Below, in pieces: positions 1 through 64,000 of a stretch of DNA of 64,000 bases (its first letter is position 1; every line of letters starts with the position of its first letter). This DNA is from Thuidium tamariscinum. Taxonomy: Eukaryota; Streptophyta; Bryopsida; Hypnales; Thuidiaceae. The DNA is taken from NCBI GenBank assembly GCA_947034885.2, contig OX344749.2:51365682-51429681 (forward strand), given 5' to 3'. The position numbers were made by a program, and so were the translations under genes. The notes under the pieces are model-generated. The model was given only the letters and a program-made list of their open reading frames with translations. It was not told where the DNA came from and searched no databases.

Positions 1-1013
1 TTTCTATATGATGTATATGACTATTTGGATTGAATACACCAAAAATCACCATTGAATTTGTCATTTGTAAAAGATTTCTAAATTGTACATTAGAATAATT
101 TACTTTGTAAAGAGTCAAATAAAGAAAATCTAATAAGTTCACCAAAATCTTTAAAGTCACTTCTTTCTATAATAAAAAAAAGGATTGTTGTATCAGAGCA
201 ATGTAAAGCAAGTTTGAGAAAAATATGACAACAAAAGGTTTAAATGGAAATTTCAATGGCCTTAGTGTTGAATTTGAGGTTGAACCTTTACATCATTTGC
301 CTTCAAGTAGAAAAAACTTACTCCACAGTTCATTCAATTAGAATGAAACACATTTATTGTTTTATTAAAGTAAATTTATTTTGAATTAATTAATTAAATT
401 TGTTTAACACTAATATAAAAGAAGGAATATGTTCTCTACCTTGAAGTCAACAAAATATTGGAAGAAAAATATATTTAAATAGAAAATGAAATATAAAATA
501 ATTTCTATGTCTTACATAAATTGAATTAAATTGATAAATGTTAAGAAAATAGGTTTTTTTTTGTCAATACCCTTCTTTTCACCATAAAAGTTGCTTGTTT
601 TAAAAAAAACTAATCCCCCTAAAATCTTGTCATCTATTTTTTACATCATTTTCCACCAACCTTGTCCTTCAACTACAATATAGTTCATAAAAAGCACATT
701 TATAATAACTTTCCTATAAAAATAGATCATAAAATTGTTTTTTTTTCTTAGACTTAAATTTTAAAAAATTGAGATTTTGTAAAAGCAATAATTAGTAATG
801 TCATCTTTGGTTACATCTTCGGTTACATGGCCATTTGGCCATCATAGAGTGTGCAATTAGGGAGGGAGGATTTAGGTGTGCAGAGCAGGGGAGGATTTTC
901 TTGTTCGTTTTCCTCGGAAATGTTATTCTAACATCAAAGGCGCGCCGTCGCAGCAGACTTGAAAAGGTCAAGGAATTCTTGAATTAGGTCAATTGTAAGT
1001 TGGCAGTGGAGCG
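1..1013. other. AT-rich flank and probable CMC4 promoter / 5' UTR
   Basis: The first 830 bases are AT-rich and I see no gene in them. From about 840 the sequence becomes clearly richer in G and C, with GGAGGGAGG-like and CGCGCCGTCGC stretches. It runs into the CMC4 start codon, so bases 840-1013 are best read as its promoter and 5' leader. No TATA box or start site can be fixed by eye. Confidence 0.5.
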
Positions 1014-1451
1014 ATGGACAGAAGAGTCGAAATTTGCTACAATGAGGCGTGCGGCATTCAGACATGCCTGAGAAAGAACGATTTCAAAATGGAACGGTCA
1101 GTGCTCAATTTGTTATGCTCGACTTCAGCTTTCGTTAATTGCAAGTTGAATCCAATACCAACAATGAGGATGAGTTTCTCAGGGATTGTTTTCTCATTCG
1201 AATTCAAGTTGAAGCAGATCGATATTTTGCATTAGTCTTAATCACATTGGGTCAATCATGATTATTCTTCGCGATTTTAAGCTTACTTTCAAGACTTTTC
1301 TCATGGACGCAGTTGCCGCAACACCATACTCGAGTTGCAGGAGTGCTGCAAGCACCCGCAGAACAAGAGCAAGCACTGCGCATCCGTTACGGGAATTCTT
1401 GCAATGACAAAGAAGAAACCAGAGAAGATGCGCACGAGACCTTCTTCATGA
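1014..1451 (+). CDS. CMC4: CMC4-like twin CX9C mitochondrial intermembrane-space protein
   Basis: Two exons, 1014-1096 and 1313-1451, give a 73-residue protein. The 216-base intron has a GTCAGT donor and a CGCAG acceptor and splits an Arg codon. Visible in the product: Cys 8, 18, 29 and 39 form two CX9C pairs separated by ten residues, with extra Cys at 13, 40 and 50. The segment ICYNEACGIQTCL followed by ELQECCKHP resembles human CMC4 (p8 MTCP1). Known for the family: a helical hairpin held by disulfides, imported into the intermembrane space by the Mia40 relay, with a role still poorly defined. The basic C-terminal tail (KKKPEKMR) fits. Reading through the intron also happens to give 73 residues but loses the second CX9C half. 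The gene converges on the thiamine-diphosphate enzyme gene. Confidence 0.9.
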
Positions 1452-2227
1452 TCGAGCACTGAATTCTTAACCCTTTCAAGTTTTGAGGTCCAAGAGCGGA
1501 GACTATTGGGGTTCCCGTCAGTGCTCATAAAATTGTCGAAATTAAGAACTATGTTTGGAGAAGTTCGCTTGTGAAGATAATTAACTGCCAATTTTGCTGT
1601 GAATTTATAGTCTAGCGTTTCCGATCTTAAGAATAAGCAGCATCTATTTCACGTTGTTCGTAATGTGAGGTCAGAGGTTCACTTGTGAGGATTCAGAAAT
1701 CTTTCCTAATCCATCTTAAAACCCAAGAAGAAGATAAAAGTAAACATGAAACTGAATACCAGTTTATTTGCTTAGAATTTTGAGTTCCATGTTTTATTTC
1801 ATTCAAACTTGCAGGCAGACTTCTAACTTTCAGCGTCTAAGATACTTGCGAAGGCAAGGAGTTACACAAACTCCAGATACTGTGAAGTTCTAAACAGCAT
1901 CCATGAAACAGTACAAACTATGACAAGAGCATAGTTACATAGAAGAGGCAGTGATCGGATATCTTATGAAAGCAAATTGACCTAATCGTCTACATCCTGC
2001 AAGGTCAGTGAATCCACCTCCATCGTTGCTATTTTTGAAGTTTTTGACTGTTCTCAGGCCACACGTAGATAGTAATTATCATTATAGATTTGCCATCCTC
2101 TGATTTTTAGGGTAGGTTAATTATGTTCTACTAAAAGAAACTTACAATGTTTAGTAAGTCATTACTTAAGCAAACAATATCATCAACATTAGCTCCCAGA
2201 CTTCGCACCCCAATCTGTGCCCAATCT
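1452..2227. other. Convergent intergenic / 3' UTR interval
   Basis: This lies between the stop codons of the CMC4-like gene (+) and the thiamine-diphosphate enzyme gene (-). I see no open frame or repeat in it. Both 3' UTRs should lie here, and no single polyadenylation signal stands out. Confidence 0.5.
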
Positions 2228-5200
2228 TCATGACAAAGCAACTGGAGATGCACTTGCCAGAGCGTTTGAAATTCCCTGTCCAAAGACAAATTCGTTGTGA
2301 GATACCATGGAGATTTTTAAGTTTTCCAATTGGTGCTTCTAACAAATTTGTTTAAACCCAATTCATTGAGCATTGAAAACAAAGGATGGGAAACAAACAA
2401 GTTCACATGACAAATGTACTAGAGCTTGTCACTTAAAACCTTTCACTCATTTTACTAACTGAACAGGAATGAAGTTTGGAAGTCAGTGAGTTTTGAGCTC
2501 ATAGTGATCTCCCCCCAATTGCTAGTTTTGACTCACCGTTCCGGATTCTGACTCAGCTTTGCGTTTCTCGAACAGAAGAGGTATTTCTTTGTCTAATATT
2601 TCATTGGCCCAGGCGTAGTCCACAGGCACCTGCAAAATTCTCAAACATCAATTTAGTACATTCATTAACATACTTTCACTCCTATTGCTTACAAAACAGA
2701 AACAATGCTTCTTCGTTTTGTTATTTTTCGTTGCCCCTTGATGTTTAACTTGCTTACCAAGCCTTTCTACTAATGATTTTATGAGAGCATCTTTACCTCA
2801 ATAAGTTTCGGTCCCTTGGGGCTGGTATGGAGGCACTCGTGAAGAATATGTGAAAACTCATCAGCACTGGTCACTCGGTATCCTTTGACACCATAGCTGC
2901 CACAGTGTAAAAAATAATGTTCAGTCACTCCCTAAACCCTAATAAGCAAAAGAAACAAGAAGCGAAGGTATAAGATAAAAATTACACTGTTTCCAGAATA
3001 TAAGCTAGCATCATCATGAGAATTTTCTTCAAGGTTCATACGGAAACCTCACATAATACATAGGAAGGCCTCCATATAGTTGCTGTGATCATAAGAAAAA
3101 CTCTCCTCGAATCATAAACAAGGATTCTTTTTATGACGTTGCTTAGAGATTCATAAAACCATCTAGTTTTACTCAAGACCCTATTAAGAATGTTCGCACA
3201 TTAGATTCGCCCAACCTTATCAACAGAATATCCTCCATACACAAAGAATGTTTGAACTTCATGGGGAGAGCATAGTAAAATCATGAGGTTCCTAAATCCC
3301 ATTAACACTTAACAACAACAACTCATCTATTCATACAGAAAATATCATATTAGTACATATGACATGTCTAGAATATTGTTTTCATCCACAATCTGGCCAT
3401 TTCATCCAAATCATTTTTTTATTTCAAAGTTTCCAGGCAAAAAGAAATCAAAGTTTGCTGCCAATTTATAACCAGATTATTTTTTCTGGGTGCACTCTGG
3501 CACTAGAAAGCCAAAAAAATAGCCCTGGAGAGCACACACTCCTACATGGGTTGGTTAAAGTGACGGAAAGAGAGTTCTCTACTTTACAAATGTGCTCAGT
3601 AATAACTCACCTGTTTGCATATGCAACGAAGTCCGGATTTCCCAGATTCAGACCAAACCTGCAAAACATCAAAATGGTATATTCCAGAAGACATTACAGC
3701 AGGTCCAGAATCTTCAATGCATTTCGAAATCCAGGTAATCTAAATAAGGCTAATGTCATGCAAGTATTATGAAATCTCTGTACTGTGGAGACAGTGGATG
3801 GGCACGTACTTGTCAAATCCTGCGAGGTTTTGCTTCCACTTTATCATGCCGTACGCATTGTCATTTAGAACCAAGACTGTCAAGTTCAGGTTCAATCGAA
3901 CACACGTTTCCAGCTCCTGCGAATGACACACGGTTCTTGTCAAAGAAATTATATAAAGCTCGTGTTTGTGCTCATAACACTCTTGAGAGAAGCTGCGCAC
4001 ACCTTTGACAACCCTGAAGAAGCAAGGTATTATCTGAAGTGTTTGGATTCGGTTAAGCTCTTCTTTCCTTGGCACAAAATTTAGCAGAATAGGTAGCTTC
4101 AAACAAATGCTTTCAATTGAAGCCATCGCAGACAAAAAAGAAAACAAGGCTGATACCCAAACCCACTTACTTGTGAGTTCATCATAAAGCCCCCGTCGCC
4201 ACAAACAGCAACAACCTTCTTCTCAGGATGCAGGATGGCTGCTGCCATAGCTGATGGCAGTCCTGCACCCATGGTGGCCAGTGCGTTGTCTAGCAGCAAT
4301 GTGTTTGGCTCCGAGGCCTGCCATATCATAGAAAAGATCCTCGATTTTTTAAAAGCAATTGGAAGATATGCAAAGTCTTGGAGCTTTGAGGATGAAATTT
4401 TGGAAGATCGAAATGCATGCTATCTCTATCACTTTTACATGACACCACTCAATTTCAATAGCTTTTGAAATAGTTATAAAATTCTTGAAAAACTCCAAAT
4501 AAGCTTGTCGAAAAGCATATTTCACCCAAATAAATAATCCAACAACTCAGCAACAAACTAGGCTCACTCCTGTAGTGTAGTAGAGAATTGAGAGAGGTAA
4601 TAAGGTAGAAAGTAAACGGGATGACAGAATAGGGAGAATCATTACCTTGTAACATCGTGCGAACCAAATCTTGTACATACCTAACAATTGATTAAAAAAT
4701 GGAGATCATTAGAGATCAGGCATCCAGACCTCTTTTGTGCATGAAGCACTTCACAATAACCATCAAAAATTTGAGATAACTAAGAAGTGAACCCCCAAGT
4801 GGTCAAATGGCTAGGAAGTGTCTGCTTCCACATCCTTAGGACTTGAAATAAAATCATTTAGGAAACTGTATCCAACTATATCAATAGAAAGAGGACATTG
4901 TACAAAACGTTTTTAAGCAATGTAAAATGTGTTTGAAAGTTGCTTCATCCAACTCTTTGGTTTCCAAAGTCAAATACCTATTTTTATCTTGGGACATTTG
5001 GGGGGTCAGTAACAAATTCAATAGCTAAATTGCATACTTTCACTCACCATTGTCCAAGCACACAATGCCATCATTGGGGACTTGCTTCCTGCAAGAAAAA
5101 AAATCTGTCATCAGCTTTCTCACATAAGATTCTTGACCTCATTAACGCACTCAATGCAGAAGCACAGACATGGTGTTGAGTACCATAGTGACTCATCAGC

Positions 5201-8200
5201 TTAGTCACAAAATAATTATTTATTACAGCGAGGATGTCATGTGTCACGTAGTCGTTGGTTGAAACACGCGGAAAAGTTCATGTCGCACAAAAATACATTA
5301 AATATTGGCAAAATGAAAAGGCCTCAAGTAAAAAGGTACTACAATGTACAAATTTTGACTCAAAAATTGGAAACATCCTCCCTTATATAATACATACCGC
5401 ACATCTGCAACTATTCGTTGTGGCACAAGAGGGAAACGAGGATCAGTAACCCCCTGCAACATATGCTCATCCAAATCTTTCTTCACCTGTTGATAATCCA
5501 AAACCGCACATTAGCTCTTTTGTGACATAAGGGGGTAATTCCAAGTGTCAACTCCAAATAAAATGTAAGATTTCATCTACCTCTTTCCATGTAATCTGCA
5601 GTACAATCCTCTGTATGATCTTCACAATGTGAAATTTTGAGAAAATTCCTATTCTACTATCTTAGAAAGCTGCTATTTCTGTGACCACAAGTTACAATTC
5701 TGCATAAAATTCATCTCTTGGACAATGAATCCCCAAACTCTAACATTGATTTTAACACATGTCTCGTTTTCATTGGGTAACAAAACTTTCTACCTTTTGC
5801 TTGGTCTCTCTCCTTGGAATAAAGACAACAAGTCTACGAGTTCTTAATACTGAAAATATACAACTCGATTCGATTCGATTCGATTAGGGTTAGGCCAGCA
5901 ATTATACCTTCATCATGAAAGAAGTGTCCCAATTTCGAGGTTGATCCTTCAGGCGTTCCTTCAGTTGCCAAATTGAATTGGCTATGTCGCCCACCACTTC
6001 TAACTACAAAGGCATATTCATTCCAAACTTCAATAGTCAATGTTATAATGCTTTTACTTAATTGCATTAGGTTTACTAAGCGTTAGGAGTAAATCGGGCT
6101 CAGTACGCATAAAATCTGAATTGAATTTACTGAAGATGAAGTGTGAAAATATTGAGGACTAGATTCACGAGGCATACGATGTGAATAGCATTCACTTGTA
6201 CACGATAAAAAAAAAAACATCATAAATTGATACAATTTGTGAGGTTAAGAGGGTCAGGTTGTCTGACCTGCGGAAAGTAAACATTGTCCACCTTCGCAGT
6301 GTAGAAGTTGATGTGGATAACAAGAGGAGGTTTTCCAAAGCTGCGATGTCAAACATCCAGACTTTAATTAAGGCATGAAAAACGTGGTAAAAGAGAAAGT
6401 AAAGCTCACCAGTTCCTTAAGAGCTAATATAAGTTGGTTAAAAAATAAAAATAAATGTAAGATGTAGATTAAAATAAATTAAAATAAATCCCTGCTTCTT
6501 CACTTATAAACTGGGTGAGTATCCAAGATTCTCACTTCATCAAGAAAGGAGGCTTCTCCACCACATCGTGCCCAACATTGATGATCAAATCAGCCTTCTC
6601 AATAGACACATGTACATAGTCTTTAGATGATAACGCACAGCAGCCCAAGTACCTGGGGTGATCCTCTGCAGAAACCTCAACTAAATCAGTTCAATAACCT
6701 CCACAGTCAACTTCATAGACTACAATTTCCAACAGGACTCTGGTTTTGAACATAAAATTCCACAATCCATGTTACACAATATCTCAGAATACCATTTCCC
6801 TTAAAAACTCAGCATGCAATGTGCACACTATTTTTGCACTCAGAGTGAATGGTTTCTGCAAATACTGCATGACAAGCAGATTGCTAATCCCCTGCAATTC
6901 ACAGTTTAAACTTCAAAAAGTTGCATGAGAAGGGGTTGGCAATCGCCAACCATAACAACCTAGGGAACCCAAATGACATACAAAAGGCATGCACAGGGAT
7001 CCTGACACCTTGTTCTGCATAGTTGAACTCATCTTGTTCGAGACAACAAATGAGCCCTTGTCTTCACATGTGAGTATGTTAGAGCTTTACTTTCTCTCGC
7101 TTTTGTTATGATTTGACGTGACTTCGCTCAAAATGAATTAGTTAGCATTTCTCTCAAAAATTGTCATCCCTCTACTGGTTTTCAATGCTTTGACCCATTG
7201 AAATTCAAAGCCCACATTCAAACAGGATTCTAGTACAATGTGCAATTGTCATTCGCCATGTGCAGTTTATTAAAGATGAAATGTGACATAATCCATGTTA
7301 CGCATTATTTCTATGATATCTGCCACGAGTTGTGCTTAAAACACGTACCAGACACAACACCCTTGCCCATTTGAGTTGTCACAAAGGGCATGTGGATCTG
7401 ATCAACGAACTCTCTCAGCCTGCAACATACATCACAGGAAGCGGATTGCAAATTTCAATACCACGCTACAAATAGAATGGTCGGAAGACGCCTTCTCGTA
7501 TACTTTAAAGCAGCCAGGACCACTCTCCCTTCTCTACTATCGACTCAAATTGAAAAATGAATCAAAATACTCCAAAGAACTATGACATAATTAGAGCTAG
7601 AAAATTTCTAAGAGCATGACTTCGAAAGGAAAGTCGTGAGTTCAAGAGTGTTTCCAAAATGCATCCATATTCTTTTTCATGAACAATTCCAAGGGTGTTG
7701 AGGCAGCTCAAACAACAACAATTACATCTTCTGTGCCCGTAAACAATTAGCACCACCTCAAAAACAATTTGAATCACTGTACAGTGCTGTCACGTGGAGC
7801 TAAGAGAATTCTAAACTATTCACAACGAGACTTTGCAAGGACAAGCATGAGCTCACAAAAGGAAACCAAACACTGCTTCATAACAAGTGCCAAAGTGTAC
7901 CACCTACATTTTTTGTGTCCGTTTCCGATTGGCTCCTGCTCCAATTAAGAGAAGAGGATGAGAAGCACTGGTAATCATTTCGATTGCTTTGTTAATGGCT
8001 TTCTCTTCAGCAATTGGCCGTCTGACTGGATACACAGGAAATGGGCGTGCGTCGGTGTGTGTTCCTGCTATGTCTTCCGGCAACTCCAAATGCACAGCCC
8101 CTGGACGCTCTTCCTCTGCCACTCGCACTGCCTCTCTCACCAGTGACGGCACCAAGTCTCCATCCACTATTTGTTTTGTGAACTGTCAATGCCACGGAAA

Positions 8201-10811
8201 TGCTGTCACCAAAATTGACACTTAAAACAAATAGGATCCGAAATTCACATGGTTTTGAAATGGTCAGTTTGAGTGATTCGAATGTCAGAGTATTACATTT
8301 CAGATATGACCCAGTTCTACATCACCAGAAACAGTGAAAACATTGCATGCGTTGTTCAATAAATAAATAAAATTGGACTAAAGAAAGTTCCCATATGACA
8401 AATTTGGTAGGAGCTCAATTTGGTCCCTCTAATTAGGGATTGAATTGATCCCTAAAATGACCACGAGCTCATGGATTTAAAATGACCAATTTGATTGATC
8501 ATACTGAGAGAATAATAGAATATTGATGAGGCCCAAATTCTTAGTTTGGACCATACCTTCGTCATTGGACGCATGCACTCCACAATATCGACAATCTGAA
8601 AAGAGCCCTGCTTGCTCTTCCGAATTGGCTTCTGCCCTGTGATCATCATCTGCCAAGAAATACAAATGCACTTACTGTTATTGCAAAACTTACAAAATAA
8701 ACGAGAAAATGTTGTTCAGTTGGAGCTGCATTGTTAGCCACTAAACATAACATTATTAAGCAAGTCAAGACATTTAAACAGTGAATGTTTATAGGCCAAA
8801 TATTTTGTAGTTGTTTCATTTTTTAACCATAAGCAAATAGGTACACCAGTCACAAATTCATTGTTCGCAAAAGACACCCCATCTGCACAGGTTAGTAATG
8901 TTACGAACTAAAGCAAACACCAACAATACAACACGTACATTTATTTGGCTAAGTAGGACTACCCCAAGCAGACTCTTGGGCTACATAAACTCACGTTAAG
9001 CTTCTTAGGGTAAAATGAGACTCACCATAGGAAACGCAGCAAGCTGAGCGTATGCAGCTGCTGTGGTGAAGTTGGTGGCACCGGGGCCCAAAGTGGATAA
9101 GCAGCAGCCAGCCTTGCCAGTGAGGCGACCCACAGTGGCAGCCATAAAGCCAGCAGCCTGCTCATGCCGTGTCACCACCAGCTTAATTTTTGAACTCCGC
9201 AAGGAGTCCAAAAGGTCAAGATTCTCCTCCCCGGGTATCCCAAATATATACCTGCACACATTAGTTACCGAAACAAAACAAATCTTCAGCATTCACATGG
9301 ACATATCACACACTCAATACTCAATAGAAAAAATTCCATAATCATTTGGCTCAAAGACAGGTAGTTCTCTCTATTCGCTATTCTACAACCAATTTGGTTT
9401 GGTCACGGATTCATTACCAAGTTCCTAGGTAAGAATGTAGGCAGGCATACAATTGAACCCAAACTACTTCCAAATCATCCATATGGGATCGTTTCCAGTG
9501 GTCAATTAACCGCTCTAACCAAGATTGGTAATGGTACCATGCACCACTTGGTAGGTGTGATGAAGCTCAAAGTCTCATGTGCTCATGAAGCTCAACTCAA
9601 AGGTGGTTAATGCCTTTGGACGAAACGGCATTTGACATCACTGACATTTGGAAATATTAAAAATAGCACTACTGCATATTCATATTGAAAGACACAATGA
9701 GAATCGATGAAACAAACAAGGAATGAACCGTAATCGACGGGCAGAAGGAAGAATAGTCTAAATAGTTCTTTCATTCTCTCCATCAATCTATTCATCTGCC
9801 CAAGAGGGATACTTTATTAATTACCTTACTTCTGATCCCTACAAAGATCCCTGCTACCAACAGCCACTCATTTCATCATTCCCCGTGGCTGTATTTATTG
9901 TTAGTTGATGTAAAAAAGACTAGGCTACATGTCAATGGCCATCGGTCTTTGAATGGAAATGGGGTTGTCAACTGCCACTCTCAAACATCTACAACCTCTC
10001 TCTTCGAAATTGCATACGAAATTCGAATCGAACGATGAAAAATCAATACCCAAGGAGTTCATCCCTCAAACCCAAAGGTCCCAATCTGCACTGCACCGTA
10101 GATCTCCCTCAAATCGCACTCATACTAAATATTTTAGAAGTTTAAAGTAACCCAAACAGTATCCCTTACCTTAATTGTCAGAAAACCAAAATGCAGGATT
10201 TTCAAACATTACCAAGCTCTAGTGCGAAATTACAAGGAACAAACGAGCACGTCAAGGAATGCTGCGCACGAGAGCCCCAATGCAGCCAAACCCCAAGATT
10301 TCGACAAAATTTTGCCTCTAGCTATGATACTACCCCAAGAGAGAAAATGCAAATATCCAGCCAGCCAGATTTCAAATGCAACTTCCTTGGGCACACCCAG
10401 AACTTCGATTGCAGCTACAGAAATTAAAAAATGCACCATTCTCCAGAATTCATACCGGGATTATATCCGAAACCCAATTCTCGAAGCCGAGACCCGAAAA
10501 CCCCAAAATGAAAAATAACATCACTGCCTCGGTGTCCAACGAATTTGAAACCCCATTTCACGAGGTAGTGTCCTCGACAGGAATGGACGCTGAAAAAGGA
10601 GAAGAATCTAACTACATGGTTCTCCGCACCATCAATGAATCCACCCAGCAAGCATAATTTGTGGGGCATTGCCAAGGTAACTTGCAATACAATTCTCGCA
10701 CCCCAAATTCTCGCCCTAACCCACAAACTTGTACTCCAATCATACAGTAACGAGCACTTACTCGATGTTCTCATTCTCCAGCGCCTTCACCACAACGTCG
10801 GATGTCTTCAT
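2228..10811 (-). CDS. Bacterial-type acetolactate synthase-like thiamine diphosphate enzyme
   Basis: Seventeen exons chain in consistent phase to 573 residues: 10811-10762, 9251-9026, 8649-8557, 8182-7908, 7419-7349, 6665-6536, 6340-6268, 6003-5908, 5486-5398, 5088-5048, 4680-4646, 4317-4171, 3916-3810, 3658-3611, 2896-2797, 2629-2537 and 2275-2228. An N-terminal TDP domain begins YIFGIPGEENLD, with the conserved Glu at about 47 in TRHEQAAGF. A central domain follows, then the C-terminal TDP domain with GDGG at 433-436 and LNDN near 459-462. Family knowledge: bacterial catabolic or IlvB-like acetolactate synthases (pyruvate to acetolactate) have this length and these motifs. An in-frame stop lies upstream of the first ATG, and no transit peptide is visible, so the protein is probably cytosolic. 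It is unlike the usual plastid AHAS, which suggests old transfer from bacteria (inference). The last intron is less certain: without it the frame stops after four more residues. The exact substrate is unproven. Confidence 0.86.
3376..3540. repeat. Partial copy of the 56.7-kb foldback element, in an intron
   Basis: The stretch with TTTTCATCCACAATCTGG, TTTCATCCAA and a T-rich run closely matches the arm of the foldback element at 56732-57392. It lies in the intron between exons 14 and 15 of the thiamine-diphosphate enzyme gene. Both ends appear eroded. Confidence 0.55.
5862..5886. repeat. (CGATT)n microsatellite in an intron
   Basis: About four to five tandem copies of CGATT lie just downstream, in gene direction, of exon 8 of the thiamine-diphosphate enzyme gene. 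This is a short simple repeat with no evident function. Confidence 0.8.
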
Positions 10812-12300
10812 CGAGACTATCGAACTCAGGTGTCGTGCAAATTCTCTCTAAAGCTGGCGTCCCAAGCAGGAATGGGTCGTGATGAAGAGAGGCTTTGTAC
10901 TCATAGAATGGGGCAAGAATGTAGAACTATATTCGAAGACTGGCCATGGCGAGAAGCGAGGCTGGTGGTCGCGGCGAAGAAGGTCGGGACGTAATTCGCT
11001 GGAGAGGGAAGAGGGTGTGCCAAGTGTCGAGTTGTGGGCAGGGAAGCAGGGTCGGGGTGAACTGGCCCTCGCTCAGCCATTCCAAGTCGTTTCAGGGGTG
11101 CAAGTAAGGTAGAATCAAAAGCCCCCTGTTTTGGGTCGAATGATTCACCTGGCAGATCTGACACTCACAGCTAATTCAGGGCCTCTGATTGCAAATGTGA
11201 ATTCAGAATTTGCAAATCTGATCGTACGTGGAAAATAAAAAATTCCAGCGTTTTCAGGAGCGGAGTGGCCGAGTGAGGGGGTCAGTTCACCCCGGCCGGA
11301 AGCAGCTCGTTCTCCTTCGCTCTGCCCACTTCTTTAATCTTTCCACGAGAATGAGCCCGCGGCCGCGAATGCATGTGTGCGATGGAAAGGGATGTCCACG
11401 TGTGTACGTTCATCCACACAAATTCTGCTGTGGCAGTACTGTAGTAGTGACTCACTGTAGCACTCCCTCTGTCTCAAAATACCATACGTGGAGGTCAGTT
11501 TCCTAAATAACTCCGGAAAATTTGGAAGTTGTCAAAATTTAGAAAATTATTTTCAACTATTTCTAAAAATCTGAAAAAATTGTTCTTGAGTTAAATTAGA
11601 AAAAGGAAGACATTTACACATGAATAGAAAGAATGAATCCAAAATTAGGAACATTTATCATGAAGTGTCAAAAATAAAAGTATTCTTCCATGGCTCCTGA
11701 ATTGTTGAAATGCAAAAAATAAACTTTTCGACATGAGTTGCCGAATCAGACCTATGCGTATGGTAAATCCTAGGTTGTGGAATCAGTGAATATTTTAAGG
11801 TTTAGGGTCAGTCCAGCGACTCGCTCCTACAACAGCTTTTGAGTGGCTTTCTTGGCTGCTTCTGCTGGATTTTTACTATTTGTGTTGGCTTTGTGAGGAT
11901 TTCTGTAATCGTTGTTTAGACGACTAATTTTTTTACTGTGAGTTTGAAATTCACTTGCTCTGGCGACGTGCACATCTGACTTTGCAATGTCCTAGCAAAG
12001 CTTAAATTTTCAGTGTGACTCCTCTAACTATTGAAATACAAAACCTATGTGCATGGAGACATGTAAAATGAAATAGGAACATAAAAAACAGAAAGAATAC
12101 TACACCATTATACATGACATTCAAAAGCAAGAAAAATAAGACAAAAAAGAAGAATACAATGCATTTATAGAAATGAAGTATTGCTCAGGGGAGTTGAATC
12201 CTAGCCATGAAGGCCTTGCCCAAACGCAATGAGCAATCCCACCCACCCCCAACCAAGTTAGTACAATGAAGAAAGAACTTAGAAGCCCAAACTTGGCGCT
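10812..12300. other. GC-richer promoter interval, then AT-rich spacer
   Basis: Bases 10812 to about 11460 are GC-rich, including a GCCCGCGGCCGCG stretch. They lie upstream of the minus-strand thiamine-diphosphate enzyme gene and probably hold its promoter and 5' UTR. Open frames here show no recognisable protein. At about 11463 a CTCCCTCTGTCTCAAAATA sequence resembles a mariner or Stowaway terminal repeat, but I found no partner end. The rest is AT-rich, with nothing seen. Confidence 0.45.
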
Positions 12301-13568
12301 TTAATGGAAACAAACCTTCACATGTCTACTCCTCGCCGTGATCTCTCTTCCCGCCAGGAAGAAATTGCCTTGGCTGGTGATTGGAAATGATTCCAAAGTG
12401 AAAAACCCTTGCGAGAAAAGTTTTACACGAGTGTCCACATGTTCTCTAAGCCTATTTCGGAGTTTGGACTTCATGAAACTTAAGGTAGAGAACGTGTCCT
12501 CTACGCTGCCCAGCATTGCAGAAACGACAATCTCAACAATCTTGATGAACTCTAACAGACTGTTCAACATCAAGGCATTTGGTCCATTACGGACCCAAAC
12601 CTTTGTTAGAGGGTTATCATCCCTTGGCTCTTCCATAGCACATTAGCACCGCCTACATGGGACTTCATCATGAATTTGAACAAGGCAATTTGCAGCAACA
12701 AGAGGTGCCCATCGACAATGGGGTCAATCTGCTGAAAAATCAAACTACTCAATAGTATCGAAATCCACCATGCGTACAACTCCAAACTATGAACGCAAAG
12801 TCTTCACATGAGAGGAAAAAGGTCATTGCAATTGGGATGAAGCCAGTACTGAGGAAATACTATCCCAAATGCATTCATCAATTCAACTTCGGGAAAGCGC
12901 ATGTCCAATTCAAACACCAACATTTCTGCCGCATCTTTGCATTGACCTTTAACTGAACTAACCACCGAAGCCAAGCCAGCCCTGGTCACCGATAGGTTCT
13001 TCCCACTCAAGCCATAGATGGAGTGAGCGGGATGGCTGTGCCCTCCAATGTGAAAGGCCAAAGTTTCAACACCCATATTCAACTCAATCACCGACTCTTG
13101 GGTGATCAAATAGGTGTGGTCATGAAGAATGTTATGAAACATTTCGAAATGTTGTTTTTGCCAAGCAATCTCCTTATTGATGTACATCATATACATTTTG
13201 CTCTAGCACATCTTGACTTCAGCAATGTAGTCACTTACAAAAACGTTGTTAGATTGTACAAATTTCATAAGAGAATTTATAGAATCCAGCAAGGGCATCA
13301 AACAAGGAAGAGCCAACACGGTTCCAATGTCACACAACAAGTCATAGTTGTGTCGTGCCATTTCCTTGGCGGCAACTTGTTTTGTAGTCAATTCGGGCTC
13401 CTTCATAGCCGAATCTTCACACATTGTGGCGACAAGTGTCTTATACTCCCCCATAACCTTTTCAAAGGGTCAAGTAAAGACAACCACCGGGTCTTGACAT
13501 TGCGAAGTATACAACATTCCTCTGTTTCCACTAAGTTGGCAAGCTTTTGAATTTGTAAGTGATGCTTT

Positions 13569-13765
13569 CACTATAAGAAACCTATGTTTAGATGAAGAAT
13601 TTCAAGTGACATCCAATGATGCAACCCGTGTTTTTTATGTCTAAACTAACGTCCGCTATAACATCTTGATGTTATGGCGGACATTAGTTTAGACATAAAA
13701 AACATGGGTTGCATCATTGGATGTCACCTAAAATTTGTCATCTAAAACACAAGTTTCTTATAGTG
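13569..13765. mobile_element. CACTA-type foldback MITE, 197 bp
   Basis: The ends are CACTATAAGAAAC and GTTTCTTATAGTG. The element is almost a perfect palindrome, with arms of nearly 100 bases (AACGTCCGC... and ...GCGGACATT near the centre). A TTT target duplication flanks it at 13566-13568 and 13766-13768. Family knowledge: CACTA/TAGTG ends with a 3-bp duplication mark CACTA (EnSpm) elements. It sits in the hAT-like pseudogene. Confidence 0.9.
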
Positions 13766-14158
13766 TTTGGAATATGGCTAAAGTAAGAATACATGGCTTA
13801 GCACAAAGCCTCAATTTTTGCCACAAGAGACAAATTTGATAGTGGCTCAATAGCTAAATTGGTGTGATGAGTCATGCAATGAATCCCAAACATGAATGGG
13901 GCTACATGTTGCTTCATTTATACTATGGCACCATTCCTGCTACCCTGAAAAATTCACACCCCATCTGCTCCGAAACAGACCAAATGCTTTGCTACTTCAA
14001 CCTCTATAAGCCCTAAGTGATATGCTACCATTCCTTGAATATTTTCTCTCAAGTAGATGCCCCATTCCCATCCTCAAGACAATGCAACGACAACAAGATA
14101 GGAACTCTCTTGAAGCCAATGCACACATACATGTGAATTGAGAGCCAAGACTGTGTAT

Positions 14159-14310
14159 TACTACAAAAAAACAAGGATATAAATGACTTGTCTATAAAGT
14201 CATTGTAAACAACAATAGTTATAAAGTAGTCATTTTGTAGTCATTTTGTAGTCATGTTGTCTACAATGACTTCGTTCATAAGTCATTTATTCCTTTGTTT
14301 TTTTGTAGTG
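14159..14310. mobile_element. CACTA-type MITE, 152 bp
   Basis: The right end is CAAAAAAACAAAGG.. read inward as CACTACAAAAAAAC, and the left end is the same with its first C changed to T (TACTACAAAAAAAC). Arms carry AAATGACTT and the centre has tandem GTAGTCATTTT units. TAT is duplicated at 14156-14158 and 14311-14313. It is inserted in the hAT-like pseudogene. Confidence 0.85.
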
Positions 14311-15303
14311 TATTGATAGTATTGACTTCATGTACGTTGAGTGGAAAAAAAAATGGGCCTTGGAAATTACCTCCTTCGTGTGCTTTGCCAATGCCGATGC
14401 AAGGTGGTACGCCATTTCCTAGCCGACAGAGACACTCCAGTGTTCTTCTGGAAGTCCAGCACGTGCAACAGCTCGAAAGTTCCCTCATACTTTTGTATTG
14501 TAGTATTGGTTGTCTCTACATGAGTAACCAGAGAATTTCACGGAATTGCACAATTTTGTGCTTTCGTTCCCAAATACCACCTTGCGCCACTTGTTGAACC
14601 ATAGAATCACTAGCCTTCCCTGGACAAGCAAAAAAAAATTCTCGTTCCTAATATAGATGTTGTTGCTCAAAAAATAATACTCGCCTGCTTTCACTTTCCT
14701 GAAAGAAGTCATAGCGTTGTGTCAATCACAATGCTTTCATAGCAAGTTTAATTTGGGAACAAGCAATTTATCCCTTCCCTCAACCTTAGAACAAATTTTG
14801 CAATCTTCCCCAAGTACACTCTCCACCCATGGCAATTGAGTAGCCCAGGTGTCTTGCCATTGCTGATTCTACTCATACCCAAGACGTCGGGCACAAGCTA
14901 ATTCATGCACAAAAAAAGCTGACTTCAGATCAAGAATGACAATCTCATTATCTTCTGGCGAAAGTGCCTCGTTGTGGACTCCATTGCCACCGCTACTAGT
15001 ACCAAAAAGCACTAGATCAGCATCTGAGTTGCTGCATTTTGGTGCTCCTGAAATTTCCTTACTTCTAAACACAACTTGCGGAATGGAATTGAAAACATCA
15101 AATTTGGAACCAATGCAATGTACTCTCCCTTCGTAAAGGAACTTCGCCATTATCGATTGAGTTGGAGCCATGACACCCAAACAATCTGAGTACACAATTT
15201 CAACACACGAACAAGGAAGATGAAAACTCATCTGGGGTAAGGTGATCAAATGTCCACAATTTATAACAACACATCGCTTCTTCTTCAAACTTGTATGAAT
15301 CAC

Positions 15304-18300
15304 ACATTCACAATGCGAAATGAATCAAGCCACATTGCTAAATTGCGAACGATCCAATGTTGCACACCACAAATTCTTCAATTTATACCTTTGTCACTTC
15401 ATACTTTGTGCCGTGAAGCCTGATTAGCACTAAAACTTAACCTAATTCACTTAATTTCAAATTCTCAACAATGCCTAAAAGCTGCAAGCACCCAAAACCT
15501 GCACACCTCAAAACAAGAAGAAACAAATCCGAAATCCTGGAAGACCTACAATGGTGCCCAATACTAGCATGGAGCAATAGAGTAGGCAAATCGAAGCAAG
15601 AGAATGATTGCATTAGCGTTAATGCAAGGTTGAAGCATCTCTTTAATCTAAGAGGTTGGCTTCCTGAAAAAGCTATGGGATAATAAGTTGGCGATGATGT
15701 GTCCTAAAGCGTCCAGGTAAGGCGGCGATAAAATGGAGCCAGGGGCAGTTGATGAAGCAACCTAGGGCCCCTTATCAGGTTGCCTCAGGCGAATTTTCTT
15801 AAAATTTTAAATTTTTTTTTCTTTATAAAATTTGCTAGGGTTAAAATCAAAGTCATTTTTAGCGATTATTCGCCAATAATAAAATCACTGTGTGGAATAT
15901 ATGATCGATGTTCTCAAATGAAATTCAATGTCTCAAACTCTCAATCGTTCACGGAAATGTAAAAGTTGGATGTACTTGAGGGTGTTAGTTAGTCACTACA
16001 AAGTAGTAGGCAATTCTTTTTGATGTTGCATCTTTTTTTTGCCCATGTGTGGTTGTTGGTAGTGACTAGCAATGTCAGATATTTTGTATCAACAACATGC
16101 AAAACAGCATGAAGTTGGTATATGTTTTCATGTTGTTGGCATTTGAAGCCCAAATCAAAAACATCATATTTTGAAGGGTTTGGAAGAGGTTGGATGGTCA
16201 ACATAATATTGAAGCCTTCTTGCTTTAGGGTGACTATAGATCATGTTTATTGCTATAAGGATTAAGCTTAGTGTCATTCTATTAAATGACAATGTTCATG
16301 CTAATTGAAGTCTTACCTGCTTATCAATCAACATTAACTTCACCACGTCTTTGATAATGTATTTGATAGGTTTGGTTTCCATAGTTCCATATACTCAGTT
16401 CTTGCTAGTTTTCATAATTAGCTCTTGAAACAAAACAAGTTGTGTATGACAAAAGCTAATAATCACCATTTTACATTTTTTGACCTTTTAGCTTGTTTTT
16501 TTTTTCAATTTTGATAAATCTCAATATATGGCTATATAGCTATTGGTGGTGTGAAGTATCCTACACCATTGATATCATCTAGGGATGGAATGATGTAAAA
16601 TACCAACATCACTCCATTTGTGACAAAGCAATCAACTAGATTGCTACTCAAGTTATGTAATACAGAATATTTCTAAGTCTTTAAGTTAATTTGTATCAAA
16701 TATGGATTTTCTTTACTTTTTCTTCTCCAAATTGCTATAATTTTGAATCATTAGTAACAAAATTGAAAGTCTAATTACATCTAGGTGACATATAACTTCA
16801 TCTTCGAAGAAATTTTTTTTATACATACAAAAAGTGAAAATATATCACGAGTTGTTGAAAAAAATTCTATATGGCACTTGCCATGGAATAAGCTTGAAAC
16901 ACCAATAATTAACCACATCCAAAAATTAGCCTATGTAAAGTGCACTATTTTTGACCTTAGGATAGAAATGAAGCTTGGAATGTTTTGTTTTTTTTGTTCC
17001 CGTTTTCAAGGTTGGAACTAATAAGGTTATGACTCATGTGGAGCGGGATGTGGAGAAGAAGTGAGTGGAAAAGTACTTCTAGACTTACTGAAATTAAAAG
17101 ATTTCAAATATTGGAAATGGATGTAATGTGCTTTTTGCCTCCTATAATTCAAAATATTTCAATTTTGAGAGTAAAATTTTGAAATTTTTTTTATCACCAT
17201 ATGTCTTCTCTTCCTACATGGAATTTTTTTTCCCACTAGCTAGCTCTTATTCTTCACCATTTTGTTTATAATTGCTTAAATGATTAGTTACTAAAGCTTT
17301 AACTTGAAAGAAAATAATTTTTTAATTGGACAATAATTTTGAGGTTTAGGGCTTCAGGTACCAATTGTCAACCAACGCCAACATTCAACCTATAGAGGTG
17401 TAGTATTTCCAACCAAAACTCAAATTGCATTTTCTTGGTCCTTTTTAAGGCTAAGACTAATAAGATAATGGCACATGTTCCTAATTAGTGAGCGAAAAGA
17501 AATTCTAGAATGATGAAAATTGGAAGATTTTAGACTTTTATAATAGGTCAAATGGACTTTTTGGCTCCCAAAATTCACAATAATTTCAATTTTGGGAATA
17601 AAATTCTAATAAAATTCTATCTCCATATTTACTATCTTCCTTATATGATAAAAAAATTCCTACTACTTAATATTCCTCACCATATGTTGCAAAATTGCTT
17701 GAATGATCAAGTACTGGTGCCTCAACTTTAAGTTGGGACCAAAGAGGGAGTGCATGATGATTTTTTGGGAAAATTGTTTATTGTTCTTTGGGGAAAATTT
17801 TATAATGTTATTGCAATAAGGAACACAATCATATAAGTTTTTTTTAGTTTTTTGGACCAATGGCTATATAGCCCATTATATAGCCTTTCTTTAAAGAAGG
17901 TTATGAATTCTTGGCTCCTTCACTTTGGAGGCTTAAATTGAAGAAGGTCAATTTTGAATAAGCTATTTTGAATATGTCATTTTTGTATGCAATTTTTGCA
18001 TATACTCGCTTTGTACAATGGATGAAATGAGGTTTTGGAAACAATATGGCATCAATGTTAAGGCCATGATTAGAGTTTGGCATTTCTTAACACATTCATC
18101 CTCTTTTTTTTTCTATAAACTTGAAGCTACCCATTTTAATAAAACAAATTGGGCATTAATTGAATTGCCTAAAAAAATATTGCATAGCAAATGCCATTGT
18201 AAGACAAAATACTGCATACAAGATGTACAATTGGAGCTCAACATTTCAATTTTATCAATAAAAATGGACTCATAAAATATGCAATGGTTTCATTCAACTA

Positions 18301-19158
18301 TATAGAATGGAATATTCCAAGAATAGTGTGACCATGAAGCTCTCTTCAATCCAACCAATTGCAACCCCTAACCACATTGTTGAGTGTGAATATAATTGTA
18401 GATAGGAATTAGAAACTCAAATTCATAACTAAAGAGCCAATGTCATAGTATTTGTTCAAAACACAAAACCAATAACCTTAATTGTTGACAATTGCCTTTC
18501 TCAAACATATTACTTATTCTCATGTTGCACTTTTGTTGACTTTGTCTTCTGAACATGAGATTGTAGCATTCACTAAATTATGGTTTCCCTAATGGTTTCT
18601 AAATTAGGTATTCAAATCCTCTCTACAACTATATTCACTTTGTACAACACAAAAAATTAGGGTTTGGTGAGAAAGAGATTCTAACTACTGAGACCTACCT
18701 TCTTGTCTAACAAGTCTAATGGGGTGGGGGGTTACTTTCCCCACTATCCTTGAAAAATAAATTATATTTGTTGTTCACCTAGCAACAAGATAGAGCCTCA
18801 CATTGTTCTTGTTCTTAGACATCACATGATCAATTTCCACCATATCTACTTGTGAAGGAGCTTAACCCTAGACTATTGTCAACACCATTTTGTGGCATTT
18901 GGATAACAACCTAGGGCCATAAGAAGAGGTTAGAAGTAGTTTTTCATCCACTTTTTTTAATGACTTTTCATATTGAGTTACAAAGAGTATCCAACTAAGT
19001 TTTTAATCTAACTAATGTTTGTTTTGATGTACTAGTTGAGAAGTGAGTAAAAAAAATGGATGGCAAAATATGCTATGCTATTGTATTTTGAAAAGTTGGA
19101 TAAAATCAGAAATTTCTCCACAAAAATGACATTTTTTGAGTTTGAGCCCAACTAATGA
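15304..19158. other. AT-rich spacer with a diverged direct repeat, no gene seen
   Basis: No exon-like frame with a recognisable protein was found. The 70-codon frame at 15471-15683 (basic, Lys-rich) matches nothing I know and may belong to the decayed transposon next to it. Two diverged copies of an approximately 300-base sequence occur at about 17005-17310 and 17440-17730 in the same orientation. They share ACTAATAAG, GCTTTTTG/GACTTTTTGG with CTCC, TTCAATTTTG and TTCTTCACC/TTCCTCACC motifs in order. Confidence 0.5.
17005..17730. repeat. Two diverged direct copies of an approximately 300-bp sequence
   Basis: Copy one is about 17005-17310 and copy two about 17440-17730. The same landmarks appear in the same order and spacing in both: GG(T/C)T(G/A)(G/A)(A/G)ACTAATAAG, GGTCAAATG/GGATGTAATG before CTTTTTG, AATTTCAATTTT, CACCATATGT and AATTGCTT(A/G)AATGAT. 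They could be old MITE copies or a local duplication. No sharp ends were seen. Confidence 0.55.
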
Positions 19159-20206
19159 CACTAGAAGAAAATTGGGGCTTTTGTGACTGCAATTAGCAAC
19201 TAGTTTTGTAGTTACATAACACGTTTGTAACTGGGTGATAATTTGGAGCCCGCAATTGCAGTGGACAAGTTGCACTAGTTGCAATGTAGTTGCAAAATCA
19301 AAAAGATTGTTTTTCAATAGATAGCCTATGCGGAACTTCATCAATGAAGTCCTCTGATATGGAACTTGCTTTTGTGCAACTTGCTTGCAACTTGTGTGCA
19401 ATTGCTTTGCAACTAGTTTGCGACTGCTTTGTAACTTGTAGATTTATAGATTTATAGATTTTTTTATTTTAATGATTGTAGATTTCAAAAATTGAATCTC
19501 AATGATCTGTAGATTTTAGAATTTTAGATCTAGCTTTTTTTAGATTATCAAATTCAAATATTGATATTAAATAGATTTTATAAGTTTACAAAAGTTTAAA
19601 TTTCAAACGTTTTAAATTTTTTACACTTTTAATATTTGTAGATTTCTACAAATTGTAGAAATTTGCAAGTTGTAAAAATCTACAAAGTGTAGAAATATTA
19701 CAATTGTAATATTAAACTTTATTACTTAAAGATGGTATAACTTACAGCTCTTATCCATCCAATCTAATGGTACTCTTGACAATTGAGATGGAACAATTGA
19801 TATAAAACTTGATTTAATTATTTTCAAGTTGTATTCTAGTTGCAAAGTAGTTGCATTCTAGTTGAATTGTAGTCAAACTTAGATTGTTCCCAAGTGTAGT
19901 TTGACATATTCGACTCTACAAAACCTAAAGTGGTCCATGTCGACAAGTGTGATGAATTTTGGATGTAGAATACATCACAGAAATTCTTTTGTTAGATTCC
20001 TGTAATCCAAACTTCAACCTGCAACTACTTTGCAACTACATGCAACTCGAAACTTCAATCTACAACTATGTTGCGACTACTTTGCGACTATAGTAGTATA
20101 AACATTGAATTTGGTGCAAATATAGAGGGTTGTAGTTGCAGGGAAGTCACATAGGACACATAGTTGCATATCAGTCGATTGCAGCAGACATGATTTTCTT
20201 CTAGTG
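19159..20206. mobile_element. Non-autonomous CACTA element, 1048 bp, with subterminal repeats
   Basis: Terminal inverted repeats CACTAGAAGAAAAT and ATTTTCTTCTAGTG are exact over 14 bases, and TGA is duplicated on both sides (19156-19158 and 20207-20209). Near each end are many copies, in both orientations, of a TTGCAACT/TTGCGACT motif. This matches the subterminal transposase-binding repeats known from CACTA (EnSpm) elements. No transposase frame is present, so it would need a helper. The exact ends and duplication suggest a fairly recent insertion. Confidence 0.9.
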
Positions 20207-20629
20207 TGATACTCTAGTTTTTACTCCAATTGGAATTTTTTGGAAAAATTTATAATATTGAATATTTTATTGTAGTTTGAACTTTTGGATGTATTTTCAA
20301 TGTCCACAGCATTCTAATTATAGAATGATATAAAAATTGAGTTTATACTATAATGTTTGTCATTGTAATGTACACACATGGTGAAATTTTCACATTTTTT
20401 GACATAATTTTCTATCTGATATGATTTTTTCTTCACTATTTCTTCAAAAATTTACATAAAATCAATTTTCCTGAAAAAAGTCTAAATATTTTGTAAGGTA
20501 TAGAAGACATGTAATTTCATCTTTAGAAAACAAATTAAAATTTTTCATACATATCTATTTTCCAAATGGCAACAAACTGACTAATGAATAACAAGGCTTG
20601 AAATTAGTGGTTATAGGTCCGTCTTTTAA

Positions 20630-21540
20630 CCCCTAAAGGTCCAAGGCCATTTTTCTGTCAAAAACCACTCAAAATTGCCATTTTTGTAGTGTTCATCCAA
20701 AAGAATACAAAAAAAGTGTTTTTATAGAATCTAACCGTAGGATCTTCTACTTTGTTTGTCTCAAATCATGTGATCAAATTTCATGAAGTTTGACTGCATA
20801 GATTGGAAGATATGAGCATTCAAAGTTGGAAAACATAGTTTTTTTAAACACTATTCTGCAATTTTAGATGACTTTGATTGCCATTTGTTGAATTTTTTTA
20901 CACTATGGACTTTGAATTAAAAAAAATTTGTGTTTAAGAACTAAATTGAAAGTCTAGGAAATTTTTTCTTTTCTAAAAATGCTTGAATTTCATTCCTTAA
21001 AAAATTATTAAGTAGAAGTAGGTTTAAGATTGAAAGAAAAATTAAATCGTTAATAGCTCTAAGATGGAATTGAAACACAATAATCCCAATGGTGAGATTG
21101 TTCTAGCAAGAAAACTTAACCTTATCAAGCAATTTTTTTCGAAAAAATGTGAAAATTGCATTAAAAAATGAATCCTATAAGTTATTTTATCAAAAACTGC
21201 CCAAAAACAAGATTGTTCATAACTTTCACATAACTAATCCAAATAGAATGAATCAAAGCTTCACATGTAGACAAATATATAATCTATAAGGCATAAAAAT
21301 TTCAAATTTTAATTTCAAATTTTTGTGGATTTATTTTTCTGCCCGTTGAATTAAAATCCGCGCTTTTTGTGCTATAACTTTTGCTCCCAGGCACCAATTG
21401 AAATAAAAATTTTATTCCCACAAAGCTCATCAGTTTTCCTATCTTATGAGAAAGTTTCAAGAATATTCATTAAAAATTGAGGTCTACAGAACCTGACCGA
21501 ACTCCAGATTGTCTTGGAGGGGACAATGGGCTTTTAGGGG
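20630..21540. mobile_element. TTAA-target, piggyBac-like element, 911 bp
   Basis: The element is bounded by TTAA at 20626-20629 and 21541-21544. It begins CCCCTAAAGGTCCAAGGCC and ends GGGCTTTTAGGGG, so the ends match as CCCCTAAA in inverted orientation. It has no coding frame. Interior landmarks (TTTGACTGCA followed by ATTGGAAGAT) recur in the fragments near 26.36 and 43.07 kb. A TTAA target with C-rich ends is the hallmark of piggyBac, a superfamily I believe to be uncommon in land plants. Assignment rests on ends only. Confidence 0.75.
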
Positions 21541-21751
21541 TTAAGGATTAAACTAGCAAGCTTTCAAATAAGAACCAATTTCCATTGAAGGTTCTGAAGG
21601 TCTAGACCTCCAAGTTCACAAGGTTCAAGGAGTCTTCAACATTCAATAATGTTTTTTACATAAACTTGATCCGCTTAAATTGATCTTACTTGAATTCTTT
21701 AGCATCTGAATTATTTTTGCATGTTTTTGCTTATATCTTTACAAATGTATA

Positions 21752-22340
21752 CTCCCTCCATCCCAAAATGATCTTCCGGTTGCCCTTCATTTTTTGTCCC
21801 AACATGATCTTCCAGGTGTAGGATCTAATATGGTGGCAAGAAAGCCTTGACAATTCTTGAAGCCAACTCCAATCAAAAGCTTGGAATCCGAATGTTCTAA
21901 AAATAAGTATTGTTCCTTCAACTTTCTATGCAAGCACACATCATTGATGAGGTCACCAATCATATTAAAAGAAGTGTGTATGCCACATGTTCTTGGGGCA
22001 TAGGGTGAAAGTTTTTGGGCTTGGGCCACAAGCCTAGCCCTGGCCTACAATTGTTGGTAACCACATTCTTCAACATTAATTCTCCAATTGAATACTGGAT
22101 TTGGTCGACATCAACTAGATAATTGTGTGGCCACCGGTACTGGATGAAAATGCTCTAAAAATTCAACTTTTGAGTGCTCAAAAACTACAATTTGAAAAAA
22201 GCTTTGAAGTTGAAAGTTTCAGGATAGTAGGAGTACATCTAATTCTACTCACAATTCAAAAAAAAATTACAAAATTGTTATTTTCAAGCTTAATCTAGAC
22301 CATTTTGTCTAACAAGAAGATCATTTTGGGATGGAGGGAA
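21752..22340. mobile_element. Tc1/mariner (Stowaway-like) element, 589 bp
   Basis: Inverted ends read CTCCCTCCATCCCAAAATG and TTCCCTCCATCCCAAAATG, continuing ATCTTC. They are flanked by TA on both sides (21750-21751 and 22341-22342). The left end is followed by a second ATCTTCC copy. Stowaway MITEs start CTCCCTCC and duplicate TA, which fits. Inside is an 80-codon minus-strand frame (21787-22029) that I do not recognise and that may be captured sequence or chance. Confidence 0.85.
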
Positions 22341-22895
22341 TATTATTTATCTCAATTTCATCAAATTCAACACGTAGAAAGTGTATTTCTTCAAAAGTCA
22401 ATTATTCATTTGAGTTTGGATGAATGAGAACTTTTGTTGTCTATAGAGCCCATGAATATCTTGTATTCATTATGAATTGGCATATCAAAACACTAATGGG
22501 GTTAAAAGTGTGTACACCTATGATTATTGCTAATTACAATTGACTACAATCACTATTATTATGCATAAGTGATTTCTATTGAATCTTAATGGCAATTGAA
22601 AGAGATTTTGTCTTATATTATTTGGACACCATATGAATGAGTTAAGTGAATCTTTAAAGTATTGTATGAACAACTCAAAACCAAATATTGACTCTCCTAA
22701 ACTCTCATATTTTGTTTGTGTACATCTTGTGTAATCAATATCTAGTTTTCGTGATGCTTTTTGATGTAGATGTAGGTGCCGCATTCAGCATCACCATGTC
22801 TTTACCTTGGGGACTAAATAATTTGCACATAATTTCAATGTGCCACAAGCAGTGAGAGTGAATGTGGGAGCTGTGGAAGCGGATCAGTAACTTAA

Positions 22896-23117
22896 CCCTT
22901 AAACGTCGAAGAGGACGTTTTGCGTCCGCAGCACGAGAGAGAATCTTTCCTTGTAGAATGGAAGTGCAACTATTGGTCCTTGATTTTAGGGGTGGAAAGG
23001 AGAAATCTTCTACAGGGCTTTAACTTCCAATGAATATATTTGGCTTTTCCAAAGTAGATGATGTCACACGGAATCAAAATGCATGATTTCCACGGTCACC
23101 AGTCCGTCGTTCAAGGG
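22896..23117. mobile_element. TTAA-target MITE, 222 bp (first of a tandem pair)
   Basis: It is flanked by TTAA at 22892-22895 and 23118-23121. The ends are CCCTTAAACG and CGTTCAAGGG. An internal hairpin GGACGTTTTGCGTCC lies near the left end. The right TTAA is shared with the next element. Confidence 0.78.
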
Positions 23118-23121
23118 TTAA

Positions 23122-23342
23122 CCCTGAAGCGCTCCGACGTCCATATTCTGGACGATGAACGGAGGGCTTCAAGGCACTGTTTCATCCAATGAACTTCTCA
23201 TTTATCAAATGTAACACTTGAATCTAGAAGAGACAACCTTCCTTAATGACCAAATTCATTAAATTCTCGTAAATGATATATCTATACAAAGCTATAAGCG
23301 AAAATGTGCAAAAATTCAAAAAAGGATTGAGACTTTTCAGGG
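23122..23342. mobile_element. TTAA-target MITE, 221 bp (second of a tandem pair)
   Basis: It follows the previous element directly, sharing TTAA 23118-23121, and ends at TTAA 23343-23346. The ends are CCCTGAAGCG and TTTTCAGGG. A CGACGTCCATATTCTGGACG hairpin lies at the position equivalent to the neighbour's hairpin. Size and layout say both belong to one family. It lies about 390 bases upstream of the dioxygenase start codon. Confidence 0.7.
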
Positions 23343-23729
23343 TTAAGTTAGAAGAGAACGGGTGGAACTGTGGAAGAAGAGGGGGAGCGAGAGGAGGGAT
23401 TCATTTCCAGATGCAGCGATGGATTCCCTGTCCGGATCTGGCCCCTGGAATTGCAGGAGAGTTCTTTGACGGAGGGGGAGAGGTTTGTGAGGCTTCCGAA
23501 ATCTAACTGCGCTCCTAAAACGCAAATTGGAAGGTCCAATTCGCGGCCATTCGCATTCTGTGGGACGACCAAGTGATGCAGTCGCCTGTCCGACGACGAA
23601 TTCAATCTCCACTCCGCATTTTCCACGTCGAGGTGTGTCGAACACTCCCAACCCCTATTTGTCACGTGAATTCGACATGTGCCGATTTCTGATTCCTAAT
23701 TCGATTTGGGGACCCAAGTTGCTGCCACG

Positions 23730-25591
23730 ATGATCGTCACCATGACGCTCCCTTCTGAGCACATTCTCCAAAACTCGGGGCTTCTGCGCTCTCGCACAAC
23801 TCTGCACAGGTTCCTCCACCATGACCAACATCTGCCGTCGCACGACTCGTTCAGCTCTCACGTCGCATTGCCCACTGTCGACTTGCACTCCTCGCGTCCG
23901 GAAGAGCAGCTGGGCGAGGCATGCCGGGACTGGGGATTCTTCCAAATCCGCAACCACGGCGTACCACGGGCGCTCCTCGACCGGCTGCGAGCGCACTCGC
24001 ACGCGTTCTTCGAGCTCCCATTGCAACAGAAAGAGCGAGTAGCCGCGTGCCGCGCCAATAACTTCTACGGCTATGGTGTCGCCAAGGCGCGCACGTACTT
24101 CCCGGACGACTGGATGGAGGCTTTCGACATGGAATGGACGCCTGTGTCGCGCGTAAGGCAGCACTTGGAGCAGCTGGCACTTCCGCACGGTCAACTTCAC
24201 GATTTCTGGTGAGGAACAATTCCAGTAACGAGCTTGAATAACCAGTGTTCGAATAATGCCTTGTCACGAATTTAGGGCTAGATTGCTGCTGTACTTTGAG
24301 GTTGTGAGATTGTTCGTCAATTGGACTTGTGTGTGAATTTGTTCGGAAGTGGCGTGGTGGAGGAGTACGCTTCGAAGACGGAGAAGCTGGCTGTGAAGCT
24401 CACGGAGCTGGTGGCATTAGGCCTTGGCCTCGACGCGACGACATTCTCTCGCCACTTCGAAGAATCAAGCACTTCCACCGTGCGCATGAACTACTACCCT
24501 CCATGCCCACAACCCTCGCGCACGTTCGGAATCTCGCCTCATTCGGATTTCAACATCTTCACCATCCTGCTGCACGACACCGTCCCCGGGCTGCAGGTGC
24601 TCAAGGACGGTGAGTGGATCACTGTGCAGCCCAACCCAGACACGTTGGTCGTCAATGTCGGCGACACTTTCCAGGTGAAATCATGTCCTGAATCGCAGTA
24701 AACCCTAATTCCTGTTTCTGAATTCAAACGAGGTCGTCCTGGTTGATGAATTTGCATGGAGGGCTAGGTCGAGGTAGAGGATTCTATTACGTCATTTCAT
24801 CATTTATGCATATGTAGGAGTGTGATTTTGTTAAGATCAGTTTAGAGCTGTGGAGAGATGACTTAACGGTTCTAGAGCTAATGCTATTGAGCCAAATCGG
24901 ATGACGACTTATTGCAATCATTCAAAATGGGAGGTTTAGACATTCCCATTTCCCATTCAAAGATCTGTGACCACAAGGATTCAGTCCAGCCCTGTTTACA
25001 TCACCTGCTAATAATGTTCAATGAAGTGTGTGAATATTCAGTCAAGTCATGCTTCCACCGATTGCTAATCGAAGCCAACCAAGTGGTACAAATATGTGGA
25101 CCACTGTTATTCACAGAGGCCAGCTACAGGAGTGGATTTAATGGAATTGATCACCTCTAAGCAATTAACACTAACACCTATCAGCGGTACTGTACAGTAA
25201 GGTAGCCTAATTAACAGAGGTCAATATAAGAGACAGTACCTGGTCCCTAATGGTTTTACAGTATTCTCCTAATCTTATGGATTGCTGTGGACGCTGGCAG
25301 GCATGGAGTAATGGCCGGATCAGGAGCGTGATGCACAGGGCGCTGGTGAACACGACCGAACCCAGATTGACGGTGGTGCACTTCTTCGGTCCCCATCCCG
25401 ACACCACGATCGTCCCTCCCCCATCGTTGGTCGACGATGAGCATCCCCTGCTGTATAGAGCCTTCGCATACGAGGAGATGGTGGAGCAGATCATGCACAT
25501 TCGTGGTAAAAGGGAGTTCCAGAGTCCCCTCAACTCTTTTCTTCTTTCGCCGAATCCACCAGCTCATCTCTTCGGGAGTGATACTTCGTGA
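23730..25591 (+). CDS. 2-oxoglutarate/Fe(II)-dependent dioxygenase (DOXC type)
   Basis: Three exons, 23730-24208, 24350-24674 and 25301-25591, give 364 residues. The N-terminal DIOX_N half is visible as LPTVDL near 47, ACRDWGFFQIRNHGV and FFELPLQQKE. The catalytic jelly-roll half holds the iron ligands H224 and D226 (PHSDFNIFTILL) and H280 (SVMHRALV). The 2-oxoglutarate-binding Arg is R290, but the usual RxS is RLT. NYYPPCPQP and AWSNGRI are typical of plant hormone and specialised-metabolism dioxygenases. The substrate cannot be told. The second splice, before AWSNGR, is at a position common in the family. The first splice leaves a Cys at 160 and is slightly less certain. The exons are GC-rich against AT-rich surroundings. 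The ATG used is the first in frame after the GC-rich leader; a second at codon 5 is possible. Confidence 0.9.
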
Positions 25592-28300
25592 AATATTCAC
25601 ATTAAAATATTAGGCATTGATTTTTCCATCTGGTTCACTGTCTTCATGTGACCAACAAATTGTAAAGACAACACGACCAATGTATTCTCGAGCGTGTACA
25701 GACAGACAGTGAGATTCTTCTTCGTAGTCGTAGTGTAAAACTCCTGAAAGGTGTAAGTTAGTTTCTGATTGACTTGCAGGCATTGCTACCACTTTCAATT
25801 CGAAGTTTTGACAGGAAGTCCTGACATTCTGTTGCGGAGATTTCTTGAACAAATCGCATATTGCCTGGACCGAAAAGGGTTCGGCAAGTGAGCCTCTCCG
25901 CTAGAAGCATATGATTCCAAAGCAACACCCTCAACTGTGATCAACTCTGATCTGCTCAAATTTTTTTCGAGTAGTTTGACTCTGTCTAATGTGCACTTCT
26001 TAGCAAAAATCAAATCACCGTCTCTATTTTAAGTAGCACCACTTGAATTGTACAACAAAGTTGCCTTTGTTGCTTTTGGGCGGACTGTGATGTCTGGGCA
26101 CTTATACTTCAGGTTAGGGCGTTTCCCCAGCAGGGACCAACAAAGATTGCTGATCACTTTGAGGGCCGGCGATAGAAGTTAAATTTCAGTTCTCAGGGGG
26201 CTAGCTTCTGTCTTAGCCTAAACCCCAAAACCCTAAACCCTGAGAACCCTGAGCAAGTCGAGCACTCTGAGGTGACTCGATTACATTAGGGTTTATGCCG
26301 ACAGTTGAATGAAAGAAAATCATTCACATCTTCAAAATTCAGTCTTTGGATTAACCCCTGAAGGACACAGGCACATTTTGGGCAGAACTTGTCAAAAAAT
26401 TGTCACTTTTTAGGGAACAAGAAAAAAATGAAAACACATATTTTTGTTTCAAAATTCAATCATACAAATTTGTACTAAACTTCTCTTGGAATGTGGAAAT
26501 GTTTTAGAAATTTTGACTGCACAAATTGAAAGATTATAATGTTTGAAGCTAGGAGAAAATGTTTTTTTGACCTAGGTCAATAGGGCCCTCAAACTTTAAT
26601 TCCTTCTATTGTGAGACTTTATATTTGGTCCTCTGGGGGATTATGGCTTTCAATGGTTATCAATGAATATTTGAAAATCAAATTCGAAAGAAAATTTGAA
26701 AGATAAAATATGGGAAGGTATTTGAAAAAATCATTGTATTGAAGCACTTTGTTCATCATGAATAATATTGATGTTGGAGGCCATGAAGATTAACCTAAAA
26801 AAACAATAAAGAAAACTTTTGGCACCTTTTTTAGATTAAAATATGATTTTTTAAAACCTGAAATTCTAGCTTCAATTGATGCACAACTTAGATTGAATGA
26901 ATCTTAGTAGAAAGGATTCTAAGAAATTCTCAAATTATTCCAAATTTTATATTAGTTTTTAATATTCTAAATTTGAAATAGTCATAGACTCTTTTTCAAA
27001 GTAGTTAATGCTTTTGAAAATCAATGTTTTATTTATAATCCCTTACATCCAATCTTGACAATCATTCACTTTTGTGTCTAAATTATGTTGTTGCATGTGA
27101 AAGTGATAATTAGAAATTACAATCCTTAAAAATAAAAAGAGTGTGAAAAATGAAAAAAAATTGTTTTCAAAGTAGTTAAATAACAAAGTATAATAGTAGG
27201 AATAATTGTTTTGAACTTATACATCTTTCATTTGTAGAGTTTAAAGTAAACATACTCTAATTAGGGCCCAACCCAATTGTATTTGTCTAATTTTGCTCTA
27301 TTGCAACCTAATGTACTAGAATATGAAATCAAGTTTACATAATTATTGCTCAAGTGTACAATTAATTGGAAATGGAAGGTTGCAAGAGTAGGACTAAAAA
27401 GCGATGATTTTATGAGCTTTAATGAATACATCCATGTTAGTTATATGCAAGCAAAAGGTTTGATGGACAATTAGGATTATCATTGCAACCATGTAGGGAA
27501 TTAGTGAGCCACAACTAGTATTCCCTAAGATCAATAGTGAGAAGTAATATGTTTTTATTATTTTATTTGTCATTTTCTACAATCCCCTATTGTTGGACAA
27601 CAAATAGATTAATGTTCTTGTTTCTCTCTCATTACTCTTTGGATGAAAGTCTTTCTAATTTGTAGAAATATTTAAATATCAAGTTCTTGTTCTATATATC
27701 TATTGGTTGGATTTGGTATTAATGAAGTATATATTTTTCTAAAATTACAAATGTGGAAGTATGTCAAGTAGATGATCGAACTACAATTGCATTGAGTCTT
27801 GAGTTCAAGACTAGATTTTGCAAAATGAGGATATAGTCAGATTTAAAGAGAATTTTTTTTTCAAGACATCATCATGTCAAGAGAATTTCATTTCAAATCC
27901 ATTCCAACAAGTTTTACTCAAAAAATGATATGAAGTAACATTTTTCTTATAATTGAATTTAGAAAGAGTTAAAAAATTTTCCTTTTAAAATTTATAAGAA
28001 ATATAGGTAACAACATTGGTAAATCTAACTATACATACAGAATCTAAATCTCAAAATCTGCAACTTTTATTTGTAATAAATTCCAAAATCTCCTTCCAAA
28101 TAGTACTTTTTATGATTTTTCCCAAAATAATTGTCCATTCTCTATGGTAGAACACTCTAGACCTTGAGTGTTGACCACCTACAATGTATCTTTTCTTCTT
28201 GATCCATGACAGCAAAATACATGTAAAATTTTCCCTGATTTGTCATTCTTTTGCAAAAATGAATTTATAAATCTCAAAACTCTAAATATGCATTATATAA
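25592..28300. other. Intergenic, AT-rich, with one transposon end
   Basis: This interval holds the 3' UTR of the dioxygenase gene and a short telomere-like CCCTAAACCCT run near 26217-26247. At 26355 is the left end of a TTAA-target element. No coding exon was recognised between 26600 and 28300, which is very AT-rich. Confidence 0.5.
26355..26590. mobile_element. Left end of a TTAA-target element (911-bp family)
   Basis: TTAA at 26351-26354 is followed by CCCCTGAAGGACACAGGCAC. Further in, TTTTGACTGCACAAATTGAA and AATGTTTGAAGCTAGG match the interior of the 20630-21540 element in order and spacing. No matching right end was found, so it is probably truncated or diverged. Confidence 0.6.
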
Positions 28301-28767
28301 CATGTTCAATGATCAGAGGGTACGTCCTGCAAGAGAATTACAGATGACTAAAGAAACTGCTGTAGTGTGAAAGCCACTTCTGAGAAGTGTGATATTACAG
28401 GAGGTGCTAGTAAACTCGCGCTTGTGCGATGCTGGAGGAACTGAATTCCCTTGTTGTTCTTTCGTTCTTTCTACGGCATTGGAGCTTTGATGCAGTCCCT
28501 TTACGATCTTACGATGCTGTTTTGTTCCGATCATTTTCACCTTGTAGCTGAATTTCAAATTTGGAAAACTCGACGAAATTTGGAATTTCTTCGAACATTT
28601 GATGCATCGTAGGGTTCTCCGGTGCAATTTTTGCATTCTGGTTGTTTGACTGGAACCAATTTCGATTTGTGAGATTGCACAAGCACGCACAGCTTTCTGC
28701 TACAACAATAAAAGAGTCGTATGGTGTGTGAGACCGCCATCTCTCAGGACAGAGTTTGAGGTTTGTT
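28301..28767 (+). promoter_or_regulatory. Probable DPM1 promoter and 5' leader
   Basis: Composition rises in G and C from about 28310 up to the DPM1 start. Minus-strand frames in this stretch show no recognisable protein. No core promoter motif can be fixed by eye. Confidence 0.35.
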
Positions 28768-31648
<2,881 letters not shown>

Positions 31649-34404
31649 ATGCCCTCCGGCCCACAACCCCCCTACACGCACATGCTTAGCTTGTGACTGA
31701 ATTGGCAACTCTCAAAATTCGTTATGAGGTTAGACGCACAAACAGTGTACTCTACAATGCTAGGTACTCGCAATGGTAGCCAGAGTGTTAGGACTGTTCA
31801 AAGAGTGGAATACTCACCAATCAATTTTGTTCTATCAGGAGTCGTTTCACTTTCAGGTGTCATAGCCACGTTGTGATCACGAAGTTTGGGGTTAAAGGTT
31901 TAATGTAGCCAATAGTGGGCATTGGAACTGCAAAATTGACTGAAGACTGCAGACAAATGATTTGGAGATGAACCTGCTCGAGAACTTGCAAGGTGTTGAT
32001 TTTGCCCACTGATGCAAATTAGCGAATGATGGCGAACAGTAGTCTGTGGGTTAATCACTTCCAGTTATCATATTTTGTTTTGAGTTGTTCGATTTCTGAA
32101 CGACATGAATTGTTTGTCTTTTTTCGGGATTTGATTACAACTGCAGATGGAGTTCTAACCATGGGGTACTTGGGGAGAGCATATTCGGTGCGCATACACT
32201 AGAGCCGCTCTGTAATTTCAATTTTCATGACCAAGATACCGCCATTACACAATGGCTGAACTGATATTTTGATGTTGTTTCGTGCTGTGTGCATTAACTC
32301 CTAATGCTCTGACTTCAGGTAAACCGACGGGAGAGGCATCTAAAACCGTCCCTGCACCCAATGGCGTCCCTTTCTAGGAAGGGGTGTCATTTCAGAACTT
32401 AAATGTGCACATAGTAAACAGAGCTTATTAATTGTTGACTGACATTGTTAAGTCAGCAACACGTTAAATCGTGCAATTGAACCTGACGTGGCACAGGTAA
32501 ATCCAGCCCCCGCAGGTAAAACAGGTTTTACCAGGGGTTGATGAGGGTTTGGGGGTTTATGTTTTGTTGGGTTTGTTGGTTGTGTCAAGGTCCTCCCTAG
32601 CTAATTTGGGGTCTCCGAATCCAAATATGAATTCAGAATTTGAAAAAAATAAATTTTGAAAAAAATATAAAATTTCAGTGTTTACCCTGGGGTAACTTCA
32701 GCTGTGCCACGTTAGTTTTGATTACACGATTTAACGTCGCGCGTTAAGTCATGTATGAATCACTTACATTTAAGTTCTGAAATGATTGTATGCTGTAGAA
32801 ACTGATGGGTACAGGTGCACCATTGGGTGCCTCTCCTTGATAGGCAAATTGACTAGTTTGCCATGTTGACACTTTTGAAAATTAAAATTTTTTTTCCACA
32901 GAAAGACAAACATGTGAAATGGAGGGACCAATTTTTTTTTTTTTTTTTTTGACAAAGTATAAATTTGTTAAGGATTTTTTAAATGTGCACTGTGCAACCC
33001 AAATGGTTGAAAACAATATGGTAGGTGGCTTGAAAAGAGACCCTCTTCTTCAAATGGTCCTGTAGGTTCCAAAATGGATTGCCAATAACTGTGAGTGCAT
33101 AATTTAAACTTGTCACATGTTGTTTCATACTTTGCCAATGGATGGAATTAGAGCCAAGGAGGTCCATTTCAAAGATAGGGTGTGTTTCCCTAAATTTTCT
33201 GAATGAGAATTGATTGCCCAATTAACTTCTTCCAAATGTTAAAATATTGTAAGATTCATTTTAGTTTTAATAAGATCGCATTCACGGACTTCATGTATTA
33301 CTTTTTAGATGCAACATTGCTTATTTGAAGTCAAGCCATATCATTTTTTAGAGCACATGTGCATGATTTTTGTAAGCCCTACAAGTCAGGAATAGGTACC
33401 TACCCCAAAATTCTTTGAAAATTCATAAGTAATTCATAAATGCTCCGAAAAATATGAAACCACGTGGGTTAGATTCCTCATCAATTCCTCTTCAAGAGAA
33501 AAATAAGTGGAAAAAAAATTTCAAGCATCTGAAACCCATAAAAAGGCCAACAGCCCTTAAAGGGTCGCTTTTCAAGCCATCTACCTTATCTAAACTACCC
33601 TCAAATCATCAAAAAGATTGCCTATAATGGTCGACAAATCACCTAAAGCAATCTCAATATTTTTTGATATGGTTGCAAAGTTTTCTAACATGGACCAACA
33701 TGAGATGATGGAATAAAAAAGTCAATTTTTATAATGACTTTACAATGGAAAAGGTAGAAGTTGTGAGTGACATTCCTACTTGAGTTCTATAATGATGTTT
33801 TTGCTAGAAGTTGTGAATAATAATAGTCCAACTTAATCACAACATTTGACATTCATTTTTTTTAATAATTGAATTATGAAAACAATATCCATTTAAAAGT
33901 CAAATCTACTAAGGAAATAAAAACATTTAGTCTTTACATTTGTTCAACTCAACTTCATTTTCTCATCTTTTCAAGTTGAAGACTAATGACAACAATGATA
34001 AAATATAATTGTTATTAAAGAATCACCAATCCCCCATTAATTTCTTAATTGTATAGTGGAGTATAGTTGCTTACCTATCCATTAATAAAGCTTGAGTAAC
34101 CACCAATCAAATGCATCACTCTTCTATTACAAGTAAATACTCAATTTCTAAGAGTCAAAGATTACCCAACTAAACATTTAGTTAATACTAAATTCACAAA
34201 GACAAAGGTTGATAGAATATTGTTCTGTAACTAGAAGCTCATGGTTGATATTAATTTAATTTTGGCAATTTCTTCTACTGCCTTATCAAACATTCATTTA
34301 AAATAAAATTGTGCTTGATGTTTGCAAGATAACATTTCAAAAATAAATAAAAAGACTATATAACTATGAAAATTTGGAACTATCACATATGTATCATTTT
34401 TGAT
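31649..34404. other. Intergenic: DPM1 3' region, foldback element, AT-rich spacer
   Basis: The first few hundred bases include the DPM1 3' UTR. A foldback element lies at 32330-32836. A T-run of about 20 bases is at 32931-32950. Frames beyond this are short and unlike any protein I know; 33300-34400 is AT-rich with nothing seen. Confidence 0.5.
32330..32836. mobile_element. Foldback element with approximately 140-bp inverted arms
   Basis: The outer ends GGAGAGGCA and TGCCTCTCC enclose inner arms. CATTTCAGAACTTAAATG (about 32388-32405) pairs with the same sequence inverted at 32767-32784. Further in, CACGTTAAATCGTG..AACCTGACGTGGCACAG pairs with its counterpart at 32700-32745. No clear target duplication was found. 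The class is undecided (Mutator-like or foldback). Confidence 0.6.
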
Positions 34405-37400
34405 TCAATATCTTCCAATCAAGTCCTTTAATTTGTTTTGGTTACAATCTTCATCTTCTATCCACCAAAATCGATTGGTCATCTCATCCAATAGAATCAT
34501 ATGTTCTTTCATCGCCATACCTATTTGATTACAAAACATTGATACAATGAACTACTTTAGAAACTTTATCATTGACAAGTATTTATGTACATGAAAAAAT
34601 ATTAGCATGAAAAAAAATTGGACTTTGATCATAGAATATTGACCTCCAAGGATGTTGGTTTTTGGTTGTTTAATGTCATCAGAATTTCGAATTGCAAGGC
34701 AAACCAAACCTTGTGCCTGTGCCAAAACCTCCACAATAAGCACTTCTCCAATAGGGATTTCAATGCATACCATTCAATTAAACTTTAAACCAAATTCCCT
34801 CAAATTTCAGTTTAAGGTAGTATGCTCTAAAAGCAACCATTTAAGAGCCGATTGTCTTTTCAGGGAAATTAAACTCCTTGAATCAATTTTGGGTAAATTT
34901 TCATAGGAAGGAAAATGGAATTGGCATCTAACCCAAGTTGTTTCATCTTTTTGGGACCTGTATAAAATTAGTTATGAATTTTTAAAGTTCAAATGCAGTG
35001 GTCATTAAAAGCAACCACTTGCTGAAATATATACCACTAGTACATTGTAGCAAAATGTACCCTTGTGGCATGATCGCTTTTAGAACAACTCACTTTTAGA
35101 GCATACTACCTTATAGCACTTGATGATCATTCTTTTTTGAGTTCCTTCAAATATTTACCATTATTCAATCTTTTTAAGCTTGCATCAGAATTCAGAAATA
35201 CAAGTTAATTCAAAGTTTTGATTGTTAATTTGACCTATTTGTAGAAATAAGAAGTGATTACCGGGCTAATAATATAATTTTGTGGCTTAATAGACATCCT
35301 CATGGGGAATGTAGCTTCACCCTCAGTTAGGAACACAAACGTGACATTGTTGAAAGAGTGTATGAGCTCAGCATCTCTTCTGCATGAATCCAATAAGAGA
35401 CACACCATGGTTAACCCTATAAGGTAGAAGGCTCAGTAATCGCCCATCTAAGGACTGAAACTGAATTTTGGGGAGGTGAAACATCTTGAAATATTTTTCA
35501 GTATATTTACCTTGAAAGACAAGTGGAATTGACATCTAACACAAGTCGTTTCATATTTTTTGGAGCTTTGTGGAATTAGTTATCAAATTTTGAAGTTGAA
35601 AGGGCATAGGGCTCTAAAATGGTGCCCTAGCTAAAATGTACACTGTCAGTACACTGATGAAGGCCACGAAAAAGAGACATGTACAAAACCTGTACATTTA
35701 AAGTAAGGCACACCCGCTCCATCTAAGAGCCTTCTATTTAAAGGCTTTGGATTTCTGTATTCATTCCATATTTGTTCAGTATTTAGCATCACAACTCTTC
35801 AATTGTGATTAAATATATGAATTGTGATACATTGTTATTACATATGAACATGATCATTGATTTACTTTATATTGAAAAGTACTTAGTCAATGTTTTTTTG
35901 ATCAAATACCACTGGGCTTTCGAGTCCTTTTAGGAGTAATCCCCAAAGTCCCAAAGTTAGGTGGGCTCTTGGTTGATTTTGGATAAGCTTCCATGACTTC
36001 AATTTTTGACATAGTTTCTTAAACTTCTTTTTGAAGATAGGAAACTATGTTGACTTTTAAGAAATACAATTTTATTTCAATTAGTGCCCATGAGCAAAAG
36101 TTTTGCCACCCCAAGGCTTAAGAGTAAATTGCTAGGCATTACAAGAAATTAGATTTTCTTAAATTTTTTTTCAAAGATTATATTTTCCACTACACATGAA
36201 GCTTTGATTAATTCTATTTGGAATGGACTAGTGATGAGAAGATTATTGACAATCTTATTTTTTTAAGCAATCTAAGGATTTTCTAGAAAAAAAATTAATA
36301 GAATTCATTTTAAATGCAATTTTCAAATGTTTCAAAAAACCTTGTTAAAGAAGGTTGCAAAAACAATCAAAGTATTTGGGTTAGTGTGTTTCAATTCCCT
36401 TTTAGAGCTATTAGCAAGGTTTTTTTTCTTCAATCTTGCAACTTCTTCTATTCAAATATATATTTTTTAAATGAAAATCAAATGTATTTTTGTTAATTAT
36501 TTTTCTGACTTTCAATTCAATTCTTAAATATTAAAAACTAAAAATATATATTACAAAAATTTTAAGTTAAGAAGATTGAAAGCCAAAAAATTCAATCAAA
36601 CTAAGTGCAAAAAACTTATTTAATCCACAATAAATGCAAGTATTTTGCAATCCAGGTTGTGAAAGTTTTTGAAATTCCTTACACATTCTTATAAAAATCT
36701 ACTACAAGATCCTACAAGTAGAGATGGAGAAGAAAAAAATTTCAAAATATTTTGTTTTTCATAATAGGAATGACAATTTTGAATGTTTTTTTGATAAAAA
36801 AAGGCCTAACAACTTTAAAGTTACTAAAATGTTCCATTTGAGCAAGAGAGAGAGACCACTGTTGAAAACCTTTATTATTAATTTTGTTTTCTTATTGATT
36901 TTGTCTTAATGATATGAGATTATTTAATGGCTAGCCAAAGTTGATAGAGTATTGTAGAAGGCATGAGCCAAAAGAAAAAAACAAATAGACATCTTCAAAA
37001 AATGATGCTTGAATAAAAAAATCATTGAATATACATTCTATTTTCAAATACATTGAATGATAGAAATTCAATTGTTACATGATAGATTGTGTCATTACTA
37101 TTGAGCTCATAAAATGAGATCTTACACAGTGGCCTTCCAAAAACTCCAACAAGTTCCTTCTTCTCCTTCAATAGTTTGTAAATCAAACCCATGTTTTTTA
37201 GCCCAACTTTTCACCTATTTAGCAAAGATTTTGCATATGTTTCATGCCATTCATTTGATTGCTTTTAGGAGACCTCATTTTTATAGGATAATTATTTGCA
37301 ATCTTTCTCACATGAATACAAAGTCAAGTCTTCTATATTAGCATCTATACAATTTAATAATGAATGTGGTAAAAAAACTTACTACATTTACAAAAGGAAT

Positions 37401-40400
37401 AAAGATATCCTTGGTTAAATATGTGAAACGTGAGCTACCATCCAAGATGAGATCAAAAAACACATCCTTTATATCATAACGCAATACCATTTCATCACCA
37501 TACTTGATATTTATCAATGGTACCTCATAAAATCTACAATAATATGATTATAGCATTATATTGGCATATAAAGATTAGTTCAAGGCAAGAATGTATTATA
37601 GATGCTACATGTTATCAAGATCCTTAGTTTACTACACAATCAAAGGTTTTTGTCTTCAATTTTCAAAGAAGTTACAATTTACACACACACAATTTATGAA
37701 AAACAAATAAATTTGACTACAATCAAATCCAATAAAAGAACCTACAAAAATTCAAACCTAAAGGGTCCAACACTTTTAGCAATTGAAGTGCTCTAAAATG
37801 TATTACTAAAGCTTGCTTAGATGGAAAAAGTCGCATTGAAAACCAACTTAGTTTATGAAAACACACAATTCTAAGCAATTTTTTTCTTAAAATGTGTAGG
37901 AAAACCAAAAATGGATATCGTGAATTGTAACATACCCTTTATCTTTGAAAAGTGGTACCCATGGTAGATTTGTGCCTAATTTCCATAATGGAAAACCAAA
38001 TACAATATATCCAGCAAAAAAACTATTGGTTTTAGCCAAGCATAGGAGGATACTATTCTCAGCCTTATTTTTGTCATATAATTGCCTAGAAAATGAAAGG
38101 GGGTGCCCATTCAAACCCAAAACACCATCAGTTTTAAGCTTTTCTTTATATATCATTCTTTTTCCTGTTATCCTTGAGCGTCGTTTATACACGCATCTAC
38201 TAGTAAGAAAACACTACCAAGTCAATGTTATGTAAAGTAAATAAATCATTACAATTAGCATAGTTTGAAAAATTCAAGTTGTGTACAAAAAAAGGCTCTA
38301 TGAATTAAAAAAGAATTGTGCTCAAGTAATACCCAAATACCATCTTCATAACTTTGTAATTTGGGTCATTGGGAGATATCCTACTATTGCTAAGAATAGC
38401 TTTGCCTCTTTTTAGAATTCCCTCAATATTCTCATGTTTTCCATATTGAGCGCTAAAGTAACACATCTTTTTGATACATGAAGATGATACATTTTCTTTT
38501 GTATATAATTCTCCACACAATCGTTTATTACACCACATTTCATTCTCTGGGACATGCAATCCATGTGGCCCCTATGTACAATTCAATTTCAAAGTTTTGA
38601 GAATAGATTGAGAATTGTAAAGAACATTCAATTGAATACAACAAAGTTACACTATACAAAAATGTCATATCTTTTTCCCTCATGTTGTCAATATTTTTTT
38701 ACCCATACAAGAAAAAAATATAATTGCATAGAAAATTAGATTGTCGATTGAATCAACTTAAAAAACATATAGAAAAACTAATAGATTATTCAATTGTCCA
38801 AAATATTATCTACTCACATACAATTGATTTGGTTTGAATTTCTCAATCCACATTGTCCATGTGCTTTGTTTTTCCTCTAGGCTCCACTTGCAATTGATCC
38901 AAATCAATTGACCTCTAAAATCAAGATCTAGATAATAAGATACATTATCTACATTTATGCTTACAAAAAGTAGGGAATGTTCAGATCCAAGTCTTTTAAC
39001 CTTCCATACATTTTTGCTAGGGTCCCAAAGAGGTAGTGGAACCAGTGGCTGAGGCATTTTGGATGGAAGCATTAAAAGATGTCGAGTTGTATTAATAGTA
39101 TTTGAGGCTTGTTGACTTCTTAATGGCACTTGAAAATTTTCCAATTCATAATCCCTAGTAAATATTGGTAGCAAAACATATGATTCTTCGAGATGAATTC
39201 TTCTTTCTTTTAGAACTTGAAGCAATGGCAATAAAGCTATGGAAAGGGCTATCACCAAAACCAAAATAATCCATTGCCCTAAAATTCGTATTGACCAATT
39301 CTGGTGCAAAATACCAAGCTACAAACACCAATGTATACTCATTATGTACTCTTTTTTATTATAAAAAATTATCATCAATATCTTAATTTCATTTAGTCAC
39401 TAAAGCCGAATAGTATGAGCTAACATGACATTGTATTTCACTAGTAGAAACCCCCGTTTAATGTGACAAGACTTAATTTTTCTTGACGGATTTTGCTAGA
39501 CATCAAATGTAACAACCCATATTTTTATGTCAGCGTTGATGTTATGTTGAATGTTTTTGTTGACATAAAAACATGAATTGTTACATTTGATGTTTATCAA
39601 AATCCGTCAAGAAAAATTAGGTCTTGTCACATTAAACAAGGGGTTTCTACTAGTGTTTGAATCATTGTATTATAAACTTCAACAACATTGTTCCATATCT
39701 TGCATGAAAAATCAATATATCTATAGATTTAAGCACTAATAGAATACAAATGATTATAATATCAACATTTGGGAACAAAGGTATACACAAAGATTTTGAC
39801 AAAATTACTTCATGAATTCATAATTGCCACCATTGAGATGAATTATAATCCTATTATTAATTCAAGCTAGTAGCCTATGGATTCAAATCAAGCTTCTTCC
39901 ATTCATAGAAGAATTTGAAACTATAAATGTGCATTTACATAAAAGTTAATGGTATTGAAAGAGATTTGACTATAAACTTCAATGAAGAAGAAATATACTA
40001 TTCTTCTTAAATAAATAAAAATTGTAAGTATTATCTAAGCCTTAAATTTACTTAATTTCCTTATGCGTACTATACTTCATCTTTTTCTAAATTCTTTGTG
40101 GACTATGATCAAATCTAAACAAATACAAACAATTTTAAAATCAAGAATATTGTTAGTAGACTCTAAAATATATACCTTAATTTGTTGCATTGGTACACTT
40201 TAGAAAATACAAACAAAAGAGTCCCATGATGATGTGCAAACTTGACCAAATAAAAGATTTACCTGTATATGTCGTGGAGAGTTTCTTGTAAGCTTCCAAA
40301 AGTTTGAATTCATTCCTCCACATGTATCTTCTTTTCGAACATTATGAATCCATATCTAAATTACAAACCGACTATGTATTAGTTATAAAAGTATGACATT

Positions 40401-41344
40401 GTATCCATCTCCTCAACCATTGTACTTCTCACTAAATTCTTGTATACAAAGACCAATTTACATTACAAAAAGCAAGGTCATATCATGTTTTTCTTACACA
40501 AGCTTGGTTTGTACCTGCATTCAAACTTGCATTGCAAAATTTATCCAACTTGCATTTGTGAGAGGTGACTTCTTCATGGTGTCAAAGATTAGAAAAATGC
40601 ATTATAAAGCAAGGTAGAAAGAAACTTTGTTAAGAATTAGTCTAGATTAAGTTGTCTACAAAAACTCAAGAACATAACTTACACTAGCTCAAATTCACCA
40701 TCATGTGGTGAAATGGTTTTATGTTGAATCTATGTAAAATATGATACAAGGTGTGTTGAAATCAACATGAAGATAATACAAAACCATTTAAGCCCATAGT
40801 AGATTTGGACTAGTGTTAATTTCTTTCCAAACATTCTTTTGCCACTTCATAATATTACATGATAATAATCTCTAAAAACAATAGTTTTTCATCTAATCCA
40901 ATATAGGTATATAATACTTGAATATATAGCCAATAATAGATATGAAAGTGAAAAGATATGATACCAAGCAAGACATTAGATCTTCTTTGATGTAATGTCC
41001 TACCATACCATATGTCTACATCAAGGTCTTTATATTTCAAACCAAAATTCAAAAATTCAAATTGAAACTATTTTCTAAGAAATACAAAATCATAACTATA
41101 GTTTTAATGTCGTATAATACAAACCATTGTTGCATCCTAAGTAACTTGTGACAATAATTCTTGATATTTTACTACTAATACTCCATGCTTCAAATTGAAA
41201 TTGGTCCCTCCATGGCAAAGGCCACCACTTTGAACATCTCCATACCTTACAAGTCCCATGTCTATACCAAAAATTGAATGGCTCATGAACCTCCAAGTGA
41301 GGATCTCCATCCACCTCAAGAAAAAAATGCTTTTGTACATGCAT
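34405..41344 (-). CDS. Multi-exon AT-rich gene of unrecognised family, with a membrane segment
   Basis: Eight exons join in consistent phase: 40355-40263, 39318-38818, 38571-38333, 38199-37936, 37533-37383, 37214-37126 and 35379-35262, plus a last exon 34520-34405 that ends in TGA. An exon ending at 34644 in the right phase for the last one precedes it, but its start is not resolved. Upstream frames at about 41344-41130 (FNFWYRHGTCKVWRCSKWW) and 41065-41000 probably supply the N-terminus, with uncertain splices. The long exon holds a hydrophobic stretch (WIILVLVIALSIALLPLL) followed by Trp-rich segments (PLWDPSKNVWKVKRLG). Later exons are rich in Trp, aromatic and acidic residues (SWAKKHGFDLQTIEGEEG; RFTYLTKDIFIPFVNV). 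I recognise no domain. Codon use is AT-biased. Introns contain four DNA elements. It may be a lineage-specific membrane protein. Confidence 0.6.
34815..35111. mobile_element. Tc1/mariner-type MITE, 297 bp
   Basis: Inverted ends AGGTAGTATGCTCTAAAAG and CTTTTAGAGCATACTACCT are exact over 19 bases and flanked by TA on both sides (34813-34814 and 35112-35113). The interior (GGAATTGGCATCTAACCCAAG) matches the copy at 35422-35738. It lies in an intron of the unrecognised minus-strand gene. Confidence 0.85.
35422..35738. mobile_element. Tc1/mariner-type MITE, 317 bp, second copy
   Basis: The ends AGGTAGAAGGCTC and GAGCCTTCTATT are flanked by TA (35420-35421 and 35739-35740). The interior GGAATTGACATCTAACACAAG, then GTTTCATA, lines up with the 34815-35111 copy in the same orientation, diverged. 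It lies in the next intron upstream in gene terms. Confidence 0.75.
35940..36820. mobile_element. Inverted, diverged copy of the 911-bp TTAA-target element
   Basis: Read on the minus strand, landmarks of the 20630-21540 element recur in order: GGCAAAACTTTTGCTC near 36110, AGGATCTTGTAG near 36710 and TCAAAATTGTCATTCC near 36775. The outer ends are eroded, so the boundaries are approximate (within 20 bases or so). It lies in an intron of the unrecognised gene. Confidence 0.55.
39439..39655. mobile_element. CACTA-type foldback MITE, 217 bp
   Basis: The ends are CACTAGTAGAAACCCC and GGGGTTTCTACTAGTG. Arms of about 95 bases fold back (AAATCCGTCAAGAAAAATTA with its complement). TTT is duplicated at 39436-39438 and 39656-39658. 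It lies in an intron of the unrecognised minus-strand gene. Confidence 0.9.
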
Positions 41345-44300
41345 TGCACAAAACTACGGATCCAACTAGGATAAAATATAATGACAAGAAAATGGAAAAT
41401 TATATAGTATAGACAAAATGTATTATGAGAAGGGTGAGAGCAATGCAAAACATTGCAATTGAGAGAAAATAATAAATAAAACCTATGTCTCTATCATTCA
41501 ATCACATCATTGATTCGAATAATTGTTTCAAGGACTACATTGACAAATTCAATTGTTTATGATCAATAATTTACCAATTTAGACTACCAATACTAGCATT
41601 TAATAGTGGTAGCCTCTACATAGTTCTAAGAAGATTTCACCAAGAAAAAATGTAAATAATAAGAGAAAATAGTAGAAAGTGGCAATTGTAAGAAATTGAA
41701 TTCTTCAATCTTCCAAAGTCTAAATGTCGAAGTGATGTACAAGAATTGCAGTATAGTTACAAACATGAGAAAGCTACACCAATTGAACAATGTCTTGTGT
41801 ATTTCAATCAAAATTTGATTTTGAAATGAAAGAGAAACAATGTTTTTTAAAATAATTGAATCCTATAATCTTTTTTTAAAGTTGGCAAAATCCAAGTGAT
41901 GCACTAAAAATTAAATCACCACCCAAACAATTTTAAAGAGCTTCAACACAAATGATATCCAAAATCCTCAAATGTTAGGAATAGGGATTCTTAAATAAGA
42001 GAGTTGATATACAAACTACAAAAGATGAAATCAATGTGAATCAAATAATGGTTTTTAAGTGAATTATTTCAACCTTCATCCAAAAGATGGATGAAGGTGA
42101 ATATTTTGGACAAGTGAATTTGAGATTGATTCACACACTAAATATCATCCACATATTCAGAATGATTTAATAAATCATTCATTTGATTATTTATGATTAT
42201 TTCTAATTGAATGCATTAACTAACACCCATGTGGAATGAGTATAGTGGAAAAAATCAAGAATGATGTATTCAACATCCGACAATTGGGATGAATTTTATA
42301 TGATTTCCATCTTCAAGATGAATGTATGTATTTGTTTTGAATGAATAGTTTGAATTCTAAAAGGCAAATGACTTGTAGGGATAAAACTACCTCTTTAGTT
42401 TAAAAATAATGATTTAAGTGGGGCCAAAATTTAGATGACTAGAACCAATAAAGAATTTTTTAATTAAGGATTATAAAAAATATTGACAAAAGATGAATTT
42501 GTATAAGACCTAGGTCAAAGTATTAAAACTGATAATAAATTTGAAGTTAGGTTTCTTGCCTTGCTTTAGGGATTAACATTCATTACAATGAAATGTTTGA
42601 AGTCTTTTCATGATTTTTACCATTGAAAATTTCAACATACAAGTGTTAATTCGAAGCTATTGCAATTTATACTTATAAAAGAAAATCGCATTTCAACAAT
42701 TGCAAGGTAGATTGTGTAATGAATTTGATGTTTTTTTTAATGTGAAATTAAGTTTTTTGGAAGTGCATTTTAGTGTACTAATACATTTTGTCACTTGTTC
42801 TTGTTACCTTCAATCCCCCCAAAATTTTAAATGCAAATTTCTAAAATATTGTCGGTAAAGACAACATACCAAAAATAAGAAATGTATATTTCTCTTGGTA
42901 TAAACTCCTATAAAATTTTGCACTCATAATTGGTGTGCATACTAATAAACAAGCTCTAAAAACATCAATATGGAAAAAAACACAATTTGCTTCATTGGGA
43001 ATAACTATAAATTCATGCTCTTTTTTAATAATTAAGATTCACTTGGAAAATTTGGGCATTTTAGGGTTAATTTGTGAATCTCTTTGACTCATTTTGACAA
43101 AAATATTCAAGACTATCACTTTTTAGTGCATTCAAAACAAGAGAAATATAAAATATTTTTCTAACTTAATTTTAGAAATATATAATGAAGTACTACAAGA
43201 ATTTGTCATAAATATTTTAGATCATTTGACTATATTGATTGCAAGAATATAATGTTTGAAGTTAAGAGAAATAAATTTTGTACCTTATCCAATAGAATCA
43301 ACATAGTCTAACTCAACATTGTGGAAAAAGAGGCACTAACCAACTTTGGAATCTCAAGCCATTTGGTAAATAATTACATTATTTACTTGTGTACCAATTT
43401 TCAAAGATAATGGACATCTCTAATAGACTCTAAAACATCTTATATTAATAGGATATTAAAAAAAACCCTAAGTATATATGGGCATAATTTCAATTTATCT
43501 AAGAGAAGTCAATTTTAGGAAGAATCAAAATCCTAATGTTCAATATAAAACCTTAATTCTCTTTATCAAATACAAAATAAATGAAATCTCAAAATAAATC
43601 TCATTAATTTACACTAGAATTTATACTAGTATAGATTTTATAATTGTTCTAAAACTATCATTTTTAGTGCATTAAGTGAAAATTGAGATTTTTTTTTTCA
43701 TTTTCAACCACATATTATTTCTCTACACTACTATGAAAATGTGTGGACAAAATTCAACCCATTTGGATTTATAGATTGTTAAATACAAGCATTCAAAACT
43801 TCTCTACTTGCCCAATTGCTTGCCTTCTCCTAATAGCACGTTGTCCAAGTTACCTCCAAACTTTTGATCCCCACAACTTTTTATTCAATAACTCAATTGG
43901 AAAAAAATTATATTTTGAGAAAGTTCATAGAAATGTGCAACTTTAATAAGAATTTCACTTTCAACTGGTCAAAATTGACTTTAAAATGACCTATTTGAGA
44001 TTCCAATTGTAAACTTAGTGGACATTATTTTGTTGTTTAGTTATTAAATAGTTTTTCAAAAGTCAAAATTTACTTTTCATAAACCTCTCTTTAAAAAACT
44101 GTTTTGTCTAAATACTCCAATTTTCTTCTTACAACTATTGTTCAATTCTATTTGAAATTCAATTTTCTTTTTCTTTTGTGCAAGGTTTAGCCAATTCTTC
44201 CAGTGACATCCGAAGGGAAACATTTCAAGGAAAAGGAACTTAGATTTTTTTCTGTCCACCCTCTCCCTCCGCTGCCCGCTGCCCAATTTCACTTCCCGGC
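41345..44300. other. AT-rich intergenic with an eroded transposon copy
   Basis: No exon was recognised. From about 43071 to 43290 the sequence (TTAATTTGTGAATC.., TATCACTTTTTAGTGCATTC, AATATAATGTTTGAAG) matches the left part of the 26355 element in order. It is a weathered copy of the 911-bp TTAA-target family without its C-rich end. The rest holds nothing visible. Confidence 0.5.
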
Positions 44301-44892
44301 TGCCCGTGGACACGGAGATGGACATGGAGGCCGGCGGCGTTGCTGTGCGCAGGAGCTTGGATATGGAGCCAGCCAGCTCCGAAGCTGCCATTGGAACTGA
44401 ACTTCGCCCTTTCCTTGAGATGGTGGCAGTGAGGCCGATGCCCTCACTCTCGCGGCGAATTTCTGCCTTCACTTTCTTGCACTGCGATTTTGCTTTGAAC
44501 TTGTTGTACTTGGTGATCAGTTTCGGCGGAGTTTAGTCGAAGCATGGCTGTCCAGCTTCCTGAAAACTACGAATTGTGCACCTCTGTTTCGTGACATTCT
44601 TCGACGGCTAGCTTACTTTATGTGTCAACATTGGAGATTTTCCGTAATTTTGGTGCCCGAATTGCTGGTTCTGGGGTTTATTTAGGGTTTCTGAGTTGTG
44701 GGAAAGGTACGGAATCGTTCCTTCTCCCGACTCGTTCGATTTCTTTAGCGTCCACAACTCTTTTGTATTCGTCTACTGGTCTTGATTATTTATGCAGTTT
44801 TTAGATGTATAAAATTGTGTTTATGTTGTTCTTTTTCAGAGAATTGCCTTGAGATGTTGTAGAGCGCATCGTTTTTCGCGAAGGAGGACAGA
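44301..44892 (+). promoter_or_regulatory. GC-rich leader with upstream frame
   Basis: Composition turns sharply GC-rich at about 44260. A 76-codon plus frame (44306-44536, starting MDTEMDMEAGG) and a minus frame overlap here, and neither resembles a known protein. I take the stretch as promoter and 5' UTR of the gene starting at 44893, with a possible upstream open reading frame. A separate first exon joined by splicing cannot be excluded. Confidence 0.4.
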
Positions 44893-47282
44893 ATGCTGAT
44901 GTCAAGGTTGATGCGAGGCCGCCTATCATCATCATTTAGAACCGTATACCGCGATGTTTCTTCTTCCAGCTGTTGTGTCAGAGGTATAGTTGTGAATCGT
45001 GAGTTCCAAATGGTTATAAGAGCGAACTGGTGTATTATGGTGTCTTGATCCGGTCTAGGATATTTGATAACCGCATGCTCAAAGTCCTTTCCTGAATACT
45101 CTTAGTGGCTGAGTGCAGAGTTTCAATTTCAAAATATAGCAGTGGACTAGGTCATTTGTAGCATTATGAGGATCATGAGTTTACAAATCTGTGCATATGT
45201 GCATCGGTGCCTTCAATGATAGCTCTACAGGTAGACCTTTTGTGAGATGGTTTTGTTGTCAATTGATCGCTTACGCGGTAAACCAGTTTTAGGGTTTTCT
45301 CTGGGTCAATTTCTCTGTTAACTTCCAAACATTCACCAGGCCATGGACTCGCATTATCTTAACTAATTCTTCTTCTTCTCCTCCTCCTCCTCCTTCTTGT
45401 CATGATTTTGTAGTCATGGTTGCTATTGATATTTTGATTTTCTTTGAAGAAATCTAGGCCTTTTGGAATTCAAATTTGCAACTTCATGCTTCCAATCGTT
45501 TGTCACATTTCATACCTGGCGGTTATTTAGAGGACTTCGAATTTAAATGTCGGAGCTCCGTTGTGATTACGATTAACGAACCTGCTCTTGAATGGTTTGC
45601 AGAACATGAGGGTCTTCCATTGAAAGGGGTGCAAAGAGGGTACTGTACATACCGGTTGTTTGCTTCAACTAGCTCGCACGAAAGTGTCACTTCAACGACT
45701 TTGAAACATTTGCAACCGAATTTTCAAATAAGCAGTAAGTGATCTGGATTACTGTTTCTTCCCAGATCCTTCCCAAGTCATGTGTGTCGCACAGGAAGCT
45801 CTTCATGTTTCCATCAATATTAGCACTCCATACGAATCTCTTAGTTTCTTATGTCCCATGAGTCATTGCCCATATCTCTGTGGTGATTGTTGTCAAGCAG
45901 GTAGGAAGTATCAAGTGCGAAACATCGTGGGATTGACGTTTGCTACGAGCTGTTTGGCGACACGGAATGGACATGCAGAGGTTATAAGGTGTGAACAGGG
46001 TAAGAATAATTTCACTTTGTTGCTTGTAGAGTTTTGTAGTACTGGCTCTTGGTATAGTGGAGGGAAATCGAATTTTGGGCATATCATCCATGCTAGACAT
46101 ATCCAACTGAATGGAATCGCTTTGTTTGCCTACCACTTTTCCTTTACATTGTTCGACTTTTGTTACATACTTCTGTCAGTAAGCTTATCTTCTTGTGGGC
46201 CTTTGCAGCTCAAGTGGGAAAAGCGGTCCCAACGTTGCAGCAAACTGTGATTAAAGTTGAGGAGAAAAAGGATTCTAGGATTGTAATTGCATTGAAATTT
46301 CTGTGGATGCCTGCACTGGTCTTATTGACAGTGGTCACAGGGTATCATGTACCTTATTCCCTTGCAATAACTGTAGCTTTGCTCCTATGGAGCACCAAAC
46401 CGAAGGCGAACTCCATATATGATTGGGTTGAAAAGGTTGGTCACCTTTCCGCCTTACACATATAATAAGGTCTTCAATCCTGCGATCTACTTACGTTGGG
46501 TAGTGGTGTATATTAGTGAGCATTATCTGATGCCAAATTATCATCTGTCTAAGATGTCTAACGTGTATTGCGTATTTGGTTTCATTTTTAAACTCATAAT
46601 GCATGTGCCCATTCTATTTGCAGAGAAGGCTGCAGGAAGCTCTAGAGAAGCAGACGATTGAAAAACTTGGATTCAATGTTGGTCTCTTCTCCTTCCCCTG
46701 AATACTTTTGTTAAACACTAAGGGCGTTGAGAGTTCTCTTGTAAAGTTCTCTTGATGGAGCTGAGAGTTCTCTTGCAGGGTTGAGAGTTCCCTTGTAGAA
46801 AAGCAACATATTAGCAGTGTTTATGCTGACCGTCCCTGTTGTAATTTCCTTGCTGAGTTTGTAATCCTCGCTTAATGTGAGCTTCTGTCTGAATTACGTG
46901 TGACAACGCAAAGTGATCATTGAAGGGAATTATTGAGGGCGATTGGCTTGTATAGTAAAGTGGGAAGTTGATTTACGTTACATTGGGTTTTCTATTTGGT
47001 TTAAGAGCGTTGTGGCTGTTGCAGTTTAATCTTAAAGCGACTGTGATGCATGTGGAGGTTCGTGACTACACGCTTTTCTGCCTGGCCCAAGTCACGTCAA
47101 TGACACAAACGGCGACTTTGGTGGGGTTCCTAGGCGGGTGGTTTGTTATCTACTCCTCTTCGTCCACCATCACGGCTCTCGGTTTGCGGTCACTTCTCCC
47201 TACCACTCCTCCTGCCTTGAAAAAATTTCTCGACAGATTTGACTCGGATGTGATAACGGAGCATTCTGTATTGGAAAAATGA
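44893..47282 (+). CDS. Unrecognised membrane protein, probably organelle-targeted
   Basis: Six exons, 44893-44983, 45603-45734, 45901-45999, 46209-46435, 46624-46677 and 47025-47282, give 286 residues with intron phases 1,1,1,0,0. The N-terminus (MLMSRLMRGRLSSSFR) is Arg/Ser-rich and free of acidic residues, like a mitochondrial or plastid targeting peptide. Two hydrophobic segments at about 131-152 and 156-168 (FLWMPALVLLTVVTGY; YSLAITVALLLW) are joined by a short HVP turn. They are followed by a charged segment, a VEVRDYTLFCLAQV motif and a third hydrophobic stretch (ATLVGFLGGWFVIY). I believe such proteins occur in plants without known function but cannot name the family. The start of exon 2 could instead be near 45533. 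Tandem repeats occur in intron 5. Confidence 0.7.
46726..46800. repeat. Short tandem repeat in an intron
   Basis: Three to four imperfect copies of a GTTGAGAGTTCTCTTG unit follow one another between the last two exons of the unrecognised membrane-protein gene. Confidence 0.75.
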
Positions 47283-50200
47283 CTATACACTGTCACGACA
47301 GAGCTAGTAGAGAATTGGACATCAAAGTCATTTAACTAGGGAGAGCTTTGTACATAGACATTCTTAACGGAGAATCAGACTTGATGACTTTTTGGAGAGT
47401 ATGTGACCAAAGGCTTGCTATCATTCATTAGCTTGTCATCCACATCCGCATCATGAATTATTGATGGGCATCACTTTCAATTGTAACCGATTTCTTCCCG
47501 GATGAGAAGTTGAATGTCATTATAACCTCTACAGAACGAAGGGAGATGAGTTATAAGATGCAATGCAAGTTGTCCTCCACACCCGTGACTTGTAAGAAAC
47601 TTTATACTTTTGAGCTCCTTCATGGTCAAAGATGCTCCTGTGAGATAAATCTTAGATGTAATATAGTTGGGTAGTTCAGGCTTGTAATTGTGACCCTTCT
47701 ACTTCAAAATCTAACAATTCATAGCTTATTTATGGTCTTGAAATAATTCATAGTTTAGTTCATTAGAAGTTTCTCAATTGTGGAGATGAGACCCTCGACC
47801 AGGAAGGTAACCATTCTAATTAGGAAAATACAATTAAACTGATGTTTATAGAATGTTAAACCAAGAAGGATGTTGTGGACAGTATGGGTGACAGAATTCT
47901 TCAATGGAGCTCAGATGTGTAGATGTTCATCTTTTGGAATTTTGTATGAAAAGGGAAGGTCTTGCATAGGATTGGTAGTTTGACCTTCAATGAATGTTCT
48001 TGGGTCTTTTTAAGCAAATGATTTGAACATGGTATCAAAATGGAAGATGTTGTGATGGTGACCAACTTGCCTTTGGATTGATGGATGATGAGCTTCACAA
48101 CTCATTGTAGAAAAATGGAATGTACCTATTGGTCAAATAGTTGGAATATTCTAGTGACTATTTTGATGATAGGGGCATGTGTCTTTCTAGGATTAAATCT
48201 GACTTTTTGAATGGAAAATGAATCTAGTAGGTAAAATATTGTATGTGAAGGTTTCATTTGGCATGCAAGTGTTGAAATTGAATTTTCACATCAAATTTTT
48301 AGGGGTTTGTGTCACTTCACACCATTTAGAAGATGACATGTGTAATTTTTTTTAAGTGATTAAATTTATGCCAAACTGAACCTTTGCATAGGCTATCAAA
48401 AATGGTGATATGTGTAGTTGTAGCCACTTCTCCATCAATAATAGTGTTGTCTTCTTATAGATATACTAGTTGGTTTAATATCTTTGGAATTTGTGTCAAT
48501 GTGGTCATAAGAAGTAGGTTTTGTACTATAAATTATGTATTGTTAGTGGAGATTTGAGCTTTTAGAAGACTATCAGTTCCCAATGCTAGAAACATTATGG
48601 GAATATGGGGAATGCCTTTACATCAGCTAAAGACATGGTCCAGAGACTATTATGTTAGATGATATTAGTTAATTAGTTAAGTTTAGTTAAGTTAAGTTAA
48701 TTAATTATTAAATATTTTTTAAATCATTTTTTTGCTTTTTAATACATTTTGAAATTTTTTTAATTCAGAAATTCAAACCAACAAGGGCTAGTCTGCAACA
48801 TTGGGGACTAATTGAAGGAATGGCCCTAAAACAATCTCTTAGAGGTTTGAAACCCCTCTAAAGTTTGCACAATATTTGTAAGGAAATTACCCCCTATTTT
48901 CTTGTGCTTTTCCTAAAACTATATTCACCTTACATGGCCTACTTTGTATGACCATTTTAACCCACAAATGATGCTACATGCATTTTTTGGTCAATGAATG
49001 ACAAAAATGCAAGTATTCATCCTTAAAATCTTGTTGGGAAAGGGGATGTCTTCTACAACAATTTGACTTCCAATGAGTGCTTTTGAAATTTTTAAACCAA
49101 TTGTTTACACAATGCTAAAAGGGATGATTTCTATAGTAAGCAATCTATTCTTAAAAGGTTAATGGCATATGGAATTTACATCATCACATCTTAGTGTGGA
49201 GGCACAAATATTCAACTTCTTTGTTAATTGCACAAGTATAATGCTTCAATTTCATAATTCGAAACGCCTAGAGGAGCACATGTCAATTGAAGCAAAGTGT
49301 CAAATACAACATCAACGCTCAAGTCTAAATAATAAGAATTGAACCCCTCTTCTACCAAAGTTTTGGAGTGATTAGGTATGATTTGCCTCCCACACTCATA
49401 GCCATAGTGAGTAATGTCAAAAGAATCTTAGCAAATGAGAACGAATGGTTTGAAACAACTAATAAAATTTTAATTCTTCAAAATTCTCTAAATCCAAGGG
49501 TGCTATAAAGTAGTGACTCTCAAATGTGCGATTTTCTATGTCAAATCATAATTGTTATTATTCATCAAATTTTCAAATTTTTTTTGTTGGCAATTGATGG
49601 AAGATTTCAAAACACCAAAAAAAAGTTTCATTTGGAAATTCCATGCTAAAGTTATTGAGGGTCAAAGCTTTCTTCGGTAGTTGTTTCTTCAGAGGTATAT
49701 ATTGACTAACTGGATGTACAGTACATCCAGTGAAGATGACATTTGCGGGTCAGGCACTTTTGGGTCAGGCATTTCCTACCTTATATTTTCAATTGAAACG
49801 AAACTGAAATAAAAGTGAAATGAAAGTGAAATGACAATTTCGAAGTTCAACAAGAAACCTAGGGTATCAAGAGAGACAATTTGTTTTCAAAGGGTTTTGA
49901 ATGGTAACAAATACCACTTGAGAGTAGCTAGCCGCGTTATGAGAGTGGTCCGGAGATAGCGAATGACGAGAAATGACGACCATGGCAACAATGAGGAAGT
50001 TTGGATTCAAAGCAATTGAAGGAAAAATATCTGCCTCATGATTCATGAGATGACCTTTATTTTTCAGCTAAAGCTACTACAGATTCATCATCGAAATGAA
50101 TGTGTTAACAACTCTAACCACTTTGATGGTGTCAAACTGTCAATGCGACTTGAAGTATGAAATTTAGGATAGTACAGGGGAACTCTCGAGTAATTCTTTT

Positions 50201-50517
50201 CCTGCGTTAAATGCCTCACGGGCAGTGACAAATGAATGATATCAACAATTCCAACGCACTTGCATCAGAAGAGATTAAACCTGCGCTTATAGAAAGCACC
50301 AATCCCTAACTCGTAGTTAACATCCTGATTGGCGATTTATCCCATCTCAACGACATTTTATTATAAAGCTGGGCCACCTGACGTGAGAGCGTCCCGTACC
50401 ATTTGTGCGCAGCAGATAATAGTTCAAAAATCTCTGCAAGAAATCCGCCAAGCACACTGAGAATTTATGTACTGAAACCACAGTACAAAACCATTCTCTG
50501 CAGCAAACAAAGCTTCA
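47283..50517. other. Convergent intergenic, AT-rich
   Basis: Two genes converge on this interval, so their 3' UTRs lie at its ends. No coding exon was recognised. A near-perfect palindrome is at about 49709-49731, and a duplicated GGGTCAGGCA follows at 49747-49771. From about 49680 to 50400 composition is more balanced than in the AT-rich core, but I see no gene. Confidence 0.5.
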
Positions 50518-53500
50518 TCAACGGGAATTGTCAGATCTAAATGTACACATCTGAAGTAGTGTCAAGAACCATTTACCTAGTCGTAACCGTAGATGAGCGT
50601 AGTCAAGTTTTGCCCTTGTAAATGCCAACAATCCCTGTTCGTGAAGACCTGCCATAGGACTCGAACATCGTTTTGTTAACCTTAGAGTGACAATACTACA
50701 CAACCTGTCAAACAAACTCACAGACAGAAGAAATTGCAATCTCCACACACACAAATCACACAAGACAAAGTCTCTACTCTATCTGGAAAAATTATCTAAA
50801 TGTTCTACCACTTTAATAAAATAGACAGAGGCCCATACTTGGTTCTCCAGGATGTTGAAGGGCTAGGCCTGTAACAGCGTTCTTGACATAAGCCATGAGA
50901 CGGGTTTTACGGGTTGCTCCTAATCTGTGTGCCAGAGACCTTACCAGACCACTGTCGAATAAAAGGTGAGAAACAGCACCACAAAAGTTCATCAGATCAA
51001 GGAAAGGATCATAAAGATCATTCAAACAAAACAGCTCATGATTGAAATCTCTAGCCCTGGCTCATTTACCAAATGCAAGATCAGAGAAGGAAAGATGACA
51101 AGAAGGAAAGATGAAATAAAAACAGGGACAGGGATGGGATTTACTCTGTCCTTAGCACGATAAGAAATTCACGATCTAGACCTTGCAACCATTCTGAGAC
51201 GTCACCCATAGAGAGACGTCTCACTTCCTGCTTCAGCACCTTTTGCTCCTCTGGGGTCATCATCTGACCAAATGACGACTTACTGCATAAATCCAAAACA
51301 AACACTCGCGAGTGATTATCAACTCAGTGAACAGATTGAGTTACTCGTTGCAGGTGAAATCAATGTCACCAATTTTTCCTTGTTAGAGCCCAACAGATGA
51401 ACAGGGTAAGAATTGAAAACATAAACCCTGAAACTAACAAATGTAGAAAAGGAGGCCTTCATACCTCGCTATAGCCCGACCAGTAAATATGACAGGCAGA
51501 AAATGAGCATATTGCCCTGCTCCTAAATTCTTTCCAGTCTCTAGTATTTCCTCCCCATCAAGAAGGATGAGAGCCCGCCATAACCGGCAAAAGTTCGTAC
51601 GAAATTTCTCGTCAAGGTCTCTATAGAGTCCGTGATCTAATATCACTAAACAAGGCCACACAGCAAGGATAGCATCAAATTCAAATTCATGTGCTGGCGA
51701 AATTCATCTTTTTAAGACCACGTCACATGCACAATACTTTCATGAACCTTAAACTTCACTTTTATGTTCACAATATGGTATTTCAAAACTCCTCATTGAC
51801 GTTAAAAATCCACTTTCGGCAATTAAAGTGGAATGTACTATGAAGGAACAACATTATTCTAAAGGATTCTGCAACGTGATGTCTACATAAGCATGACAGA
51901 ACATTGAACCACCAACCTATATCAAAATTGTGCTTCCCAGAGCGAGAGGGATCCCGGTGCACCAAAATATTCCCAGGATGAGGATCGCCGTGCACATATC
52001 CGTGGCAAAATATCATTTCCGCAAAAATATCCACCAACAAAGAAGCGACCTGGTCATATGAATCCTATTAGTGACCGTTGAGCACACCAGCAGCTTGAAT
52101 GGAAAGCCAATACGGATCAAACCTTGATTAGCAAATGACGAAGTTCATAACATCAACGTATAGTTGTCTAGCACATCAAGAACTTCTATAGAACTCATTC
52201 GCAACAGCCCTACCTCCTTGGGATCAACTCCCGCTTTCTCCAGGCTTTCGATGTCATCAACCTGCACAACAACACCACGATCAAACAATCAGTTCGAAGC
52301 TAATTTCTACATAAAGTTTCAGGTTCCCATTTTTCATCTACACATCTGATCTTCATAAGTCTCCAATAGGACCACCTAACGAAACACGAATATCTATATA
52401 CACACACAAAAGAAGGCTACTGATTGTTTTGAACCCTCTATACTTCCAATCCTGAATATTAGAATTGACGCCTTCAATGCTCAGGTTCATTCCCTAATTT
52501 AAAACAAAACATCTTAATACTGTACTCGTTATCAAAGATTTAAACACCTATATAAAACCAGAACTGAAAACCTGACCCAGTATTCAAAGCTTTTGGGCGC
52601 CTTAGCATCAACTCTGGCAACATGAAATCCGCAATTATAACTGATTTGGTTTCTGTTTTAACATCCTTCAAAGCCCATTGGTAAAAAGATGTGAGTTCAC
52701 TACTATCAGAATATCGCAGCACTTACCTTGCACCCTTCCATGAATTCCATGGTCAGAACCCTGCTTGTTGATAATTCCTGCAATAAAAAAATCAGAATCC
52801 AGACTATGTTCTTGACAAAGGATATTTTAGAGGTCAAAAAATCCAGTCAAGAAAACAGCATTGATGGACATTCCAATTCTCGAAACTAAACTAGAGAAGA
52901 ATTGCCATCCCTATTATGTGTTCCAGACCTAGTCTGAACACAAGGTTAATATATTCAACAATAACAAGATAATTACCCTGAAAATGTGAGGAATACGAAC
53001 ACCCTGTCTATGGGCAAAACTTTTAGCAGTTCTATCTGCATTATCTGCTTCCTGAATGAAATCTGGACCAAACAATATAAGAGGATCAATGTCGACACAT
53101 TTGTATATTTAAAATGACGAATTAAACCCTCGGACCTGCATCGCTATTACTACAGTAGAAATGGACAAGAAAGTACCCAAATTACTGAAAAGTAGACAAG
53201 AGGAAAATGAAAAAAACGAAGCAAAAATAAAGACGATGTCGCGTGGTGACTCTGGATCACTTACCAAGCTCTTTCACCAAACTCTTTTCAAATTCTGGTA
53301 CTAGCCACTCAAATTGATAATCGGGAAATATCTGCAATACAAAAAATGATATCAGCTGCTTCCAAGCATGCTGAGACGCACGCCCTATTTGACTTCGATA
53401 AGATCACGAATAAGTTGAGCTTCTCAACATGAGGTCAGACGAGCTTTCCTAGAAGGCATGTCAATGATGTGCCCAAAAAAAGGATCTCTCAAATCTATCA

Positions 53501-55907
53501 ACTCTAGGCACGGAGCTCCCAAACTTATAAAATAGAAAATGTAAATCCATACCCAAGCGAGAGCCTTGGAAAGGACTGCCATAGTAGCGATGTCATTTGC
53601 AAACTGTTTCTGCAAACCTGGATATTGCACCTGGCACAAAACAAAACGATTTCAGACACGTACAGGTTTAATTTGGCTATCAATCAAAGTGCGGAGTATT
53701 CACGAACTTCAGGCAATGAAGGCATAGAATTCAACGGGAAAGACATAGTGCCAACATATCCATTTTAACACCAAAAGGATCTGACATGCAGAATCTTGGG
53801 TAGCTATTCTTCCTTAAAAGCCTAATGAGTGCCGTAGAAAACAAGAGATCAAGCAGAAATTACATTCTAACGTGAGGCTGATCTGAAAACAAAACCCACA
53901 ACCTAAATATGCAAAAATCTATAAGGTGGTTTAGCCAAAAAAATAATAAAAAAGATGAAAAAGAAAAGAAGAGGGAGAACAACGTTAGGCAAAGTAAAGC
54001 TACTTAAAAGAAGAGAATCAAACAATTTCATTTTGAGCTAAAGAAGTACCTTAACAGCAACTTCTTCACCGTCATTGAGAACACCACGGTGCACCTGAGC
54101 AAGCGATGCAGCTGCAATTGGCACCTCCTCAAACGTCTCAAACCTAAGACCCTCCACGAATCACATATAAAGACATGACCTTATGAGAATTAATTATTTA
54201 ACGAACGAAGTACATTTGACCATGTTCGAAGAACAAGTCACAAATTGCAATTTTCGAGTACATGCTTCTACTTCAAGTTCAGCAAAATATTGATCTCAAA
54301 TTGCCTAGGCAAGGTATAGTCAACAGTACACAATTCCACTTACAGCTCCTTGACGCCTTTCCCAAACTCCTCTAGAAAGACCACCTCCATGTCCTTGAAT
54401 GACGTGAAACTTACCTGTCACAAATAAAAACCATAGCGATGGATGAAATATTTTGAAATCCAAAGGGAGCTTTTGCTGTCTACACTTGACTTTTGACCGA
54501 GAACAACCGAGCATCTTCAGTATCTTTAAAAACTCATAAAGGAGATGGAGTAAGGAAGTACCTTTGATAGTCCCTAAACATACAAGTTTCCGTTTTAAAC
54601 ACTTGCAAAAATAAAAATTTCTTCTCTACTCATTCCTTGCACCAATGGTTTCATTTTCTCGCAAGCAATGAGATGGATCTACAATGCACTAACAGTTCAT
54701 TAGGGATGATTTGTCAATCACAAGGTGCTCAACGACTCGTTGTATATAAGAAGGTCATTCAGCCTTGTAAAGCGAAGGCACAGGCAAGAGTAATTAGAAT
54801 CCTCATAAACTCGAAACTCCTCCGATAACATCACTTTGCTATCTGCCTCAAGCCTTGCGTAGAAGGGACAAAAAGAATTCACCTTATCTTGAAGAACGGA
54901 CAGAGTTGAAACAAACTCCTTCGGAACTTGCTGCATTGAAGCAATAAATTGCCCAGCTTTGATATAGAAACCTCTATTCTCTTCACAAAGTCTTAGAAGC
55001 CTCTTAGCAGCTCTCTCATGCACCTACAGTTCAAAATTAATTGAGCAAACTTCAATAACTCCAACCTCAGGACGACAAAACAGTACTTCTTGTAGTCTTC
55101 CTTTGATCATGATCAAGTAATGGACTCTATGAAATTTTCCTGGCAGTAACGCGTTCATCCAAGAGTTTATTAGAATCTTAATTGCACGCACAGTGAGGCG
55201 GACAGTGACTAGACCTTATCTCGAGCATCATAGTATGCATCAGATTTCTCGTCATGGCCCCGCAAAGAAATCTTGTAATCCAGACTATTTGCTGCAAACT
55301 GCAAAGACAGCAGCATATTCTTGAGAACAAACAAAAAAAATTCGCTTTATCAACGCAAGAAGACTCCAACCCTCCAACTCATTAGGTTTCACAAAATCAA
55401 GCCAGAAATCACAGCAATTCATTTATTAATACAACAAGAAGTAAGAGGTGCACTAGCATGAAAGACTCTAGCCACCTATTCATTAATTCAACTCCATGAT
55501 CCCTGATGTTGTCTTCAGCCGGAAGGTTGACAAAACTCCATGAACGTTTGGGATAACATCAATGAGATCTTTGGTTCTACAATGCTTTGATCCTGAGGTC
55601 ATATCCATCAACAAAACCTAAAACCTAAACCCTAAATCCCGACTCAGCAATTCAAAATTGAACATCGAATGTACTCCATTGAAGCTAAGGCACTCACTGC
55701 ATAAACTGCGCGGGACGACCGCAAGAATCCCTGACCGGCAGAGAAAACATCTGGTAAAGGACCAGAGCCACTTATTCGCGAAGTGGATGGAGGACTCCAC
55801 GCGACGGAATAGGTGTAAGGCAAAGCCCCGGTATACGAAGTCGCCGCCGTCACGGAAATTGCAGATGCAGCAGCGGCAACTCCCAGTAATCGTCTGGCCA
55901 TCCTCAT
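50518..55907 (-). CDS. ABC1/UbiB-family kinase-like protein (ADCK1-like), mitochondrial
   Basis: Fifteen exons in consistent phase give 541 residues: 55907-55698, 55298-55215, 55023-54883, 54414-54344, 54143-54050, 53630-53553, 53331-53265, 53062-52977, 52777-52727, 52261-52214, 52049-51917, 51645-51465, 51282-51145, 50951-50839 and 50648-50518. The diagnostic ABC1 marks are all present: KAGQ at 120-123, the Ala-rich AAASLAQVH at 179-187 replacing the kinase P-loop, the Lys of VAVK at 200, QEADN at 252-256, HGDPHPGN at 330-337, and DHG at 358-360 in place of [14 protein letters not shown] is typical of the ADCK1 branch (yeast Mcp2/Cqd2). Members are inner-membrane or matrix proteins tied to coenzyme Q and lipid homeostasis. 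The N-terminus, Arg- then Ala-rich, fits mitochondrial import. The last acceptor was chosen by phase and is the least certain splice. Confidence 0.92.
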
Positions 55908-56731
55908 TGCCCTCTGTTCCAAAAAGTCACCAAAATTCGCAAGAAATTCATTCAATGGAACGAAACCTCTCACAAACGCCAAAACCTCATAATTCAATAC
56001 ATTCCAATCGCAATCCACGCCGCTCTTAAAATTAATTCCAAATAGTAATTACACCTTCTGTCTAACATCGTTTGTTCTAAAACTGTCAATGAATTTAGGC
56101 GAGTCAAAGCCCTAAGTCTTGAATGAGCCGTAAAAAATTTGAAGTATCATGTTATTCTTGAGATTTCATGTTGCTATTCAAGAACGACATCCCTTACACT
56201 ATAATTCGAACGAACCATCCGAGTCATCAACAGATTCCAAAGTCAATAACACAGGCAAGAGAACTTCGAAAATTACATACTACGGCGCCATTAAATGTGA
56301 ATTGGCTCTAATAATACCTGGAATCAGACCCCAGACCGCAAGATCAGTTGTCTTCTTCAAGCGTTGTCGTCACCAAATCAAAGCACCGAGGCCTTCAGAA
56401 TCAAATGGCGAAAGCCTCATGGCGGATCCTTCTTCCAAATTCTGTGGCAAGTGACCTTCAGTGTTTGAGAATGCGCTCGGGAAATTCAGAAGTCGATTGA
56501 TCGGCGCTAGAACTTTCGGCAGTCGTGGCTCAATCTACAATGAACGCGCGGATCTGACCCCCGCTTGCGATTAAGCGCAGAAATTCGGCGTCTTAGACGC
56601 AGGCGCGCGGCGGCGGCGGCGTTGTAATCGGCATACAGTAGATAGAAACTCCGGTCAACTATAAAAAGTAGTCCGGCTTGAATAAAGTGTCTGTTCGGCA
56701 TTAGTAGAAGGGTGTGGCTAATGGAGGCCAA
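55908..56731 (-). promoter_or_regulatory. Upstream region of the ABC1-kinase gene
   Basis: The stretch up to about 56640 is moderately GC-rich and ends in a (GGC)n-like run (GCGGCGGCGGCG). It probably holds the promoter and 5' UTR of the minus-strand kinase gene. A telo-box-like AAACCCTA lies inside intron 1 at about 55625. No protein is recognised in the frames here. Confidence 0.4.
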
Positions 56732-57392
56732 GGCTTTTTTTTTCATATTTGAAGAAGTGCAATAGTGGCGATATAAAATGTTATAGTGGTGCTCCAAAGT
56801 GCAACATTCATCCACTTATTGAATGTATAGTAGGGTTTTCATCCACAATCAGGTGATTTCATCTAATATTTTTTTTAATTTCAAAGTTGTCTGGCGATTT
56901 CATCCAAGTTTTTTGGCATTTTTTGTAGTGTTTTTAGCCAGATTATTTTATCCCAATTGTTGTCCTAAAATCATCCAAATGTAGGACCCTCATTGATCCT
57001 AAAATGAAAACCTATAATTGAAGTACATGCCTTCACTTTACATATTGTGAAGTTCAAGCATGTACTATGTCATAAATTCTCATTCTAGAATCAATGCATT
57101 TAGGTGGTATTATGTCAATGGTTGGTATTAGGGCTTTCTTTTTTGGCTTTTTGGTACCAAATTGTACCAAAAATAATAATCTGGATATAAAACATTTTTA
57201 AAAATGCCAAAAAACTTGAATGAAATTGCCAAACAACTTAAATTTTTTTTTAAATATTAGATGAAATTGCCTAATTACAAATGAAAACCATACTATACAT
57301 CCAATAAGTAGATGAATGTTGTAATTTGGAGCACCACTATAACATTTTATGTCACCACTATGGCACTTCTTTAAAAATGAAAAAAAAAACCC
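56732..57392. mobile_element. Foldback element, about 660 bp with approximately 220-bp arms
   Basis: The left arm (TTTTTTTTTCAT, GAAGAAGTGCAATAGTGG, GTTATAGTGGTGCTCCAAA, CATTCATCCACTTATTG, GATTTCATCTAAT) returns inverted at 57392 back to about 57165. The loop holds unrelated AT-rich sequence. A related partial copy is at 3376-3540. The target duplication was not resolved. Confidence 0.75.
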
Positions 57393-57420
57393 TGATTGGT
57401 ATTAGATTAAGCTATATTGA

Positions 57421-58320
57421 CCCCTCAAGATTCAACAACTTTTTAATAATGAAGATTTTCAATGAATTGTATCACTTTGATTTCTTTTGCACATACATGT
57501 GCTTGAAATTTTTAATTTCAACCAAAGAAAAGTAAAGACTACTTTGTCTAATATGCATCAAATCAACTGTGAAAAATTTTAACCATTAGATTTTTAGATT
57601 ATAACAATTTTGGATGATCAATTTCATAGCCAAAAAATGCAAATTTTGGAGAAATGTTTTTGTAAAAGATAAATAATGCTTTTTTACCCATCCACCTAAA
57701 TTGTCTTGGAATCTAAGGTAAATTTAGTAATTTTTATTTGAAAATTTGAAAAAAAAAATATCTCAAATTTTTACACATGTTCAAATAGAAGAAGTTGAAA
57801 GCCAAAATTGACCAAATTGGGTCCTAAAAAGTTTTTAAGAATTTTGATATTTTTGAAAATTTTGAAATTTAATAAGTAATGCTATCATTATATTGTGTGG
57901 AACATCTTCAAAAAATTTGAAATCATTCTAATTATTTTATATTCTTAATCACATTAGAATGAACCTTTTATTTTTAAAATTGTTAAAAATAAAATTTTGA
58001 AAAAAATTCTCCAAATCTTATTTATTTGTATAGAGTGAAGATTATAAATGTCTAAGAAGATGGGTATTTTCCATCTCTACTACTCCTTTCATTGGAAAAA
58101 CATTATATTTTCTCCCTTTTCCTATTAGACTACATTTCTTAAATAAATTTTAGAGTACTTTTCACATTCAAAATTTGAAAATAAAATAATGCAACAAGCA
58201 TGTAAATTTTTTACCCTACAAGATTCAAATTCACAAAATATTGAGATTTATTTCACTTTACCAAGAATTTGCGATTGAAAATTTGAAGAAGACACATTAT
58301 GTCCCCTGGTCCTAGAGGGG
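57421..58320. mobile_element. TTGA-flanked, piggyBac-like element, 900 bp
   Basis: TTGA stands at both edges (57417-57420 and 58321-58324). The element begins CCCCTCAAGATTC and ends GTCCTAGAGGGG, so the ends match as CCCCTC(A/T)AG. Length and end type parallel the 20630-21540 element, but the target is TTGA, not TTAA. No coding frame is present. Confidence 0.65.
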
Positions 58321-58324
58321 TTGA

Positions 58325-60932
58325 TGCTATCTTTTTTTAATGCACATCCTCTATTTTTTCCCCTAATACTAAAGAATGAATTCAATGGACTTAGGCATGT
58401 GCACACCTAGTAAGGTGGGTATACCTAAAAGCACCACTTTTGGATATTGTACCTAGTTACTATTACTAGTCTATTCAAATTTTCATATAGTCTTCTTGGC
58501 AAGTGAAAGCACGTTCTAATGCACCAAAGAATGTAGCATTTGGATACAATATGCAAAAGTTATTGAGGTTCAAAGTTTGTGACAAAGGTGTTTGGAATAA
58601 AAGAATAATTTTCTTAACTTGGATTGTCAAAAACTCAACATCAAGCTTGAGAGATAGTAAGTAACACCACCCAATTACATTTACTAAAGCAATTGTACTA
58701 TAGTATGAGCAACCAAAGTAGTTATAGTAATTATTTTTGTTTGTCTTCCAATTATATTGCTTACGTAGGCATGTATAGCAAGCACTCTTAGTATTTGTGG
58801 GACTAGATGTCATTCAACAACTTTTGTTTGAGTACTAGTATTGTAGAAGTCCTCTACTTTGTTTTTATTTTGGTGCAACAACTTGATTGACATTTGCCAA
58901 GGTATAGGTGAGTACAAGCTTGGCATGGGATACACTAAGGTAGAAAGCAAGAAGGCTAGGCAATAGTATAAAGATCATTGGACAATTGCCATTTAAATGA
59001 CAAGAGTTAGCATTCAATATTGAATGTGCAAGAAGAATTGTAATAGAAGAATTAAGGAAGGTCGGCAGCTAATACCGGTCTTCATGCAGTTTGATGCAAT
59101 TTGAATTGTTCTTTAAAGTCAAAAGGTACTCCTTTTTTTAAAAATTGGGACCTCCTCCGCTCAAAGGATCGGCATGCTCTTTTTCCTTGATACCTTAGTG
59201 TCCATGTAGGATTAATTTTGTGAAAGAACGGTAGTATAAATGAGCAAATAGTTTCCCTTCAACCACATACACAACTTTGATCCACAATGCTTGGTCTAGA
59301 TGGGCCATTTCTTAAATGAAAATGCAATTTTTACTCTTTCTGTCATATTATGTTATATCACCAAAAATTGCATGCAAATGTCCTAATTAAGATTTCAACA
59401 AGTGTAAGTTAAGAAGAGCAACAATTTAAAAAGAATTCAACTCATATGTATATTCAATCAAGTTGTATCAAAATTGCAATATTTTTGGATTGGTTATTTA
59501 TCCAATCACTTAAAACTTGTGAATATTATGAATGTAAAGAAAAATCTTTCATTTTGAGACCAATTGCAAAGAATGTTTACTTAGAAAAATTGCTTCATTG
59601 ACAATTTATAGCATTAGCTTTAGAATTGATTTTTTCTTTGGAATCATTTTGAAGCAAGACCTTTGATATCCTCTAGTCATATTAATATCTTAGTTAGACT
59701 TTTTCCTTGAGATTTATGTCCTCAAGAAACCTTTGTTGGAGGAAATACTAATGATGTATTCTTTCATTTTTGTACATCAATATTGTTCTACAAAAATCTA
59801 TAGCACTTCAATATTATCAAGATTGGTGCATTTTCTTCTTTATTTAAGAAGTTTATTCTTTAAAATAAAATTCATATTGAAGGATAGATTACTTCATCTT
59901 ATTGAGATAACTTTTTCCTATCAAAAAACAATTCTTTTATAGATAAAGTTCTTACTATAATTTACTTGATATTTTTTGCAACAATTTTCTTTCTTTCTTT
60001 TGGAGCATAAATTCTATTATACCATCCTATATTATACTAAAATTTATGATGATATAAACTTTTGATATTTCTTACCACTAATTTCTTTAAATTAAAAAAT
60101 AAAAAATAAGTAGAGACATTGTGATAAAAATTCAAAAGTCCTATTTTAATAAATGAATGAGTATTCTTATATTCAAATATTTTGTCATTTCATTAATTAA
60201 GGTGCATTTCATTTTAACTTCATTATTATTGAATCTTTTATAGGTAAGATGAAATAATGTTCAACAATGAATACTAGTCAATAAATTCACAATTACAATT
60301 TAAAAAGAAGTAATGTAGAGGCAGTTTGGTATAGAATTTGTTCAATTTTGTTTAATTTTCAAGGTTATATACTAAATTAGCATATCAAACTTGTTGAGAA
60401 TTTGCCTTCAAAACATCAAGACAAATAAGTATCTTTAATTTTTGTATTAAAATAATTTTATAATGTTTTTTCTTGCCAATAAATAAATCAGTGATTTTTT
60501 AATTGTGGAAGTAAATAAGTCTTTGTGTCATACGATGCAAGATTAAAAAATTGGCATTTATATACATCAATATCAAAATTAGATTTTTCTTACGCATATT
60601 GCAATTGAAAATATGACTTTCATTCTATTGTATGATTATTTTATTTAAAATAATTATATTCTTTGATGTATACTATCTATACATGAAAAATATGAAAACT
60701 GATTAAAATTTTCATATACAAGATTTGAGATTCTATTATATAGAAATATTAACTTATTTAGGATTTGGTATAAAATATAAAACATTAAAAGAACAAATAA
60801 TGGCTCCTATACCTAAGACTTTATATAAGTTTCCTATAAAAACTTAGTAATTTTCTTATTGAAATGATGTCATAGCAATCCATATTTTATAAATGCAAGA
60901 AAAAATTTCAAATATTTTTGTTCAATCATAAA
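58325..60932. other. AT-rich spacer, no gene seen
   Basis: The small frames here are unlike any known protein. AT content rises steadily towards 60900, where the orphan reading frame begins. Regulatory sites for that frame cannot be picked out by eye. Confidence 0.5.
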
Positions 60933-63506
60933 ATGACTAAAAAGAATTATGAAGATAAGATAAGAAATTTTTATGTGAATTCTATTACAAATTCAACAGT
61001 CAAAAAAATAAAATTTACACATAAAATATCAAACAATAATGTAGAAATTCCGGCAACTCTCTTTGTTAAGTACTTCAAATTTGCAAATGTCTCATCAAAA
61101 CCATCAAATATTTTATTAACAACGTCAACAATTGACAACAACAGTGTCGATGAAAATCTATTTCATCGTCCTTGTTTACAAGGAGAATATTATGATTTGA
61201 TTCAAAGTGAAAAAGAAGGAATTTATTTAGACAATAAACAACATTCAAAGATAGGTTCATCAAGTCACGATCAATATTTGGTTGAAAGTCCTTTAAATCA
61301 AGATCAATATCTGGCAAATGGCTCTTCGAATAGTGAAAATAAAGGTTTGATAAACAACAAGATAGAAGATTTCATAGAAGGCAAGGAAATTTTTTTAATA
61401 GAAGACTGTGTAGAAGATTTGATAAAGGATGATGCAAAAGATTTAATAGAAGATGATGAAGATTTAATAAAAGATGATGTAGGAGATTTAATAGAAGATG
61501 ATGTAGGAGATGTAATAGAAGATGATGTAGAAGATTTAACAGAAGATGAGGTAGAAGATTTAATAGAAGATGATACAAAAGATTTAATTGAAGATAGGGT
61601 TGAAAACTTGTTACAAGAGGAGGTAGGAATAAATCAGGAACAAAATCTAATAAAAAGACCTTCATATCAAGATCAATATTTGATAGATAATATTCATAAT
61701 CATCAATATACAAATAGCCAAATATATCAAAATGAAGATTGGCTATACTATAAACAATATTCAACAAATGAATTTTTAAATAAAGAATGTCAATTAATAA
61801 GAGGTCTTCAAAATCAAAAACAATATGAGATTGAAGACTTATTAGATGAGCAGTATTCCATAGAAAAAAATGTAAATGAGTATAATGACCTAAAAAAACA
61901 AGATTTAAGTAAAGAACAAATAATATTACATAATAAAACAAAATCAACAAAACTAAAGAAAGTCACAAATAAGACTCTTAATGAGTTTAACTTAAACAAT
62001 TGTTATGAATCTAATGTAAAAGCTAATGATAAACATTGCAAATCTCACTTATATAAAGCTATAGGAAAGAAATTCATAAAATCCCAACCCCCTTTTCATA
62101 AATTGCCTAAAGCAAATAAATTAAAATCAAAAAAATTGAAAATTTTTATTTCAAAGGTAAGGTCAAAATCTATTGGACAAGATCAAAATAATGATAATAA
62201 AAAGAATCATAAAATTTTGAATAATAATACAAAAAATACAAAAAATACAAAAATACAAAGTAGTTATACATCAAAGAATATTAAAAAATATTCCAAAATT
62301 TCAAAATGTTTAGGAGATAAGAATCCAAAACCACAAAATTTAAGACATTATTTTGACTCCAAAGCTTTAAAGCCAATAAAAGCTTGTCTATACAAATCAA
62401 ATTTACATCATTCACAATCATGGAAAATTCCTTCGTCAAATGGAGATTATCATGCCATGGAATTTAACAACTTGCAATCAACATCAAGACATTGCCATCA
62501 AGGTAAGAATCCATATGCTCAACAAGTTAGAATTTATTCTACAAAGCCAGAAAGTCATTTATCAAATGCGCATCATTATAGAGTAAAATTTAATAGTTTA
62601 CATCCAACACCAAGGCATTGTCGTCAAGATAGAAAACCACTACCTCAAAAAAATAAATTACGTAATCCCAAGTTAAGGAGTTCATTAGGAAATTCACATT
62701 ACAAAAATTCAATATTTAATAGTTTACCTCCATCACCAACAAGCTATCAATATAGGGAACCACTTTATCAAAAAAACAAATTTCATTATCCATTTAAATT
62801 AAGAAGTTCAATAGGAAATTTACATCATAAAAATAAAAGATTTAATAGTTTACCTCCATCACCAAGGGATTGTCATCAACATAGTAATTTAGATGATCAA
62901 AAAATTAGAAAACAACAACTTAAATTAAGAAATCAACTACCAAATTATGATTACAATGTCATAGAGTCTAATGGTTTATCATTATCACCAAGGGAATGTC
63001 AACAAATTTCCACTTTATACAAGGAAGAACCCAAAGAATTTTTTCCAATAGCATTGAATCCTATCAATCAAAATAGTACATTAAACAACTATTTGCAACA
63101 ATTTTCATCTTCAGAGTCATTTGCTAAAGAAATTCCTCAATCAAACTTTTATTTTGAAAACAAACCAAAACCTAAACATTCAAATGATACATTTCTTAAA
63201 AATATTCCTTTTGTAAAACGATTTAAACTTCCTTTTTCATGTCAATCATCTATATCTTTTGGATTAAATTACTATACTTCAAAAAATCTACAAACACCAT
63301 CAAATTTCAAAACTCATCCCTCTATGTTGTCATATCCAACATTAAGAAATTCAACAATGCCCAATCAACATCTTTATGTATTACCTTTCTCAAAATTAGA
63401 GAATCCACAAATGCCACAAATTAAACAACCTCCATCAAGACACTTTGATATTGAATTTGTTCATTCCGGCAAAATTAAGTACACATGCAATAATATTTTT
63501 TATTAA
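60933..63506 (+). CDS. Intronless orphan protein with acidic octapeptide array and C-terminal repeats
   Basis: An uninterrupted 857-codon frame starts at the first ATG (MTKKNYEDKIRN); five more codons are open upstream. I recognise no domain. Visible parts: residues about 156-231 are nine tandem approximately 8-residue units of the type VEDLIEDD. Two or three QDQYL boxes lie around residues 114, 124 and 247. A Lys/Asn-rich basic middle spans about 330-470. Five imperfect repeats of about 41 residues fill about 502-710, each led by a FNSLPPSPRxCxQ motif. No signal peptide or membrane segment is evident. Codons are strongly A/T-ending and the protein is rich in Asn, Lys, Gln and Ser. Such a long frame by chance in DNA this AT-rich would be very unlikely, and the ordered repeats argue for selection at the protein level. 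The function is unknown. Confidence 0.65.
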   Translation: MTKKNYEDKIRNFYVNSITNSTVKKIKFTHKISNNNVEIPATLFVKYFKFANVSSKPSNILLTTSTIDNNSVDENLFHRPCLQGEYYDLIQSEKEGIYLDNKQHSKIGSSSHDQYLVESPLNQDQYLANGSSNSENKGLINNKIEDFIEGKEIFLIEDCVEDLIKDDAKDLIEDDEDLIKDDVGDLIEDDVGDVIEDDVEDLTEDEVEDLIEDDTKDLIEDRVENLLQEEVGINQEQNLIKRPSYQDQYLIDNIHNHQYTNSQIYQNEDWLYYKQYSTNEFLNKECQLIRGLQNQKQYEIEDLLDEQYSIEKNVNEYNDLKKQDLSKEQIILHNKTKSTKLKKVTNKTLNEFNLNNCYESNVKANDKHCKSHLYKAIGKKFIKSQPPFHKLPKANKLKSKKLKIFISKVRSKSIGQDQNNDNKKNHKILNNNTKNTKNTKIQSSYTSKNIKKYSKISKCLGDKNPKPQNLRHYFDSKALKPIKACLYKSNLHHSQSWKIPSSNGDYHAMEFNNLQSTSRHCHQGKNPYAQQVRIYSTKPESHLSNAHHYRVKFNSLHPTPRHCRQDRKPLPQKNKLRNPKLRSSLGNSHYKNSIFNSLPPSPTSYQYREPLYQKNKFHYPFKLRSSIGNLHHKNKRFNSLPPSPRDCHQHSNLDDQKIRKQQLKLRNQLPNYDYNVIESNGLSLSPRECQQISTLYKEEPKEFFPIALNPINQNSTLNNYLQQFSSSESFAKEIPQSNFYFENKPKPKHSNDTFLKNIPFVKRFKLPFSCQSSISFGLNYYTSKNLQTPSNFKTHPSMLSYPTLRNSTMPNQHLYVLPFSKLENPQMPQIKQPPSRHFDIEFVHSGKIKYTCNNIFY
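61384..61611. repeat. DNA encoding the acidic octapeptide array
   Basis: About nine tandem 24-base units of the type GATTTAATAGAAGATGATGT, some one codon short. The units differ at synonymous and non-synonymous sites, so the array is not brand new. Confidence 0.85.
62436..63062. repeat. DNA encoding five approximately 41-residue repeats
   Basis: Five units of roughly 125 bases each carry a core AATAGTTTACCTCCATCACC or a variant. Units three and four are most alike, which suggests the most recent duplication. Confidence 0.75.
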
Positions 63507-63765
63507 TATTTATTTCTACTATAAATATCATATTTATTATATTGTAATAAAAATAAAATCATACACTTCTACAATAATGTTGCATTTTAAGAATTGCATG
63601 ACTAGTTCTAATGTAGAGAATATTTCTTAAGTAGCATTCAAATGATGAAATATTTACATGAATGTCATAAAATACCGCTAAGATTTATACTAAAACATGC
63701 TTTTAAATGCAATTTGTAGCCTATTTACAACCCTTTCTTCTCACCATAAAAACTAGCCATATAAT
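63507..63765. other. AT-rich spacer between two similar frames
   Basis: No gene is seen. It is the 3' region of the orphan frame and the leader of the next one. Confidence 0.4.
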
Positions 63766-64000
63766 ATGTCTTGTAGAAGTATAAATACAAAATCTAATAT
63801 GAATTTCATACCAAATAAGATTTTGCCAAAGACATGTAAGAAAACCTCTAAATTCCTCAATTCTTATTCTAATTTTTGCAAGCCAAAAGAAACTAAATTA
63901 CAATTAAAAAATAATAATAGTAATAAAATTAAAAATTGCTTTAAGAAACCAATAAAAAATCATATACCAATACCATCATCAATTTTATTAAGATTAAATG
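63766..64000 (+). CDS. Start of a second Lys/Asn-rich frame, cut by the window edge
   Basis: An open frame begins ATG TCT TGT (MSCRSINTKSN) and runs without a stop to the last base, at least 78 codons. It has the same A/T-ending codons and Lys/Asn/Ser/Pro bias as the orphan frame 260 bases upstream, with stretches such as KKPIKNHIPIPSS. No domain is recognised. It may be a second member of the same kind of gene, a second exon, or chance in AT-rich DNA. Confidence 0.35.
   Translation, partial: MSCRSINTKSNMNFIPNKILPKTCKKTSKFLNSYSNFCKPKETKLQLKNNNSNKIKNCFKKPIKNHIPIPSSILLRLN

Follow-up and report, generated by a model that had tools for sequence, protein, structure and literature searches.

The 64-kb window analysed here, by which we mean the whole stretch of 64,000 nucleotides (C1:51365682-51429681), carries at its end a long open frame, ORF1, followed by a shorter basic frame, ORF2, and a second such pair lies elsewhere in the same genome. 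Taken as a whole, and with a probability that we put at roughly 60%, the evidence points to a genuine gene of a moss-like plant, present at two paralogous ORF1-ORF2 loci and encoding a disordered repeat protein that may act as a scaffold. The frames on contig C1 are called A1 (ORF1) and A2 (ORF2) below, and those on contig C9 B1 and B2. The features of the C1 locus, in window coordinates, are as follows.

60933..63506, + strand: ORF1 (A1), 857 amino acids, pI 9.0, about 100 kDa, predicted disordered
60999..61118, + strand: N-terminal stretch resembling the C9 paralogue (VKKIKFTH / VRKVQFSH), a piece found by blastp
61395..61607, + strand: acidic array of LIEDDVED type, its nine units 8 or 7 residues long, from tandem-repeat analysis, not in the C9 paralogue
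62307..62564, + strand: core nearest to the C9 paralogue, by tblastx and blastp, overlapping the first 42-residue unit
62394..63023, + strand: five 42-residue (126-nt) tandem units with an FNSLPPSPR-type motif, starting register arbitrary
63479..63776, + strand: putative 298-nt phase-2 intron with a weak donor, whose removal would fuse ORF1 with ORF2
63766..64000, continuing to C1:51430199, + strand: start of ORF2 (A2), a basic frame of 250 amino acids

A1 runs from an ATG to a stop codon over its 857 codons and lies within a stretch of 876 codons free of stops. When window positions 60001-64000 were shuffled 300 times under a first-order Markov model, the longest stop-free run had a mean of 82 codons and a maximum of 127, so that the frame is not accidental; in addition, an intact homologous frame exists on C9, indicating that the coding frame has been maintained. 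GC3 in A1 is 0.152, as compared to 0.274 and 0.351 in two flanks assumed to be non-coding, and low GC3 is common to all four frames (0.187 in A2, 0.194 in B1 and 0.164 in B2). The original prediction of an 857-codon frame with two repeat systems and a strong composition bias was thus borne out, and from its sequence properties A1 is very probably a real protein-coding gene.

Searching the whole genome with A1 retrieved one other locus, C9:12065114-12065725 (E = 3.0e-8), and the reverse search with B1 returned A1 at E = 5.8e-10 together with a second A1 stretch at E = 0.066. The B1 frame spans 622 codons with no internal stop (L002:580-2448; shuffle maximum, 166). Plain BLAST E-values inflate similarity among the K/N-rich proteins considered here, with reversed sequences still reaching E of about 5e-4. 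The best A1/B1 blastp alignment scored 77.4 bits, a value that none of 500 shuffles attained (best 44.7), and the reversed sequence scored 29.3; the match is not an artefact of composition. This significant similarity corresponds to the core containing the first 42-residue unit. The N-terminal stretch by itself (41.6 bits, E = 0.066 in the genome search) falls below the best of the 500 shuffles, and is supported because it is collinear with the core. The claim that A1 is an "orphan" in the strict sense, a singleton, is therefore wrong, since a paralogue with an intact frame exists in the same genome.

The likeness between the two loci extends beyond the core and the N-terminal stretch: the two frames stand in matching order and on matching strands, the ORF1 product is acidic and then basic, it is disordered by the charge-hydropathy measure, and third codon positions are AT-rich. 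Judged by sequence, the two loci are distantly diverged paralogues, the two found in this genome. A segmental or whole-genome duplication was considered as their source and rejected, as a comparison of 200 kb around the C9 copy with about 92 kb that take in the window and its downstream side gave nothing in common except matches resembling dispersed repeats. Comparing 8 kb on each side of both gene pairs for further exons likewise yielded only dispersed-repeat-like matches in common.

ORF2 extends past the end of the window, and the original prediction therefore covered its start only. Its counterpart B2 (L002:2872-3549) is a basic frame of 225 amino acids lying downstream of B1 on the same strand. 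A2 and B2 align with 47.4 bits, a score reached by none of 500 shuffles (best 43.5), whereas the cross pairs are within the shuffle range, with 22 of 500 shuffles scoring as high for A1/B2 and 224 of 500 for A2/B1. In the genome search B2 retrieved itself plus A2 (E = 0.0064), and A2 retrieved only itself at E up to 1. By sequence alone the A2/B2 homology appears weaker than that of A1 and B1; it becomes convincing because each of the two frames follows a homologous ORF1 in matching position, order and strand.

The two frames follow each other closely, the spacer being only 259 nt long in the C1 copy and 423 nt in the C9 copy, which raises the question of whether they form one gene or two. Reading by eye shows, between B1 and B2 in the C9 spacer (L002:2554-2777), a MITE-like fold-back repeat whose ends are inverted. 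In both copies the best phase-matched splice pair is in phase 2 and at an aligned codon, with candidate donors at codons after KI/KT, 28 and 25 nt upstream of the stops. Some phase-matched pair is expected by chance, and we estimate the chance of agreement in both copies at about 1/9. The alternative, that ORF1 and ORF2 are separate neighbouring single-exon genes, is a substantial possibility: each frame has its own ATG, AATAAA-like words seen by eye in the C1 spacer could end a transcript, even the best donors fall short of background (scores of -3.1 on C1 and -1.3 on C9), and the top C9 acceptor (1.7) is out of phase with the donor. These scores derive from a generic table of plant splice sites. 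Against two genes stand the shortness of the spacers, of which the C9 one includes the fold-back insert, and the agreement of the splice pair in phase and position. On balance we lean slightly towards a single spliced transcript containing both frames, which would make the description of A1 as "intronless" wrong; what stands of that description is that no intron was seen inside ORF1, and it is made insecure by a best phase-matched pair that would join ORF1 to ORF2 through weak donors.

The two repeat systems of A1 were found largely as first described. The acidic array occupies residues 155-225 (tandem-repeat score 262) and consists of nine units laid end to end, which had been described as nine octapeptides; eight are indeed octapeptides and one is a heptapeptide. 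In the second array there are five units as predicted, their length is exactly 42 residues (126 nt) rather than about 41, without any shift of register, and the FNSLPPSPR motif said to lead them is complete in one of the five and present as a variant in the other four. A Ser/Thr-Pro-Arg motif occurs in units 2, 4 and 5, with SPT in unit 3 and none in unit 1. The periods of the arrays, including one in B1 described below, are all multiples of three (24 nt, once 21; 126 nt; and 114 nt in B1), a point in favour of a gene. Tandem Repeats Finder reported two more short arrays inside A1, one at 62226 with periods of 9 and 17 and one at 62902 with a period of 20; the 17- and 20-nt periods, not being multiples of three, count against the reading of A1 as a gene.

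The two paralogues differ in repeat content. B1 is without the acidic array, carries a single 42-residue unit as opposed to five, and has 22 Ser/Thr-Pro sites versus 6 in A1. It also contains its own exact tandem duplication of 38 residues (residues 339-414, period 114 nt), whose identity over 122 nt implies either recent turnover or homogenisation of the two units; this duplication is possibly polymorphic. From these differences we conclude that repeat number changes fast. An origin of all repeats after the split of the two loci found no support, since pS among the 42-residue units of A1 (0.485) is not below that of the A1/B1 core (0.414), and also because unit 1 of A1 is about equally near to the B1 unit (33%) and to units 2-5 (36, 26, 28 and 28%). 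A loss of 42-residue units in B1 is possible.

By simple Nei-Gojobori counts, which are rough in such AT-rich sequence with high dS and no correction for AT bias, dN/dS between A1 and B1 is 0.74 over 72 core codons and 0.68 over 40 N-terminal codons. The comparison of Ka/Ks between repeat units, put forward with the original prediction, gave a divided answer under the same counts: the acidic units have pooled pN below pS (0.203 vs 0.359), and the 42-residue units have nearly equal values (pS 0.485, pN 0.443), with a ratio above 1 in 3 of the 10 unit pairs. Constraint at the level of residues is therefore weak except in the acidic units. What is kept in both ORF1s is the open frame and the overall charge pattern of an acidic part followed by a basic one. 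The weak dN/dS signal and the low complexity of the protein would agree with a non-functional or accidental frame held open through composition. Such an explanation is nonetheless very improbable, as it has to account for an 876-codon run where shuffles give at most 127, and for four frames, homologous in pairs, that are open at two diverged loci.

The product of A1, taken as a coding gene, would be soluble and intrinsically disordered, acidic over residues 151-250 and mostly basic in its second half. Counted per 50 residues, net charge is -20 and -13 across the acidic block; beyond it most values are positive, reaching +10. The charge-hydropathy line places all four proteins on its disordered side, and none contains a hydrophobic 19-residue window above 0.84, that is, no membrane-like segment. 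AlphaFold2 modelled A1 with a mean pLDDT of 34.9, placing helices over much of the acidic array (pLDDT about 51-57); because this was a single-sequence run without relatives or an alignment, the low confidence does not decide whether the protein is disordered.

Intrinsically disordered tandem-repeat scaffold proteins form a general class whose members are charge-segregated, carry tandem motifs and have no membrane segment. A1 has the same three features, and combines charge-hydropathy disorder with repeated short motifs; the likeness is one of these general features. In a mechanism of this kind each repeat unit would be a short binding or phosphorylation motif, and its repetition would set valency, with the motifs differing between loci in tandem copy number while staying in frame (nine acidic octapeptide-type units in A1; five 42-residue units versus one). 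Opposite charges might promote self-association, the acidic units could give basic partners, perhaps the basic ORF2 part among them, repeated sites to bind, and the Ser/Thr-Pro-Arg sites of the 42-residue units would suit phosphorylation or docking. The scaffold or polyvalent binder envisaged in the original prediction is plausible in this light, and we tentatively suggest a multivalent scaffold as one possible role of the ORF1 product.

Relatives of these proteins were sought in several collections. None of the four frames has a relative above the cut-off in Pfam or any relative in PHROGs, and the PDB gave only weak matches for A1 (E = 0.27) and A2 (E = 0.58-0.79) and none for B1 and B2. A Cep192_D8 match of B2 (Pfam, E = 0.098) was below the cut-off and was disregarded. 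Scanning viral contigs with patterns from A1, B1 and their alignment produced 6, 11 and 83 pattern matches, respectively, of which tblastn confirmed 0, and a scan of prokaryote genomes for ORF1 produced 209 pattern matches, none confirmed; these scans covered ORF1 by a few short peptide patterns. No viral homologue thus emerged for ORF1 among the viral contigs or for the four frames in PHROGs.

These results bear on the proposal that the gene had been transferred or domesticated. An origin by transfer from a virus or bacterium, or from a domesticated mobile-element gene, would agree with the AT-rich composition, the lack of known relatives and the fact that no intron was seen within ORF1. Missing introns are weak evidence for transfer, however, because ORF1 and ORF2 may be spliced together, because other long open frames lie near the C9 copy, and because single-exon structure is common among lineage-specific plant genes: according to PMC2829037, 861 (65.0%) of the Arabidopsis lineage-specific genes have a single exon, as compared to 19.2% of conserved genes, and only 36.0% of these 861 were expressed. 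Transfer found no support in the three viral-contig scans and the prokaryote-genome scan, in which ORF1 had no confirmed relative, or in Pfam, PHROGs and the PDB, which gave no relative for any of the four frames; furthermore, only two copies were found in the genome, unlike in a mobile family, and the flanks of both share only dispersed-repeat-like matches. We consider it very improbable. The locus is, on present sequence evidence, very probably a fast-evolving lineage-specific gene of an ordinary kind, and the proposed lineage specificity fits the searches, provisionally, as the comparison with eukaryotes consisted of Pfam and the PDB. As described in the same paper (PMC2829037), lineage-specific plant genes resemble A1 in having no detected relatives and few or no introns, and the Brassicaceae-wide set also has lower GC; they differ in being shorter than conserved genes, whereas A1 is long at 857 codons.

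Literature searches covering moss genomes as well as orphan and lineage-specific genes returned no title or opening of an abstract that describes such an ORF1/ORF2 family. A wider proposal, speculative and rather unlikely as a whole, is that the loci represent an undescribed family restricted to mosses, consisting of a single spliced gene or of two genes conserved as a pair, and that its charge-patterned disordered protein would have its binding valency adjusted from paralogue to paralogue and from species to species as several different tandem motifs are gained or lost in frame. If expressed, the locus would add a family of two loci for which the searched libraries gave no relative. It would also be a natural example of a disordered protein changing in repeat number, its shared core being joined to either one or five 42-residue units and the acidic array being present or absent. 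Since mosses are editable, the effect of valency would be directly testable. The locus also illustrates that an apparent "intronless orphan" can arise from viewing one exon or one copy alone.

The surroundings of both copies were also surveyed. The 363-Mb genome comprises 11 large contigs of 54 to 17 Mb; among the first 500 bases of 10 of these (C9 not included), the plant-type telomere repeat CCCTAAA was seen in 6 and N in 4. A further two contigs are small, 103 and 115 kb, and could by their size be organelles: a tRNA-Cys lies at the start of the 103-kb contig and none at that of the 115-kb contig, which is shorter than the 123.5-125 kb plastids of three mosses with 11 chromosomes, Straminergon stramineum, Climacium dendroides and Ulota crispa. 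No RNA genes were found in the 64-kb window. Scanning 20 of its 112 fragments of at least 75 amino acids with Pfam gave the following matches above cut-offs.

3770-9292, - strand: thiamine-pyrophosphate-dependent enzyme in pieces (TPP_enzyme_N, TPP_enzyme_C; 3 fragments)
23700-25588, + strand: 2-oxoglutarate/Fe(II) dioxygenase in pieces (DIOX_N, 2OG-FeII_Oxy; 2 fragments)
51786-52064, - strand: ABC1 atypical kinase-like fragment (1 fragment)

The first two are split over several frames in a manner consistent with introns. The claim that introns occur in all the other intact genes of the window was thereby checked in part, within the 20 fragments scanned. Around the C9 copy there are further long open frames, including one of 398 amino acids with F-box and kelch matches. 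A homeodomain frame (L038:7819-8547, - strand), which by eye we take to be WOX-like, lies about 10 kb upstream of that copy.
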